Part shown: positions 1 to 49,515 of the stretch, in pieces | Layout of the letters: each line of letters starts with the position of its first letter | Position numbering within the stretch: position 1 is the stretch's first letter | DNA from: Clostridia bacterium | GTDB taxonomy: Bacteria; Bacillota; Clostridia; TANB77; RGIG9151 | Assembly (NCBI GenBank): GCA_017934955.1 | Contig: JAGBIO010000013.1 | Coordinates: 1 to 49,515 of the forward strand | Length of the DNA: 49,515 bases | Direction: 5' to 3' | Program-made: the position numbers and the translations under genes | The notes under the pieces: model-generated | The model's input: the letters and a program-made list of their open reading frames with translations, nothing else | Databases searched by the model: none | What the model was told of the DNA's origin: nothing

Positions 1-403
1 GTCTCTTGAACAGCGTATTCAGGAACTGGAGGGATTGACTTCACAGCACGCTCTTAGTGATGTTGAGTTTGATTTGCTTCGTCAGTTGCTTACCATCTTC
101 AAGGATGGCATTGATGAAATGACAGTTGAACAGAAACGTGCCGCCATTCGCACCATCGTGCGCAAGGTGGTTTGGGATGGTGTCAATGCTCATGTAATCT
201 TGTTTGGTGTTCGGGATGATGAAATTGAGTATCCGGAAATTGCTGCTGTCGCATCCGATAATACCGAAGATGATGAGGAAACCGAGAAATTGGTGGACTT
301 CTCCGATGTAGATTATGAGGATGACGATATGGAGGATGAACGCCTGGGAAAAACTAATCCCCTCAGTGCATCAAAAACGCATTGGGGGGAGGATAGCAAA
401 TGA
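1..403 (+). CDS. Large serine recombinase, C-terminal end (partial)
   Basis: The open frame enters from the left window edge (frame starting at base 2) and stops at TGA 401-403, so only the last ~133 residues are seen. The segment around RQLLTIFKDGIDEMTVEQKR followed by a basic strand and an acidic tail is typical of the C-terminal region of large serine recombinases; the catalytic N-terminal domain lies outside. The stop codon falls inside the AATGA core at 399-403, where the 3' half of sigK begins. By analogy with SpoIVCA of the Bacillus skin element and its clostridial counterpart, this enzyme probably excises the element and restores sigK. The excision role is inferred from position only. 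Confidence 0.75.
   Translation, partial: SLEQRIQELEGLTSQHALSDVEFDLLRQLLTIFKDGIDEMTVEQKRAAIRTIVRKVVWDGVNAHVILFGVRDDEIEYPEIAAVASDNTEDDEETEKLVDFSDVDYEDDDMEDERLGKTNPLSASKTHWGEDSK
399..403 (+). other. Putative attachment core (AATGA) at sigK/element junction
   Basis: AATGA sits exactly where homology to sigK begins and contains the recombinase stop codon. From memory, the Bacillus subtilis skin element recombines at a 5-bp AATGA core in the same NEIL codons. The partner site lies left of the window. Confidence 0.6.
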
Positions 404-773
404 GATATTGATGTATTTACGGAGTTTGAAGAAAACGCAGAATGAGGTTTCTTTGGATGAGCAAATTGGGAGTGATAAGGATGGTAATTCGATTTCTTTA
501 ATCGATATTTTGGAGAGTGAGCAGGAGGAGACATTCGAGCAGGTAGATTTAAAAATGAGAGTGAAAGAATTGTATGGAAAAATAGAAGGAAATTTGACTC
601 CGAGAGAGAAAAAGATAATAGGGATGAGATACGGTCTTTCCGGTGCGAAGGATAAAACGCAGAAGGAAGTGGCGAAGGAGCTGAATATTTCGAGATCCTA
701 TGTTTCGAGGATTGAGAAAAAAGCTGTTGAAAAATTGCGTGCCAATATGAAAGATATTGCTAATCATTCTTAG
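399..773 (+). pseudogene. sigK: sigK 3' half (sporulation sigma-K, split gene)
   Basis: From AAT GAG ATA TTG (residues NEIL) the frame reads through NEILMYLRSLKKTQ, SLDEQIG, NSISLIDIL, then a region 4 with LTPREKKIIGMRYGL, KTQKEVAKELNISRSYVSRIEKKA. This matches the C-terminal part of the late mother-cell sigma factor SigK (regions 2.x end, 3 and 4), which recognises -35 elements through the helix-turn-helix ISRSYVSRIEK. The N-terminal half and promoter are not in the window. The same frame runs upstream into recombinase DNA, so no independent start is credible. It is a split gene whose function depends on excision rather than an ordinary pseudogene; that it is rejoined is inferred. Confidence 0.85.
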
Positions 774-935
774 GCTTTTTGCCGATATAGATTTGTTGTA
801 TCATGAAAATTACGGATGAAACACAAAAGATTGTCGAAATTATTTTTGCGGTAATCGTTTAAATCTTTGGTGGATACAAAGAATAAGAGTGCCGAAGATT
901 TATGTATGGATGTTTAAGATAAGGAGGAATAAAAA

Positions 936-1757
936 GTGGACGAACAAAAATTTATGCCGGAAGGTTGGAATTTAGACAACGTGAAGGATGAGGAAACAGA
1001 AAGAAAGATTGCTTTCTTGACAGAGGCGATGGAAAAAAACGAAACATTAGAGGGTTTGGTTACCATGGCAGATGCGGATTTTAATCTTCATGTGGATTTG
1101 GATGGGATTAAAGGGATTGTGCCGAGAATCGAAGTAAGTTCTTCGGTAGAGGCAAACGGACTTCCGAGACCGGTTGCGTCTATTACAAAGGTAAACAAGA
1201 GAGTACAGTTTAAAATTAAGGAAATCAGACGTGATGAGAATGGGGAACCTGAAGTTGTTTTATCACGAAGAGATGTAGAGAACGAGGTTCGTGAGTGGAT
1301 GTTTAACAACCTAAAAGAAGGAATGGTATTAAGCGGTATTGTTCGTAATATGGAGCAATACGGCGTATTTATAGATGTTGGCGGTGGTGTGACGGGATTA
1401 CTTCATATTGAGGATATTTCCGTTGCGAGAATTATGCATCCGAGTGAGAGATTTAAAATCGGAGATAAAATCAAAGTTATGGTGAAAAGCTTTGAGAGAG
1501 ATACCGGAAAAATCGTGTTGACACATAAGGAATTGTTGGGAACTTGGGAAGATAATATTAAAGATTTCCGTGAGGGGACGACGGTTATCGGAATTGCACG
1601 TGCGAGAGAGAAAAACGGAATTTTCGTTGAGTTAAGACCGAATCTTGTTGGCCTTGCAGATCATAAGCCGGGTGTGGAGTATGGTCAAAAGGTAAGTGTG
1701 TTTATTAAGAAGATTATTCCGGAGAAGAAAAAGATTAAATTGGTGATTGTTGGTTAA
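936..1757 (+). CDS. S1 RNA-binding domain protein (ribosomal S1-like)
   Basis: The 273-residue protein starts at GTG 936 behind an AAGGAGG site. It has a degenerate N-terminal S1-like segment (about residues 35-110), then a clear S1 OB-fold (about 122-198) with the hallmarks GMVLSGIVRNMEQYGVFIDVGGGVTGLLHIEDIS, split here as GIVRNMEQYGVFID and GLLHIEDIS, and a third weaker segment near the C-terminus. Family members bind single-stranded RNA and act in translation or RNA turnover. It is much shorter than E. coli S1 and lacks the LytB fusion seen in some Clostridia. It stands alone, with a palindromic repeat directly after its stop. The exact role is unknown. Confidence 0.75.
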   Translation: MDEQKFMPEGWNLDNVKDEETERKIAFLTEAMEKNETLEGLVTMADADFNLHVDLDGIKGIVPRIEVSSSVEANGLPRPVASITKVNKRVQFKIKEIRRDENGEPEVVLSRRDVENEVREWMFNNLKEGMVLSGIVRNMEQYGVFIDVGGGVTGLLHIEDISVARIMHPSERFKIGDKIKVMVKSFERDTGKIVLTHKELLGTWEDNIKDFREGTTVIGIARAREKNGIFVELRPNLVGLADHKPGVEYGQKVSVFIKKIIPEKKKIKLVIVG

Positions 1758-1760
1758 GGT

Positions 1761-1825
1761 GGACACAATAAATTGTGTCCGTACAGAAAGACACAAGTAT
1801 TGTAGGGACAGCATTCATGCTGTCC
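1761..1825. repeat. Palindromic repeat pair (ACACAAT type and ACAGCAT type)
   Basis: Two 20-bp palindromes occur back to back: GGACACAAT arms at 1761-1780 and GGACAGCAT arms at 1806-1825, the second preceded by TGTAGG. This is a shortened copy of the MITE-like family without recognisable outer GTTAC/GTAAC ends. Confidence 0.85.
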
Positions 1826-1905
1826 GGGGAACAGACAGTATGAAATAGATTTTAAGAAACTTTATTTAATTGGATTGTGTTTACAATTCATGTTGGAGGG
1901 TTATT

Positions 1906-2889
1906 ATGATTAATGATAATGAAGTGAAAGCGACCAAATCGCCATTTGCGATGCGGCCAAACGAAGAGAAGGTTTATGATGGAAAAGCAGGTTATTCTTC
2001 TGTAAATCAAGCTGTTTTCATGGTGGACCAGGGTTATGTGAATGAATTGCATTTTGAAATGCTTGAGATTATCAGTGATTTTGAGTTTATTACATCTCGT
2101 CAGATATATCAGCTTCTTCAATTGAAGGGGATTGAGATAAAAGATCAGAATAAGGTAAATGCACGTTTGGAGAATTTGATTAAGGCACGTGCTATTGTGA
2201 AGTATTATTTTAAGAGCGATGAAGGAAACGGCATTTATCGTATTTATTGTTTGGACAAGGCCGGTAAATATCTGTTGAATTCTCGAGAAATTCGGTGTGA
2301 TTGGGTACAGACGAATAATACAAAGCCGGTACATCTTATTAAAAAGAGATTGGCGGGAAACCAGACAATTATTGCTTATAAAATGAAGGCGAAATATTTT
2401 AAAAACTATGTGATTGATCCTGTTTTGATGGCAAAGCGTCAGAACATTCGTTTCAAAGTTTCCGGTGGCGTTGTAACGCTTAGCAAGGATGGAAGAAATA
2501 CCAATCTTATGTTTGAGGCGGTAAGACGGGAACCGGGCTGGGAAGAGAAGCTCATTACGAAGGCACAGCTTTATTCTGAGTTTTATGAGTATTACAATAT
2601 GAGAGATTCCGGATTTGACGGAGTTCCTCAATTGGTTTTCTTAGGAGAAGACGATACGCATTTGGTGGAAATTTTTAAACTTTTAGTGAAGAACGGAATT
2701 TTGTTTAAGGATTGTACGCCTTTATATACAACAGATTTGCGTCAATTGGACGAAACTCTTGAAAAATCTTTGATTTCCTTTAGTTACAACGAGACAAAAG
2801 GTAAGTATGTGATGGAGATTTATCAAAGTGACTTATTGGCACCGGTGGACGATAATGAACCGGATGACGATATTGATGTGGAAGTTTAA
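1906..2889 (+). CDS. Winged-helix protein, replication-relaxation-like
   Basis: The ATG at 1906 has GGAGGG at 1895-1900, so it is preferred over the upstream in-frame starts. The 327-residue product has an N-terminal winged-helix-like region (about residues 45-115, with ITSRQIYQLLQLKGI and ARLENLIKARAIVKYYF), then a mixed alpha/beta C-terminal region and an acidic tail (EPDDDIDVEV). This layout recalls the replication-relaxation family of plasmid and ICE proteins, but the match is by pattern only. No mobilisation genes are nearby, and the gene is flanked by core genes. A DNA-binding role is likely; anything beyond that is unknown. Confidence 0.45.
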   Translation: MINDNEVKATKSPFAMRPNEEKVYDGKAGYSSVNQAVFMVDQGYVNELHFEMLEIISDFEFITSRQIYQLLQLKGIEIKDQNKVNARLENLIKARAIVKYYFKSDEGNGIYRIYCLDKAGKYLLNSREIRCDWVQTNNTKPVHLIKKRLAGNQTIIAYKMKAKYFKNYVIDPVLMAKRQNIRFKVSGGVVTLSKDGRNTNLMFEAVRREPGWEEKLITKAQLYSEFYEYYNMRDSGFDGVPQLVFLGEDDTHLVEIFKLLVKNGILFKDCTPLYTTDLRQLDETLEKSLISFSYNETKGKYVMEIYQSDLLAPVDDNEPDDDIDVEV

Positions 2890-2977
2890 ATTTTAATGAA
2901 ATGGGCATTTAACGGGGCTGTTTGTGAGTGACGACAGTCCCGTTGATTGCAAAATATAACTTTTTTTCATGAAATAC

Positions 2978-3006
2978 TTGCATTTTTTTGTAAGAGAAGT
3001 TATAAT
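2978..3006 (+). promoter_or_regulatory. Promoter of tRNA-Arg(ACG)
   Basis: TTGCAT at 2978-2983, a 17-bp spacer, and TATAAT at 3001-3006, ending 12 bp before the tRNA 5' end. Confidence 0.75.
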
Positions 3007-3018
3007 ATATTAGTATTT

Positions 3019-3095
3019 GCGCTCATAGCTCAATTGGATAGAGCGTTTGACTACGGATCAAAAGGCTAGGGGTTCGACTCCTCTTGGGCGCGCCA
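3019..3095 (+). tRNA. tRNA-Arg (anticodon ACG)
   Basis: Full cloverleaf: acceptor GCGCTCA pairs with TGGGCGC, D stem GCTC/GAGC, anticodon stem TTTGA/TCAAA around loop CTACGGA (ACG), T arm AGGGG-TTCGACT-CCTCT, discriminator G, and CCA encoded at 3093-3095. It reads CGN arginine codons after wobble adenosine deamination. Confidence 0.95.
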
Positions 3096-3157
3096 ATTAT
3101 TATCTGATATCAATAAAGAACAGATAGAGGAATGTTTTTAAGGAGGTGCAAGGTAAG

Positions 3158-3343
3158 ATGGCAAAGTGTGAAATCTGCGAAAAAGCAGTTAATTTTGGTC
3201 TTCAAGTAAGCCATTCAAACAGAAAGTCTAACAGAGCATGGAAACCTAACGTTAAGAGTGTTCGTGCGAATGTTGACGGAACTGTTAAGACAGTAAATGT
3301 TTGTACAAAATGTCTCCGTTCGAATAAAGTGGAACGTGTTTAA
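3158..3343 (+). CDS. rpmB: 50S ribosomal protein L28
   Basis: The start is ATG 3158, with AAGGAGGT at 3140-3147; an earlier in-frame start overlaps that site and is rejected. The product is 61 residues, begins MAKCEICEK, and carries the two CxxC pairs (CEIC near the N-terminus, CTKC near the C-terminus) of zinc-containing L28, plus the conserved SHSNRKSNRAWKPN stretch. It is a component of the large ribosomal subunit. It lies just behind tRNA-Arg and is followed by a terminator, so it is probably a single-gene unit or read through from the tRNA. Confidence 0.97.
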   Translation: MAKCEICEKAVNFGLQVSHSNRKSNRAWKPNVKSVRANVDGTVKTVNVCTKCLRSNKVERV

Positions 3344-3358
3344 TTTGAAGATGGCGGA

Positions 3359-3388
3359 AGAAGTCTGAGAAGGGCTTCTTTTTTGTTT
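3359..3388 (+). terminator. Rho-independent terminator after rpmB
   Basis: Stem AGAAGTC (3359-3365) pairs with GGCTTCT (3373-3379) around a 7-nt loop and is followed by a T-rich run. Confidence 0.8.
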
Positions 3389-3397
3389 TAAATAGAA

Positions 3398-3569
3398 GTT
3401 ACCGGTCAGACTTAAATTTATAGAGAAGGTACAAACACTGTAGGGACACAATTTATTGTGTCCACGGAAAAGGTGAATATTAGAATTAGGACACAATGAA
3501 TTGTGTCCCTACGAACCGCTTTCTGACGATATTTTCCGAAAGAGATAAGATTTTAGTCTGAATAATAAC
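3398..3569. repeat. MITE-like element, complete, two ACACAAT palindromes
   Basis: The outer ends are GTTACCGGTCAGACTTAAA on the left and TTTTAGTCTGAATAATAAC on the right, in inverted orientation. Inner 20-bp palindromes lie at 3444-3463 and 3489-3508, framed by GTAGGG and CCCTAC. There is no coding capacity. Confidence 0.85.
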
Positions 3570-3610
3570 AATAGAAAAATTTTATGAAGAGATATTTATG
3601 AAGAGATATT

Positions 3611-3639
3611 TTGACAAAACAATAAAGTTACGATATAAT
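3611..3639 (+). promoter_or_regulatory. Promoter of the gene at 3699
   Basis: TTGACA at 3611-3616, 17-bp spacer, TATAAT at 3634-3639: a consensus housekeeping promoter. Confidence 0.8.
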
Positions 3640-3698
3640 AGAATAGTTGTTATGTAAATGGTTAGCTTCAAACTATTAAAGGAGGCGGAACTAAGGCT

Positions 3699-4403
3699 AT
3701 GACAATGGAGGCTGAGTTTTTTTGGAAAATTCGCGAAGTTTGTCCGATTGGAATCAAAGAGAAATTCTGTGATTCCGACTATGCTCTTTGCTATCGCGTT
3801 TTGACGGAAGTCATTCCTGCGGAGTGTGAAGAGGTGGCGATGTCGTTGCTAACGGAAATCGACCGAACTTATAAGGGGTTTTTGGAGTATGTCTCGCAGT
3901 TTGCTGTTTTTGAGGAGGAAAAGATTCGTGAGGTAAATGAAGTCAATCGATTGCGAATGAAGGAAACGCGAGAGATGAAGAAGAAAGCAGAAGAACGATA
4001 TAATAAGTTGCAGAGAAAACATGCGGAGGACATCTTCGCAGACGGAGAACCAATCGGAATTACGCTTGAGTCGTTGACTTTAGCGAAGGATGATTGCGGT
4101 AAGTATGCCGAATTTAAGGAGCTTTTTGCTTCCGTACTGTTTTATCCGTCGAGTTTTTTTATTACTTCCGCAAGACCGAATATTCGTAAAAAAACGCTGG
4201 AGAAGTTTGAGAGTATGTTTGCTCGTTATATGAGTCGTCTACGTTCCCGGTCGATTGAGGATTATCGTGAGGCGAAGGCGGAGTATGAGGCGATTAGGGT
4301 TGAAGAGCTGGAAGAGCAAATGTGCTTTTGTTGGCAGCCGGAGCATTATGCGGCTTTGAGGTTGGCGGACGGTAGGGAAGTTAAGGTATGTAAAACGGAA
4401 TAA
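3699..4403 (+). CDS. Hypothetical protein with central coiled coil
   Basis: Not recognised. The 234-residue protein has an AAAGGAGG site upstream of ATG 3699 (a second ATG follows at 3705). Residues about 75-110 are strongly charged and heptad-like (EEEKIREVNEVNRLRMKETR and following), suggesting a coiled coil. The C-terminal half has cysteines in the pattern CFCW near residue 213. No signal peptide or membrane segment is seen. It is transcribed alone from a consensus promoter between two repeat-rich gaps, and its codon use matches the surrounding chromosome. Confidence 0.7.
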   Translation: MTMEAEFFWKIREVCPIGIKEKFCDSDYALCYRVLTEVIPAECEEVAMSLLTEIDRTYKGFLEYVSQFAVFEEEKIREVNEVNRLRMKETREMKKKAEERYNKLQRKHAEDIFADGEPIGITLESLTLAKDDCGKYAEFKELFASVLFYPSSFFITSARPNIRKKTLEKFESMFARYMSRLRSRSIEDYREAKAEYEAIRVEELEEQMCFCWQPEHYAALRLADGREVKVCKTE

Positions 4404-4433
4404 CAGAACAGAAAATAGGCACATACGTGTCTA

Positions 4434-4572
4434 TTTTTTGTTGTATAGGAAAAATCAAAGATTTTGCCTATACAACAAAAAACGCTCCGCGAGGATGCAC
4501 ACTCGTGCGCAAGGAAAGTTGCTACGCAACTCGCACTCAGCGCAGGTGTTTTGCCTACGCAAAACACTTTTT
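4434..4572 (+). repeat. Structured repeat, copy A (second repeat family)
   Basis: About 139 bp, matching 17197-17334 in the same orientation. It opens with a long hairpin (T-rich arm into TTGTTGTATAGG, returning as CCTATACAACAA plus A-run), then short hairpins TCC-GCGA-GGA, GCAC-ACTC-GTGC and GTTGC-TAC-GCAAC. It ends with a 9-bp stem GTGTTTTGC/GCAAAACAC and a T run. Differences from copy B are compensatory in both outer stems. It could be a structured RNA, a double terminator or a small mobile palindromic unit. Confidence 0.8.
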
Positions 4573-4653
4573 AATTAATGAAGAGTAAATCTGCTGAATG
4601 GAAGGCAGAAATACCGTAGGATAGGCAGGATGAAATGCAGTTGTGAAGAAAGG

Positions 4654-4770
4654 CAGGACACAATGAATTGTGTCCGTACAGTAATGGCACAATCCTTGTA
4701 GGGACAGCATTTATGCTGTCCACGGAAAAGGCAGAAAGCAGGACAGCATAAATGCTGTCCGTACAGTAAG
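4654..4770. repeat. Palindromic repeat cluster (three palindromes)
   Basis: An ACACAAT-type palindrome at 4656-4675 and two ACAGCAT-type palindromes at 4702-4721 and 4741-4760. Between the last two lies the directional spacer CACGGAAAAGGCAGAAAGCA, which recurs at other copies. The rest of the 4403-4914 gap holds copy A of the second repeat family and the promoter below. Confidence 0.85.
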
Positions 4771-4820
4771 TGGCTATTATTGGGAAGAAGATATTTGATA
4801 GAAAAAATATTTTGCAAGAG

Positions 4821-4849
4821 TTGTCACCGTTGGGATTTTGTGATAATAT
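4821..4849 (+). promoter_or_regulatory. Putative promoter of the Eis-like gene
   Basis: TTGTCA at 4821-4826, 17-bp spacer, TAATAT at 4844-4849, about 65 bp before the start codon. Confidence 0.55.
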
Positions 4850-4913
4850 AGGTTTTGAAATATGAAAAGGGAATCTTTTAGGGTTCTGATGAGAAAGTCA
4901 TCAGGGAGGTTTT

Positions 4914-6134
4914 ATGCGAAAAAGTGAGTTACAAAAAAGGCTTACAATGCGAGAACTTGATAAGAGTGATGTTTCGCAATTTAATGCTTTATTAAGATAT
5001 GCGTTTCAGGTGACCAGCCGTGAGTTGATGGATGTTGGCTGGGAAGAAGACGAGATTCGGCGTTCGAAATATCCGGTTATTGAAAAGGCGAATGTATTGG
5101 GTTGGTTTGATCAAGATAAATTAGCTTCGCAGTTGGCGGTTTATCCGATGAAGGTGAATATTCACGGAGAAATTTATTCGATGGGTGGCGTGACCGGTGT
5201 TGCGACGTACCCGGAGTATGCGAATGCGGGTTTGATGCATTCTTTAATGAAGAAGAGCTTAGAGGATATGAAAGCGCGCGGACAGTCGATTTCTTTTTTA
5301 TGTCCGTATTCGATTCCGTATTACCGGAAAAAAGGTTGGGAGATTGTTTCGGATAAAATGACGTTTTCTATTAAGGATACGCAGCTTCCGAAGCGTGTGG
5401 AAGTTCCGGGAATGGTGGAACGTGTGGATCTTGAGCATGACGATATTAAAAAAATTCACGATTCTTTTGCGAAGATACGTCATGGTGCGTTGATTCGTCG
5501 ACAGTTGGAGTGGGAAGAGTATTTTCGCTGGGAAGTGGAAGATTTAATTGCGGCGGTTTATTACAGCGAGAATCATGAACCTCTTGGTTATTTGTTTTAT
5601 TGGATTGAAAATGAGATTTTTCATATTAAGGAAATGGTGTATTTGACGCAGGAAGCGCGACATGGAATTTGGAATTATATCAGTGCGCATTTTTCGATGA
5701 TTAATGAAGTGCATGGTGCGAATTATACGAATGAGCCGCTTGCGTTTTTATTGGAGGATAGTGAAATCAAAGAGGAAATTCAACCGTATATTATGGCGAG
5801 AATTGTTGATTTTGAGGCGTTTATTCGGAAATATCCATTCCAAGTGAAGTCGCCGAACAATAAGCTGACTTTCCGGATTGAAGATCCGCTTTTGGAATGG
5901 AATAACGGAAATTTTTCGATTACATGGGATGAAAATGAAAATTTGATTTTGACAAAAGAGATTATTTCGAAGCCGATTAAGTTAAATATCGGTACGCTTA
6001 CGACGATGTTGATGAGTTATAAGCGTCCAAGCTATTTAAGTCGTGTGGAGAAGGTGGAGACGGATTTTGAGACGATTAAGATATTAGAGAGGTTGATTCC
6101 GTTAGAACAAGTATATTTTTCAGATTATTTTTAG
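4914..6134 (+). CDS. Eis-like GNAT N-acetyltransferase
   Basis: The 406-residue protein starts at ATG 4914, six bases after a GGGAGG site. It has the three-part layout of Eis-type acetyltransferases: an N-terminal GNAT domain (residues ~10-150; GGVTGVATYPEYANAGLMHS around 87-106 contains the acetyl-CoA binding loop, and PYYRKKGWE follows), a second degenerate GNAT domain (~150-290), and a C-terminal SCP2-like domain (~300-406). Enzymes of this type transfer acetyl groups from acetyl-CoA to amines, including aminoglycosides in mycobacteria. The substrate here is unknown. It is a single gene with its own promoter. Confidence 0.85.
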   Translation: MRKSELQKRLTMRELDKSDVSQFNALLRYAFQVTSRELMDVGWEEDEIRRSKYPVIEKANVLGWFDQDKLASQLAVYPMKVNIHGEIYSMGGVTGVATYPEYANAGLMHSLMKKSLEDMKARGQSISFLCPYSIPYYRKKGWEIVSDKMTFSIKDTQLPKRVEVPGMVERVDLEHDDIKKIHDSFAKIRHGALIRRQLEWEEYFRWEVEDLIAAVYYSENHEPLGYLFYWIENEIFHIKEMVYLTQEARHGIWNYISAHFSMINEVHGANYTNEPLAFLLEDSEIKEEIQPYIMARIVDFEAFIRKYPFQVKSPNNKLTFRIEDPLLEWNNGNFSITWDENENLILTKEIISKPIKLNIGTLTTMLMSYKRPSYLSRVEKVETDFETIKILERLIPLEQVYFSDYF

Positions 6135-6185
6135 AATTAAAATAAAATTTTGCTAAGGGCCGGTTAGCGTTAAAGGAGCAGAAAG

Positions 6186-6890
6186 ATGAGTAATAGTAGA
6201 CTTACGATGAAGATGCTTCCTTTTAGTGAGCGCCCTTATGAGAAATTTGAGAGATGTGGAGCGAGTGCGCTTACAGAGGCGGAGCTTCTTGCAATTATTA
6301 TAAAGAACGGTACAAAAGAGGAAACAGCACTACAGCTTGCGGAGAGGGTATTAGTGAAATGTGAGAGAGAAAAGAAATTTTCTTTTGAACAAGTTTCGTT
6401 AAATTGCTTGAAGGAGATAAAGGGAATCGGGCGTGTGAAGGCGATTCAGCTGAAAGCTGTTTTTGAGTTGTCGAAACGATTTAACAGAAGCAGGGATGAG
6501 ATTATACACATAAATAATCCGAGACAAGCATATGATTATTTGATGGGAGAATTGAAGTACGAGAGACAAGAGCATATTAAGGTGTTGATGCTTGATGTGA
6601 AGTCGAATTTGATTAAAGCGGAAACCGTGGCGATTGGAAGCATCAGTGAGGTAGGGATTACGCCAAGAGAGATTTTTAAGAAGCCGGTGGAGTTTTCTGC
6701 GGCGAATATTATTTTGGCACATAATCACCCGAGTGGGGATGCGACGCCGAGTGAGGCGGATATTTCGTTTACTGAGAAAGTTGCTTTTGTGGGGAAGGTA
6801 TTGGGAATTTCCCTTGTGGACCATATTGTGGTGACGGATAACAGTTGGTGCAGTATGCGAAAAGAGGGATTATTTCCGAAGGATTTGTAG
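6186..6890 (+). CDS. radC: RadC-family JAB/MPN domain protein
   Basis: 234 residues, starting at ATG 6186 after AAAGGAG. The N-terminal half has a helix-hairpin-helix region (CLKEIKGIGRVKAIQLKAV, ~74-92). The C-terminal half has the JAB1/MPN metal motif HNHPSGDATPSEAD (H179, H181, D192) with an upstream glutamate. RadC family proteins are annotated as DNA repair proteins, but their real activity is unsettled. Its place directly upstream of mreB is the conserved Firmicutes arrangement. A palindromic repeat pair separates it from mreB. Confidence 0.95.
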   Translation: MSNSRLTMKMLPFSERPYEKFERCGASALTEAELLAIIIKNGTKEETALQLAERVLVKCEREKKFSFEQVSLNCLKEIKGIGRVKAIQLKAVFELSKRFNRSRDEIIHINNPRQAYDYLMGELKYERQEHIKVLMLDVKSNLIKAETVAIGSISEVGITPREIFKKPVEFSAANIILAHNHPSGDATPSEADISFTEKVAFVGKVLGISLVDHIVVTDNSWCSMRKEGLFPKDL

Positions 6891-6913
6891 AGTGAATTTC
6901 ATGTGGACAGTAT

Positions 6914-6975
6914 GGACAGCATGAATGCTGTCCGTACAAAGAAAAACCATTGTAGGGACACAATTTATTGTGTCC
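6914..6975. repeat. Palindromic repeat pair between radC and mreB
   Basis: ACAGCAT-type palindrome at 6914-6933 and ACACAAT-type palindrome at 6956-6975, the latter behind TGTAGG. Confidence 0.85.
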
Positions 6976-7020
6976 GTGGTTTTATCAGATACAGAGCTTG
7001 TCAGAAAGGATAGGATTGAC

Positions 7021-8040
7021 ATGAATTTTTGGATAAAAGATATCGGGATTGATTTGGGTACGGCGAATACGTTGATTAAGGTTGCGGGAGAGGATGGTAT
7101 TGCGCTTCGTGAGCCGTCGGTTGTAGCGGTAAATAAGAAGATTAAGCATGTGTTGGCGGTTGGAAATGAAGCGAAAGAGATGATTGGAAGAACGCCGGGG
7201 GCGATTATTGCGATTAGTCCTTTAAAAAGCGGTGTTATTGCGGATTTCGAAGTGACGCAGGCGATGCTTAAGTATTTTATCAAAAAGGCATGCAAGGATG
7301 GATGGCTTGGGAAACCGAGAGTGGTTATTTGCGTTCCTTCCGGTGTGACGGAAGTGGAGGAAAGAGCGGTAGAAGAGGCGGCTTTACAGGCGGGCGCGAA
7401 GGAAGCGTTTTTATTGGAGGAACCGATGGCGGCGGCGATTGGTGCGAAGCTTCCGATTGAGGATGCGTCGGGAAGTATGATTGTGGATATCGGCGGCGGA
7501 ACGAGCGAGGTTGCGGTTATTTCTTTAGGAGGAATTGTAGTTTCAAAGTCGATTCGAATTGCCGGTCAAAAGATTGATGAGGCGATTATAAATTATATTA
7601 AAAAAGAGCATAATTTAATGGTGGGAGAGAGAACGGCAGAGGAGATTAAATTGACAATTGGCGGTGCTTTCCCGCGGGAAGAAGAGAAGATGGAAATTCG
7701 TGGCCGTGATTTGGTGACGGGACTTCCGCAGAATTTGGAAATTACATCGTCTGAAATTTTAGTGGCGATGAGTGAGCCGATTTCGGCAATTGTGGATGCG
7801 ATTAAATATACGTTGGAGAAAACGCCTCCGGAATTGGCTGCGGATATTATGAATCGTGGAATTTATTTGGCCGGTGGCGGTGCGTTGATTGCAGGATTGG
7901 ATCAGTTGATTCATAAAGAGACGGGAATGCCGGTGAAGATTGCGGATAATCCGTTGGATTGTGTTGTAATGGGTGCCGGAAATGTTGTGGAAAATTTGGA
8001 TGTGCTGAAGCAGGTTTTGGTGAGTCGGCGGATGAAGTAA
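7021..8040 (+). CDS. mreB: Rod shape-determining protein MreB
   Basis: The ATG at 7021 follows GAAAGGATAGG. It is preferred to an upstream in-frame start inside the palindromic repeat, because the family begins just before the phosphate-1 loop. The 339-residue actin homologue has [13 protein letters not shown] (residues 7-19), the phosphate-2 region [15 protein letters not shown] and the adenosine region YLAGGGALI. MreB forms membrane-bound ATP-dependent filaments that guide lateral wall synthesis with MreC, MreD and PBP2, all encoded next. It could equally be the Mbl paralogue; context favours MreB. Confidence 0.95.
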
Positions 8041-8047
8041 AGGCTGT

Positions 8048-8119
8048 GGACAGCATGAATGCTGTCCGTACGGAAGAGAGAGGCAGAGAGTAGGTGTAGG
8101 GACACAATTTATTGTGTCC
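8048..8119. repeat. Palindromic repeat pair between mreB and mreC
   Basis: ACAGCAT-type palindrome at 8048-8067 and ACACAAT-type at 8100-8119. The hairpins lie inside the presumed mre transcript and lack a T run. Confidence 0.85.
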
Positions 8120-8139
8120 AATAGAATGGAGGGGAAGAA

Positions 8140-8982
8140 ATGAAGTTCAAATTACCGAAGAGCAAAAAGGCTCTTGTTGTGATTGTGACAATTGTTTTAT
8201 TGATTTCGATTTCTTTTACCATCCAACCGAAGGAAAATCCTAACTTTTTCGAACGTGGCTTATATTTTGTATTTACTCCGATTCAGACGGTTGTTCGATG
8301 GCCAATTAATAAAGTAAAATCTTCAATTACATTTTTCTCTGAGATGAAGTATTATGCCGAGGAGAATGAGAGATTGACGGAGGAAAACAGTACGCTGAAG
8401 GAGCAAATTCGGAAGTTGGAAGCAGCGGGGGCAGAAAATGAGGAACTACGGGATTTATTGAATTTGCGGAAGAAGTATGAGACGGAACATGCGATTGTGG
8501 CGGAGATTATTTCTTATGATGCTTCTGCATGGTTTAAGGTGATGTCGATCAACAAGGGAAGAAATGACGGTGTGAACGAAAATATGATTGTTTTGACGCC
8601 GAAAGGTCTTGTGGGTAAAGTGACACAGGTAAGTGATACGAGTGCTAAAGTGACGACGATTTTAGATGTGAATAACGTAGTGAGTGCGAGAATTACGAAA
8701 ACGGGCGATTTGGTGACGACGAAGGGAGACATGAATTTATCCGAGAAGGGATTACTTCGGTTGAATTATGTGATGTCGGACACTTTGTTAAATGCCGACG
8801 ATGTAATAGAAACTTCCGGAATGGGAGGTATTTATCCGAAAGGAATTTTTATCGGTACCATTAAAGAGGTAATACAGGATTCGACGTTGACGCGAAAGTA
8901 TGCGCTTTTGGAGCCGGGGGTAGATTTCAATAAATTAAATGAGGTTCTCCTAATCAACGGATTAGGGGGCGAGGAATCATGA
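8140..8982 (+). CDS. mreC: Rod shape-determining protein MreC
   Basis: 280 residues from ATG 8140 with GGAGGGGAAG upstream. There is a single N-terminal transmembrane segment (about residues 11-28), a coiled coil (about 66-107: MKYYAEENERLTEENSTLKE and following), then the beta-barrel MreC domain with GLVGKVTQVSDTSAKVTTI. MreC links cytoplasmic MreB to periplasmic or extracellular PBP2. Its last four bases overlap the mreD start (ATGA), which indicates translational coupling. Confidence 0.95.
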   Translation: MKFKLPKSKKALVVIVTIVLLISISFTIQPKENPNFFERGLYFVFTPIQTVVRWPINKVKSSITFFSEMKYYAEENERLTEENSTLKEQIRKLEAAGAENEELRDLLNLRKKYETEHAIVAEIISYDASAWFKVMSINKGRNDGVNENMIVLTPKGLVGKVTQVSDTSAKVTTILDVNNVVSARITKTGDLVTTKGDMNLSEKGLLRLNYVMSDTLLNADDVIETSGMGGIYPKGIFIGTIKEVIQDSTLTRKYALLEPGVDFNKLNEVLLINGLGGEES

Positions 8983-9485
8983 AGAAGTGGACGCTAACGT
9001 TAATTGTGATTTTGACCTATCTGCTTCAAACTTCAGTGATTCCGGAGTTTTCGATAAACGGAATTTATCCGAATTTGTTTTTGGTTGTGACTTGTGGGCT
9101 TTCTTTTTTGTTTGGCAGTACGATTGGTGCGGTGAATGGATTTTGTTTGGGTTTGCTAAATGATTTTAGCCAAGGAAGATGTGTAGGACTGTATGCGTTT
9201 TTGAGTATGTATATTGGTATGATATTAGGACAGTTTAACAAGCGCTTTTTTAAGGACAATTATGTGGTGGCAATTATTTTTATAGGATTTGCGACGGTAT
9301 TTTATGAAGTCGTTGTTTATCTTTTTTCGATGTTTGCTTATTCGCAGGAGTTTAGTCTTTTAGCGTTGGTAGGAAAGTCGTTGATGATTGCTTTTATGAA
9401 TATGATTGCAAGCGTGATTGTTTATCCGATACTTTTGAAAATTCATATAGGAATTGAAGTGGATCGTAATATATTCGGAAGATAA
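8979..9485 (+). CDS. mreD: Rod shape-determining protein MreD
   Basis: 168 residues, almost entirely hydrophobic, with five or more predicted membrane segments. The loop FSQGRCVGLYAF with the small D/N-F-S pattern is typical of MreD. It starts within the mreC stop (ATGA overlap). MreD is the integral membrane member of the elongasome and stabilises the MreC-PBP2 interaction. Confidence 0.93.
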   Translation: MKKWTLTLIVILTYLLQTSVIPEFSINGIYPNLFLVVTCGLSFLFGSTIGAVNGFCLGLLNDFSQGRCVGLYAFLSMYIGMILGQFNKRFFKDNYVVAIIFIGFATVFYEVVVYLFSMFAYSQEFSLLALVGKSLMIAFMNMIASVIVYPILLKIHIGIEVDRNIFGR

Positions 9486-9498
9486 AGAAGGTGAAGGT

Positions 9499-11619
9499 AT
9501 GACGACAGATCAGAACCATGATTTCCGTATTTTTATATTGAATTTAGTAATTATTTTAGGCGGCGTTATTTTAGTGTTGCAGCTGTTTAATTTGCAGATT
9601 GTGAATGGGGAATCTTACCGGGAACAATCGGAAAATCGTGTTTTGAGAAAGATGTCGGTGACGGCGCCGCGTGGAGAACTTTTGGATCGCCATGGTGAGA
9701 TTTTGGCGACGAATCGTGACGGATATAATGTTTTAATGTATAAGACGGATTTGAAAACGGAAGAGCGTAATGAACTGATTTTGCGGATTGTGAAGTTGTT
9801 TCGTGAAAAAAATACGGTTTATAGAGATACTTTTCCGATTGCACTAACGAATGATGGCTTTGCCTTTACTTTCGATACGCCGGAGGAAGAGGCGCGTTGG
9901 AAGAAAAATTACAAGTATGAGGAAAATGCGACACCGAATGATGTGATACAAAAATTGATAAAAAAATACGGGTTAGAGAGTTATACAAGCAGTGAAGCGA
10001 GGGATATTATCGGAATCCGATATGAGTTGGACAGGGTTGGTTACAGTGCTTTTAAGGCGTACGAATTGGCGACGGATGTGAGTAAAGAGGTTGTGGCAGA
10101 GTTGGAAGAGCGGTTTGAGGAATTTCCGGGTGTAACGGTGGAGATTCAGCCGATTCGAACTTATCCGAATGGCAGTTTAGCGAGCCATATTTTGGGGTAC
10201 ATAGGGAAGATTAGCCAGGAGAAATATGAGGAATTGAAGGAGGAAGGATATTCCAATAACGATAATATCGGTAAAGATGGCATAGAAAGCGTAATGGAGA
10301 AGTATTTAAGGGGAAAAAACTCTTTTCAGAAGGTAACTTTAGATGCTTTGGGAAGTGCCAGTGACAGTACCGAGGAGTATTCGGCGATTCCGGGTGATCA
10401 AGTTTATTTGACGATTGATGCGAAGCTGCAGAAGGTTGCGGAGAGTGCTTTAAAAGGAGCGATTGATAAGATTGCAACCGGCGGTTATACAGATGGGTCG
10501 ACGGAAGCTAAGTCGGGGGCTGTGATTGCAATTGATGTGAAAAATGGCGAAATTTTGGCGATGGCAAGCTATCCGGATTATGATCCGAATTTGTTTGTGA
10601 AGGGAATTTCCAATGAAGATTGGAAGAAGTTGAATATTTCTACGAAACCAATGTTTAATCGAAATATTTTGGGGTTGTATTCGCCGGGGTCAATTTTTAA
10701 GATGATTGTTGCGGCAGCAGCTTTAGAAGAAGGGGCGATTACGCCGGATACGGTGATTGTGGATGAAGGAAGGTATACGAAGTATAAAAGTCCGCAGCCG
10801 AAGTGTTGGATTTGGAGTCCGTCTACCGGAAGAACGCATGGTCCTGTGAATGTGTCCGAGGCGATTAAGACATCTTGTAACTATTTCTTCTATACCGTTA
10901 GTGAACTGATTGGAATTGATACTATTGAGAAATATGCAAGAATGTTTGGTTTGGGAGAGAAAACCGGAATTGAGTTACCGGGAGAGAAAACCGGAATTGT
11001 GGCAGGACGAAGCTATGTGGAGGCGAAAGAAAATCGAAAATGGTTGGTTGGTGAGACGTTGAGTGCGGCAATCGGGCAGTCGTATAATTCTTTTACACCG
11101 ATTCAAATAGCAAGATATGCGGCAATTTTGGCAAATGGCGGAAATCGTGTGCAACCGCATTTAATTAAGAATGTGATTAAGGCGGATGGTACAATATTGG
11201 AATATTCAGAAGTACAAGAATATGTTCGGGAGACTTTGGGAATTGAACAGGATGAGACGATTCCGGAAAAGATTGCGTTAAAAGATACGACAATTGAGGC
11301 TATTTTTTCGGGGATGGAGTCGGTTACGGGAGATTCCGGCGGTACGGCGTATAATACTTTTAAGGATTTCCCGATTAAAGTTGCGGGAAAGACCGGATCT
11401 GTACAGGTGAGCGGAAGCTCGGCGGATAATGCATGGTTTATCGGGTTTGCACCGTATGACGATCCGGAGATTGCAATTTGTGCGTTGGTAGAACATGGTG
11501 TGCATGGTACTTATACGGCTCCGATTGTTGTGGAAATCTTACAGGAGTATTTTGGCTTGAAAGAATCGGCGAATAAGATTGACACGAATGCGATTGTGGG
11601 AGATAATAGTATGATGTAA
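9499..11619 (+). CDS. mrdA: Penicillin-binding protein 2 (elongation transpeptidase)
   Basis: The ATG at 9499 with GAAGGTGAAGG just upstream is preferred to an earlier in-frame start inside mreD. The 706-residue class B PBP has an N-terminal membrane anchor (~10-30), a dimerisation/pedestal domain starting at TAPRGELLDRHGEILATN, and a transpeptidase domain with the active-site motifs SIFK (S398, K401), SCN (459-461) and KTG (631-633). It crosslinks side-wall peptidoglycan together with RodA, which is not in the window. The mreBCD-mrdA order supports elongasome function rather than FtsI. Confidence 0.95.
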   Translation: MTTDQNHDFRIFILNLVIILGGVILVLQLFNLQIVNGESYREQSENRVLRKMSVTAPRGELLDRHGEILATNRDGYNVLMYKTDLKTEERNELILRIVKLFREKNTVYRDTFPIALTNDGFAFTFDTPEEEARWKKNYKYEENATPNDVIQKLIKKYGLESYTSSEARDIIGIRYELDRVGYSAFKAYELATDVSKEVVAELEERFEEFPGVTVEIQPIRTYPNGSLASHILGYIGKISQEKYEELKEEGYSNNDNIGKDGIESVMEKYLRGKNSFQKVTLDALGSASDSTEEYSAIPGDQVYLTIDAKLQKVAESALKGAIDKIATGGYTDGSTEAKSGAVIAIDVKNGEILAMASYPDYDPNLFVKGISNEDWKKLNISTKPMFNRNILGLYSPGSIFKMIVAAAALEEGAITPDTVIVDEGRYTKYKSPQPKCWIWSPSTGRTHGPVNVSEAIKTSCNYFFYTVSELIGIDTIEKYARMFGLGEKTGIELPGEKTGIVAGRSYVEAKENRKWLVGETLSAAIGQSYNSFTPIQIARYAAILANGGNRVQPHLIKNVIKADGTILEYSEVQEYVRETLGIEQDETIPEKIALKDTTIEAIFSGMESVTGDSGGTAYNTFKDFPIKVAGKTGSVQVSGSSADNAWFIGFAPYDDPEIAICALVEHGVHGTYTAPIVVEILQEYFGLKESANKIDTNAIVGDNSMM

Positions 11620-11633
11620 GGGGATGAATACAA

Positions 11634-12230
11634 ATGATAGAGGCGGTTACGTTTAAGTTAACAAAGGATGGGCTTCGTATTGTTTTAGATGACAATTTGG
11701 ATTTTGCCTCGATTCGAAGATTGCTGAAAAAGAAGTTGGAGGAATCAAAGGATTTTTTTCAAGGGGCAAGATTGAAAACGGTGATTCAGGGTCGGGATTT
11801 GGAAAAACATGAGTTTGATGAGTTGTGTAAGATTATTAACGAGGAAACCGGCTTTTATGAGATAGAGGAAGAGGTTACAACATTTGATTGGAAGCAGAAT
11901 ATTGCGGAAGGAAAGACAAAGTTTTATCGAGGGACAATGCGGTCGGGAAGCTTGATTGATTATAAAGGAAACGTTGTTGTGATGGGGGATGTGAATCCGG
12001 GTGCGGAGATTATTGCAACGGGAAACATCGTTGTGATGGGCGTTATTAAAGGAACGGTGCATGCCGGTGCAAAGGGAAATCGGAATGCGATTGTTTCGGC
12101 GAGCGGAATTTATCCGACGCAGCTTCGAATTGCGGATTTGATTACAGTTTCGCCGAATGAAAAGGAAGTAGAGAAATTAAGCGGATTTGAGACGGCATAT
12201 ATTAAGGAAAATCATATTTATATTGAGTGA
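11634..12230 (+). CDS. minC: Septum site-determining protein MinC
   Basis: 198 residues; ATG 11634 follows AGGGGATG with a 14-base gap from mrdA. The N-terminal domain (~1-95) fits the FtsZ-inhibiting MinC-N fold. The C-terminal beta-helix (~105-198) contains YRGTMRSGSLIDYKGNVVVM, GDVNPGAEIIATGNIVVMG and GTVHAGAKGN, the hallmark of MinC-C, which binds MinD and FtsZ. It blocks division at wrong sites when recruited by MinD. Unusually, minD and minE do not follow; fmt does. Confidence 0.95.
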   Translation: MIEAVTFKLTKDGLRIVLDDNLDFASIRRLLKKKLEESKDFFQGARLKTVIQGRDLEKHEFDELCKIINEETGFYEIEEEVTTFDWKQNIAEGKTKFYRGTMRSGSLIDYKGNVVVMGDVNPGAEIIATGNIVVMGVIKGTVHAGAKGNRNAIVSASGIYPTQLRIADLITVSPNEKEVEKLSGFETAYIKENHIYIE

Positions 12231-12244
12231 TAGTGGAGGGTTTT

Positions 12245-13153
12245 ATGCGAATTGTTTTTATGGGAACGCCGGATTTTGCGGTTCCTTCTTTGGAAAGATT
12301 GATTGCGGATGGACATGAAGTTTTGGCGGTTGTGACGCAGCCGGATAAGACACAGAATCGAGGAATGAAATTGGTGTTTTCTCCGGTGAAGGAATGTGCC
12401 CTAAAACATCAGATTCCGGTGTTTCAGCCGGAGAAGATTCGGAAAGATGAGGCGTTTTGGGAAGAGTATCAAAAGATGGCGCCGGATGTGGCAGTTGTGG
12501 TTGCATTTGGGCAGATTTTGCCGGAGCGTTTTTTGAATTTGCCGAAGTATGGGTGTATCAATGTGCATGGTTCGCTGTTGCCGAATTACAGAGGAGCGGC
12601 GCCGATTCAATGGTCTGTGATTAATGGGGATAAAGTAACGGGAGTTACGACGATGTATATGGATAAGGGATTGGATACCGGTGATATGATTTTGAAAACG
12701 GAAGTGGAAATTGGGGATAATGAGACTGCCGGTGAGTTATACGATCGACTTTCCTTCATTGGGGCGGATACGCTTAGTCGTACGCTTGTGGCGATCGAGA
12801 AGGGGGAAGCCCCGCGTGAGAAACAGCCGGAGGAGTTTACTTATGCGCCGATGTTGACGAAAGAGCTTGGAAAGATTGATTGGAATAAGACTTCTTTTGA
12901 AATTAAGTCGTTGATTCGTGGAGTAAATCCTTGGCCGGGCGCTTATACCGAGATTGCAGGAAAGAAATTGAAGGTGCATAAGGCGGAGATTTCGGATAAG
13001 AAAGGCAATTCGGGAGAGATTTTATGCGCGGATGATAAGAATGGTTTAATTATTGCGACGGCGGATGGAGCGTTGGAATTATTGGAAATACAGCCGGAGA
13101 ATAAGAAACGGATGAATGCGAAAGATTTTCTAAGAGGAAATAAATTAGTGTAA
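12245..13153 (+). CDS. fmt: Methionyl-tRNA formyltransferase
   Basis: The ATG at 12245 with TGGAGGG directly upstream gives 302 residues starting MRIVFMGTPDFAVP; an earlier in-frame start overlaps minC and is rejected. The N-terminal formyltransferase domain contains the folate-site motif HGSLLPNYRGAAPIQW and the catalytic N, H, D set. The C-terminal OB-like domain (after ~205) contains NPWPGAYT. It transfers a formyl group from 10-formyl-THF to initiator Met-tRNA. It is usually paired with def or rsmB; here it closes the mre-minC run with a 14-bp gap, suggesting co-transcription. Confidence 0.96.
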   Translation: MRIVFMGTPDFAVPSLERLIADGHEVLAVVTQPDKTQNRGMKLVFSPVKECALKHQIPVFQPEKIRKDEAFWEEYQKMAPDVAVVVAFGQILPERFLNLPKYGCINVHGSLLPNYRGAAPIQWSVINGDKVTGVTTMYMDKGLDTGDMILKTEVEIGDNETAGELYDRLSFIGADTLSRTLVAIEKGEAPREKQPEEFTYAPMLTKELGKIDWNKTSFEIKSLIRGVNPWPGAYTEIAGKKLKVHKAEISDKKGNSGEILCADDKNGLIIATADGALELLEIQPENKKRMNAKDFLRGNKLV

Positions 13154-13169
13154 AATTTTATTTCAACTC

Positions 13170-13198
13170 TTGATAATTGAAATGTTTTGTGCTATTAT
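13170..13198 (+). promoter_or_regulatory. Promoter of tRNA-Pro
   Basis: TTGATA at 13170-13175, 17-bp spacer, TATTAT at 13193-13198, nine bases before the tRNA. Confidence 0.7.
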
Positions 13199-13207
13199 AT
13201 TTTGGAA

Positions 13208-13283
13208 CGGGGTGTAGCGCAGCTGGTAGCGCGCTTGGTTCGGGACCAAGAGGTCGTGGGTTCAAGTCCCGTCACTCCGACCA
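13208..13283 (+). tRNA. tRNA-Pro (anticodon CGG)
   Basis: Acceptor CGGGGTG pairs with CACTCCG, D stem GCGC/GCGC, anticodon stem CTTGG/CCAAG around loop TTCGGGA (CGG), T arm GTGGG-TTCAAGT-CCCGT, discriminator A, encoded CCA. Confidence 0.95.
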
Positions 13284-13331
13284 AAAAAGAAACGACAATT
13301 TTCAATAAGAAAGTTGTCGTTTCTTTTTTTG
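13284..13331 (+). terminator. Strong terminator after tRNA-Pro
   Basis: A long near-perfect stem starting AAAGAAACGACAA and returning as TTGTCGTTTCTTT, followed by a T run. The A run on the other arm lets it also end minus-strand transcripts from the adjacent toxin-antitoxin remnant. Confidence 0.9.
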
Positions 13332-13339
13332 GTGCTTTA

Positions 13340-13459
13340 TTATTTCGTGAGAAATTGTTTTATAGAAGTAATGGTTTTTTTCAAATTTTGCATAGTATGA
13401 ACAACTGCAATGATGGTAATGTTATTGTTTGATATAAAGTTTGACCAAATTATTGCCAT
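13340..13459 (-). pseudogene. ParE/RelE-like toxin remnant
   Basis: A 39-codon frame starts MAIIWS, a typical ParE/RelE N-terminus, and then jumps to NNITIIAVVHTMQNLKK, typical of the C-terminal strand of the same family (usually 90-100 residues). About 50 middle residues are missing, so the toxin is internally deleted and almost certainly inactive. Its start overlaps the antitoxin stop by 10 bases, as in intact modules. The assignment is by pattern and fairly uncertain. Confidence 0.5.
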
Positions 13460-13626
13460 GTTTCAATCTCCTTTAGTAAATCTTCGTGACTAATAACATT
13501 TCCATTTTCGATATCGTTTAAGCCTTTTTGTACGGCTATTCTAACTAAAATGGCATCGAAGATTTCATCTAAGGTAGCATTATCAGGCAGTTCATTGGTA
13601 ACTTGCAAAACTAATTGTTTAATCAT
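13450..13626 (-). CDS. Small antitoxin-like protein
   Basis: 58 residues; the start at 13626 has GGAGAAAAAGG upstream on the minus strand. The sequence has an amphipathic helical region NELPDNATLDEIFDAILVRI and ends with GLNDIENGNVISHEDLLKEI. This GL-x-DIE-x-G-x-VISHEE pattern is common in antitoxins partnered with RelE/ParE toxins. The partner downstream is deleted, so this would be an orphan antitoxin. It fills the tRNA-Pro to tRNA-Arg interval with its toxin remnant. Confidence 0.6.
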   Translation of the reverse strand: MIKQLVLQVTNELPDNATLDEIFDAILVRIAVQKGLNDIENGNVISHEDLLKEIETWQ

Positions 13627-13676
13627 ACCTTTTTCTCCTTATAACTTTTCGCAATACTCTTACTTAATAACTAATT

Positions 13677-13753
13677 TGGTGTGCCCGAAGGGAATCGAAC
13701 CCCCGACCTGCGGTTTAGGAAACCGTCGCTCTATCCTACTGAGCTACGAGCAC
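13677..13753 (-). tRNA. tRNA-Arg (anticodon CCT)
   Basis: Read on the minus strand: acceptor GTGCTCG pairs with CGGGCAC, D stem GCTC/GAGC, anticodon loop TTCCTAA (CCT), T arm GGGGG-TTCGATT-CCCTT, discriminator A and encoded CCA. Position 27-43 is an A-C mismatch; the rest pairs normally. Confidence 0.93.
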
Positions 13754-13817
13754 ATGTTTCAATATTTTACGGTTGATGGAAATATTATATCAGAGAAGAG
13801 GAGAAAAATCAAATTTT

Positions 13818-13969
13818 GTTATAATTCGGACTTAAAATTATAGAAATAGTATAAATAGTGTAGGGACAGCATTTATGCTGTCCGCAGAAAATGCTGAATG
13901 CAGGACAGCATGAATGCTGTCCCTACAAGGCTTTAGCGAAAATAATAAATTTTAAGTCTGAAGTGTAAT
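13818..13969. repeat. MITE-like element with two ACAGCAT palindromes
   Basis: Left end GTTATAATTCGGACTTAAA, right end TTTAAGTCTGAAGTGTAA, inner palindromes near 13865-13885 and 13903-13922. Fills the gap between tRNA-Arg and the next gene. Confidence 0.8.
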
Positions 13970-13998
13970 CAAATTTTAAATTGTTTACATAAATTGTG

Positions 13999-14027
13999 TT
14001 GATTTTTTTGCTATTATCCTATATAAT
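13999..14027 (+). promoter_or_regulatory. Promoter of the stalk-domain protein gene
   Basis: TTGATT at 13999-14004, 17-bp spacer, TATAAT at 14022-14027. Confidence 0.7.
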
Positions 14028-14064
14028 ATTTACGCAAGGAATTATGATAAAGGAGAGCGTTAAA

Positions 14065-15648
14065 ATGAAAAAGATTTTTGTAATGCTTTTAATGATGGTT
14101 TGTTTTGTAAATATAAGTTTTGCTGCGGTGGATACAGATAGGGAGATTAAGCTGAACACAAAAGTTTATGATGAGTTAAGTGAATCGGGAGAAAAGGATT
14201 ATTTTTCCTTTACTTTGTCAAAGCCGGGAAGCGTTCAGATAGAATTTGAGTTTGATGTGACCGGGAAGTATCATGTGAAATTGATGGATTTGGATAATAA
14301 TAAAACTATTCAGAATAATACTTTTGATTCGGCAGTAAATACGGTTTCGGGAAGAATCTCGAAAGAAGCGAATAAAGTTAGACTTTCTAAGGGAGATTAT
14401 CGTGTGGAAGTTTCTTCTTCGTGGTTTAACAGTTGTGATGAACGGTATGTGCTTCGTGTTAACTATGAGGATGAAAAAGGAAATAGTTATGAGAAAGAGC
14501 CGAATAATGATGCAAAGACGGCTATGCTGATTGAGGCGAATCGAAAAGTTACCGGAAATTTGCAGGCTTCTTCAGATACGGATTATTACATGGTAGAAGT
14601 AGAGGAAGCAGGAACGATTCAGTTAAGATTGAATTTCGATGATGAGGCAGCGTATAATGTGACGTTATATTCTGAAGCTGACGGAAAATTGAAGCAATTA
14701 CAATCTGTAAAATTTTCCAGTGAAGTGAAAAATGAGAATTGTACGCAGACCGGTGATAGAGTAAGAGTGGAAAAGGGCGTTTACTATGTGAAAATTGCTT
14801 CTTCCTGGAGTGGTTATTCAAACGAAGATTATGTTTTTACATTAATACATAATTTTGAAAAATATGGTGCGTTTGAGAAGGAACCGAATGAAGATGCTAA
14901 GACGGCGACCGAGATTTTTAAGGATGAGATGATAACCGGAAATATGTCTTCTTCCCGCGATGTGGATTTTTATATGGCAGATATGCGTTATGGCGGAACG
15001 GTTGTATTGAAAATGTTGGTGCCGGAAAATGCACAATATTCGGTAGTCATTTATCGAGAAGAGAACGGAGCTTTAAAGAAAGTTCAGTCTGAGACTTATA
15101 AGCAGACGAATTCACAAAATGTGGAATTGGTGAGTGGAAAAGAATTTGAGATAAATTACGGAAGATATTATTTTAAGGTGACTTCCACAAAGTATTCCAA
15201 TGTGGATTATGGTTTGGTGATAACCGATAAGCAGGAGGAGGTATTGCCGGTTTCGCCGAATGGAAAAAATGTGATTATTTTGCAGTTGAACAATCCTTAT
15301 ATGCAGGTAAATGCACAAACGGTTGCAGTAGATGGCGACAGAGGAACGACGCCGTTTCTTTACAACGGAAGAACGATGCTTCCGATTCGTGCTGTGATTG
15401 AGAATTTAGGCGGTACCATTGAGTATGATGCTTATTCAGGAATGTCTACCATAAGATTGGGCGGTAATTTGGTGCAAATTACAACGGACAGTGCTTTGGT
15501 TTATGTGAATGGAGTTGCGAAGTATATGGATACAACGCCAATGGTGGTAAATGGTAGAACAATGTTGCCGTTACGATTTGTGATTGAAAATTTGAACGGA
15601 ACTGTTGAGTGGGATGACATTAGAAAAACAGCGACGATTACGTATTAA
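14065..15648 (+). CDS. Secreted protein: PPC-like repeats plus stalk domain
   Basis: The ATG at 14065 with AAAGGAGAG upstream gives a classical signal peptide (MKKIFVMLLMMVCFVNISFA). The 527-residue product then has three repeats of about 125 residues, each with DYYMVEVEEAG- or DVDFYMADMRYGG-like strands, separated by EKEPNNDAKTA and EKEPNEDAKTA linkers. These look like pre-peptidase C-terminal (PPC) beta-sandwich domains. The last ~105 residues carry two copies of the copper amine oxidase N-like stalk motif (NGRTMLPIRAVIENLGG and NGRTMLPLRFVIENLNG). It is probably an extracellular wall-associated protein; the ligand is unknown. Single gene with its own promoter and terminator. Confidence 0.8.
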   Translation: MKKIFVMLLMMVCFVNISFAAVDTDREIKLNTKVYDELSESGEKDYFSFTLSKPGSVQIEFEFDVTGKYHVKLMDLDNNKTIQNNTFDSAVNTVSGRISKEANKVRLSKGDYRVEVSSSWFNSCDERYVLRVNYEDEKGNSYEKEPNNDAKTAMLIEANRKVTGNLQASSDTDYYMVEVEEAGTIQLRLNFDDEAAYNVTLYSEADGKLKQLQSVKFSSEVKNENCTQTGDRVRVEKGVYYVKIASSWSGYSNEDYVFTLIHNFEKYGAFEKEPNEDAKTATEIFKDEMITGNMSSSRDVDFYMADMRYGGTVVLKMLVPENAQYSVVIYREENGALKKVQSETYKQTNSQNVELVSGKEFEINYGRYYFKVTSTKYSNVDYGLVITDKQEEVLPVSPNGKNVIILQLNNPYMQVNAQTVAVDGDRGTTPFLYNGRTMLPIRAVIENLGGTIEYDAYSGMSTIRLGGNLVQITTDSALVYVNGVAKYMDTTPMVVNGRTMLPLRFVIENLNGTVEWDDIRKTATITY

Positions 15649-15689
15649 AAGAAAAAGAGGCAGTTTTTTTACAGCCTCTTTTTCTTTTA
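15647..15689. terminator. Bidirectional terminator
   Basis: Perfect stem AAAAGAAAAAGAGGC against GCCTCTTTTTCTTTT around a 12-nt loop. It serves the plus-strand gene ending at 15648 and the minus-strand gene ending at 15687. Confidence 0.9.
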
Positions 15690-15836
15690 GTTTTCCTTGT
15701 AAAGTGCAAGGGTTGCTAATGTATCTCCCAATTGAGTAAAAATAACGCCTAACATGGCTATTTCTTGTGCGGTTTTGTCTTGTGCCATTGCACAGGCTGC
15801 GGCTGTTATTGTTACAGCAACTTCACATCCTTCCAT
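15687..15836 (-). CDS. Small DUF6774-like protein
   Basis: 49 residues; the start at 15836 has AAAGGAGGACAAA upstream on the minus strand, an excellent site. The protein is alanine-rich with CEVAVTITAAACAMAQDKT and a conserved-looking tail AMLGVIFTQLGDTLATLALY. It resembles the small DUF6774 family of Clostridia, recalled by pattern. It has no charge-rich tail or signal peptide; two cysteines are present. Function unknown. Confidence 0.7.
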   Translation of the reverse strand: MEGCEVAVTITAAACAMAQDKTAQEIAMLGVIFTQLGDTLATLALYKEN

Positions 15837-15861
15837 TTTGTCCTCCTTTAATAATGTAGCT

Positions 15862-16014
15862 GTTACAGTTCGAACTCAAATTTATAGTGAAGGGCAACCA
15901 CTGTAGGGACAGCATTTATGCTGTCCTGCTTTCTGCCTTTTCTGTGGACAGCATAAATGCTGTCCCTACAATGGTTGCACTATCATTGTAGGACGATATA
16001 GCCTGACCTGTAAC
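15862..16014. repeat. MITE-like element, reverse orientation
   Basis: GTTACAG at the left, CTGTAAC at the right, with two ACAGCAT palindromes. The directional spacer between them reads as the reverse complement of that at 4.7 kb (TGCTTTCTGCCTTTTCTGTG), so this copy is inverted. Confidence 0.85.
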
Positions 16015-16054
16015 AGGTAGCTTACTTTATTCTATGAGAACTATAGACAAATTG

Positions 16055-16579
16055 TTAAAAATGAAAGAGGATTCCTACGATTCCGGAGAGTAGTATGAAG
16101 AAAATCGGGTGAATTTTTGTTTTTTGCAGAAGTAGGAAGAGAAGGAGAAACAGAGTAAGTTCTTTTACAATAGTTCCCTTTAATACCGTTTCCTGAAAAA
16201 CGGTGATTCCGGCGATGAGAATTAAAGCTAATACAGCCGGTTTGATGCCGGAAAATATTTTTTCAACGTAAGGGTTGGCTCGGTATTTTGTAAGCAGATT
16301 GGCGATTAGAAGGATAATGATTACAGAAGGTGTGATTAATCCGAGTGTTGCCAAAAGGCTTCCGAAAATGCCGTTTATCGTAAAACCTGTGTAAGTTGCC
16401 ATATTGATTCCGAGAGGACCGGGAGAGGATTCCGAGACAGCAATCATACTTGGAATTTCAGTGGTTGAAAACCAACCGGTTTTTTCAGCCAAATCATAAA
16501 GAAAGGGAATAGTAACAAGCCCTCCTCCGATGGCGAACAGTCCTATTTTAAAAAATTCGCAAAACAGTAAGAAATTCAT
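16055..16579 (-). CDS. Chromate transporter subunit (second half)
   Basis: 174 residues from ATG 16579, which overlaps the stop of the upstream partner by four bases (ATGA). It is a CHR-type monodomain: FFKIGLFAIGGGLVTIPFL near the N-terminus, the signature ESSPGPLGINMATYTGF (about residues 48-64), and six or so membrane helices. Short-chain CHR proteins work as pairs of homologous halves inserted in opposite topology, exporting chromate or related anions. The longer open frame to 16957 is out of register with the gene pair and rejected as start. Confidence 0.9.
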   Translation of the reverse strand: MNFLLFCEFFKIGLFAIGGGLVTIPFLYDLAEKTGWFSTTEIPSMIAVSESSPGPLGINMATYTGFTINGIFGSLLATLGLITPSVIIILLIANLLTKYRANPYVEKIFSGIKPAVLALILIAGITVFQETVLKGTIVKELTLFLLLFLLLQKTKIHPIFFILLSGIVGILFHF

Positions 16580-17115
16580 TGTTTCGGCACCTCGCTTTTT
16601 TGAAACATTCCCAAAATTCCGACAAGCAGAATTACCCAAATCGGTGAGAGTTTGAGAAAGTAGTTTAAAAGGAATGCAAGAAGGAAGAGAAGCAGTGCGT
16701 AGCGATGGGGGATATTCTTTTTCCAAAGTGACAGTACAGCGGTTAAAATGAGTGCGGAAACGCAGACGTTGATGCCGCGAAAGGCTTGTTGTACCATTGG
16801 AATTTCTGAAAAGTTGTTTAGAAAGGATGCGATAAGCAGAATAACGAAAAAAGAGGGAGTGACGATTCCCAAAGTGGCAACAATTGCCCCGATTATACCG
16901 GCAGTTTTGTACCCGATAAAAGTGGCGGTATTGACCGAAATAATACCGGGTGTGCATTGCCCTACGGCGTAATAATCCATTAATTCTTCTTCGGTAGCGA
17001 GTTTCTGTTTTTCGACAATTTCTCGTTTTAGAATGGGAAGCATGGCGTAGCCGCCTCCGAAGGTTGTGATTCCGATTTTTGCGAAGAGAAAAAAGAGTTT
17101 TAGTAATTTTTTCAT
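16576..17115 (-). CDS. Chromate transporter subunit (first half)
   Basis: 179 residues, start at 17115 with GGAGGAATCAAT upstream. CHR-type monodomain with FAKIGITTFGGGYAMLPIL, the signature GQCTPGIISVNTATFIGYKT (about residues 52-71), and multiple membrane helices. Together with the overlapping downstream gene it forms a two-gene chromate transporter. The physiological substrate in an anaerobe is unclear. A palindrome and the second-family repeat lie upstream. Confidence 0.9.
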   Translation of the reverse strand: MKKLLKLFFLFAKIGITTFGGGYAMLPILKREIVEKQKLATEEELMDYYAVGQCTPGIISVNTATFIGYKTAGIIGAIVATLGIVTPSFFVILLIASFLNNFSEIPMVQQAFRGINVCVSALILTAVLSLWKKNIPHRYALLLFLLAFLLNYFLKLSPIWVILLVGILGMFQKSEVPKQ

Positions 17116-17150
17116 ATTGATTCCTCCGTTATTAGTATAACAAATTTTCG

Positions 17151-17170
17151 GGACAGCATGAATGCTGTCC
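17151..17170. repeat. Single ACAGCAT palindrome
   Basis: Solo 20-bp palindrome followed by GTACAG; no outer ends. Confidence 0.8.
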
Positions 17171-17196
17171 GTACAGAATTTTAAGATGAAGTCTTA

Positions 17197-17334
17197 TTCT
17201 TGTTGTATAGGAAAAATCAAAGATTTTGCCTATACAACAAGAAATGCTCCGCGAGGATGCACACTCGTGCGCAAGGAAAGTTGCTACGCAACTCGCACTC
17301 GGCGCAGGTGCTTTGCCTGCGCAAAGCACTTTTC
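17197..17334 (+). repeat. Structured repeat, copy B (second repeat family)
   Basis: Near-identical to 4434-4572. Relative to copy A, the first stem carries C and G replacing T and A on opposite arms (TTCTTG versus CAAGAA). The last stem reads GTGCTTTGC/GCAAAGCAC instead of GTGTTTTGC/GCAAAACAC. Both differences preserve pairing. It lies between two minus-strand genes. Confidence 0.8.
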
Positions 17335-17386
17335 TTAGAAAAAAAATAGGCAGACTCTTGAAAAAAGAGTGTGCCTATTGAGATGT

Positions 17387-18220
17387 TCAGCGAATCGGTT
17401 TATGTTGTGATATTGGCGGAAAAGGGCGATTGTCTAAGAATTTTTTGATAAGCGACAACGGAATTTTATGGGTCTTAGTATTGTAAATCCGGGGAGTAAG
17501 TTCATATAAGTAAAGAAGTTCTGTTTGTTTATCGCTTGTTTTGACGTTTCGATATTCGAAGAGGAAACTTTCGTTCATGGTAGAGGGTACGATTGTGAGG
17601 GTTTCGTAATCGGAAATGAAGTTATAGTGTTTGTAGTGTTTGAGTAGTTGAATGAGAAGTCTATTCAGGATTCGGTAGTCTGAAAGCAAATCATTGAGTT
17701 GCTTTTGATATTCTTGTACGACAGCGTTAACCGACTTTACGGATGACTCCGGACCGAGTTTTATACTTCCGCTTTCCCACGCTTGGATGGAATTTTGAGA
17801 AGATTCGAGGAATTCCTTGAATTCGGGGGGATATTGTTTCAGTTTTTCATTGGATTGAATCGGATAGCTTTGAAAGATTTTTTTGGTGATAAGCTTCAGT
17901 TTTGCAATATCTCCCATGTTTTTTAGAAAAATACCGGAACCCCAAATAATCGGGTGACCGGGATAGCGGATTCCGATGTAGCTGTAATACAATTCGTTTT
18001 TTACGAGGATGTCATAAAGGAGCGAGGTTGCCGTAAAGGATTTGCATTGTTCCTTAAGGCGCTTTACAGTTTCGGTTACAGGGGGGAGACGTGTTATTCC
18101 GACAAAGATTGTATCGGAACTTTTGAGACGAGAAAGCGTGGCGAGAAGCAGTTTATTGAGAATGTCGTTTTTGATGATGTTTTCGCGCAACTCTACGAAA
18201 CTATTGACGGTGCATTCCAT
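17387..18220 (-). CDS. Hypothetical protein
   Basis: Not recognised. The ATG at 18220 with AAGGAGGTTCAGT upstream is preferred to a longer frame to 18292. 277 residues, no signal peptide or membrane segment. It has a basic helical N-terminus, then aromatic and proline-rich turns (GIRYPGHPIIWGSG near residue 85), a helical middle (SVNAVVQEYQKQLNDLLSDY, ~168-187), and a C-terminal beta-rich part ending in basic residues. The gene stands alone between repeat elements. Confidence 0.65.
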   Translation of the reverse strand: MECTVNSFVELRENIIKNDILNKLLLATLSRLKSSDTIFVGITRLPPVTETVKRLKEQCKSFTATSLLYDILVKNELYYSYIGIRYPGHPIIWGSGIFLKNMGDIAKLKLITKKIFQSYPIQSNEKLKQYPPEFKEFLESSQNSIQAWESGSIKLGPESSVKSVNAVVQEYQKQLNDLLSDYRILNRLLIQLLKHYKHYNFISDYETLTIVPSTMNESFLFEYRNVKTSDKQTELLYLYELTPRIYNTKTHKIPLSLIKKFLDNRPFPPISQHKPIR

Positions 18221-18331
18221 ACTGAACCTCCTTAAACGTCCCGAGTAGTTAGTACTCGTAAATAATAAAATAATACAGAAATAGTTTACCATAAAATAGT
18301 GGCGAGGGCAAGCGAAAATTCAGATAAACGT

Positions 18332-18595
18332 GTTACAATTCGTTACAGGTCAGAATATATATCGGGACGTCGAGGACGCCGTCCCCTACAAAGACGGCAT
18401 AATTGTTGTAGGGACAGCATTCGCGGACGTAACACCATGAACGAAGTGAATGGCTTGTACGTCCTGTGCAAAGAAACTCCAAGAACGAAGTGATTGGGAA
18501 GTTTTGACTGCCATGCTGTCCACAGAATAGGCAGAAAGCAGGACAGCATAAATGCTGTCCGTACAGTGTTTTATAAATTTGTAACGACCTGTAAC
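18332..18595. repeat. Composite MITE-like element with GC-rich palindrome and hairpin insert
   Basis: Between GTTACA ends lie, in order: a GGGACG/CGTCCC palindrome (18363-18386), then an ACAGCAT palindrome whose two arms are split by about 90 bp (18415-18522), then a normal ACAGCAT palindrome (18541-18560). The insert contains two stem-loops that share the loop GAACGAAGTGA but have different stems. No coding capacity. It fills the 18220-18680 gap. Confidence 0.8.
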
Positions 18596-18614
18596 GAGAA
18601 AAACAGAATAAGTA

Positions 18615-18643
18615 TTGTGAAGAGTGGGGAAAACTGATAAAAT
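18615..18643 (+). promoter_or_regulatory. Promoter of the CPBP-acyltransferase operon
   Basis: TTGTGA at 18615-18620, 17-bp spacer, TAAAAT at 18638-18643; ATG at 18680. Confidence 0.65.
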
Positions 18644-18679
18644 AGACGTATGAATTTATAGGAAAGGCGTGGGAGGAAC

Positions 18680-19597
18680 ATGTATAAAAAGAACGCTGTG
18701 CTCATATATATTTTAAGCACATTTTTACTTACTTGGTGTGTTTGGGGGCTGGTAGCACTTTATCAAACACAATTGGGTCCGTATCTTTATCAGATAATTG
18801 TGGCTTTTAGTATGTTTTTTCCTTTGCTTGGAGTTTTAATTACGAAAAAGATTTGTGCCGGAGAGGAAATTTCTCTGCGGTTACGTCCGAATTTTAAGGG
18901 AAATGTGAAATATTATTTAATGGCATGGTTTTTACCGGCGATTTGTACTTTTATCGGAGGTTTGGTTTACTTTTTGATTTTTCGAAATTTTGAATTTGAA
19001 AACGGTTATTTTATACAGTTATTACAACCGCAGATTGATAGCGGGTTAATTACGAAAGAAATGGTTCATACCGTTTTGGTTTCGCAGATGATTTCGGGAA
19101 TTTTTATGGCACCGTTTTTCAACATGCTGTTTGCCTTTGGAGAAGAGGCAGGGTGGCGTGCGTTTTTACAGTCGGCACTCGCGAAAAGGTTTTCTTTGCG
19201 AAAATCGATTTTGCTGACCGGCTTGATATGGGGACTTTGGCATGCACCGATTATTGCAATGGGGCACAATTATTCTTTTAACTATGTAGGTTATCCTTGG
19301 TTAGGAATTTTTGCGATGTGTGTATTTTGTATTGTGGTGGGAATCTTTTTGTCCTATATTACGATTAAAACAGATAGCGTATGGCCTGCAGCGTTGGCAC
19401 ATGGGGCGTTAAATGCAATTGCCGGAATTGGTTTTTATTTTGTGGCGGATATAGAAAGTATCAATCGTTTTTGGGGACCGACTCCTTGGGGATTGGTTGG
19501 CGGTATCGGATTTATTCTTTTGGCGATTTGGTGTTTTATAAAGTTAAAGAGAAATACAAATGAGAAAGTAGGAGAAAGTAATGAGAGTGTGGAATAG
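18680..19597 (+). CDS. CPBP family intramembrane metalloprotease
   Basis: 305 residues, GTGGGAGG site before ATG 18680, about eight membrane helices. The Abi/CAAX-protease motifs are present: GEEAGWR (E155, E156, R160), H188 in GLIWGLWHAP, and H241 in HGALNA, the expected catalytic and metal residues. Bacterial members process membrane peptides or act in bacteriocin self-immunity. It opens an apparent operon; the next gene starts inside its 3' end (17-bp overlap). Confidence 0.9.
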   Translation: MYKKNAVLIYILSTFLLTWCVWGLVALYQTQLGPYLYQIIVAFSMFFPLLGVLITKKICAGEEISLRLRPNFKGNVKYYLMAWFLPAICTFIGGLVYFLIFRNFEFENGYFIQLLQPQIDSGLITKEMVHTVLVSQMISGIFMAPFFNMLFAFGEEAGWRAFLQSALAKRFSLRKSILLTGLIWGLWHAPIIAMGHNYSFNYVGYPWLGIFAMCVFCIVVGIFLSYITIKTDSVWPAALAHGALNAIAGIGFYFVADIESINRFWGPTPWGLVGGIGFILLAIWCFIKLKRNTNEKVGESNESVE

Positions 19598-20822
19598 ATT
19601 GGATAATGCTGCTAAAATCTTTCCGGCGGCGTCTTTTCAACATGATACGAATGTATTTCGCTTTTATTGTGAATTGAATGAAACGATAGAGGAGGAAATT
19701 TTGCAACGTGCGTTGGATGAAACGATTGAGCAGTTTCCAACCTATCGGTTTATTATGAAGCGTGGGGCGTTTTGGTATTATTTGGAGCAAAGTGAGATTC
19801 GTCCGATGGTTCACAAAGAGGAAAAACCACCTTGTTCTGCGATTTATGATCGTGATGAAAAGAGATTGTTGTTTGAAGTTACCTATTATCGAAAGAGGAT
19901 TAATTTGGAAGTATATCATGTTTTGGCAGATGGGACGGGGGCATTGGAGTTTTTGAAGTTTTTGGTGTATCGCTATCTTTGTTTGAAACATTCCAATATT
20001 TCTTCTTCGATAGAGTTGGATTACGATGCTTCGGATTATCAGCAGATGGATGATAGTTTTCAGAAGTATTATGACAGCAGTAAGAAAAAAGGCAATAAAA
20101 TGCGCTTTGCGTATTTAATTAAGGGAATTAAAACAAGTGATTACCGCTTGAATATTATTGAGGGAATTATGCCGGTGAAGGCAGTTTTGAATAAGGCACA
20201 TGAGTATAAGGCGACGTTGACAGCGTTTGTGACGGCGTTATTGTTAAAAGCGATTTATGAAGAAATGCCGTATCGGGAGCGCAAAAAAGATGTCGTGATT
20301 TCGATTCCGGTGAATTTGCGAAAGTATTTTCAATCGGAGTCGGCAAGAAACTTCTTTAGTGTGATTCCGTTGGCGTATAATTTTTCGAAGCAAAGTTGTG
20401 AATTTGAGGAAATGGTAAAATATGTGGATGCTTTTTTGAAGTCGGAATTGCAGGAGGAAAAGCTGAAATTGCGGATTAATGCGTTGATTGGGCTTGAAAA
20501 GAATGTGATTTTGCGAATTGTGCCGCTTTGTATTAAGAATATTGTGTTAAGGATTGCGTTTCGGATTTCGGAGTGGACGGATACTTCGACAATATCCAAT
20601 TTAGGGCAGGTTCAGATGCCGAAGGATTTGGAGAAATATATCGATCATTTCGGAATGATTGTGGCGACAAATAAAACACAAATCGGAATGTGTTCGTATA
20701 AAGATAAGTTAACGGTCGGATTTTCTTCTTCTTTTTTGAATACGGATATTCAGCGAAGATTTTTCCGGGCACTTTCAGAGATGAAAATACCGGTTGAAAT
20801 TGTGAGTAATCGTTTAGAGTGA
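19581..20822 (+). CDS. Condensation-domain / alcohol acetyltransferase-like protein
   Basis: 413 residues starting at ATG 19581, with AGTAGGAG just upstream inside the preceding gene. The fold resembles BAHD/condensation acyltransferases. The HxxxDG active-site motif is HVLADG (H113, D117), and an N-terminal segment ILQRALDETIEQFPTYRF and a C-terminal SNLGQV stretch fit the family. Such enzymes move an acyl group from CoA or a carrier protein to an alcohol or amine. No NRPS module is present, so it is a stand-alone acyltransferase. Coupled to the CPBP gene and followed by a DUF6320-like gene. Confidence 0.75.
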   Translation: MRVWNRLDNAAKIFPAASFQHDTNVFRFYCELNETIEEEILQRALDETIEQFPTYRFIMKRGAFWYYLEQSEIRPMVHKEEKPPCSAIYDRDEKRLLFEVTYYRKRINLEVYHVLADGTGALEFLKFLVYRYLCLKHSNISSSIELDYDASDYQQMDDSFQKYYDSSKKKGNKMRFAYLIKGIKTSDYRLNIIEGIMPVKAVLNKAHEYKATLTAFVTALLLKAIYEEMPYRERKKDVVISIPVNLRKYFQSESARNFFSVIPLAYNFSKQSCEFEEMVKYVDAFLKSELQEEKLKLRINALIGLEKNVILRIVPLCIKNIVLRIAFRISEWTDTSTISNLGQVQMPKDLEKYIDHFGMIVATNKTQIGMCSYKDKLTVGFSSSFLNTDIQRRFFRALSEMKIPVEIVSNRLE

Positions 20823-20843
20823 TTTCGGTAGAGGAGATAAGAA

Positions 20844-21512
20844 ATGAAATATTGTGCAAAGTGTAAGGTAAATGTAGCGGGAAATCGTGAAAAATGTCCG
20901 CTGTGTCAGAGTAGCTTGACGGCGTTGGATAGGGAAGATCGCGAAGAGGTATTTCCGTTTATTAAGAAGAAAAAGGGAAAATTAGGATTGTTTTTGAAAA
21001 TTTTTTTGTTGGTGTCCTTTATTGCGATTGTAACAAGCATTATTGTAAATGTGCAAGTTCCGGAAAGCGGGAACTGGTGTAAGTTTGTGGTTTGCGGTAT
21101 TATCTGTGCCTGGATTTGTATCGGAATTGCGATAAAAAAACGAAAAAATATACTGAAGAATATTTTCTATGAGACAAGCGTTATTGCATTATTTGCGGTG
21201 TTTTGGGATGCTTTTACCGGTTGGCACAACTGGTCATTGGAGTTTGCTGTGCCGATTATTTTTGTGGTCTCAATGCTTTTGATGGCACTTTTGTCAAGGG
21301 TGATGAGGATTTGTGCGGAGGAACATTTAGTGTATTTATGCGTATTAATTTTATTCGGAGTTATTCCGCAAATCTTTTTGGTAAGAGGCATGCTTGCGGT
21401 AAAATTACCATCCTTAATTTGCGTGGGAATCGGCGGAATTTTATTTTTTATATTGTTGTTGTTTGAAGGGAAAAAAATGTGGCAAGAATTAAAGAAGAGA
21501 TTACATATTTGA
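20844..21512 (+). CDS. DUF6320-like zinc-ribbon membrane protein
   Basis: 222 residues; GTAGAGGAGATAAG precedes ATG 20844. The N-terminus has a zinc ribbon (C4, C7, C18, C21: YCAKCK and CPLC), a short acidic/basic linker, and then six or seven hydrophobic helices from about residue 48. Proteins of this layout (DUF6320, recalled by pattern) often sit beside condensation-like acyltransferases, as here. It is likely the membrane partner of that enzyme; function unproven. Confidence 0.7.
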   Translation: MKYCAKCKVNVAGNREKCPLCQSSLTALDREDREEVFPFIKKKKGKLGLFLKIFLLVSFIAIVTSIIVNVQVPESGNWCKFVVCGIICAWICIGIAIKKRKNILKNIFYETSVIALFAVFWDAFTGWHNWSLEFAVPIIFVVSMLLMALLSRVMRICAEEHLVYLCVLILFGVIPQIFLVRGMLAVKLPSLICVGIGGILFFILLLFEGKKMWQELKKRLHI

Positions 21513-21526
21513 AGGAGGAAGAGACG

Positions 21527-21781
21527 ATGGAATTGGCAGAGGATACAAAGGTGCTTTCAATGTTGGGGCAGATGAATCAAAAGCTAAACAACATTAACGA
21601 GACGCTAACAAGCATGGATAAGCGGATGAATACAAATTTTAGTCTTTTGGCGGAGGCACAGTTGACGGCAAATGATAAGCTGGATCGGATTGCGGAGAAT
21701 ATAGAGGAGTTATCCTTTAAGACCGGTGTCTTAGAAGCAGGAGTGGGGATGAATGCGAAGAGGATTGAAAAATTGAGGTAA
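21527..21781 (+). CDS. Small coiled-coil protein
   Basis: 84 residues; ATG 21527 has GGAGGAAGAGACG upstream. A longer frame from 21479 overlaps the previous gene and is rejected. The sequence is heptad-patterned throughout (LGQMNQKLNNINETLTSMDK, then AENIEELSFKTGVLE), so a coiled coil is likely. No membrane segment. Last gene of the operon begun at 18680, followed by a terminator. Confidence 0.65.
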   Translation: MELAEDTKVLSMLGQMNQKLNNINETLTSMDKRMNTNFSLLAEAQLTANDKLDRIAENIEELSFKTGVLEAGVGMNAKRIEKLR

Positions 21782-21786
21782 AAAGA

Positions 21787-21818
21787 ATCCCCGTGATAGA
21801 AGATTATCACGGGGATTT
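21787..21818. terminator. Terminator hairpin between convergent genes
   Basis: Perfect 11-bp stem ATCCCCGTGAT/ATCACGGGGAT with a short loop; a modest T-rich tail on either side. Confidence 0.8.
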
Positions 21819-21823
21819 GAATT

Positions 21824-22198
21824 TTATTTCCGAGTGAACGGAATCGTCGGCAGCATTGTAGCTTGCTCATGAATGGTTGCAGTCGTGTTGTTCAATTCTT
21901 TGAGAAAAATGCGTACGTTTGCGGTGTTACAACACCATTTTGCATTTCCCATTATAGAGAGCATTTTCAGGAAGAACGATTCTGCCTCAGCAAACGAGGT
22001 GCCTTGTTGAAAAGTCATTTTATCTTGCGTATCCGAAGGATTTTCACTTTCCCAGACAAAAAATGCTTTGTTCTCATTTTTGAGAGAGCGAATCCCCACC
22101 CGAAGAGTTGAAGTATTGTAGGGACATTTTTTTATCTGTCTTTCAAAAAGGGCGAGAGAAGAAGTTTCTTGACCGGGGAATGAAATTGCACGACCCAT
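21824..22198 (-). CDS. Hypothetical protein
   Basis: Not recognised. 124 residues, start at 22198 with AAAGGATGG upstream. Mixed composition, no signal peptide or membrane segment; a WCCNTANV cluster near residue 87. The N-terminal third contains a stretch whose DNA on the plus strand reads TTGTAGGGACAT, like the arm of the palindromic repeat family, so part of the coding sequence may be repeat-derived. Confidence in expression is moderate. Confidence 0.55.
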   Translation of the reverse strand: MGRAISFPGQETSSLALFERQIKKCPYNTSTLRVGIRSLKNENKAFFVWESENPSDTQDKMTFQQGTSFAEAESFFLKMLSIMGNAKWCCNTANVRIFLKELNNTTATIHEQATMLPTIPFTRK

Positions 22199-22300
22199 TG
22201 TTTCGTACCATCCTTTCTTAATTTGACCGTCCTGCAGTGAAAAAGTAACTGCGTAGCAAAAATGTAACGCATTTTTTTAGTATATCACAAATATAAAGCT

Positions 22301-22325
22301 TTTGCAATAGTTTTTGAGAAAACAG
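22301..22325 (+). repeat. Direct repeat, left copy, flanking the copper module
   Basis: 25 bp (begins TTTGCAATAG, ends AAAACAG) identical to 27585-27609. It is followed in both places by a diverged AAC-ACC segment and then a MITE-like element. Confidence 0.9.
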
Positions 22326-22336
22326 TAACTACCTTG

Positions 22337-22507
22337 GTTACAGATCAGACTCAAATTTATAGAGAAGGCGCAATCATTGTAGGGACACAATTTATTGTGT
22401 CCGGAAAATAGGCAGACTATTGAATTAGGACACAATGAATTGTGTCCCTACAAATGATTTTCTACTGATATTTTACGAATGCTATAAATTTAAGTCTGAA
22501 TTGTAAC
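22337..22507. repeat. MITE-like element, ACACAAT type
   Basis: GTTACAGATCAGACTCAAA at the left and TTTAAGTCTGAATTGTAAC at the right. Inner ACACAAT palindromes near 22384-22403 and 22429-22448. Confidence 0.85.
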
Positions 22508-22515
22508 CTACTATA

Positions 22516-22758
22516 GTTACAGGTCAGACTCAAATTTATAGAGAAGGCACAATCATTGTAGGGACAGCATTCGCGGACGTAACACCATGAACGAAGTGAA
22601 TGGCTTGTACGTCCTGTGCAAAGAAAGTCCAAGAACGAAGTGTTTGGGAAGTTTTGACTGCCATGCTGTCCACAGAAAAGGCAGAAAGCAGGACAGCATA
22701 AATGCTGTCCGTACAAGGCTTTAACGAAAATAATAAGTTGTTAAGTCTGAACTGTAAC
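22516..22758. repeat. MITE-like element, ACAGCAT type with hairpin insert
   Basis: A second element eight bases after the previous one, with GTTACAGGTCAGACTCAAA and AAGTCTGAACTGTAAC ends. The first palindrome is split by the same ~90-bp twin-hairpin insert as at 18.4 kb (22564-22671); a normal ACAGCAT palindrome follows at 22691-22710. Together these two elements occupy the 22198-22788 gap. Confidence 0.85.
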
Positions 22759-22787
22759 AAATTGTTCGCGGATATGCTGTTTTCCTA

Positions 22788-22837
22788 TTGACATATACCC
22801 TGTCAGGGTATATGATGATAATACCCTACAGGGGTAT
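22788..22837 (+). promoter_or_regulatory. csoR-copA promoter with two CsoR operators
   Basis: TTGACA at 22788-22793, 17-bp spacer, TATGAT at 22811-22816. A perfect inverted repeat CATATACCCT-GTC-AGGGTATATG (22792-22814) covers the spacer and most of the -10. A second, ATACCCTACAGGGGTAT (22821-22837), lies at the expected transcription start. Both fit CsoR-type operators (inverted ACCC/GGGT). This supports copper-relieved autorepression. Confidence 0.85.
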
Positions 22838-22854
22838 ATAAGGAGGATGTGACG

Positions 22855-23163
22855 ATGTCTGATAAAGAAGTATGCGGATGCTGTGGAAAAACAACCGCTC
22901 GCTCAGATGAAGAACGCAAAAAGCTGATTCACCGCCTAAACCGAATTGAAGGGCAGATTCGCGGGATTCGCGGAATGGTGGAAAAAAATGCTTACTGTGC
23001 GGATATTTTAATCCAGTCCGCCGCTGTGAACGCTGCGGTCAATGCTTTTAATAGGAAACTGCTGGCAAGTCATATTCGAGGATGTGTTGCCAGAGATATC
23101 CGTGAAGGCAAGGATGAAGTAATTGACGAGATAGTGGAAACTCTGCAAAAATTGATGAAATAA
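22855..23163 (+). CDS. csoR: Copper-sensing repressor CsoR
   Basis: 102 residues. ATG 22855 has AGGAGG at 22841-22846; a GTG six bases upstream is less well placed. All-helical metal-sensing repressor family with the CsoR ligand set C48, H73, C77 (NAYCADIL and SHIRGCV) and an N-terminal CGCC. CsoR binds operator DNA without copper and lets go when Cu(I) binds. It sits 21 bp before copA, and two operators overlap its promoter. Codon use is more balanced than in the surrounding chromosome. Confidence 0.93.
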   Translation: MSDKEVCGCCGKTTARSDEERKKLIHRLNRIEGQIRGIRGMVEKNAYCADILIQSAAVNAAVNAFNRKLLASHIRGCVARDIREGKDEVIDEIVETLQKLMK

Positions 23164-23184
23164 AAGGAGGCGTTACAATAAATT

Positions 23185-25713
23185 ATGGAGCAATATACAG
23201 TAACCGGTATGAGCTGTGCCGCCTGTACTGCCAGAGTGGAAAAAGCGGTATCAGGCGTAAAAGGCGTCACCTTCTGCTCGGTCAGTTTGCTTACCAATTC
23301 CATGGGCGTGGAGGGAAATGCCGATCCCGAGGAGATCATCGCTGCAGTTCGTGATGCGGGATACGGGGCAGTACTGAAAAAAGGAAATAAAGGGCAAAGT
23401 ACAAAATCATATTCCGACGCGGAAATACTGCAGGACAGAGAAACCCCCGTACTTAAAAAGCGACTGATCGCGTCCCTCGGCTTTTTGATCGTTCTTATGT
23501 ATGTTTCTATGGGGCACATGATGTGGGGGTGGCCTCTGCCGCCTTTCTTCGATAATAACCATGTGGCAATGGGGCTTTTGCAGCTATTGTTAACAGTTGT
23601 AATCATGGTTATCAATCAGAAGTTTTTTATCAGCGGATTTAAGAGTTTATGGCACCGTGCGCCGAACATGGACGCTTTGGTTGCATTAGGCGCTACGGCT
23701 GCCTTTGGTTACAGCACCTTCGCGCTCTTCGCCATGACAGATGCGCAGGTAAAGGGCAACGCAGATGCCGTAATGACCTATATGCACGAGTTTTACTTTG
23801 AATCCGCCGCTATGATACTTGCGCTGATAACTCTTGGAAAAATGCTGGAGGCCCACTCAAAAGGCAAAACCACCGACGCACTGAAAGGTCTGATGAAGCT
23901 GGCTCCCAAGACTGCCACGCTCGACAGGGATGGTAATGAAATAACCGTGCCGATTGAGCAGGTGGCAAAGGGCGATGTCTTTGTCGTGCGTCCCGGTGAA
24001 AATATCCCTGTGGACGGAACCGTTTTAGAGGGAAACAGTGCAGTAGATGAATCCACACTGACCGGTGAGAGTATCCCGGTAGACAAAACGGTGGGAAGCA
24101 CAGTTTCCGCCGGAACGCTGAACCGGTCGGGGTTTATCCGCTGTGAAGCGATAAGAGTCGGTGAGGACACCACGCTTTCACAAATTATTCAGATGGTCAG
24201 CGATGCGGCTGCAACAAAAGCGCCGATTGCTAAGGTTGCAGATAAGGTGTCGGGGGTATTTGTGCCTACTGTAATTGTAATTGCGGTGATAACCGTGATA
24301 GCATGGCTTATTGTCGGTCAGACGGTAGGATTTGCTTTGGCGAGGGGTATATCCGTATTGGTGATTAGCTGTCCTTGTGCGCTTGGACTTGCTACGCCTG
24401 TAGCCATCATGGTTGGAAACGGAATGGGAGCAAAGAACGGGATTCTCTTTAAGACAGCCGTTTCTCTGGAAAAAACGGGCAAAACGCAGATTGTGGCACT
24501 TGATAAAACCGGAACGATAACGCAAGGAGAACCAAGAGTTACGGATATGATTCCGGTTAACAGCAGAAGCGAAAAGGAGCTTTTGTCTATCGCTTATGCG
24601 CTGGAGAAAAAAAGCGAGCATCCATTGGCACGGGCAATCACTCAAAGGGCGGAGCAGGATGGTTTGGCAGTTGACGAGGTAGAGCAGTTCAAAGCCTTAC
24701 CGGGCAACGGACTTACCGCATTACTTGACGGTGCTGTTCTACTTGGCGGCAGTTATAAATTTATCAGCGAACAAATCCCTGTGCCTGATGAAATAAAAGG
24801 AAAATCCGAGCGGCTCTCAGAAGAAGGAAAAACGCCGTTGTTCTTTACCTGCGACGGTGAGCTTTGCGGTATTATCGCCGTTGCGGATATTATCAAAGAG
24901 GATAGTCCGCAGGCGATAAAAGAAATGCAGAATATGGGCATCCGGGTGGTGATGCTGACAGGCGATAACGAGCGCACGGCTAAAGCGATTGGAGCGAAGG
25001 CCGGTGTCGATGAAGTAATTGCCGGTGTGCTCCCCGACGGCAAGGAAAGTGTAATCCGTGAGCTTAAGAAAAAAGGCAATGTCATCATGGTTGGTGACGG
25101 CATCAATGACGCTCCGGCGCTTACAAGTGCAGATATCGGCATTGCCATTGGTGCAGGCGCAGATGTTGCGATTGATGCAGCGGATGTGGTACTGATGAAA
25201 AGCCGTCTGTCTGATGTTCCTGCGGCAATCCGTTTGAGCCGTGCAACGCTGCGAAATATTCACGAAAATCTGTTTTGGGCGTTTATCTATAACATTATCG
25301 GTATTCCTTTGGCAGCCGGCGTATTGCTCAGTGTACTTGGCTGGCAGCTCAATCCGATGTTCGCTGCGGCGGCAATGAGTTTGTCCAGCTTCAGCGTAGT
25401 CACCAACGCACTGCGCTTAAATTTCTTTCGAATGCATGATTCCAAACGGGATCACAAAATCAAGAATAAATTAAAAAACACAATTGAAAAGGAGACAAAA
25501 ACAATGGAAAAGACATTAAAAATTGAAGGTATGATGTGTGGACATTGTGAGATGCACATAAAAAAAGCTCTTGAAGCACTTGACGGTGTGAAAAAGGCCG
25601 AAGTCAGCCACAAGACCGGAATTGCTGTTGTAACGATGGATAAAGATATTTCGGACGATGTTTTGAAACGAGCTGTTGCCGATCAAGGCTATCAGGTAAC
25701 GGATATTCAATAA
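23185..25713 (+). CDS. copA: Copper-exporting P1B-type ATPase fused to CopZ-like domain
   Basis: 842 residues from ATG 23185 (AAAAGGAGG upstream). Order: N-terminal HMA domain with GMSCAAC (C11, C14); membrane helices; actuator TGES motif (TLTGESIPVD); CPC metal site at 396-398; phosphorylation motif DKTGT at 440-444; MVGDGINDAPAL hinge; last helices; a lysine-rich linker (~755-772); and a C-terminal HMA domain with GMMCGHC (C785, C788). It pumps Cu(I) out of the cell. Most CopA proteins end before the linker, and CopZ is usually a separate gene; here there is no stop between them. Confidence 0.95.
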   Translation: MEQYTVTGMSCAACTARVEKAVSGVKGVTFCSVSLLTNSMGVEGNADPEEIIAAVRDAGYGAVLKKGNKGQSTKSYSDAEILQDRETPVLKKRLIASLGFLIVLMYVSMGHMMWGWPLPPFFDNNHVAMGLLQLLLTVVIMVINQKFFISGFKSLWHRAPNMDALVALGATAAFGYSTFALFAMTDAQVKGNADAVMTYMHEFYFESAAMILALITLGKMLEAHSKGKTTDALKGLMKLAPKTATLDRDGNEITVPIEQVAKGDVFVVRPGENIPVDGTVLEGNSAVDESTLTGESIPVDKTVGSTVSAGTLNRSGFIRCEAIRVGEDTTLSQIIQMVSDAAATKAPIAKVADKVSGVFVPTVIVIAVITVIAWLIVGQTVGFALARGISVLVISCPCALGLATPVAIMVGNGMGAKNGILFKTAVSLEKTGKTQIVALDKTGTITQGEPRVTDMIPVNSRSEKELLSIAYALEKKSEHPLARAITQRAEQDGLAVDEVEQFKALPGNGLTALLDGAVLLGGSYKFISEQIPVPDEIKGKSERLSEEGKTPLFFTCDGELCGIIAVADIIKEDSPQAIKEMQNMGIRVVMLTGDNERTAKAIGAKAGVDEVIAGVLPDGKESVIRELKKKGNVIMVGDGINDAPALTSADIGIAIGAGADVAIDAADVVLMKSRLSDVPAAIRLSRATLRNIHENLFWAFIYNIIGIPLAAGVLLSVLGWQLNPMFAAAAMSLSSFSVVTNALRLNFFRMHDSKRDHKIKNKLKNTIEKETKTMEKTLKIEGMMCGHCEMHIKKALEALDGVKKAEVSHKTGIAVVTMDKDISDDVLKRAVADQGYQVTDIQ
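25504..25713 (+). CDS. copZ: Possible free CopZ chaperone from internal start
   Basis: An in-frame ATG at 25504 (codon 774 of copA) is preceded by AAAAGGAG with nine bases spacing, as good as any ribosome binding site in the window. It would make a 69-residue protein MEKTLKIEGMMCGHC and onward, the exact size and layout of CopZ copper chaperones. The cell could thus make both a CopA-CopZ fusion and free CopZ. Whether the internal site is used is inference. Confidence 0.55.
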   Translation: MEKTLKIEGMMCGHCEMHIKKALEALDGVKKAEVSHKTGIAVVTMDKDISDDVLKRAVADQGYQVTDIQ

Positions 25714-25732
25714 TCAACCCATACCGCATAAA

Positions 25733-25784
25733 AACAGGCACTGACACGCTGAATGAACAGCCGGTCGGTGCCTGCTTTATTATA
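25733..25784. terminator. Terminator between copA and convergent gene
   Basis: Stem AGGCACTGAC/GTCGGTGCCT with a large loop; a T-rich tail follows in the minus direction and a weaker one in the plus direction. Confidence 0.7.
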
Positions 25785-25788
25785 AAAG

Positions 25789-26241
25789 CTAACTGATTTT
25801 GATAATCGTCTTTCCCTTAGAGCCTCTGGCTGAAACCTTTGCAAGTGCTTGATTTACTTCGGATAAATCATATATCTTATCTACAGAAGTCTCAATTTTT
25901 CTATTCTGAAACATCTCCGAGATTCTATTGAGTCCGGCACCGTCCTCATGGACGAAGACGAAGTAATACTTTTGTTTGTTCTTCGCCGCCATTTTATCAT
26001 ACTTGCTTCCCGCAATGCTGAATAAGAAACGCTTCATCGGCGACATACCTGTACGGACGGCAAATTCACCGTTTGGCAATCCACGCAGAGAAACAATACT
26101 TCCTCCGGATTTCAAGATACTGAATTCCTTTTCCGGCTCACGGATTCCCAATGTATCAAGCACATAATCCACCTCGGACAAAACTTTGGAATAATCTTCT
26201 GATTTCATAGTGATTTCCTGCTTTTCTGTATTCTTTTCCAT
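25789..26241 (-). pseudogene. Zinc-type alcohol dehydrogenase-like gene with internal deletion
   Basis: 150 codons from the ATG at 26241, which overlaps the stop of the upstream gene (TAATG). The first 13 residues look like a natural N-terminal start (MEKNTEKQEITMK). The rest, from SEDYSKVLSEVDYVLDTLG onward to SARGSKGKTIIKIS, is the C-terminal third of an MDR-family NADP-dependent oxidoreductase (normally ~330 residues). The whole catalytic GroES-like domain and the Rossmann start (GxGxxG) are missing. This is best read as an in-frame deletion of ~190 codons near 26206, leaving a non-functional remnant. Confidence 0.7.
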
Positions 26242-26986
26242 TACAAAAACAGCTCGTTTTCTTTTCTGACCGAACATGCCTTTTTAATTACCATAGCTGC
26301 AATGGATACCATAGCGCCATTGACTTTTCTGGCGTTATGGGGACACCGCTTCATACAGCGCATACAGGCAATGCACTTTTTAGAATCTGCTGTAAATTTT
26401 ACCGGATCGATCGCCTGCACAGGGCAGTTTTTCGCACAAACGCCGCATTTCACACAATCTTTGGACGGTTTCGGAACTAATCCGGCACCGCCTGCCTTTT
26501 TGTAAGGACGGTTGCCCGGAACAAAAGCTGCGGATTCTGTCTTGTCTGCAATCTGCTGTGCAAACTGTTCCAACTGTTTCTCATCTGACGCGTCAGGTCT
26601 GTTTGCAGCATACTGTGGAATGATGGAATGCTGTGCAACAGCGGCGACAGCCGCAACAACTTGGAAACCGCATTCTTTTGCTGCGTCTTCCATTTCTGCA
26701 AGCGTGTCCTCATAAGCACGGTTTCCGTATACACACACAAGGGTACATTTTGCACCGTTTCCTGCAATTTTCTTTAACCGCTCGATTGCCACGGCAGGAG
26801 CCCGTCCTCCGAATGAGGGCATAGCAATTAGTACCCGATCTTCTTTACCGATTGCACACCCTGAAAAATCAGTTTTAGAATCGCTCAGATCGATTTTTAT
26901 GGTGCTTTCGCTCCATTGTCTACTGATGATGTGGCGATTTTTTCTGTGCCGCCTGTAGGACTGAAAATGATTTCTACTGTGTTCAT
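26241..26986 (-). pseudogene. EFR1-type flavodoxin-ferredoxin protein, frameshifted
   Basis: A good start lies at 26986 (AGGAGGAAATACAT upstream): MNTVEIIFSPTGGTEKIA, a flavodoxin-like FMN-binding loop. The frame then closes early. Shifting by one base at about 26932-26935 restores HIISRQWSEST, through AIGKEDRVLIAMPSFGGRAP, to the C-terminal two 4Fe-4S clusters (CVKCGVCAKNCP and CIACMRCMKRCP). So a single-base deletion breaks an otherwise intact ~248-residue gene; a sequencing error is possible. Intact members probably carry electrons between ferredoxin and flavin partners. The longest uninterrupted frame starts at 26822 and lacks the FMN loop. Confidence 0.8.
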
Positions 26987-27001
26987 ATGTATTTCCTCCT
27001 G

Positions 27002-27421
27002 TTATGATATTTTTTTGCGTATGTCTGCAATACAGTCGGCAAGCGTTTTGCCGGTAAGTGAACGGGCGAAGCCTTCTTCAATATCCGCAAACATACCGGT
27101 CAGCACGGGCTTGATATGACGGCCAACAATACAACGGTCGTTAGAGTTTTGATGGATATCCAAAAGATGAAGCTTGGAATCCTCCGTAACTGCTTGATAG
27201 ATTTGAAGCAACGTAAGTTGTTCCGGGGCAACAGTCAGGCTATATCCGCTGATTCCCCTGTGACCGTCAACAATCTCCGCTTTTTTCAATAGTGCCAGTA
27301 TTTTGCGGATATAGCTGGCATTCGTGCCGACGCTTTCAGCCATTTGATCAGAGCTTATCGGATTTGGAGACTCTGAAATCAGAATAAGCACGTGAACGGC
27401 AACGGAAAACTTTGTGTCCAT
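27002..27421 (-). CDS. Rrf2 family transcriptional regulator
   Basis: 139 residues, start at 27421 with GAGGAGGGAAAAGA upstream. The N-terminal winged helix-turn-helix (MDTKFSVAVHVLILISESP, then ASYIRKILALLKKAEIV) and the GYSLTVAPEQLTLLQIYQAV segment are typical of Rrf2. The three-cysteine Fe-S loop of IscR/NsrR is absent (one Cys near residue 97), so it is probably a non-cluster Rrf2, like many that govern small flavodoxin or reductase genes. It is 15 bp upstream of, and co-directional with, the broken EFR1 gene. Confidence 0.9.
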   Translation of the reverse strand: MDTKFSVAVHVLILISESPNPISSDQMAESVGTNASYIRKILALLKKAEIVDGHRGISGYSLTVAPEQLTLLQIYQAVTEDSKLHLLDIHQNSNDRCIVGRHIKPVLTGMFADIEEGFARSLTGKTLADCIADIRKKIS

Positions 27422-27501
27422 TCTTTTCCCTCCTCTGATTATTCTTGAAACATAATATCATTCGTTCTTTCCACGTCAGTGCTTGTATCAGATACAGATA
27501 C

Positions 27502-27530
27502 ATTCTACGGTGTTCTAAGCTTTCTGTCAA
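27502..27530 (-). promoter_or_regulatory. Promoter of the Rrf2 operon
   Basis: On the minus strand TTGACA (27525-27530), 17-bp spacer, TAGAAT (27502-27507). A downstream GTATCTGTATCTGATAC inverted repeat (27483-27499 region) is a candidate Rrf2 operator. Confidence 0.7.
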
Positions 27531-27584
27531 GAGGTTCTGATGACCGTATAAGTAAAAACGATAGAGCTTCTGCATTCTATCGCC

Positions 27585-27609
27585 TTTGCAATAGTTTTTG
27601 AGAAAACAG
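27585..27609 (+). repeat. Direct repeat, right copy, flanking the copper module
   Basis: Identical to 22301-22325; the two copies are 5284 bp apart and bracket the whole csoR-copA-Rrf2 segment. Confidence 0.9.
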
Positions 27610-27621
27610 GAACCACCCGGG

Positions 27622-27724
27622 GCTACCGGGTAGACTCAAATTGTTGCAAATATATCGGGACGTCGAGGACGCCGTCCTCTACAATGTTTGTGCCTTCTCT
27701 ATAACTTTGAGTCTGACCTGTAAC
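27622..27724. repeat. MITE-like element, GC-rich palindrome type
   Basis: A short element with AGACTCAAA at the left and TTTGAGTCTGACCTGTAAC at the right, enclosing the GGGACG/CGTCC palindrome (27657-27680) and CTACAATG. Confidence 0.75.
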
Positions 27725-27788
27725 TTTTATCTTAATTACTTTTATGATAAAATCTTATTAAAGAATCAGAAAAGAGGAAGTAATAGAT

Positions 27789-28523
27789 ATGGAAAAAGAT
27801 ATTTGTCAACGTGCAGATGATTTAGCGAAGGAATGTGAACGGAAAAATCGGATTACTTTTACGTCATTTTTGACGCCGACGGAACAGGCAGAAATTGAGC
27901 AGGAGCATTATTTCAACCTTTATTTCTATGGCGGTTTGGAATCGGCAGAGAGGAAAAGAGCTTTTTTTCTGCCGGATTATATCGATAAAGAGACGTATGA
28001 TTTTTCGTCGTTTATTTCTGCGTTTACTTCGAAATTCCGGTTCGCAAATTTATCGCATCGGGATTTTTTAGGAGCAATTTTGAATACCGGAATTAAACGA
28101 GAATGCGTGGGAGATATTTATGTTCATGAAGAGGACGTTTATATCCTCGTGACAAAAGAGATTGCACCGTATCTTTCGGTAAATTTAACCAAGGTTGGCA
28201 GAAGCGGAATCCAATTAAAAGAAATTCATCCGAGTGAAGTGAGAAGCAATGAACCGGTTTATCAAGAGCGAAGCTTTACGGTTAGCAGCAGTCGCTTAGA
28301 TAGTGTTGCAGCGGGGCTTTTTCAGATATCGCGAGAAGATATGGCGAAGAAAATTAAGTTAGGCGTGGTAATGCTAAATTATTTACCTTGCATAGATAGC
28401 AGTAAAGAGGTGCATGAAGGCGATGTGGTGTCGGTAAGAGGGCTTGGAAAAGCAGAAATTATAGAGTTTGGAGGTACTTCGCGAAGCGGAAGGGTGTTTG
28501 TGATTGGGAGACGTTATCGATAA
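27789..28523 (+). CDS. YlmH-like S4-domain RNA-binding protein
   Basis: 244 residues, ATG 27789 behind AGAGGAAG. The N-terminal and middle regions (HYFNLYFYGGLESAERKRAF, RDFLGAILNTGIKRECVGDI) match YlmH proteins. The C-terminal third is an S4 RNA-binding domain (SSSRLDSVAAGLFQISREDM, ~160-179, then VMLNYL and the HEGDVVSVRGLGKA strand). In Bacillus YlmH sits in the division cluster and has been linked to rescue of stalled ribosomes; here it is alone, next to mscL. The exact role is inferred from family. Confidence 0.85.
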   Translation: MEKDICQRADDLAKECERKNRITFTSFLTPTEQAEIEQEHYFNLYFYGGLESAERKRAFFLPDYIDKETYDFSSFISAFTSKFRFANLSHRDFLGAILNTGIKRECVGDIYVHEEDVYILVTKEIAPYLSVNLTKVGRSGIQLKEIHPSEVRSNEPVYQERSFTVSSSRLDSVAAGLFQISREDMAKKIKLGVVMLNYLPCIDSSKEVHEGDVVSVRGLGKAEIIEFGGTSRSGRVFVIGRRYR

Positions 28524-28537
28524 ACTGTAATTTTTAA

Positions 28538-28741
28538 GTTATCATTCGCATTAAATTTATAGAGAAGGCACAAACATTGTATGGACAGCATGAATGCTGT
28601 CCGTACAAATGACTTTCCACTGATATTGTAGGGACACAATTTATTGTGTCCACAAAATGGAATGACATTAGATTAGGACACAATGAATTGTGTCCCTACA
28701 GTGTTTGTGCCATTTTTATAATTTTTAGTCTGACTTGTAAC
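28538..28741. repeat. MITE-like element with three palindromes
   Basis: Ends GTTATCATTCGCATTAAA and TTTTAGTCTGACTTGTAAC. One ACAGCAT palindrome (~28583-28602) and two ACACAAT palindromes (~28634-28653 and ~28677-28696). It fills most of the 28523-28833 gap. Confidence 0.85.
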
Positions 28742-28832
28742 CTTTAGAATGACAAATTTTCGTTTTTTTCTTTCCAAATATGACATTTTATGCTAAAATA
28801 CTCTTGGATTTTATTCGAGAGGAGAGAATAAT

Positions 28833-29267
28833 ATGAAGAAAGAAGTCGAAGCAATAAAAGGAAAAACCAAAGGATTTATTCATGAGTTTAAGGAGTTTAT
28901 TTCGCGTGGAAATGTAGTGGATTTGGCGGTTGGTATGATTATCGGTTCTGCGTTTACATCTATTGTAAAATCGTTGGTTTCGGATATCATTATGCCGGCA
29001 ATTGGATTTTTAATCGGTGGTTTGCAGTTTACGGATTATAAATGGGTATTGTCACCGGCGACGGAGACAGAAGCGGAAGTTGCAATTATGTATGGATCAT
29101 TTATACAGCAAGCGGTTGACTTTTTGATTATTGCCTTTGTGATTTTCTGTATGATTAAAATGATTACACGGTTCCGTAAGAAGGAAGAGGAGAAGGCAGA
29201 AGAAGTTGCACCGACTCCGGAAGATATTAAGTTGTTGACAGAAATCAGAGATTTATTGAAAAAATAA
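28833..29267 (+). CDS. mscL: Large-conductance mechanosensitive channel MscL
   Basis: 144 residues, ATG 28833 with GAGAGGAGAG upstream. It shows the MscL pattern: amphipathic N-terminus, TM1 with FISRGNVVDLAVGMIIGSAF, a loop with YGSFIQQAVDFLIIAF leading into TM2, and a charged C-terminal helix. The channel opens at high membrane tension to release solutes during osmotic downshock. Single gene with a terminator at its stop. Confidence 0.96.
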   Translation: MKKEVEAIKGKTKGFIHEFKEFISRGNVVDLAVGMIIGSAFTSIVKSLVSDIIMPAIGFLIGGLQFTDYKWVLSPATETEAEVAIMYGSFIQQAVDFLIIAFVIFCMIKMITRFRKKEEEKAEEVAPTPEDIKLLTEIRDLLKK

Positions 29268-29308
29268 TGGTATAAAAAAGTGGACTATGTCCACTTTTTT
29301 ATACCATT
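29266..29308. terminator. Bidirectional terminator
   Basis: A perfect 20-bp stem starting AATGGTATAAAAAAGTGGAC, with only TAT as loop, overlapping the stop codons of the convergent genes on both sides. Confidence 0.92.
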
Positions 29309-29871
29309 ATGGAAGGCTTACAAGATTCCGGCAATAATTCTTGTCGTTCTAAGCGTTCCAATTTTTCTTCCAATTCATATAAAATCGGATTCAATTCCGG
29401 CTTATGCGGAATGCGCTTTGCTTCGTCTAAATAAACCTCAGCTTTTTCATATTCTTCTTTATACATACAAATCTGTGCAAGAGATAAGTTGATAACAACC
29501 ATATTGTTTGCGGTCGTAATTCCGAAACGAAGAGCGTTATAGAATTCGCGCTCTGCTTCGTCAAATTTATCTTCGCTGATTTTGATAATACCCATTCCCC
29601 AGTAATAGTAAGTTTTTTCACCACGTGTCAAATACTTTGGATTTGGTGTATCTAATAGTAATCGGTACGCATCCTTTAATTCTTTTTGACGAATCTTTTT
29701 GAATGCCAACGAAACAGAGGCATATTTAAAATAGGCACAAACCATATAGGCAATAACCAATAATGCAACTGTTCCGATATAGATATTCTTAAAAACAAAA
29801 CAAATAATAGCTATTATTAGAGCAATTAAAATAATTAAAAATCGTATTTTTCTACTTAACATCTTTACCAC
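29299..29871 (-). CDS. Membrane-anchored TPR protein
   Basis: 190 residues; the start is at 29871 or at an ATG nine bases on. Two adjacent N-terminal membrane helices (about residues 9-30 and 32-50) are followed by tetratricopeptide-like helices: KTYYYWGMGIIKISEDKFDE, FYNALRFGITTANNMVVINL, CMYKEEYEKAEVYLDEAKRI. TPRs are protein-protein scaffolds; the partner is unknown. No other gene shares its transcript. Confidence 0.75.
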   Translation of the reverse strand: MVKMLSRKIRFLIILIALIIAIICFVFKNIYIGTVALLVIAYMVCAYFKYASVSLAFKKIRQKELKDAYRLLLDTPNPKYLTRGEKTYYYWGMGIIKISEDKFDEAEREFYNALRFGITTANNMVVINLSLAQICMYKEEYEKAEVYLDEAKRIPHKPELNPILYELEEKLERLERQELLPESCKPSIMV

Positions 29872-29950
29872 CTAAGAATCTTTCTACTTACATAATATAT
29901 CAGAAGAGTCTTTTTATTTCAAGTGAAACCGAAAAAAAATAAGAAAAGTG

Positions 29951-30107
29951 GTTACAATTCAGACTCAAATTTATAGAAAAGGCACAATCATTGTAGGGAC
30001 AGCATTCATGCTGTCCACAGAAAAGGCAGACATTAGAATTAGGACACAATGAATTGTGTCCCTACAGCGTTTGTGTCCTTTTTATAATTTTAAGTCTGAA
30101 TTGTAAC
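29951..30107. repeat. MITE-like element, mixed palindromes
   Basis: Ends GTTACAATTCAGACTCAAA and TTTAAGTCTGAATTGTAAC. One ACAGCAT palindrome (~29998-30017) and one ACACAAT palindrome (~30043-30062), showing both inner types within one element. Confidence 0.85.
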
Positions 30108-30134
30108 AAAAAGGTCACGAATCAACGTGACCTT
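30106..30134 (-). terminator. Terminator of the PilZ gene
   Basis: Minus-strand stem AAGGTCACG/CGTGACCTT followed by TTTTTG. Confidence 0.85.
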
Positions 30135-30149
30135 AATTGGTTTCATTCA

Positions 30150-30488
30150 CTATTTAATAAACGCCATAATTTCAGAAAGGTTAGTTAATTGTTTTGCAGT
30201 AATGTTAGAAAATTCAACGGCATAAGAATTTAAGCCTTGACCTAAAGAATCTTTTCTTCGAATAACGCCTTGTAAGTTTAAGGTATTGTCATCTTTAATT
30301 TTATTTCTTAATGTTAAGATGGCTTGGATATCTTCGTTTACATCAAAAGTAGCAGAAGTGGTAAATTTCATTCCGCCTGCGGAAATATCCTCTAATCCGA
30401 TTTCATGCCAATTTTTACGATCAGTCGTTATATTGAAAATTCCCTTTGGATTATCGTATCTCGTATGTTTTCTTTTATTACTGCTCAT
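30150..30488 (-). CDS. PilZ domain c-di-GMP binding protein
   Basis: 112 residues; the start at 30488 has GGAGGGGTCATT upstream, so the longer frame to 30707 is rejected. It consists of one PilZ domain: RxxxR as RKHTR at residues 5-9 and the DxSxxG motif as DISAGG (~33-38), both required for cyclic di-GMP binding. Single-domain PilZ proteins pass the c-di-GMP signal to motility, exopolysaccharide or other targets. A c-di-GMP riboswitch lies 5 kb away on the same strand. Here the gene stands alone. Confidence 0.88.
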   Translation of the reverse strand: MSSNKRKHTRYDNPKGIFNITTDRKNWHEIGLEDISAGGMKFTTSATFDVNEDIQAILTLRNKIKDDNTLNLQGVIRRKDSLGQGLNSYAVEFSNITAKQLTNLSEIMAFIK

Positions 30489-30674
30489 AATGACCCCTCC
30501 TATAATTATTTCGAACCATTTTATCTGTATGTAGAAATGTTCGTTACACTCTATTAAATAGTATACCACAATAATTTTAGATTGTACATGAAATTCATAC
30601 AATTTTTTTGCTTTTTCTATTTTGGCAGGATTTTGCAATAATGGGAACTTATATAACATTTTAACAGAAAAAAC

Positions 30675-30694
30675 GGACAGCATGAATGCTGTCC
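30675..30694. repeat. Single ACAGCAT palindrome
   Basis: Solo palindrome just after the stop codon of the exporter operon; flanked by AC and GTACAA. Confidence 0.8.
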
Positions 30695-30706
30695 GTACAA
30701 ATACCA

Positions 30707-32566
30707 TTAATCTAATTCGGCCTTACCGGTATAAAGTTGATAGTATCGTCCTTTTAATCCTAATAAATCTTCGTGAGTACCGCGTTCGATGATTTCGCCG
30801 TGCTCCATTACCATAATTGCTTTTGAATTACGGACGGTGGATAAACGATGGGCGATGACGAAAGTGGTTCTTCCGGTCATTAGACGATCCAATCCGTGTT
30901 CAATATGACGTTCAGTTCGAGTATCTACCGAGCTTGTGGCTTCGTCCAAGATTAAGATTGGCGCATCGGCTACGGCGGCACGAGAGATATTTAACAACTG
31001 TCTTTGACCTTGACTTAAGTTTGCGCCGTCACCTTCGATAACCGTGTCATAGCCGTGCGGCAGACGGGAGATAAAGGAGTGAGCACTGGCTAATTTCGCG
31101 GCTTCTTCGATTTCTTCATCGGTTGCGTCAAGTCTTCCGTAACGGATATTTTCACGAACCGTTCCTGTGAATAAGTGAGTATCTTGCAATACCATGGAAA
31201 GTGCTTTTCTTAAAGATTCTCTTTGAATGGTTTTAATATCAATTCCGTCAATGGTAATCATACCGTCATCGATGTCATAAAATCTCGTCAATAGGTTGAT
31301 AATTGTCGTTTTTCCGGCACCGGTAGAGCCGACAAACGCGATTTTTTGTCCCGGCTTTGCGTAAAGTGAAATGTCTTTTAAGATTGTTTTTTGCGGGACG
31401 TAAGAGAAGGTTACGTCGATAAAACGAACGTCGCCTTTTACCGGTATGGCATCTTTCTTTTGTCCTTCTTTATCGTATTGTTGCCAGTAGAATTCGTCGC
31501 CGATTTTAACTAACTCGGTAGGGTAGAGGTAATCGTCGCTTTCCGGTTGTTGCTCCATAATATCTGCGATTCTTTCTGCTCCGGCAAGAGCTGTAATAAC
31601 AGCATTAAATTGGCTTGATGCTTCGTTAATCGGACGTCCGAATTGTTTCATTAAGTTTAAGAAAACAACTAAACCGCCGACACTTAAATAACCGGAAATG
31701 GAAAGTAAACCGCCAATCATAGCGATTAAAGAATAAATAGCATTATTTGAATTCATCATAATCGGCATCATGACGCCGGAATAGCCTTGCGCTTTTGTCG
31801 CTGCAATCCGAAGGTCTTCATTGATTTTTTCAAACTCGGCTTTTACTTTTTCTTCATGACAGAAAACTTTGACTACTTTTTCTCCTGTCATGATTTCTTC
31901 AATATAACCGTTTACACGTCCTAAGTTCTTTTGCTGTTCGATAAAGTATTTACTGCTGCTTTTCATGATTTTTTGTGCAACAAACAGCATAACCGGTGTG
32001 AGTGCGAGGGTAATCAAAGTCAAAAAGAGACTTTTACTAAACATCAGCGCAATAATTCCGACTAAGGTGAGGGAACAGGAGAGAAGTGCGATTAAACTGT
32101 TACCAAGTGCGTCGTTTAATGTGTCTACATCGTTCGTGAAGCGACTCATAAGCTCTCCGTGAGTGTGAGAATCGTAGTATTTAATCGGAAGTGTTTGTAG
32201 ATGAGAGAAGAGATCGTTTCTTAACCGGTTGATAATCTTCTGAGTCGCATGAAGCATCAGTCTTGATTGGAGGTAAGCAGCGATGACTGAAATCAAATAA
32301 AAAATTCCGATTCCGATGATACCGCTTAGAAGTCCTGCCATTCGTTCTGCAACCGTCGGATTTCCGGTAATCGGCTGAAGAAAATTATCAATAATTGGTT
32401 GTAATCGGTTGGTAGCTTGTAAGCTGGTAAAGATGTTAATCAGCATCATAAGAGCGGCGAAGAAAATCTCTAATTTTTGTGTTTTAATATATTTCCAAAT
32501 AAAAAACAATGATTTTTTCATGTCTTTAGGTTTTTGCATTGCTTTGTTTTGAGCGGGTTTAGGCAT
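30707..32566 (-). CDS. ABC exporter subunit, canonical ATP site
   Basis: 619 residues; ATG 32566 (GGAGAGGAAAA upstream) overlaps the partner stop by 8 bp; the longer frame to 32620 is rejected. N-terminal six-helix exporter domain (~30-340), then nucleotide-binding domain with Walker A GSTGAGKTT, signature LSQGQRQ, Walker B LILDEATSSVD (catalytic Glu present) and switch AHRLST. With the upstream subunit it should form a heterodimeric type IV exporter like BmrCD or TM287/288. Substrate unknown, possibly drugs or lipids. Controlled by the divergent-looking but co-directional MarR gene upstream. Confidence 0.93.
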   Translation of the reverse strand: MPKPAQNKAMQKPKDMKKSLFFIWKYIKTQKLEIFFAALMMLINIFTSLQATNRLQPIIDNFLQPITGNPTVAERMAGLLSGIIGIGIFYLISVIAAYLQSRLMLHATQKIINRLRNDLFSHLQTLPIKYYDSHTHGELMSRFTNDVDTLNDALGNSLIALLSCSLTLVGIIALMFSKSLFLTLITLALTPVMLFVAQKIMKSSSKYFIEQQKNLGRVNGYIEEIMTGEKVVKVFCHEEKVKAEFEKINEDLRIAATKAQGYSGVMMPIMMNSNNAIYSLIAMIGGLLSISGYLSVGGLVVFLNLMKQFGRPINEASSQFNAVITALAGAERIADIMEQQPESDDYLYPTELVKIGDEFYWQQYDKEGQKKDAIPVKGDVRFIDVTFSYVPQKTILKDISLYAKPGQKIAFVGSTGAGKTTIINLLTRFYDIDDGMITIDGIDIKTIQRESLRKALSMVLQDTHLFTGTVRENIRYGRLDATDEEIEEAAKLASAHSFISRLPHGYDTVIEGDGANLSQGQRQLLNISRAAVADAPILILDEATSSVDTRTERHIEHGLDRLMTGRTTFVIAHRLSTVRNSKAIMVMEHGEIIERGTHEDLLGLKGRYYQLYTGKAELD

Positions 32567-34295
32567 TTTTCCTCTCCTCCTTTTCCTGTTGAGAATAGTA
32601 AATTTCCTGATAATCTTCACTGTTTTTCAGTAATTCCTCATGGGTTCCCGTAGCAACGATTTCACCGTCATCAATAACAATAATCTTGTCGGCATCTTTT
32701 ACCGAACTGATTCTTTGTGCAATGATAAACTTGGTTGTGTCTTTTAACGTCGTATGGAAGGATTCTCGAATTTTACTTTCGGTTGTGGTATCTACCGCAC
32801 TGGTGCTGTCATCTAAAATTAAGATGGCAGGTTTCTTTAATAAGGCTCTGGCAATACAAAGCCTCTGCTTTTGCCCTCCGGAAACGTTGACGCCTCCTTG
32901 TTCGATCCATGTATCGTATTGATTCGGGAAACTCATGATAAAATCGTGGGCAGAGGCAGCTTTTGCGGCTTCCGCGATTTCTTCGTCGGTAGCGTTTTGA
33001 TTCCCCCAGAGAAGATTTTCTTTAATGGTACCGGAGAACAATGTATTTTTTTGTAATACAACAGCGACATTATTTCGAAGGTGGTTTAATGAATAACTTT
33101 TTACATCTTTATTATCGATTAAAACTCTTCCCTTCGAGGTATCATACAATCTGGAAATCAACTGAATGAGCGTTGTTTTACCGGCACCGGTACCTCCGAT
33201 AATGGCGACGGTTTCTCCGGCTTTTACCGAGAAGTTGATATCTTTTAAAATATATTTATCATGAGAACGATCGTATTTGAAGAAAACATGCTCAAAAGTA
33301 ACGTTTCCTTTAAATTTGTGCGATTTATCGGCTCTTTTTCTGTCTTTTAAGTCAACATCAGTGTCTAAAATTTCCATGACACGACGATAAGACGCAGTTG
33401 CACGAGAAAGCATAACAAACATCATCGAGAACATCATCAAGGACATTAAAATCTGGAAGATGTAGCCGACAAATGCCGTTAAGGTAGCAACGTCTGAAAA
33501 TCCATCAATAATCTGGAGTCCGCCAAACCAAATAGCGGCGACGGTAGAGGCATTCATAATGAACATCAAAAGCGGCATATTGATAATTACTTTATTCATG
33601 GCACTTAGTGAAGTCTTCATTAAGTTGTCGTTTACATCTTTGAATTTTTTCTTTTCGAATTCTTGTCGATTGAAGGATTTTACCACACGAACATTGGTTA
33701 AATTCTCTTGTATTGTGGAGTTCAAGGCGTCAATCGCTTTTTGCATCTTTCCGAAGAGAGGAAAGGCTTTTGAAATAATTAAACTTAGTAAAAGTACCAT
33801 GATTGGAATATCTATCGCTAAAATAACAGCTAATTTTGCATTCATGCGAATTGCCATAATTAGAGAAAAGACAAACATGAGCGGCGCTCTTACCATGATA
33901 CGCATCGCTATAACCAAGGCATTTTGTAATAAAGTGACATCGTTTGTTAAACGGGTTGCGAGAGAGGCAGTAGAAAAATTGTCGATGTTTTTAAAGGAAA
34001 ATGTCTGTACTTTATTGAATAGTTTTTTGCGGAGCTCGGCAGCGAATCCGACACCGGCAATTGCAGAGTGTTTTGAGTTACTTGCTCCGGCGAAGATGGC
34101 GATGCAGGCAAGAAGAATCATGCCAACTCCAAGCATAATAATCATTTTTGCGTTTCCGCTTTCAATGCCACGTCCGACAATTGCAGCCATTAAAACCGGT
34201 TGTGTTACTTCGCAGATTACGTCTATTAGCATAAAAAGTACAGCAAAAATGAAAGATTTTTTATATTTTTTGATACAATCCAATATTTGTTTCAT
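32559..34295 (-). CDS. ABC exporter subunit, degenerate ATP site
   Basis: 578 residues, start at 34295, 15 bp after the marR stop, with GAAAGGATTTTT upstream. Six-helix exporter domain and an NBD with Walker A GGTGAGKTT, signature VSGGQKQR, but Walker B LILDDSTSAVD (Asp in place of catalytic Glu) and AQRISS in place of the H-switch AHR. These two changes mark the non-hydrolytic site of heterodimeric exporters, so the two subunits act together. Part of the marR operon. Confidence 0.93.
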   Translation of the reverse strand: MKQILDCIKKYKKSFIFAVLFMLIDVICEVTQPVLMAAIVGRGIESGNAKMIIMLGVGMILLACIAIFAGASNSKHSAIAGVGFAAELRKKLFNKVQTFSFKNIDNFSTASLATRLTNDVTLLQNALVIAMRIMVRAPLMFVFSLIMAIRMNAKLAVILAIDIPIMVLLLSLIISKAFPLFGKMQKAIDALNSTIQENLTNVRVVKSFNRQEFEKKKFKDVNDNLMKTSLSAMNKVIINMPLLMFIMNASTVAAIWFGGLQIIDGFSDVATLTAFVGYIFQILMSLMMFSMMFVMLSRATASYRRVMEILDTDVDLKDRKRADKSHKFKGNVTFEHVFFKYDRSHDKYILKDINFSVKAGETVAIIGGTGAGKTTLIQLISRLYDTSKGRVLIDNKDVKSYSLNHLRNNVAVVLQKNTLFSGTIKENLLWGNQNATDEEIAEAAKAASAHDFIMSFPNQYDTWIEQGGVNVSGGQKQRLCIARALLKKPAILILDDSTSAVDTTTESKIRESFHTTLKDTTKFIIAQRISSVKDADKIIVIDDGEIVATGTHEELLKNSEDYQEIYYSQQEKEERKNA

Positions 34296-34310
34296 AGTAA
34301 AAATCCTTTC

Positions 34311-34763
34311 TTAATTTTTCAAAGTATCTAAATAGTCGTGCAAATTTTTTTCCATACGGGATAAAAATTGCAATAATAATGTTTGTTCTTCTTCAGAAAA
34401 ACCGGAAAATTTTCGTTTGATTATTTTTTCAAGAGTTTCTTTCGCTTGATTGGCAGAATGAACTCCTTTTTCCGTTAAGGAAACTTTATTGTAGCGTAAA
34501 TCGTTTTCATTTGCGGTTCTTTTGATATAACCGTTTTTTTCCAAGCGTTTTAAGGAAACGGCAACAGAAGAGTAACTGATTCCCAAGTCTTCTGCAATTT
34601 GACATTGCGTGCATTCTCCTAATTGAGAGAGGGAAAAAAGAATAGGAATTTGAGAAAAATGCAGTTCTTCGATGGATAAAAGTTTTGCGGAGCATTTGTT
34701 GTGAAGATTTGCAATTTTTTTATCGATTGTTGCTATTTTTGTGAGTGTGTTGATGATAATCAC
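34311..34763 (-). CDS. MarR family transcriptional regulator
   Basis: About 150 residues, with a winged helix-turn-helix (CQIAEDLGISYSSVAVSLKR, ~78-97, then DLRYNKVSLTEKG in the wing). It likely represses its own operon, the exporter genes downstream, from the palindrome at the promoter. The start is odd: the only standard codon in frame is GTG 34763, whose G overlaps the GGAGG site (34763-34767). ATT or ATC codons three to nine bases further on would be better spaced. Ligand unknown. Confidence 0.9.
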   Translation of the reverse strand: MIIINTLTKIATIDKKIANLHNKCSAKLLSIEELHFSQIPILFSLSQLGECTQCQIAEDLGISYSSVAVSLKRLEKNGYIKRTANENDLRYNKVSLTEKGVHSANQAKETLEKIIKRKFSGFSEEEQTLLLQFLSRMEKNLHDYLDTLKN

Positions 34764-34770
34764 CTCCGAT

Positions 34771-34830
34771 AGTTAAACAATTAATTGTTGTTCGTTTAAC
34801 TATTTTAGCCCGAAAGGAAGATGGTGTCAA
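34771..34830 (-). promoter_or_regulatory. marR-exporter promoter and operator
   Basis: On the minus strand TTGACA (34825-34830), 17-bp spacer, TAAAAT (34802-34807). From the -10 into the leader lies GTTAAAC, then AACAATTAATTGTT, then GTTTAAC (34772-34800), nested inverted repeats that fit a MarR dimer site. Confidence 0.8.
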
Positions 34831-34860
34831 GAATTTGAATCTGAATTTTGTGTGAAGATG

Positions 34861-35025
34861 GTTACTGGTCAGACTTAACAACTTATTATTAGCACTAAAG
34901 CCTTGTAGGGACAGCATTTATGCTGTCCACAGAATAGGCGGAAGATTAGGACAGCATAAATGCTGTCCGTACAATAAATTGAGAGAAAATTAAGGGCATA
35001 TATAAAGGCAAGAGTGACTTGTAAC
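34861..35025. repeat. MITE-like element, ACAGCAT type
   Basis: Left end GTTACTGGTCAGACTTAA, right end GTGACTTGTAAC, two ACAGCAT palindromes (~34911-34930 and 34950-34969), with the directional spacer shortened. Confidence 0.8.
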
Positions 35026-35066
35026 GCGAAGAGCAGAATAAGAAAAGGGGCTGTAAAAAAAGTCCC

Positions 35067-35102
35067 ATAAAAAAACATCGGCCGTGTAAATTCGACCGAT
35101 GT
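35067..35102 (-). terminator. Terminator of the c-di-GMP tandem RNA
   Basis: Minus-strand stem ACATCGGTCG/CGGCCGATGT (one G-T pair) followed by seven T residues. Confidence 0.85.
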
Positions 35103-35579
35103 CTTTATATAATTCAATCCGAAAAACCGAACATAACTCAAATTTTAGAGCTTTTTTGTTTTGATGATGTTTCTTTACGGCATCCCCCTCCTTCATTCCG
35201 CCGAAAGGACTAACCCTTTCTCACGTCACAAACAAGTCCAATACAGAAACAACATAAGCTCATTCCGCTCCCCGCGTTGTTGTTACCTCCTAAGCCTCCG
35301 TGCTAACTTAATCTTATCGATTAACCAGCCTCCGTGCTTATTCCGGCCAACTCGTCGTTTCTCAGACGACTTTACCGCGCCAAAGCTTCCTTCACTTACT
35401 AATAAGCCCTTCAAGCTCCGCGTCGCTGAAACCTCCTAAACCTCCGGCTAACCTAATCGCAACGATTAAATCAACTCACGTGCTTATTTTGGCCAACTCG
35501 TCGTTTATCAGACGACTTTACCGCGTTATCGCTTCCTTCGCTTATGCTTGGAGATAAAACCCCAAGACTTCATCATCAT

Positions 35580-35618
35580 CCAAAACAAAAACTCCGCTTT
35601 GGTTACCCAAGCGGAGCA
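35580..35618 (-). terminator. Intrinsic terminator directly after the aptamer
   Basis: Minus-strand stem CTCCGCTTGGG/CCAAAGCGGAG with a TAA loop, followed by TTTTTGTTTT. A likely expression platform for the riboswitch. Confidence 0.85.
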
Positions 35619-35635
35619 TCATTTTTCATAGCTCT

Positions 35636-35728
35636 CGACTTCGGCAACCCGGCTTCCATAACCTTTCGGCTTTAGGACCGTAGCTTTGCGCCCCAACCTT
35701 TCGATTGGTTTGCCATTTCGGATCTCAT
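35636..35728 (-). promoter_or_regulatory. c-di-GMP-I (GEMM-I) riboswitch aptamer
   Basis: Read on the minus strand: GGCAAACC, a stem capped by a GAAA tetraloop (CCAATC-GAAA-GGTTGG), GGGGCGCAAAGCTACGG, CCTAAAGC (tetraloop receptor side), then GGAAGCCGGGTTGCC. All conserved blocks of the class I cyclic di-GMP aptamer are present in order and spacing. It senses the second messenger that the PilZ protein nearby also binds. Confidence 0.9.
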
Positions 35729-35734
35729 AATATT

Positions 35735-35763
35735 ATTATATATAAAGTTGACATAAAAGTCAA
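35735..35763 (-). promoter_or_regulatory. Promoter of the riboswitch RNA
   Basis: TTGACT (35758-35763), 17-bp spacer, TATAAT (35735-35740) on the minus strand; the start is predicted near 35728, immediately before the aptamer. Confidence 0.85.
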
Positions 35764-35784
35764 TAGGTTTTTAAAAAGTTTTTT

Positions 35785-35999
35785 TTACAGGTCAGAATAA
35801 AGTTGTTGCAAATATATCGGGACGTCGAGGACGCCGTCCCCTACAATAACGGTACAATCATTGTAGGGACAGCATTCATGCTGTCCACAGAAAAGGCAAA
35901 ATGAAATGTGATAGTGAAAAAAGGAAGAAAATCAGGACAGCATGAATGCTGTCCCTACAAATAGATTGAGAAACATATAAGGTATGTCTGATTTATAAC
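35785..35999. repeat. Composite MITE-like element
   Basis: TTTACAGGTCAGAATAAAG on the left and GTCTGATTTATAAC on the right. It contains a GGGACG/CGTCCC palindrome (35819-35841) and two ACAGCAT palindromes (~35867-35886 and ~35935-35954). Confidence 0.8.
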
Positions 36000-36005
36000 A
36001 TTTTT

Positions 36006-36034
36006 TTGCGTAATTTTCATTTCTGTGATAATAT
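36006..36034 (+). promoter_or_regulatory. Putative promoter of the gene at 36086
   Basis: TTGCGT at 36006-36011, 17-bp spacer, TAATAT at 36029-36034. Confidence 0.5.
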
Positions 36035-36085
36035 AGTGCTAACGTAGGAGTTGAAAAAACCGACTGTTTATTTAGGAGGTAGCGT

Positions 36086-36439
36086 ATGTCCGGCTTGTGC
36101 AGAGATAAAAAGTTGCATTCCTCTCGGTTGTTTTATACTGATGCTTCGGAAAGTACATTGTATTTGGAAAAGATTCCGCGTTTTCAGAAGTTTCGGGTGG
36201 CGGGCTATCGGGTTTACCGTGAGTTGGCAGGCGGTGCTGTGATGGTATGCGAGAGCGGAGAATCGGTGAAATTGGAGAAGGATGACATTGTTTCGGTGGA
36301 GTTGTATGATAGAAGAGGATTGAAAAATGGATATTATCGAGTGAATCGGCATCATTTCTTTGTATATACGGGAAGCGGTTTGAAAGAAGGAGTTGCCAAT
36401 GACTTTTTGCTGAAAGTGATTGGTACGATGACTTGGTAA
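36086..36439 (+). CDS. Hypothetical protein
   Basis: Not recognised. 117 residues; ATG 36086 with AGGAGGT at 36074-36080. A basic N-terminus with one Cys is followed by a mostly beta-strand pattern (FRVAGYRVYRELAGGAVMVC, then VKLEKDDIVSVELYD and HHFFVYTG), suggesting a small beta-rich fold. No signal peptide or membrane segment. Single gene, ended by a shared terminator. Confidence 0.7.
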   Translation: MSGLCRDKKLHSSRLFYTDASESTLYLEKIPRFQKFRVAGYRVYRELAGGAVMVCESGESVKLEKDDIVSVELYDRRGLKNGYYRVNRHHFFVYTGSGLKEGVANDFLLKVIGTMTW

Positions 36440-36441
36440 GG

Positions 36442-36478
36442 AAAAGACACCATACATTTTGGATGTGTGGTGTCTTTT
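36442..36478. terminator. Bidirectional terminator
   Basis: 16-bp stem starting AAAAGACACCA and returning as TGGTGTCTTTT with one G-T pair, between convergent genes. Confidence 0.9.
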
Positions 36479-36484
36479 CTTGTA

Positions 36485-37201
36485 TCAATCTAATTCTGCA
36501 AAATCGACATCTAACAATTCATAGTCTAAATAATCCTTATCATCAAAGTGCCACCATTCGCTGGAGATTCTTCGAAATCCGTGTTGTTCCATAATCGTTC
36601 CTAACAACTCTCGGTTGGCTTTTTGTTCTTCGGTGCAACCGTTGTATGTGATGGATGCTTCCGGTCCGAAGTGATCGAAACCGGTTGGCATATCGAGTTC
36701 GTGCCCTTCTAAGTCGGTTAGGGTGATATCGACGGAGGCACCACGGTTATGGTGGGATCCGGTATCGGGATTGGCGATATAACCTTGTGTAGCAGGGTTG
36801 ATTTGTCTTGCGGCTTCTCTAAGGTCGTATTGGTAGCGTCTCGGACGGTAAGCGTCGAAGATTTTGATGCGGTAGCCGAGAGAGTAAAATTCTTCGTTAG
36901 CAGCCATTAGTTTTTTGGCGGTCCCTTCGCGGAGATAGGCTTTTGCAATTTTCGGATAGAATTGGATTCCGGCGAAGTTATCGGTTGTAGCGTATTTTAA
37001 GTCGATGGAAAGATTGGTGTTTAGAGAAATTAAATTGACTAAATTATAGTCGTTTTCGTTATGCAGAAAAGTTTCTAAGTTAGGGTATGTCCCGGCATAA
37101 CTAATGGTAATATTGGAGACGGAAGGAGCGGAACTTTTTTTGAAAAGCCAGATAGATGGGATGATGAGAATTGCTAAGAAAATAGGAATTATTTTTTTCA
37201 T
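36485..37201 (-). CDS. VanX-like D-Ala-D-Ala dipeptidase (M15D)
   Basis: 238 residues; the start at 37201 is preceded by GAAAGGAG. An N-terminal signal or anchor helix (residues ~4-21) is followed by the M15 zinc peptidase motifs DAYRP (116-120), SHHNRGASVD (H151, D158) and EWWH (E215, H218), spaced as in VanX. Being secreted or anchored and without other van genes nearby, it probably trims wall-derived D-Ala-D-Ala dipeptides for recycling rather than giving vancomycin resistance. Convergent with the preceding unknown gene. Confidence 0.88.
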   Translation of the reverse strand: MKKIIPIFLAILIIPSIWLFKKSSAPSVSNITISYAGTYPNLETFLHNENDYNLVNLISLNTNLSIDLKYATTDNFAGIQFYPKIAKAYLREGTAKKLMAANEEFYSLGYRIKIFDAYRPRRYQYDLREAARQINPATQGYIANPDTGSHHNRGASVDITLTDLEGHELDMPTGFDHFGPEASITYNGCTEEQKANRELLGTIMEQHGFRRISSEWWHFDDKDYLDYELLDVDFAELD

Positions 37202-37238
37202 TTTTTTGCTCCTTTCGTAATGTTATTGACTGAATTAG

Positions 37239-37267
37239 TTGACGAAAAGTCGTTTTTTCGCTATAAT
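37239..37267 (+). promoter_or_regulatory. Promoter of purB
   Basis: TTGACG at 37239-37244, 17-bp spacer, TATAAT at 37262-37267. Confidence 0.8.
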
Positions 37268-37316
37268 TAATATCGGTTGATTTGAAAATAAATTAAGGAA
37301 AAGGGAGCTAAAAAAT

Positions 37317-38744
37317 ATGCATGATATTTATGAGAGTCCATTTAATAAGCGTTATGCAAGTCCTGAAATGAGCTATTTGTTTTCGGATGATAACAAGTTC
37401 CGTACTTGGAGAAAGTTGTGGGTTGCTTTGGCAGAGGCAGAAAAGGAGTTTGGCTTGCCAATTACCGAGGAACAGATTGCAGAGATGAAAAAGTATCAAA
37501 ATGAGATTAATTACGAGGTTGCGGAGGAGAATGAGAAAAAGTTTAAGCATGACGTGATGTCTCATATTCATGCGTATGGAGCGCAGTGTCCGGAGGCGAT
37601 GCCAATTATTCATTTAGGCGTTACTTCTTGTTTTGTGGGAGATAATACGGATTTATTGATTATGCTCGATGCGTTAAAAGTGGTTAAGAAAAAGTTGGTT
37701 GCGGTGATGCAAAAATTGTCGGAGTTTGCGTTAAATTATAAGGATATGCCTACACTTGGATTTACGCATTTTCAACCGGCGCAGCTTACGACAGTGGGAA
37801 AAAGAGCTTGTTTGTGGCTTCACGAGTTATATTTGGATTATGAGGAATTAAATTTTGTGTTGGAGAATATAAAATTAAGAGGCGTGAAGGGAACGACCGG
37901 AACGCAGGCAAGCTTTATGGACTTGCTGAATAACGACAGCGAGAAGGTTAAGGCACTTGAGGCGAGAGTTTGTGAGAAAATCGGGGTGAAGGAAGTTTAT
38001 CCGATTACAGGGCAGACGTATTCGCGGAAGGTGGATGCGCGAGTTTTAAATGTACTTTCGGCGATTTCACAGAGTGCGTATAAGTTTGCGAATGATTTAC
38101 GAATGTTACAGAGTTTGAAGGAGCTGGAGGAGCCGTTTGAAAAGAAGCAGATCGGTTCGTCGGCGATGCCGTATAAGAGAAATCCGATGAGAAGTGAGCG
38201 ACTTTGTTCTTTGGCGCGGTATGTGATGGTGGATTCGTTGAATCCGGCGTTAACAGCCTCTACGCAGTGGTTTGAGCGTACCTTGGATGATTCGGCAAAC
38301 CGTCGTATTTCGATTTCGGAGGCTTTTTTGGCGGTGGATTCGCTTTTGATGATTTATTTGAATATTGTTTCGAATATTGTAGTTTATCCGAAGGTAATTG
38401 AGAAGCATGTGCGGGAGGAGCTTCCGTTTATGGCGACGGAAAATATCATGATGGAGGCCGTTAAGCGTGGCGGAAATCGTCAGGAGTTACATGAGAAGAT
38501 TCGTGTACATTCGATGGAAGCGGGGAGACAAGTAAAAGAGTTTGGTCTTCCGAATGATTTGTTGGAGCGGATTAAGGCGGACTCATCGTTTGGTTTGAAG
38601 GAGGAAGATATGGCGGAGATTTTGGAGCCGAAAAAGTATATCGGACGTTCTGCGGATCAAGTGACGGAGTTTATTCGTGAGTACATAAAGCCGATTCTTG
38701 AGAAGGAAGAAATTTATGAGGGCAGCAGCGAAATGAAAGTGTAA
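37317..38744 (+). CDS. purB: Adenylosuccinate lyase
   Basis: 475 residues, ATG 37317 after AAAGGGAGC. The fumarase/aspartase superfamily signature is GSSAMPYKRNP (280-290), with HLGVTSCFVGDNTD (catalytic loop) and TLGFTHFQPAQLTTVGKR upstream. It cleaves SAICAR and adenylosuccinate, releasing fumarate, in purine synthesis. The long C-terminal domain matches the clostridial and eukaryote-like form. Single gene with strong promoter and terminator, not in a pur operon. Confidence 0.96.
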   Translation: MHDIYESPFNKRYASPEMSYLFSDDNKFRTWRKLWVALAEAEKEFGLPITEEQIAEMKKYQNEINYEVAEENEKKFKHDVMSHIHAYGAQCPEAMPIIHLGVTSCFVGDNTDLLIMLDALKVVKKKLVAVMQKLSEFALNYKDMPTLGFTHFQPAQLTTVGKRACLWLHELYLDYEELNFVLENIKLRGVKGTTGTQASFMDLLNNDSEKVKALEARVCEKIGVKEVYPITGQTYSRKVDARVLNVLSAISQSAYKFANDLRMLQSLKELEEPFEKKQIGSSAMPYKRNPMRSERLCSLARYVMVDSLNPALTASTQWFERTLDDSANRRISISEAFLAVDSLLMIYLNIVSNIVVYPKVIEKHVREELPFMATENIMMEAVKRGGNRQELHEKIRVHSMEAGRQVKEFGLPNDLLERIKADSSFGLKEEDMAEILEPKKYIGRSADQVTEFIREYIKPILEKEEIYEGSSEMKV

Positions 38745-38756
38745 TCGGATATTAGT

Positions 38757-38795
38757 AAAAGTGGCATAAATGCGGTATTTTTATGCCACTTTTGT
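38757..38795 (+). terminator. Terminator of purB
   Basis: Stem AAAAGTGGCATAAA/TTTATGCCACTTTT, loop of about 9 nt. Confidence 0.9.
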
Positions 38796-38877
38796 AATTT
38801 AGAATGAAAGATAAATTAATATCATTTTAAATTATGCCGATAGTTTTTATGTAACTTTGAAAAATGGGGGGATTGGA

Positions 38878-40518
38878 ATGAAGAGAATTTTTGCATTATT
38901 GATGGTAGCAGTTTTTTTCTTGGGGAGCAGTTTTTCTTTTGCGAGTACAGATTTATTGTTGAGTAATAAATCTTTGTATTTTATGATTGAAAAGCATAAT
39001 GCTGAAAAATTGCTGGAGAATTTTGCGGAGTTGGAGAAGATTGATTTTGTGAAGTTTTTGGGTAGTGAGACTCCGTTAAAATTAGAGATGAATATTGAAA
39101 TTGATAGCAGCGCGGAGGAGTTTATTAAGAGAGATATTCAGATTTTGGATGAAGTGAATGAAAAGGCGGGATACGAGCGTGCCGAGATTAAGGTATATAA
39201 TGACGATAAGTATATTGCTACGTTAGAAGCGATTGAGGATGGTACTGTTTTATCGCTTCGTCTTCCGGAATTGTATGAAAAGTATATTACGGTTGACCTT
39301 GGAAAATTAACAGAGCTTTGTGAAAAATTCGGAATGCCGGAAGATGAGTTAAAGGAACTTGAGAAGAGTTATAAAATGCAAGAGGAATTGAAAGCGTTGA
39401 TGGCTCTTTCGGAAGAACAGGAAGAGGATTTGACGAATTGTGTTATAAAGTGTGGTATGAAATTAAATAACTTGCTCAAAGAGGAGTATTTTGTTCGGGA
39501 TAATCAGGCGGTTGTAAGCTATGATGATAAAATAATTCCGTGCACTTCGCTTTCTATGGAGATTCCACAGAGGGATATGATTCAGATTGTGAAGGCTCTT
39601 TGGACGGAAATAAAGAATGACGAAAGGGTTATGAAGATTTTTGAAGAGAAGTTGAACGGATTCTATGAGATTTATAAAGAGGAATTGGACGAGGAAACGC
39701 AGTTGCCGACAATAACTGAAATTTGTGAAGCCATAGATGGATTGTTTACGCGTTTGGAAGAAATGTACGGTCCGGCTTATGATAACGGCAGAATCGTTTC
39801 TAAGATTTATTTTGGGGAAGATTACAATATTATTAAGCGGGAGTTCGGAATTAAAAATGAAAGTGCAGATTACAGTACAATGATGAGTTTGACGACATTA
39901 GAGGATTATTATGCTTTAGAAGGAGATACATTTGCGTTAAAAGATCGTATTGTGGTAAACGGAAAGGTGACGACGCATAACTTTACTTATGGATATTTGA
40001 CTTACGATTATGATTGGGATGAACTTGATAATTTGATAAAGACCGAGAAATTAGAGACGGCGGAGTGTGCGGTTAATATAGAAAAGCTTTCTGAGAACGC
40101 ACTTCGACTCTGGATGGATTTGGATGAGTTTACGAAATTTGAAGTAAATTTGGCTACCGAGAAACTGAATAAGAATTCAGCGGTATTGAAGTTGGATATG
40201 CTTGTTTTGGAAAAGGCAAATCCGGATTTAACGTATATCAAGGAAGCGAAGGATACAGAAGTAACTTGTAAGATGGAAATGAAGGTAACGCAAAATCATA
40301 AAATAGTGAAGAAAAATTTGAGTAAAAATGAGATAAATATCAATAAAATGAGTAAAGAAGAGTTGGAAAAGGAATGGAATGCAAATAAAGAGAAGATTGC
40401 GGAACGTGGCGAGAAGCTGTATAGAGATTTGTTTCCGGAGATGGTTTCAAGCGCAGAAAGAATAAAGGTGAGTGTGGAGAATATAGTTGATGCTCAGAGT
40501 AAGATATCAATTATGTAG
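38878..40518 (+). CDS. Secreted hypothetical protein
   Basis: Not recognised. The ATG at 38878 with GGGGGGATTGG upstream gives a signal peptide (MKRIFALLMVAVFFLGSSFS, cleavage near FASA-like FAS). 546 residues, rich in Glu and Lys, alternating helical and beta segments, with KxxY/FxDYSTM-like stretches in the middle; no cysteine anchor. It ends at TAG 40516-40518. The reading frame stays open for another 109 codons after that stop (see next entry). Confidence 0.7.
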   Translation: MKRIFALLMVAVFFLGSSFSFASTDLLLSNKSLYFMIEKHNAEKLLENFAELEKIDFVKFLGSETPLKLEMNIEIDSSAEEFIKRDIQILDEVNEKAGYERAEIKVYNDDKYIATLEAIEDGTVLSLRLPELYEKYITVDLGKLTELCEKFGMPEDELKELEKSYKMQEELKALMALSEEQEEDLTNCVIKCGMKLNNLLKEEYFVRDNQAVVSYDDKIIPCTSLSMEIPQRDMIQIVKALWTEIKNDERVMKIFEEKLNGFYEIYKEELDEETQLPTITEICEAIDGLFTRLEEMYGPAYDNGRIVSKIYFGEDYNIIKREFGIKNESADYSTMMSLTTLEDYYALEGDTFALKDRIVVNGKVTTHNFTYGYLTYDYDWDELDNLIKTEKLETAECAVNIEKLSENALRLWMDLDEFTKFEVNLATEKLNKNSAVLKLDMLVLEKANPDLTYIKEAKDTEVTCKMEMKVTQNHKIVKKNLSKNEININKMSKEELEKEWNANKEKIAERGEKLYRDLFPEMVSSAERIKVSVENIVDAQSKISIM

Positions 40519-40845
40519 GAACGTGCAGATAAGACAACAGTTGCTATGATTGGTAAGGCTGTAAAGGTTTGGTACACGGATTATTCGGCGGATCCTATTG
40601 AAAAAATGATCGTGGGAGATAAGAACTTGTCCGGCGAATGGAAGGAATATGCGGAACTTGGTTGTATTGAGGAATATGTTAGTCCGGATTTAGAAGCTAC
40701 TAATGGTAAATATTTTGTAGCTTTGAAAAATGCCGGAACGGTTTCAGAGAGAGTTGTGGTTGGAGTTTCTGCTTGCGACGGTGCAGATTTACCAAATCCG
40801 AATGATGCTGTTTTAGAGGGAAATGTGTATTATATTGAACCGTAA
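40519..40845 (+). pseudogene. In-frame extension after TAG of the preceding gene
   Basis: Directly after the amber stop the same frame reads ERADKTTVAMIGKAVKVWYT and continues ~100 residues to TAA 40845. The first ATG (40546) has no Shine-Dalgarno sequence, so separate translation is doubtful. The content is beta-rich (KYFVALKNAGTVSERVVVGV) and looks like a small exported domain. Either the upstream gene has lost its C-terminal domain to a nonsense mutation, or this is the remnant of another gene. Readthrough is possible but unsupported. Confidence 0.5.
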
Positions 40846-40864
40846 TAACGGGAAAGTGAAGGTT

Positions 40865-40914
40865 GTAAAAAAACTGCCTTGGAAGATTTTATTTTTCCAA
40901 GGCAGTTTTTTTAC
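40865..40914 (+). terminator. Terminator
   Basis: AAAAAAACTGCCTTGGAA pairs with TTCCAAGGCAGTTTTTTT; it works in both directions. Confidence 0.9.
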
Positions 40915-40920
40915 AGTTTC

Positions 40921-40967
40921 AATGATGGCACAAACGTTGTAGGGACAGCATTCATGCTGTCCACAGA
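40921..40967. repeat. Half MITE-like element
   Basis: GGCACAAACGTTGTAGGGACA leads into one ACAGCAT palindrome and the start of the CACAGAAAAG spacer; the right half is missing. (Only the arm GTAGGG and palindrome are diagnostic.). Confidence 0.7.
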
Positions 40968-41105
40968 AAAGCTTGCCGTATTTTTTTAAAAATATATAAA
41001 CATTATGTAAATAAATACCGATATATATAAGTAGAAACGTTTAAAGTGGAAAGCAAAGAATTTTAACATCAGGAGATCAAATAAATAAAGTTTGGAGGGG
41101 ACTTT

Positions 41106-41666
41106 ATGAAAAAAATGATGATTATGATGTTTGTGGTTGCTTTGACATTTTTAGTGACGACTTCATTGGCAGTAACGAACAGTAACTTTGAATTTGTGGT
41201 ACCGTCGGATTATGAAACTTTCCAAGAAAAGGCGAATGTGGGGATTTATAAGAAAGAGGGAAGCATTTTAATGTATGCAGTGAAGAGTATTTATGATGGA
41301 AGTCGTTTGGAGGTTTTGCAGTTTAGTACGGAGGAATTGACGAAGCTAATTAAAGATATGTATGGAGAAAGTGCTCCTAATATAGAGGGTAAAAGTACGG
41401 TTTCGTTGAAAAATAGAGATGCAGTTCGGTTAGATATTACGAATGAGCAGGAAACAAAGAGCGTTCTATTTTTTACGAATTCCGATTCTGCGCTTATTAT
41501 GATTGCTTTTTCAGGAACGGTTTTTGATGAGGAAGAGATGAATGCGATACTTCAATCGTTTGAGGTAAAAGGACTAATGAATAAGCAGTATGCGTTGATT
41601 GTAGTTGCGGTTGTTGTTGCTTTTGTGATTTTCTTGGTTTTATTTTCGAAAGTAAAGAAGAAATAG
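41106..41666 (+). CDS. Exported protein with C-terminal membrane anchor
   Basis: Not recognised. 186 residues; ATG 41106 with TTTGGAGGGG upstream. Signal peptide at residues 1-22 (MMIMMFVVALTFLVTTSLA), a ~130-residue extracellular domain (FEFVVPSDYETFQEKANVGI at the start), then a membrane helix (~160-181: YALIVVAVVVAFVIFLVLF) and a short basic tail KVKKK. It is probably displayed outside the membrane. Its own transcript, between repeat remnants. Confidence 0.7.
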   Translation: MKKMMIMMFVVALTFLVTTSLAVTNSNFEFVVPSDYETFQEKANVGIYKKEGSILMYAVKSIYDGSRLEVLQFSTEELTKLIKDMYGESAPNIEGKSTVSLKNRDAVRLDITNEQETKSVLFFTNSDSALIMIAFSGTVFDEEEMNAILQSFEVKGLMNKQYALIVVAVVVAFVIFLVLFSKVKKK

Positions 41667-41693
41667 AGAAAAGGATATTATCTGATGAAACAT

Positions 41694-41786
41694 TACCGGT
41701 CTTGAAATTATAAAAAGTAGGACAGCATGAAGGCTGTCTGTACATTGTTTGTAGGAGCATTACAGAAATTAAGTCGGAACTGTAAC
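41694..41786. repeat. Degenerate MITE-like element
   Basis: ACCGGTCTTGAAATTATAAA at left, AAGTCGGAACTGTAAC at right; one decayed palindrome (GGACAGCATGAAGGCTGTC at 41720-41738). Confidence 0.6.
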
Positions 41787-41799
41787 GATGAAATAGGTA

Positions 41800-41852
41800 A
41801 AAAAGAAAAAAGGGAACATAATTTTTGAAAGTGTTCTCGTTTTTCTTTTTTT
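41800..41852 (+). terminator. Terminator-like hairpin
   Basis: AAAGAAAAAAGGGAACA pairs with TGTTCTCGTTTTTCTTT with a few mismatches, then a T run. Confidence 0.65.
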
Positions 41853-41951
41853 GTAGCTTGAATTATTATTAGCAATAATATATATTTTAAGTAAATGGGA
41901 AATATTATTTTCTATTATCGTGTAAAATATAGGGTGAGGGAAGTATTTATT

Positions 41952-42755
41952 ATGGACAGATTAAAAGGAAAGGTTGCTATTGTGACAGGTTCTACCAGTG
42001 GAATCGGTATCGGTATTGCAAAATTGTTTGCGGCAGAAGGAGCTAAAGTTGTTATTTGCGGACGCAGACAGGAAAAGGGACAGGCTGTTGTGGATGATAT
42101 CGTGAAAGAAGGCGGAGAAGCGTATTATCATTTTATGGATATTACGGATACAGAGAGTATTGAAAAGTTGTTTTCGGATACGGCTGAGAAGTATGGAAAA
42201 ATTGATGTTTTAGTAAATAATGCGGCTAATGTAGCTTTGAAAGATGGTCGTGTGGATGAATTAACCTTGGAAATGTGGGATAATGTGTTCCAAAGTGATA
42301 TGCGTGGTACATTTTATGCGACGAAGTGTGTTCTACCGTATATGCAGAAGAATGAGTCGGGAGGATCGATTATTAATATCGGTTCAATGGCTTCCTGCGG
42401 AGGCGATCTTGGATCTACAGCTTATGCTTGTGCGAAAGCCGGAGTGGATATGTTGACGAAATCTACTGCTTTGCAGTATGGAAAGCAAAATATTCGTTGC
42501 AATTGTGTGCGTCCGGGATTGATTGTTACGCCACAGAATGAGGCGCATGTTCCGCAGGCATTAAAGGATATTTTCTTGAGTAATATTATGGTGAATCGTT
42601 ACGGTTGTCCGGAGGATATCGGTCATATGTGCGTATATCTTGCTTCGGATGAAAGCTGCTATGTAAGCGGACAGATTGTTAACGTGGATGGTGGGTTGAA
42701 TTCGCATGTTTCTACAGTTGCTCAGTTTAGAGAGTTGAATTCTCGTACATGGTAA
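41952..42755 (+). CDS. Short-chain dehydrogenase/reductase (SDR)
   Basis: The ATG at 41952 (GTGAGGGAAG upstream) gives 267 residues; an earlier in-frame ATG at 41895 lacks a ribosome site. Classical SDR: TGSTSGIG (12-19) for the dinucleotide, NNAA (89-92), and catalytic S145, Y158, K162 (YACAK). The CGRR segment after the second strand suggests NADP(H) preference. Substrate cannot be told; the closest broad types are 3-oxoacyl-ACP reductase-like and hydroxysteroid dehydrogenase-like SDRs. Single gene, terminator follows. Confidence 0.9.
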   Translation: MDRLKGKVAIVTGSTSGIGIGIAKLFAAEGAKVVICGRRQEKGQAVVDDIVKEGGEAYYHFMDITDTESIEKLFSDTAEKYGKIDVLVNNAANVALKDGRVDELTLEMWDNVFQSDMRGTFYATKCVLPYMQKNESGGSIINIGSMASCGGDLGSTAYACAKAGVDMLTKSTALQYGKQNIRCNCVRPGLIVTPQNEAHVPQALKDIFLSNIMVNRYGCPEDIGHMCVYLASDESCYVSGQIVNVDGGLNSHVSTVAQFRELNSRTW

Positions 42756-42798
42756 GATAAAATGCTTATTAGCCTCGTGCTAATAAAGAAGTAAGGTA

Positions 42799-42836
42799 AG
42801 GGTGTAACTTCAGAAAATGGTGTTACATCCTTTTTT
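42799..42836 (+). terminator. Terminator of the SDR gene
   Basis: AGGGTGTAAC pairs with GTTACATCC (one G-T pair), then six T residues. Confidence 0.85.
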
Positions 42837-42857
42837 GTGGATTTTTCTAATAGAATC

Positions 42858-43010
42858 GTTACTATTTAGACTATATCTCTTAAAATAATGGTATAACCTT
42901 TGTAGGGACAGCATTTATGCTGTCCTGCTTTCTGCCTTTTCTGCGGACAGCATAAATGCTGTCCCTACAGTGTTTGTACCATTCTCATAATTTTAAGTAT
43001 GAATAGTAAC
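42858..43010. repeat. MITE-like element, reverse orientation, at island edge
   Basis: GTTACTATTTAGAC at left and AAGTATGAATAGTAAC at right, two ACAGCAT palindromes, and the directional spacer in reverse complement as at 15.9 kb. Last copy before the defence island. Confidence 0.85.
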
Positions 43011-43039
43011 ATAGAATCGAGGTATTGCTTTATTTTGAA

Positions 43040-43068
43040 TTGAATTTTTATGATTTTTGTGATATACT
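43040..43068 (+). promoter_or_regulatory. Promoter of the XRE-fic genes
   Basis: TTGAAT at 43040-43045, 17-bp spacer, TATACT at 43063-43068. Confidence 0.6.
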
Positions 43069-43111
43069 AAAATTGTGTATTTATATATTACCTTATTTTG
43101 AGAGGTGCATT

Positions 43112-43324
43112 ATGGCTGTTAGTTATAAAAAACTGTGGAAACTGTTGATTGACCACGATATGAAAAAGAAAGACCTTGCGAAAGCTGCGGAGATCAGCAA
43201 TTACACCATTACGAAAATGAGCAAGGGTGAAAACGTAACGGTAGATATTTTGGGCAAAATCTGTGCCGCATTGCATTGTGGTATAGACGATATTATGGAA
43301 TTTATTCCGGACGAAACGAAGTGA
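43112..43324 (+). CDS. XRE-family helix-turn-helix regulator
   Basis: 70 residues from ATG 43112 (GAGAGGTGC upstream); the longer frame from 43025 overlaps the promoter. A single Cro/CI-type helix-turn-helix: MKKKDLAKAAEISNYTITKM then GENVTVDILGKICAALHC. It lies nine bases before fic and probably regulates the island. It is not a FicA-type antitoxin, since it lacks the inhibitory motif (that motif is inside the Fic protein). Confidence 0.85.
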   Translation: MAVSYKKLWKLLIDHDMKKKDLAKAAEISNYTITKMSKGENVTVDILGKICAALHCGIDDIMEFIPDETK

Positions 43325-43333
43325 GGGAATAGT

Positions 43334-43936
43334 ATGCTTGAAAATAAATTGGGATTTACAAGCTCCGCCGACCTTGCATGTGCAGAAGAACGCATCAGCA
43401 AGAAAAAGGCTCTTGAGCTTTTTGAAAAAGATATTCTTGGTAACCTGCCTGCCGGTAAGTTTTCTACTTTGCAGGCAATCCATAAATATCTGTTTGAGGA
43501 TATTTATGACTTTGCGGGTGAACTCAGAACAGTTAATATTGCAAAAGGTAACTTCCGCTTTGTACCACTTATGTATCTTGAAGCGGCGCTTGAAAACATT
43601 GATAAAATGCCACAATCGAATTTTGATGAGATAGTAGAAAAATATGTTGAAATGAATATCGCCCACCCATTCCGAGAGGGCAACGGTCGAAGTACACGCA
43701 TTTGGCTCGACCACATTTTGAAAAATGAAATAGGTAAAGTGGTTGATTGGAGCAAGGTGGATAAGGAAGATTACCTGCTTGCGATGGAACGCAGCCCTAT
43801 TAAAGATATTGAAATTAAGCACCTCTTGAAGGCGGCGTTGACGGATGAAATCAATAGCCGTGAGGTCTATATGAAAGGAATCGATCACAGCTATTATTAC
43901 GAGGGTTATTCGACATTTAAGACAGAAGAATTGTAA
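43334..43936 (+). CDS. Fic family AMP-transferase, class III
   Basis: 200 residues, ATG 43334 preceded by GTGAGGG. Fic core motif HPFREGNGR at 111-119 with catalytic H111, and the flap region near FRFVPLMYL. The C-terminus contains SYYYEG (S186, E190, G191), fitting the class III inhibitory motif [S/T]xxxE[G/N] that, as in the Neisseria meningitidis Fic enzyme, folds over the ATP site. Such enzymes AMPylate targets (for example gyrase or topoisomerase IV for related toxins) when relieved. Co-directional with XRE and nuclease genes. Confidence 0.9.
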   Translation: MLENKLGFTSSADLACAEERISKKKALELFEKDILGNLPAGKFSTLQAIHKYLFEDIYDFAGELRTVNIAKGNFRFVPLMYLEAALENIDKMPQSNFDEIVEKYVEMNIAHPFREGNGRSTRIWLDHILKNEIGKVVDWSKVDKEDYLLAMERSPIKDIEIKHLLKAALTDEINSREVYMKGIDHSYYYEGYSTFKTEEL

Positions 43937-44001
43937 ATTTATTCGACGGTATTTTATATAAAAAAAATACATTAACACATATAAAAACGGGGTGTAGTGT
44001 T

Positions 44002-44907
44002 ATGAATTTAAAAGAATTATCTTCAGACGGTAAAGTGGCATATTTGATTAAGCCGATATTAAAAGTATTGCAAGAAGCCGGTGGTCAATTAGAGCGTTCG
44101 GAAATCAAAGAGAGAATCGCTGATTTAGATGATCAAATAGCCGAATTTGCCGAAAGCGTGAAAAAATCAAAGAAAACCGGCAATTCATATAAAGAGTTTA
44201 ATTTTAAGTTTAACTTTGCTATTAAAGATTTATTTTTTAATGATTTATTGACATATACAAATTCATCGCCGATTACTTTGACAGAAAAAGGATTATATCT
44301 TGAGATAGATACTCTCGATGTTCAAAAGGATATTATAGAAACCTCAAAAAAGCATTGGGACGAATTGAGTAAGAACAATAAAAAGAATAAAATTGTTGAT
44401 GTAAGTAATAGTGAAGAAGAAACGCAGGCGGAAGAAAAACTCAAAGATGATTTTAAAGAAATGCTTCTGGCGTCAATTGCTAAGATGACTTCAAAAAAGT
44501 TTGAAGCTTTTTCACGAGCGTTGCTAAACCGCATGGGTGTTGAGTTTACCGAAAAAGGTGTACAGATTAGCAATGACGGCGGAATTGACGGATACGGCTA
44601 TCACGTTGATGCAAATGATTTCAGAACAACAAGAGTAGTTATACAGTGTAAAAGATATAATGTTGCACCCGTGACGGAGCCTGAAATCAATCAATTCTTA
44701 GGCGCTATGAATAAATATCAGGCAGATTATGGGGTGTTCATTACGAACGGTAGATTTACCAATTCGGCAAGAATTGCTGCAAGAGAAGGATCTCCAATCA
44801 CATTGATAGACGGCAATGATTTGGTTAAATTGGTTATTAAATACGAGCTATATATAACGCCTGTTAAAACTTATGTGTTAGATGAATTTTATAATTCTGA
44901 GGAATAA
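44002..44907 (+). CDS. Mrr-type restriction endonuclease
   Basis: 301 residues, ATG 44002 behind GGGGTG. N-terminal Mrr winged-helix domain (~10-105: LIKPILKVLQEAGGQLERSE), a charged linker (~125-150), and a C-terminal Mrr PD-(D/E)xK nuclease: GGIDG with D196 and QCK with Q215, K217 (IQCKRY). Mrr enzymes cut modified, usually methylated, DNA. Its place next to a type I methylase is notable, as the host's own methylation must be tolerated. Confidence 0.9.
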   Translation: MNLKELSSDGKVAYLIKPILKVLQEAGGQLERSEIKERIADLDDQIAEFAESVKKSKKTGNSYKEFNFKFNFAIKDLFFNDLLTYTNSSPITLTEKGLYLEIDTLDVQKDIIETSKKHWDELSKNNKKNKIVDVSNSEEETQAEEKLKDDFKEMLLASIAKMTSKKFEAFSRALLNRMGVEFTEKGVQISNDGGIDGYGYHVDANDFRTTRVVIQCKRYNVAPVTEPEINQFLGAMNKYQADYGVFITNGRFTNSARIAAREGSPITLIDGNDLVKLVIKYELYITPVKTYVLDEFYNSEE

Positions 44908-44990
44908 TAAAAGGTAAAAATTTTGATCTTCAACTTCCGATAATTTTATATTATCAGAAGCAAAACTGAACATTACAAGGGGTGAAAATT

Positions 44991-49181
<4,191 letters not shown>

Positions 49182-49182
<1 letters not shown>

Positions 49183-49515
49183 TGGATACCAAAGCATTAA
49201 GACAAAAAATCTTGGATTTAGCTATTCGTGGGAAACTTGTACCGCAAGACCCGAACGATGAACCTGCATCTGTTTTGTTGGAACGCATTCGCGAGCAAAA
49301 AAAGCAACTTGTTAAAGAAGGAAAGCTAAAAGCCAAAGATATTGAGAATGATACAATCATCTTTAAAGATGATGATAATTTACATTATGAGCAGTTCCAA
49401 GATGGAACGGTGAAATGTATTGAAGATGAGATACCATTTGAGATTCCAGATCAATGGAGTTGGGTCCGATTGGGCGATTTAGCACAATACAAAAAAGGAC
49501 CTTTTGGAAGTAGCA
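49182..49515 (+). CDS. hsdS: Type I restriction enzyme, specificity subunit (partial)
   Basis: Starts at ATG 49182 inside the hsdM stop and runs off the window (111 codons seen). It begins MDTKALRQKILDLAIRGKLV, the conserved N-terminal helix of HsdS, then a linker and the start of the first target recognition domain (IPDQWSWVRLGDLAQYKKGP). It decides which sequence the complex methylates and cuts. Recognition cannot be predicted from this part. Confidence 0.95.

Follow-up and report, generated by a model that had tools for sequence, protein, structure and literature searches.

A class I c-di-GMP riboswitch that very likely governs a stand-alone structured RNA in a family of Clostridia

Very few riboswitches are known to have a trans-acting RNA as their output, and EutX/Rli55 is the worked-out case. 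In Enterococcus and Listeria, an AdoCbl riboswitch lies upstream of this RNA, which acts in trans by sequestering EutV (PMC5821096). Ligand yields a short terminated RNA and read-through a longer one that carries sites for the regulator protein, and the unit is free-standing, with no fixed place in the genome (PMC5821096). The merRNA of Bdellovibrio bacteriovorus, which has been proposed as a c-di-GMP store, is a free-standing, lineage-restricted non-coding RNA that contains a c-di-GMP riboswitch and has no downstream ORF (PMC3627812).

We analyzed a locus of an uncultured, flagellated, gut-type Clostridia bacterium that has features in common with both RNAs. It lies in a 49,515-nt stretch of DNA, the whole of which is referred to here as the window. 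The locus has the defining arrangement of EutX/Rli55, a riboswitch terminator followed by a non-coding RNA, and that of merRNA, an aptamer-containing free-standing non-coding RNA without a downstream ORF. It differs from EutX/Rli55 in its ligand (c-di-GMP, not AdoCbl), in its proposed partner (CsrA, not an ANTAR protein) and in having no linkage to a target operon; it differs from merRNA in having a terminator-antiterminator between the aptamer and the structured RNA. The aptamer class is the same as in the c-di-GMP-I riboswitches that Clostridia place before flagellar and other operons, but those lead mRNAs. The window RNA may also resemble the CsrA antagonists CsrB/CsrC, RsmY/RsmZ and McaS in its GGA predicted to be accessible, with two spaced sites that suit one CsrA dimer. 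In contrast to these sRNAs, it has fewer high-quality sites, its host is a fliW-containing member of the Clostridia, and its production would be set by a riboswitch rather than by BarA-UvrY/GacSA. We found no description of a c-di-GMP riboswitch with a terminator-controlled RNA output, and no riboswitch-controlled CsrA antagonist in the titles and abstracts of the literature searched (partial coverage).

Architecture of the locus and its downstream RNA

All elements of the locus lie on the minus strand of the window. A sigma-A type promoter (TTGACT-17-TATAAT, 35763-35735; 11/12 consensus matches) is followed by a class I c-di-GMP (GEMM-I) aptamer at 35724-35640, which matched the Rfam c-di-GMP-I covariance model (RF01051) over its full length (model 1-87) with 82.9 bits (E = 6.1e-15), well above the gathering score of 35. 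Two intrinsic terminators were identified by reading and folding the sequence; a simple terminator scan listed neither. The first, T1 (35616-35582), consists of a hairpin at 35616-35592 (-15.3 kcal/mol) followed by UUUUUGUUUU, and the second, T2 (35106-35069), combines a hairpin at 35106-35071 (-18.8 kcal/mol) with a trailing U run. The ~480 nt between them hold no credible gene. Some 300 nt past T2 lies a co-directional marR gene (Pfam MarR, 34763-34311), preceded by a separate promoter-like site (TTGACA-17-TAAAAT, 34830-34802). A PilZ protein (Pfam) is encoded at 30704-30150, and the window's genome encodes one GGDEF (diguanylate cyclase) domain. A dispersed high-copy palindrome, GACAGCATnnATGCTGTC, occurs at 22 places in the window (e.g., 34910, 34950, 35868 and 35936); it is part of a longer interspersed repeat with copies on both sides of the RNA gene.

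The RNA between the terminators (35590-35070), which we call type A, is highly structured: the T1-T2 stretch folded to -170 kcal/mol compared with -135 kcal/mol for shuffles (z = -5.65; 0/100). In the predicted fold, it is closed by a long helix (35590-35571 / 35169-35153) whose 5' arm starts within the T1 U-tract. Inside lies a tandem duplication of 128-nt units that are 81% identical across 128 nt (unit 1, 35418-35544; unit 2, 35272-35398), the second of which bears both CsrA-like sites discussed below. Three copies of the repeated helix preserve 97.9% of its pairs and show two compensatory changes, compared with 11-47% preserved in slid controls; this covariation rests on only three sequences, and 52/500 column shuffles gave equal counts. 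The body of the type A RNA diverges fast between species. The longest block identical between the window RNA and its ortholog in a sister species is a 19-nt element, AATGAAGGAGGGGGATGCC (also written AAUGAAGGAGGGGGAUGCC; 35197-35179), in which an SD-like GGAGG is followed by AUG, with a mini-ORF that is not conserved. The same element resembles the complement of the 16S rRNA 3' end. GGAGG is the most over-represented motif, occurring 6 times in the window RNA versus 1.1 expected from shuffles (0/500), 3 versus 0.6 times in the sister RNA, and 3 versus 0.6 times in the type B RNA of G002, a genome of a related genus (see below).

A preliminary description, made from sequence alone, had claimed the promoter, the class I aptamer, both terminators and the gene-less interval, as well as a nearby PilZ protein and a promoter of marR's own; all of these held, the last as a promoter-like site. 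It had overlooked the tandem duplication and the position of the T1 U-tract within the closing helix. Its alternative of an RNA for tiny peptides was not supported: candidate mini-ORFs are not conserved, no reading frame is conserved between species, and short SD-preceded ORFs are not a feature shared with the ortholog. Homology to a decayed protein gene, which it had named as refuting, did not appear in Pfam searches of the longest ORFs between the terminators. The Rfam covariance-model search that it had suggested returned nothing credible except c-di-GMP-I, either at E <= 10 across the locus or at E <= 1 across the related loci; the window RNA had no credible match to Rfam sRNA families of the CsrB/RsmZ kind (E <= 10).

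Recurrence in related genomes

We compared the window's genome (G000) with those of a sister species (G001, rumen MAG Tb.RUG.527) and of another genus of the same family (G002, goat-rumen MAG RGIG3495, 94% complete). The promoter-aptamer-T1-structured RNA-T2 design is present at 6/11 GEMM-I aptamers in these three genomes. Four of the aptamers belong to G000: two lead ordinary genes (L006 and L016), and the window locus and a second one (L002, G000:C27) have the switch-RNA design. The sister species carries one ortholog of each (L003 and L004); G002 carries a type B relative (L007) and a further RNA of ~680 nt (L010). By sequence, the RNAs fall into three types, A (window and L003), B (L002, L004 and L007) and D (L010). 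Fold z-scores of the five downstream RNAs tested were -5.7, -7.4, -6.1, -5.1 and -4.0 (range -3.95 to -7.4).

The type A RNA has different flanking genes in G000 and in G001; in the sister species, it is followed on the opposite strand by what we take to be an rpmB-like short gene. Because the neighbouring genes differ, type A very likely behaves as a free-standing RNA gene, its expression being inferred, and because the ortholog adjoins other genes, the window RNA is very unlikely to be a marR leader.

The type B RNA, at L002 1676-2135, L004 455-290 (-) and L007 1450-1085 (-), is conserved across the family and has the core CUUUCGG..CCCGAUGGG..GUAG plus a covarying stem. A GGAGG-GGAUG core recurs in the type B RNAs, and a gene that we take to be flbD-like lies downstream of the one in G001. 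Type D (L010 1450-785 (-), ~680 nt) contains a repeated 20-mer, GACGAAACATATGGAGTAGC, and has no Rfam match.

The promoter regions of the six switch-RNA loci share a further feature. In the window, the -35 box sits inside a TTGACWTTTATGTNNAC element (35763-35747), and a similar element is common to all six. The exact pattern occurs 5 times in the three genomes, 4 of them at switch-RNA promoters; the fifth match, in G001 (L126), looks coincidental. The element is partly palindromic across the -35 box and nearly confined to switch-RNA promoters, and it is possible that it is an operator.

Outside this family the design was not seen. In a sample of the wider class, 0/59 GEMM-I loci lead a terminator-bounded structured RNA, and an order-wide and class-wide aptamer survey added none; ten loci considered as candidates (L018, L033, L030, L040, L092, L099, L107, L113, L120 and L077) lead ORFs or precede a convergent gene and were rejected. 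A covariance model of the type A helix run against 287 genomes of the order matched only in G000 and G001, and the type B model run against 391 genomes of the class matched only in G000 (the draw did not contain G001 and G002), so that type B was not found outside the family in these searches of sampled genomes. Exact-pattern scans of viral contigs gave no match for the type A 19-mer or the aptamer subtype; five viral-contig matches to the type B motif failed the type B model.

Competing pairings of the aptamer strands

The 3' strand of the window aptamer, GGGUUGCC, is predicted to pair also with the arm and loop of T1, forming an antiterminator. When the RNA was folded in silico as far as the T1 loop, pairing probability was >=0.98 at 7/8 GGGUUGCC positions. 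The corresponding GGGU(U/C)GCC pairs with the T1 5' arm and loop at 6/6 loci, most positions reaching >=0.95, and this pairing is kept although loop and arm sequences vary among the six. In the predicted folds, then, expression platform and bound aptamer exclude each other at every locus. For type A, full-length folding favours the antiterminator (-23.8 versus -15.3 kcal/mol in the window; -19.5 versus about -11.8 kcal/mol for the terminator in the sister species). In types B and D, the terminator ends up more stable, and the outcome therefore hinges on folding order. Neither the bound aptamer nor T1 can coexist with the antiterminator pairing, and c-di-GMP should therefore cause termination. 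We conclude that the locus very likely encodes an OFF-switched stand-alone RNA; this is a structural inference, and expression, c-di-GMP binding and the response to it are all inferred.

The preliminary description had proposed that a structured RNA is made when T1 is overridden. The six loci, the context of the ortholog and the antiterminator support this part of it, with expression inferred, and the search for homologues beside other GEMM-I aptamers that it had suggested returned six loci of this design, spread over three species.

A second pairing would involve the aptamer 5' side. UCCGAAA precedes all six aptamers of the switch-RNA type and is absent from the ordinary aptamers of these genomes. 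In the window, the 5' leader AUCCGAAAU (35715-35723) has its predicted partner at 35125-35116, where sequence comparison revealed a conserved distal element, UUUUCGGAUU (35116-35125), complementary to it. In types A and B generally, the leader is complementary to a conserved element of the downstream RNA (e.g., AAUCCGAAAGGGC / GGCUCUUUCGGAU in G002). Against shuffles, the leader-distal match was significant for type B (1/300, 9/300 and 0/300), whereas type A (147/300 and 65/300) and type D fell short of significance; an ordinary control aptamer (L014) also reached 4/300. It is possible that such a helix, itself inferred, would occupy the aptamer 5' strand in the read-through RNA. A leader AUCCGAAA complementary to a downstream CUUUCGGAU element occurs at the window locus, L002, L004, L007 and L051. 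The last, from Pullulanibacillus camelliae, has a GEMM-I aptamer, a terminator and a ~300-nt leader ahead of a small ORF that we take to resemble the sporulation inhibitor Sda; the match of its leader was significant (8/300).

CsrA-type sites, proposed mechanism and rival explanations

Two CANGGAGG sites are present in the window RNA, 34 nt apart, and two in its ortholog, 40 nt apart. In the window, both sites are CACGGAGG (AGC-ACGGAG-GCU), at 35329-35336 (no. 1) and 35295-35302 (no. 2), and unit 2 reads UAAGC-ACGGAG-GCUGGUUAAUC..GAUUAAGUUAGC-ACGGAG-GCUUA; the ortholog reads GUUAGC-AAGGAG-GCUAG..UAUAGC-AGGGAG-GCUAAC. The SELEX consensus for CsrA is RUACARGGAUGU (PMC7652899). The RsmE form of the consensus has the core CANGGANG, and this CsrA/RsmE core is matched by four loops, namely CACGGAGG (twice), CAAGGAGG and CAGGGAGG. 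Two CANGGANG sites per type A RNA were reached by only 4/500 and 0/500 shuffles, against a background of 0.14 per kb (window only, not the whole genome). Both spacings fall within the 10-63 nt that one CsrA dimer bridges (PMC7652899). The CsrA idea arose after the sequence had been inspected and is thus post hoc.

Accessibility of the sites was less uniform. In the window RNA, 9/17 GGA were predicted to be accessible versus a shuffle mean of 3.6 (0/30), and these include just one of the two CACGGAGG sites; no. 2 was not called accessible. For the ortholog, 2/8 were accessible versus 1.2 in shuffles, with 10/30 shuffles reaching two, and the two are exactly its CANGGAGG sites. By simple counting, total GGA density was not above that of dinucleotide shuffles. 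Covariation supports a single helix with the two ANGGAG strands opposed as an internal loop, not two separate hairpins. In both species, each ANGGAN hairpin of the type A RNA is a full CANGGANG match. Types B and D have no ANGGAN hairpins and therefore either play a different role or share with type A a function that is not CsrA-related.

Both species with the type A RNA encode the proposed protein partner. The csrA and fliW genes are adjacent (csrA-fliW operon) in G000 and G001, CsrA (G000:C34) being 77 aa long. In a fliW-containing member of the Clostridia, the FliW protein is the known kind of CsrA antagonist. G002 had no CsrA or FliW match; an assembly gap is possible, as adjacent genes are easily lost together. 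That genome has 14 flagellin matches, and its flagellin leaders carry CsrA-type sites. Most flagellin leaders examined in the three genomes (L056-L063) have CAAGGAGG over the SD and a CANGGANG site ~40 nt before the start codon, the sites often being C-closed ANGGAN hairpins. In B. subtilis, CsrA is proven to block translation of hag through this paired-site layout (PMC7652899), which has also been predicted for C. difficile fliC (PMC8523840).

Architecture, recurrence, competing pairings and CsrA-type sites are shown by computation, and the mechanism that we propose on top of them is inferred. At low c-di-GMP, the GGGUUGCC strand would pair with the T1 arm and loop, T1 would fail to form, and polymerase would read through to give a structured RNA of ~660 nt ending at T2. 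At high c-di-GMP, the bound aptamer would retain GGGUUGCC, T1 would form, and a leader of only ~145 nt would be made. The long RNA would act in trans, binding CsrA dimers at its paired ANGGAG sites. CsrA would then be titrated at low c-di-GMP, the motile state, and flagellin mRNAs would be relieved of repression. Low c-di-GMP is generally linked with motility, and the model agrees with this. CsrA binding, flagellar output and expression are all inferred, and we lean slightly against the chain from switch to titration holding in full.

The strongest rival accepts the OFF-switched stand-alone RNA as real and has it work by another route, the CsrA-like sites being incidental. The RNA could base-pair with mRNAs, its GGAGG-rich loops and conserved AAGGAGGGGGAUGCC element could pair with the 3' end of 16S rRNA, or it could serve structurally or as a catalyst. 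The over-represented, SD-like GGAGG is compatible with a ribosome or anti-SD role, the longest identical block is the 19-nt element, the GGAGG-GGAUG core is found also in type B, and the switch-linked B and D RNAs lack ANGGAN hairpins. Against this, every ANGGAN hairpin of type A is a full CANGGANG match, and the same site is used by the flagellin leaders of these organisms. We judge this rival narrowly more doubtful than probable.

The other explanations are all very unlikely. The RNA could be a merRNA-like c-di-GMP reservoir, an abundant aptamer RNA with its downstream part as ballast, and merRNA, a 445-nt free-standing riboswitch RNA without a downstream ORF, offers a precedent (PMC3627812). 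However, a passive sink has no need of the terminator-antiterminator that is conserved at six loci, and the RNAs that follow it show structure and conservation of their own. Alternatively, the transcript could serve as an extended 5' leader for marR and the ABC transporter genes, or could encode tiny peptides. The co-directional marR ~300 nt after T2 and the SD-like GGAGG ahead of AUG within the 19-nt element favour this reading; T2, the separate marR promoter-like site, the opposite-strand short gene that follows the sister-species RNA and the unconserved peptides (MP* versus MPRENVA*) argue against it. Finally, a decayed gene or mobile element, now functionless, could have been captured behind a real riboswitch, as the dispersed palindromic repeats in which the genome is rich, present on both flanks of the locus, and the rapid divergence of the RNA body would allow, but the compensatory changes in the repeated helix, the 19-mer identical across species, the six-locus recurrence and the lack of a Pfam match speak against it.

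If the CsrA-titration model is correct, a CsrA antagonist would be made under riboswitch control in a bacterium that possesses FliW as well; a 2020 review lists the joint action of FliW and an sRNA on CsrA as undetermined for any species (PMC7652899). It is possible that this is the first case of c-di-GMP-gated CsrA titration, a step that is inferred without binding data. A bolder reading, likewise no more than possible, is that the c-di-GMP riboswitch governs a CsrA-titrating RNA and that at least three RNA types (A, B and D) stand behind one switch, making c-di-GMP-gated RNA genes a regular output of GEMM-I aptamers in this family. Such a system would link c-di-GMP directly to flagellin translation, and in a fliW-containing member of the Clostridia the second messenger would be wired to Csr through RNA.
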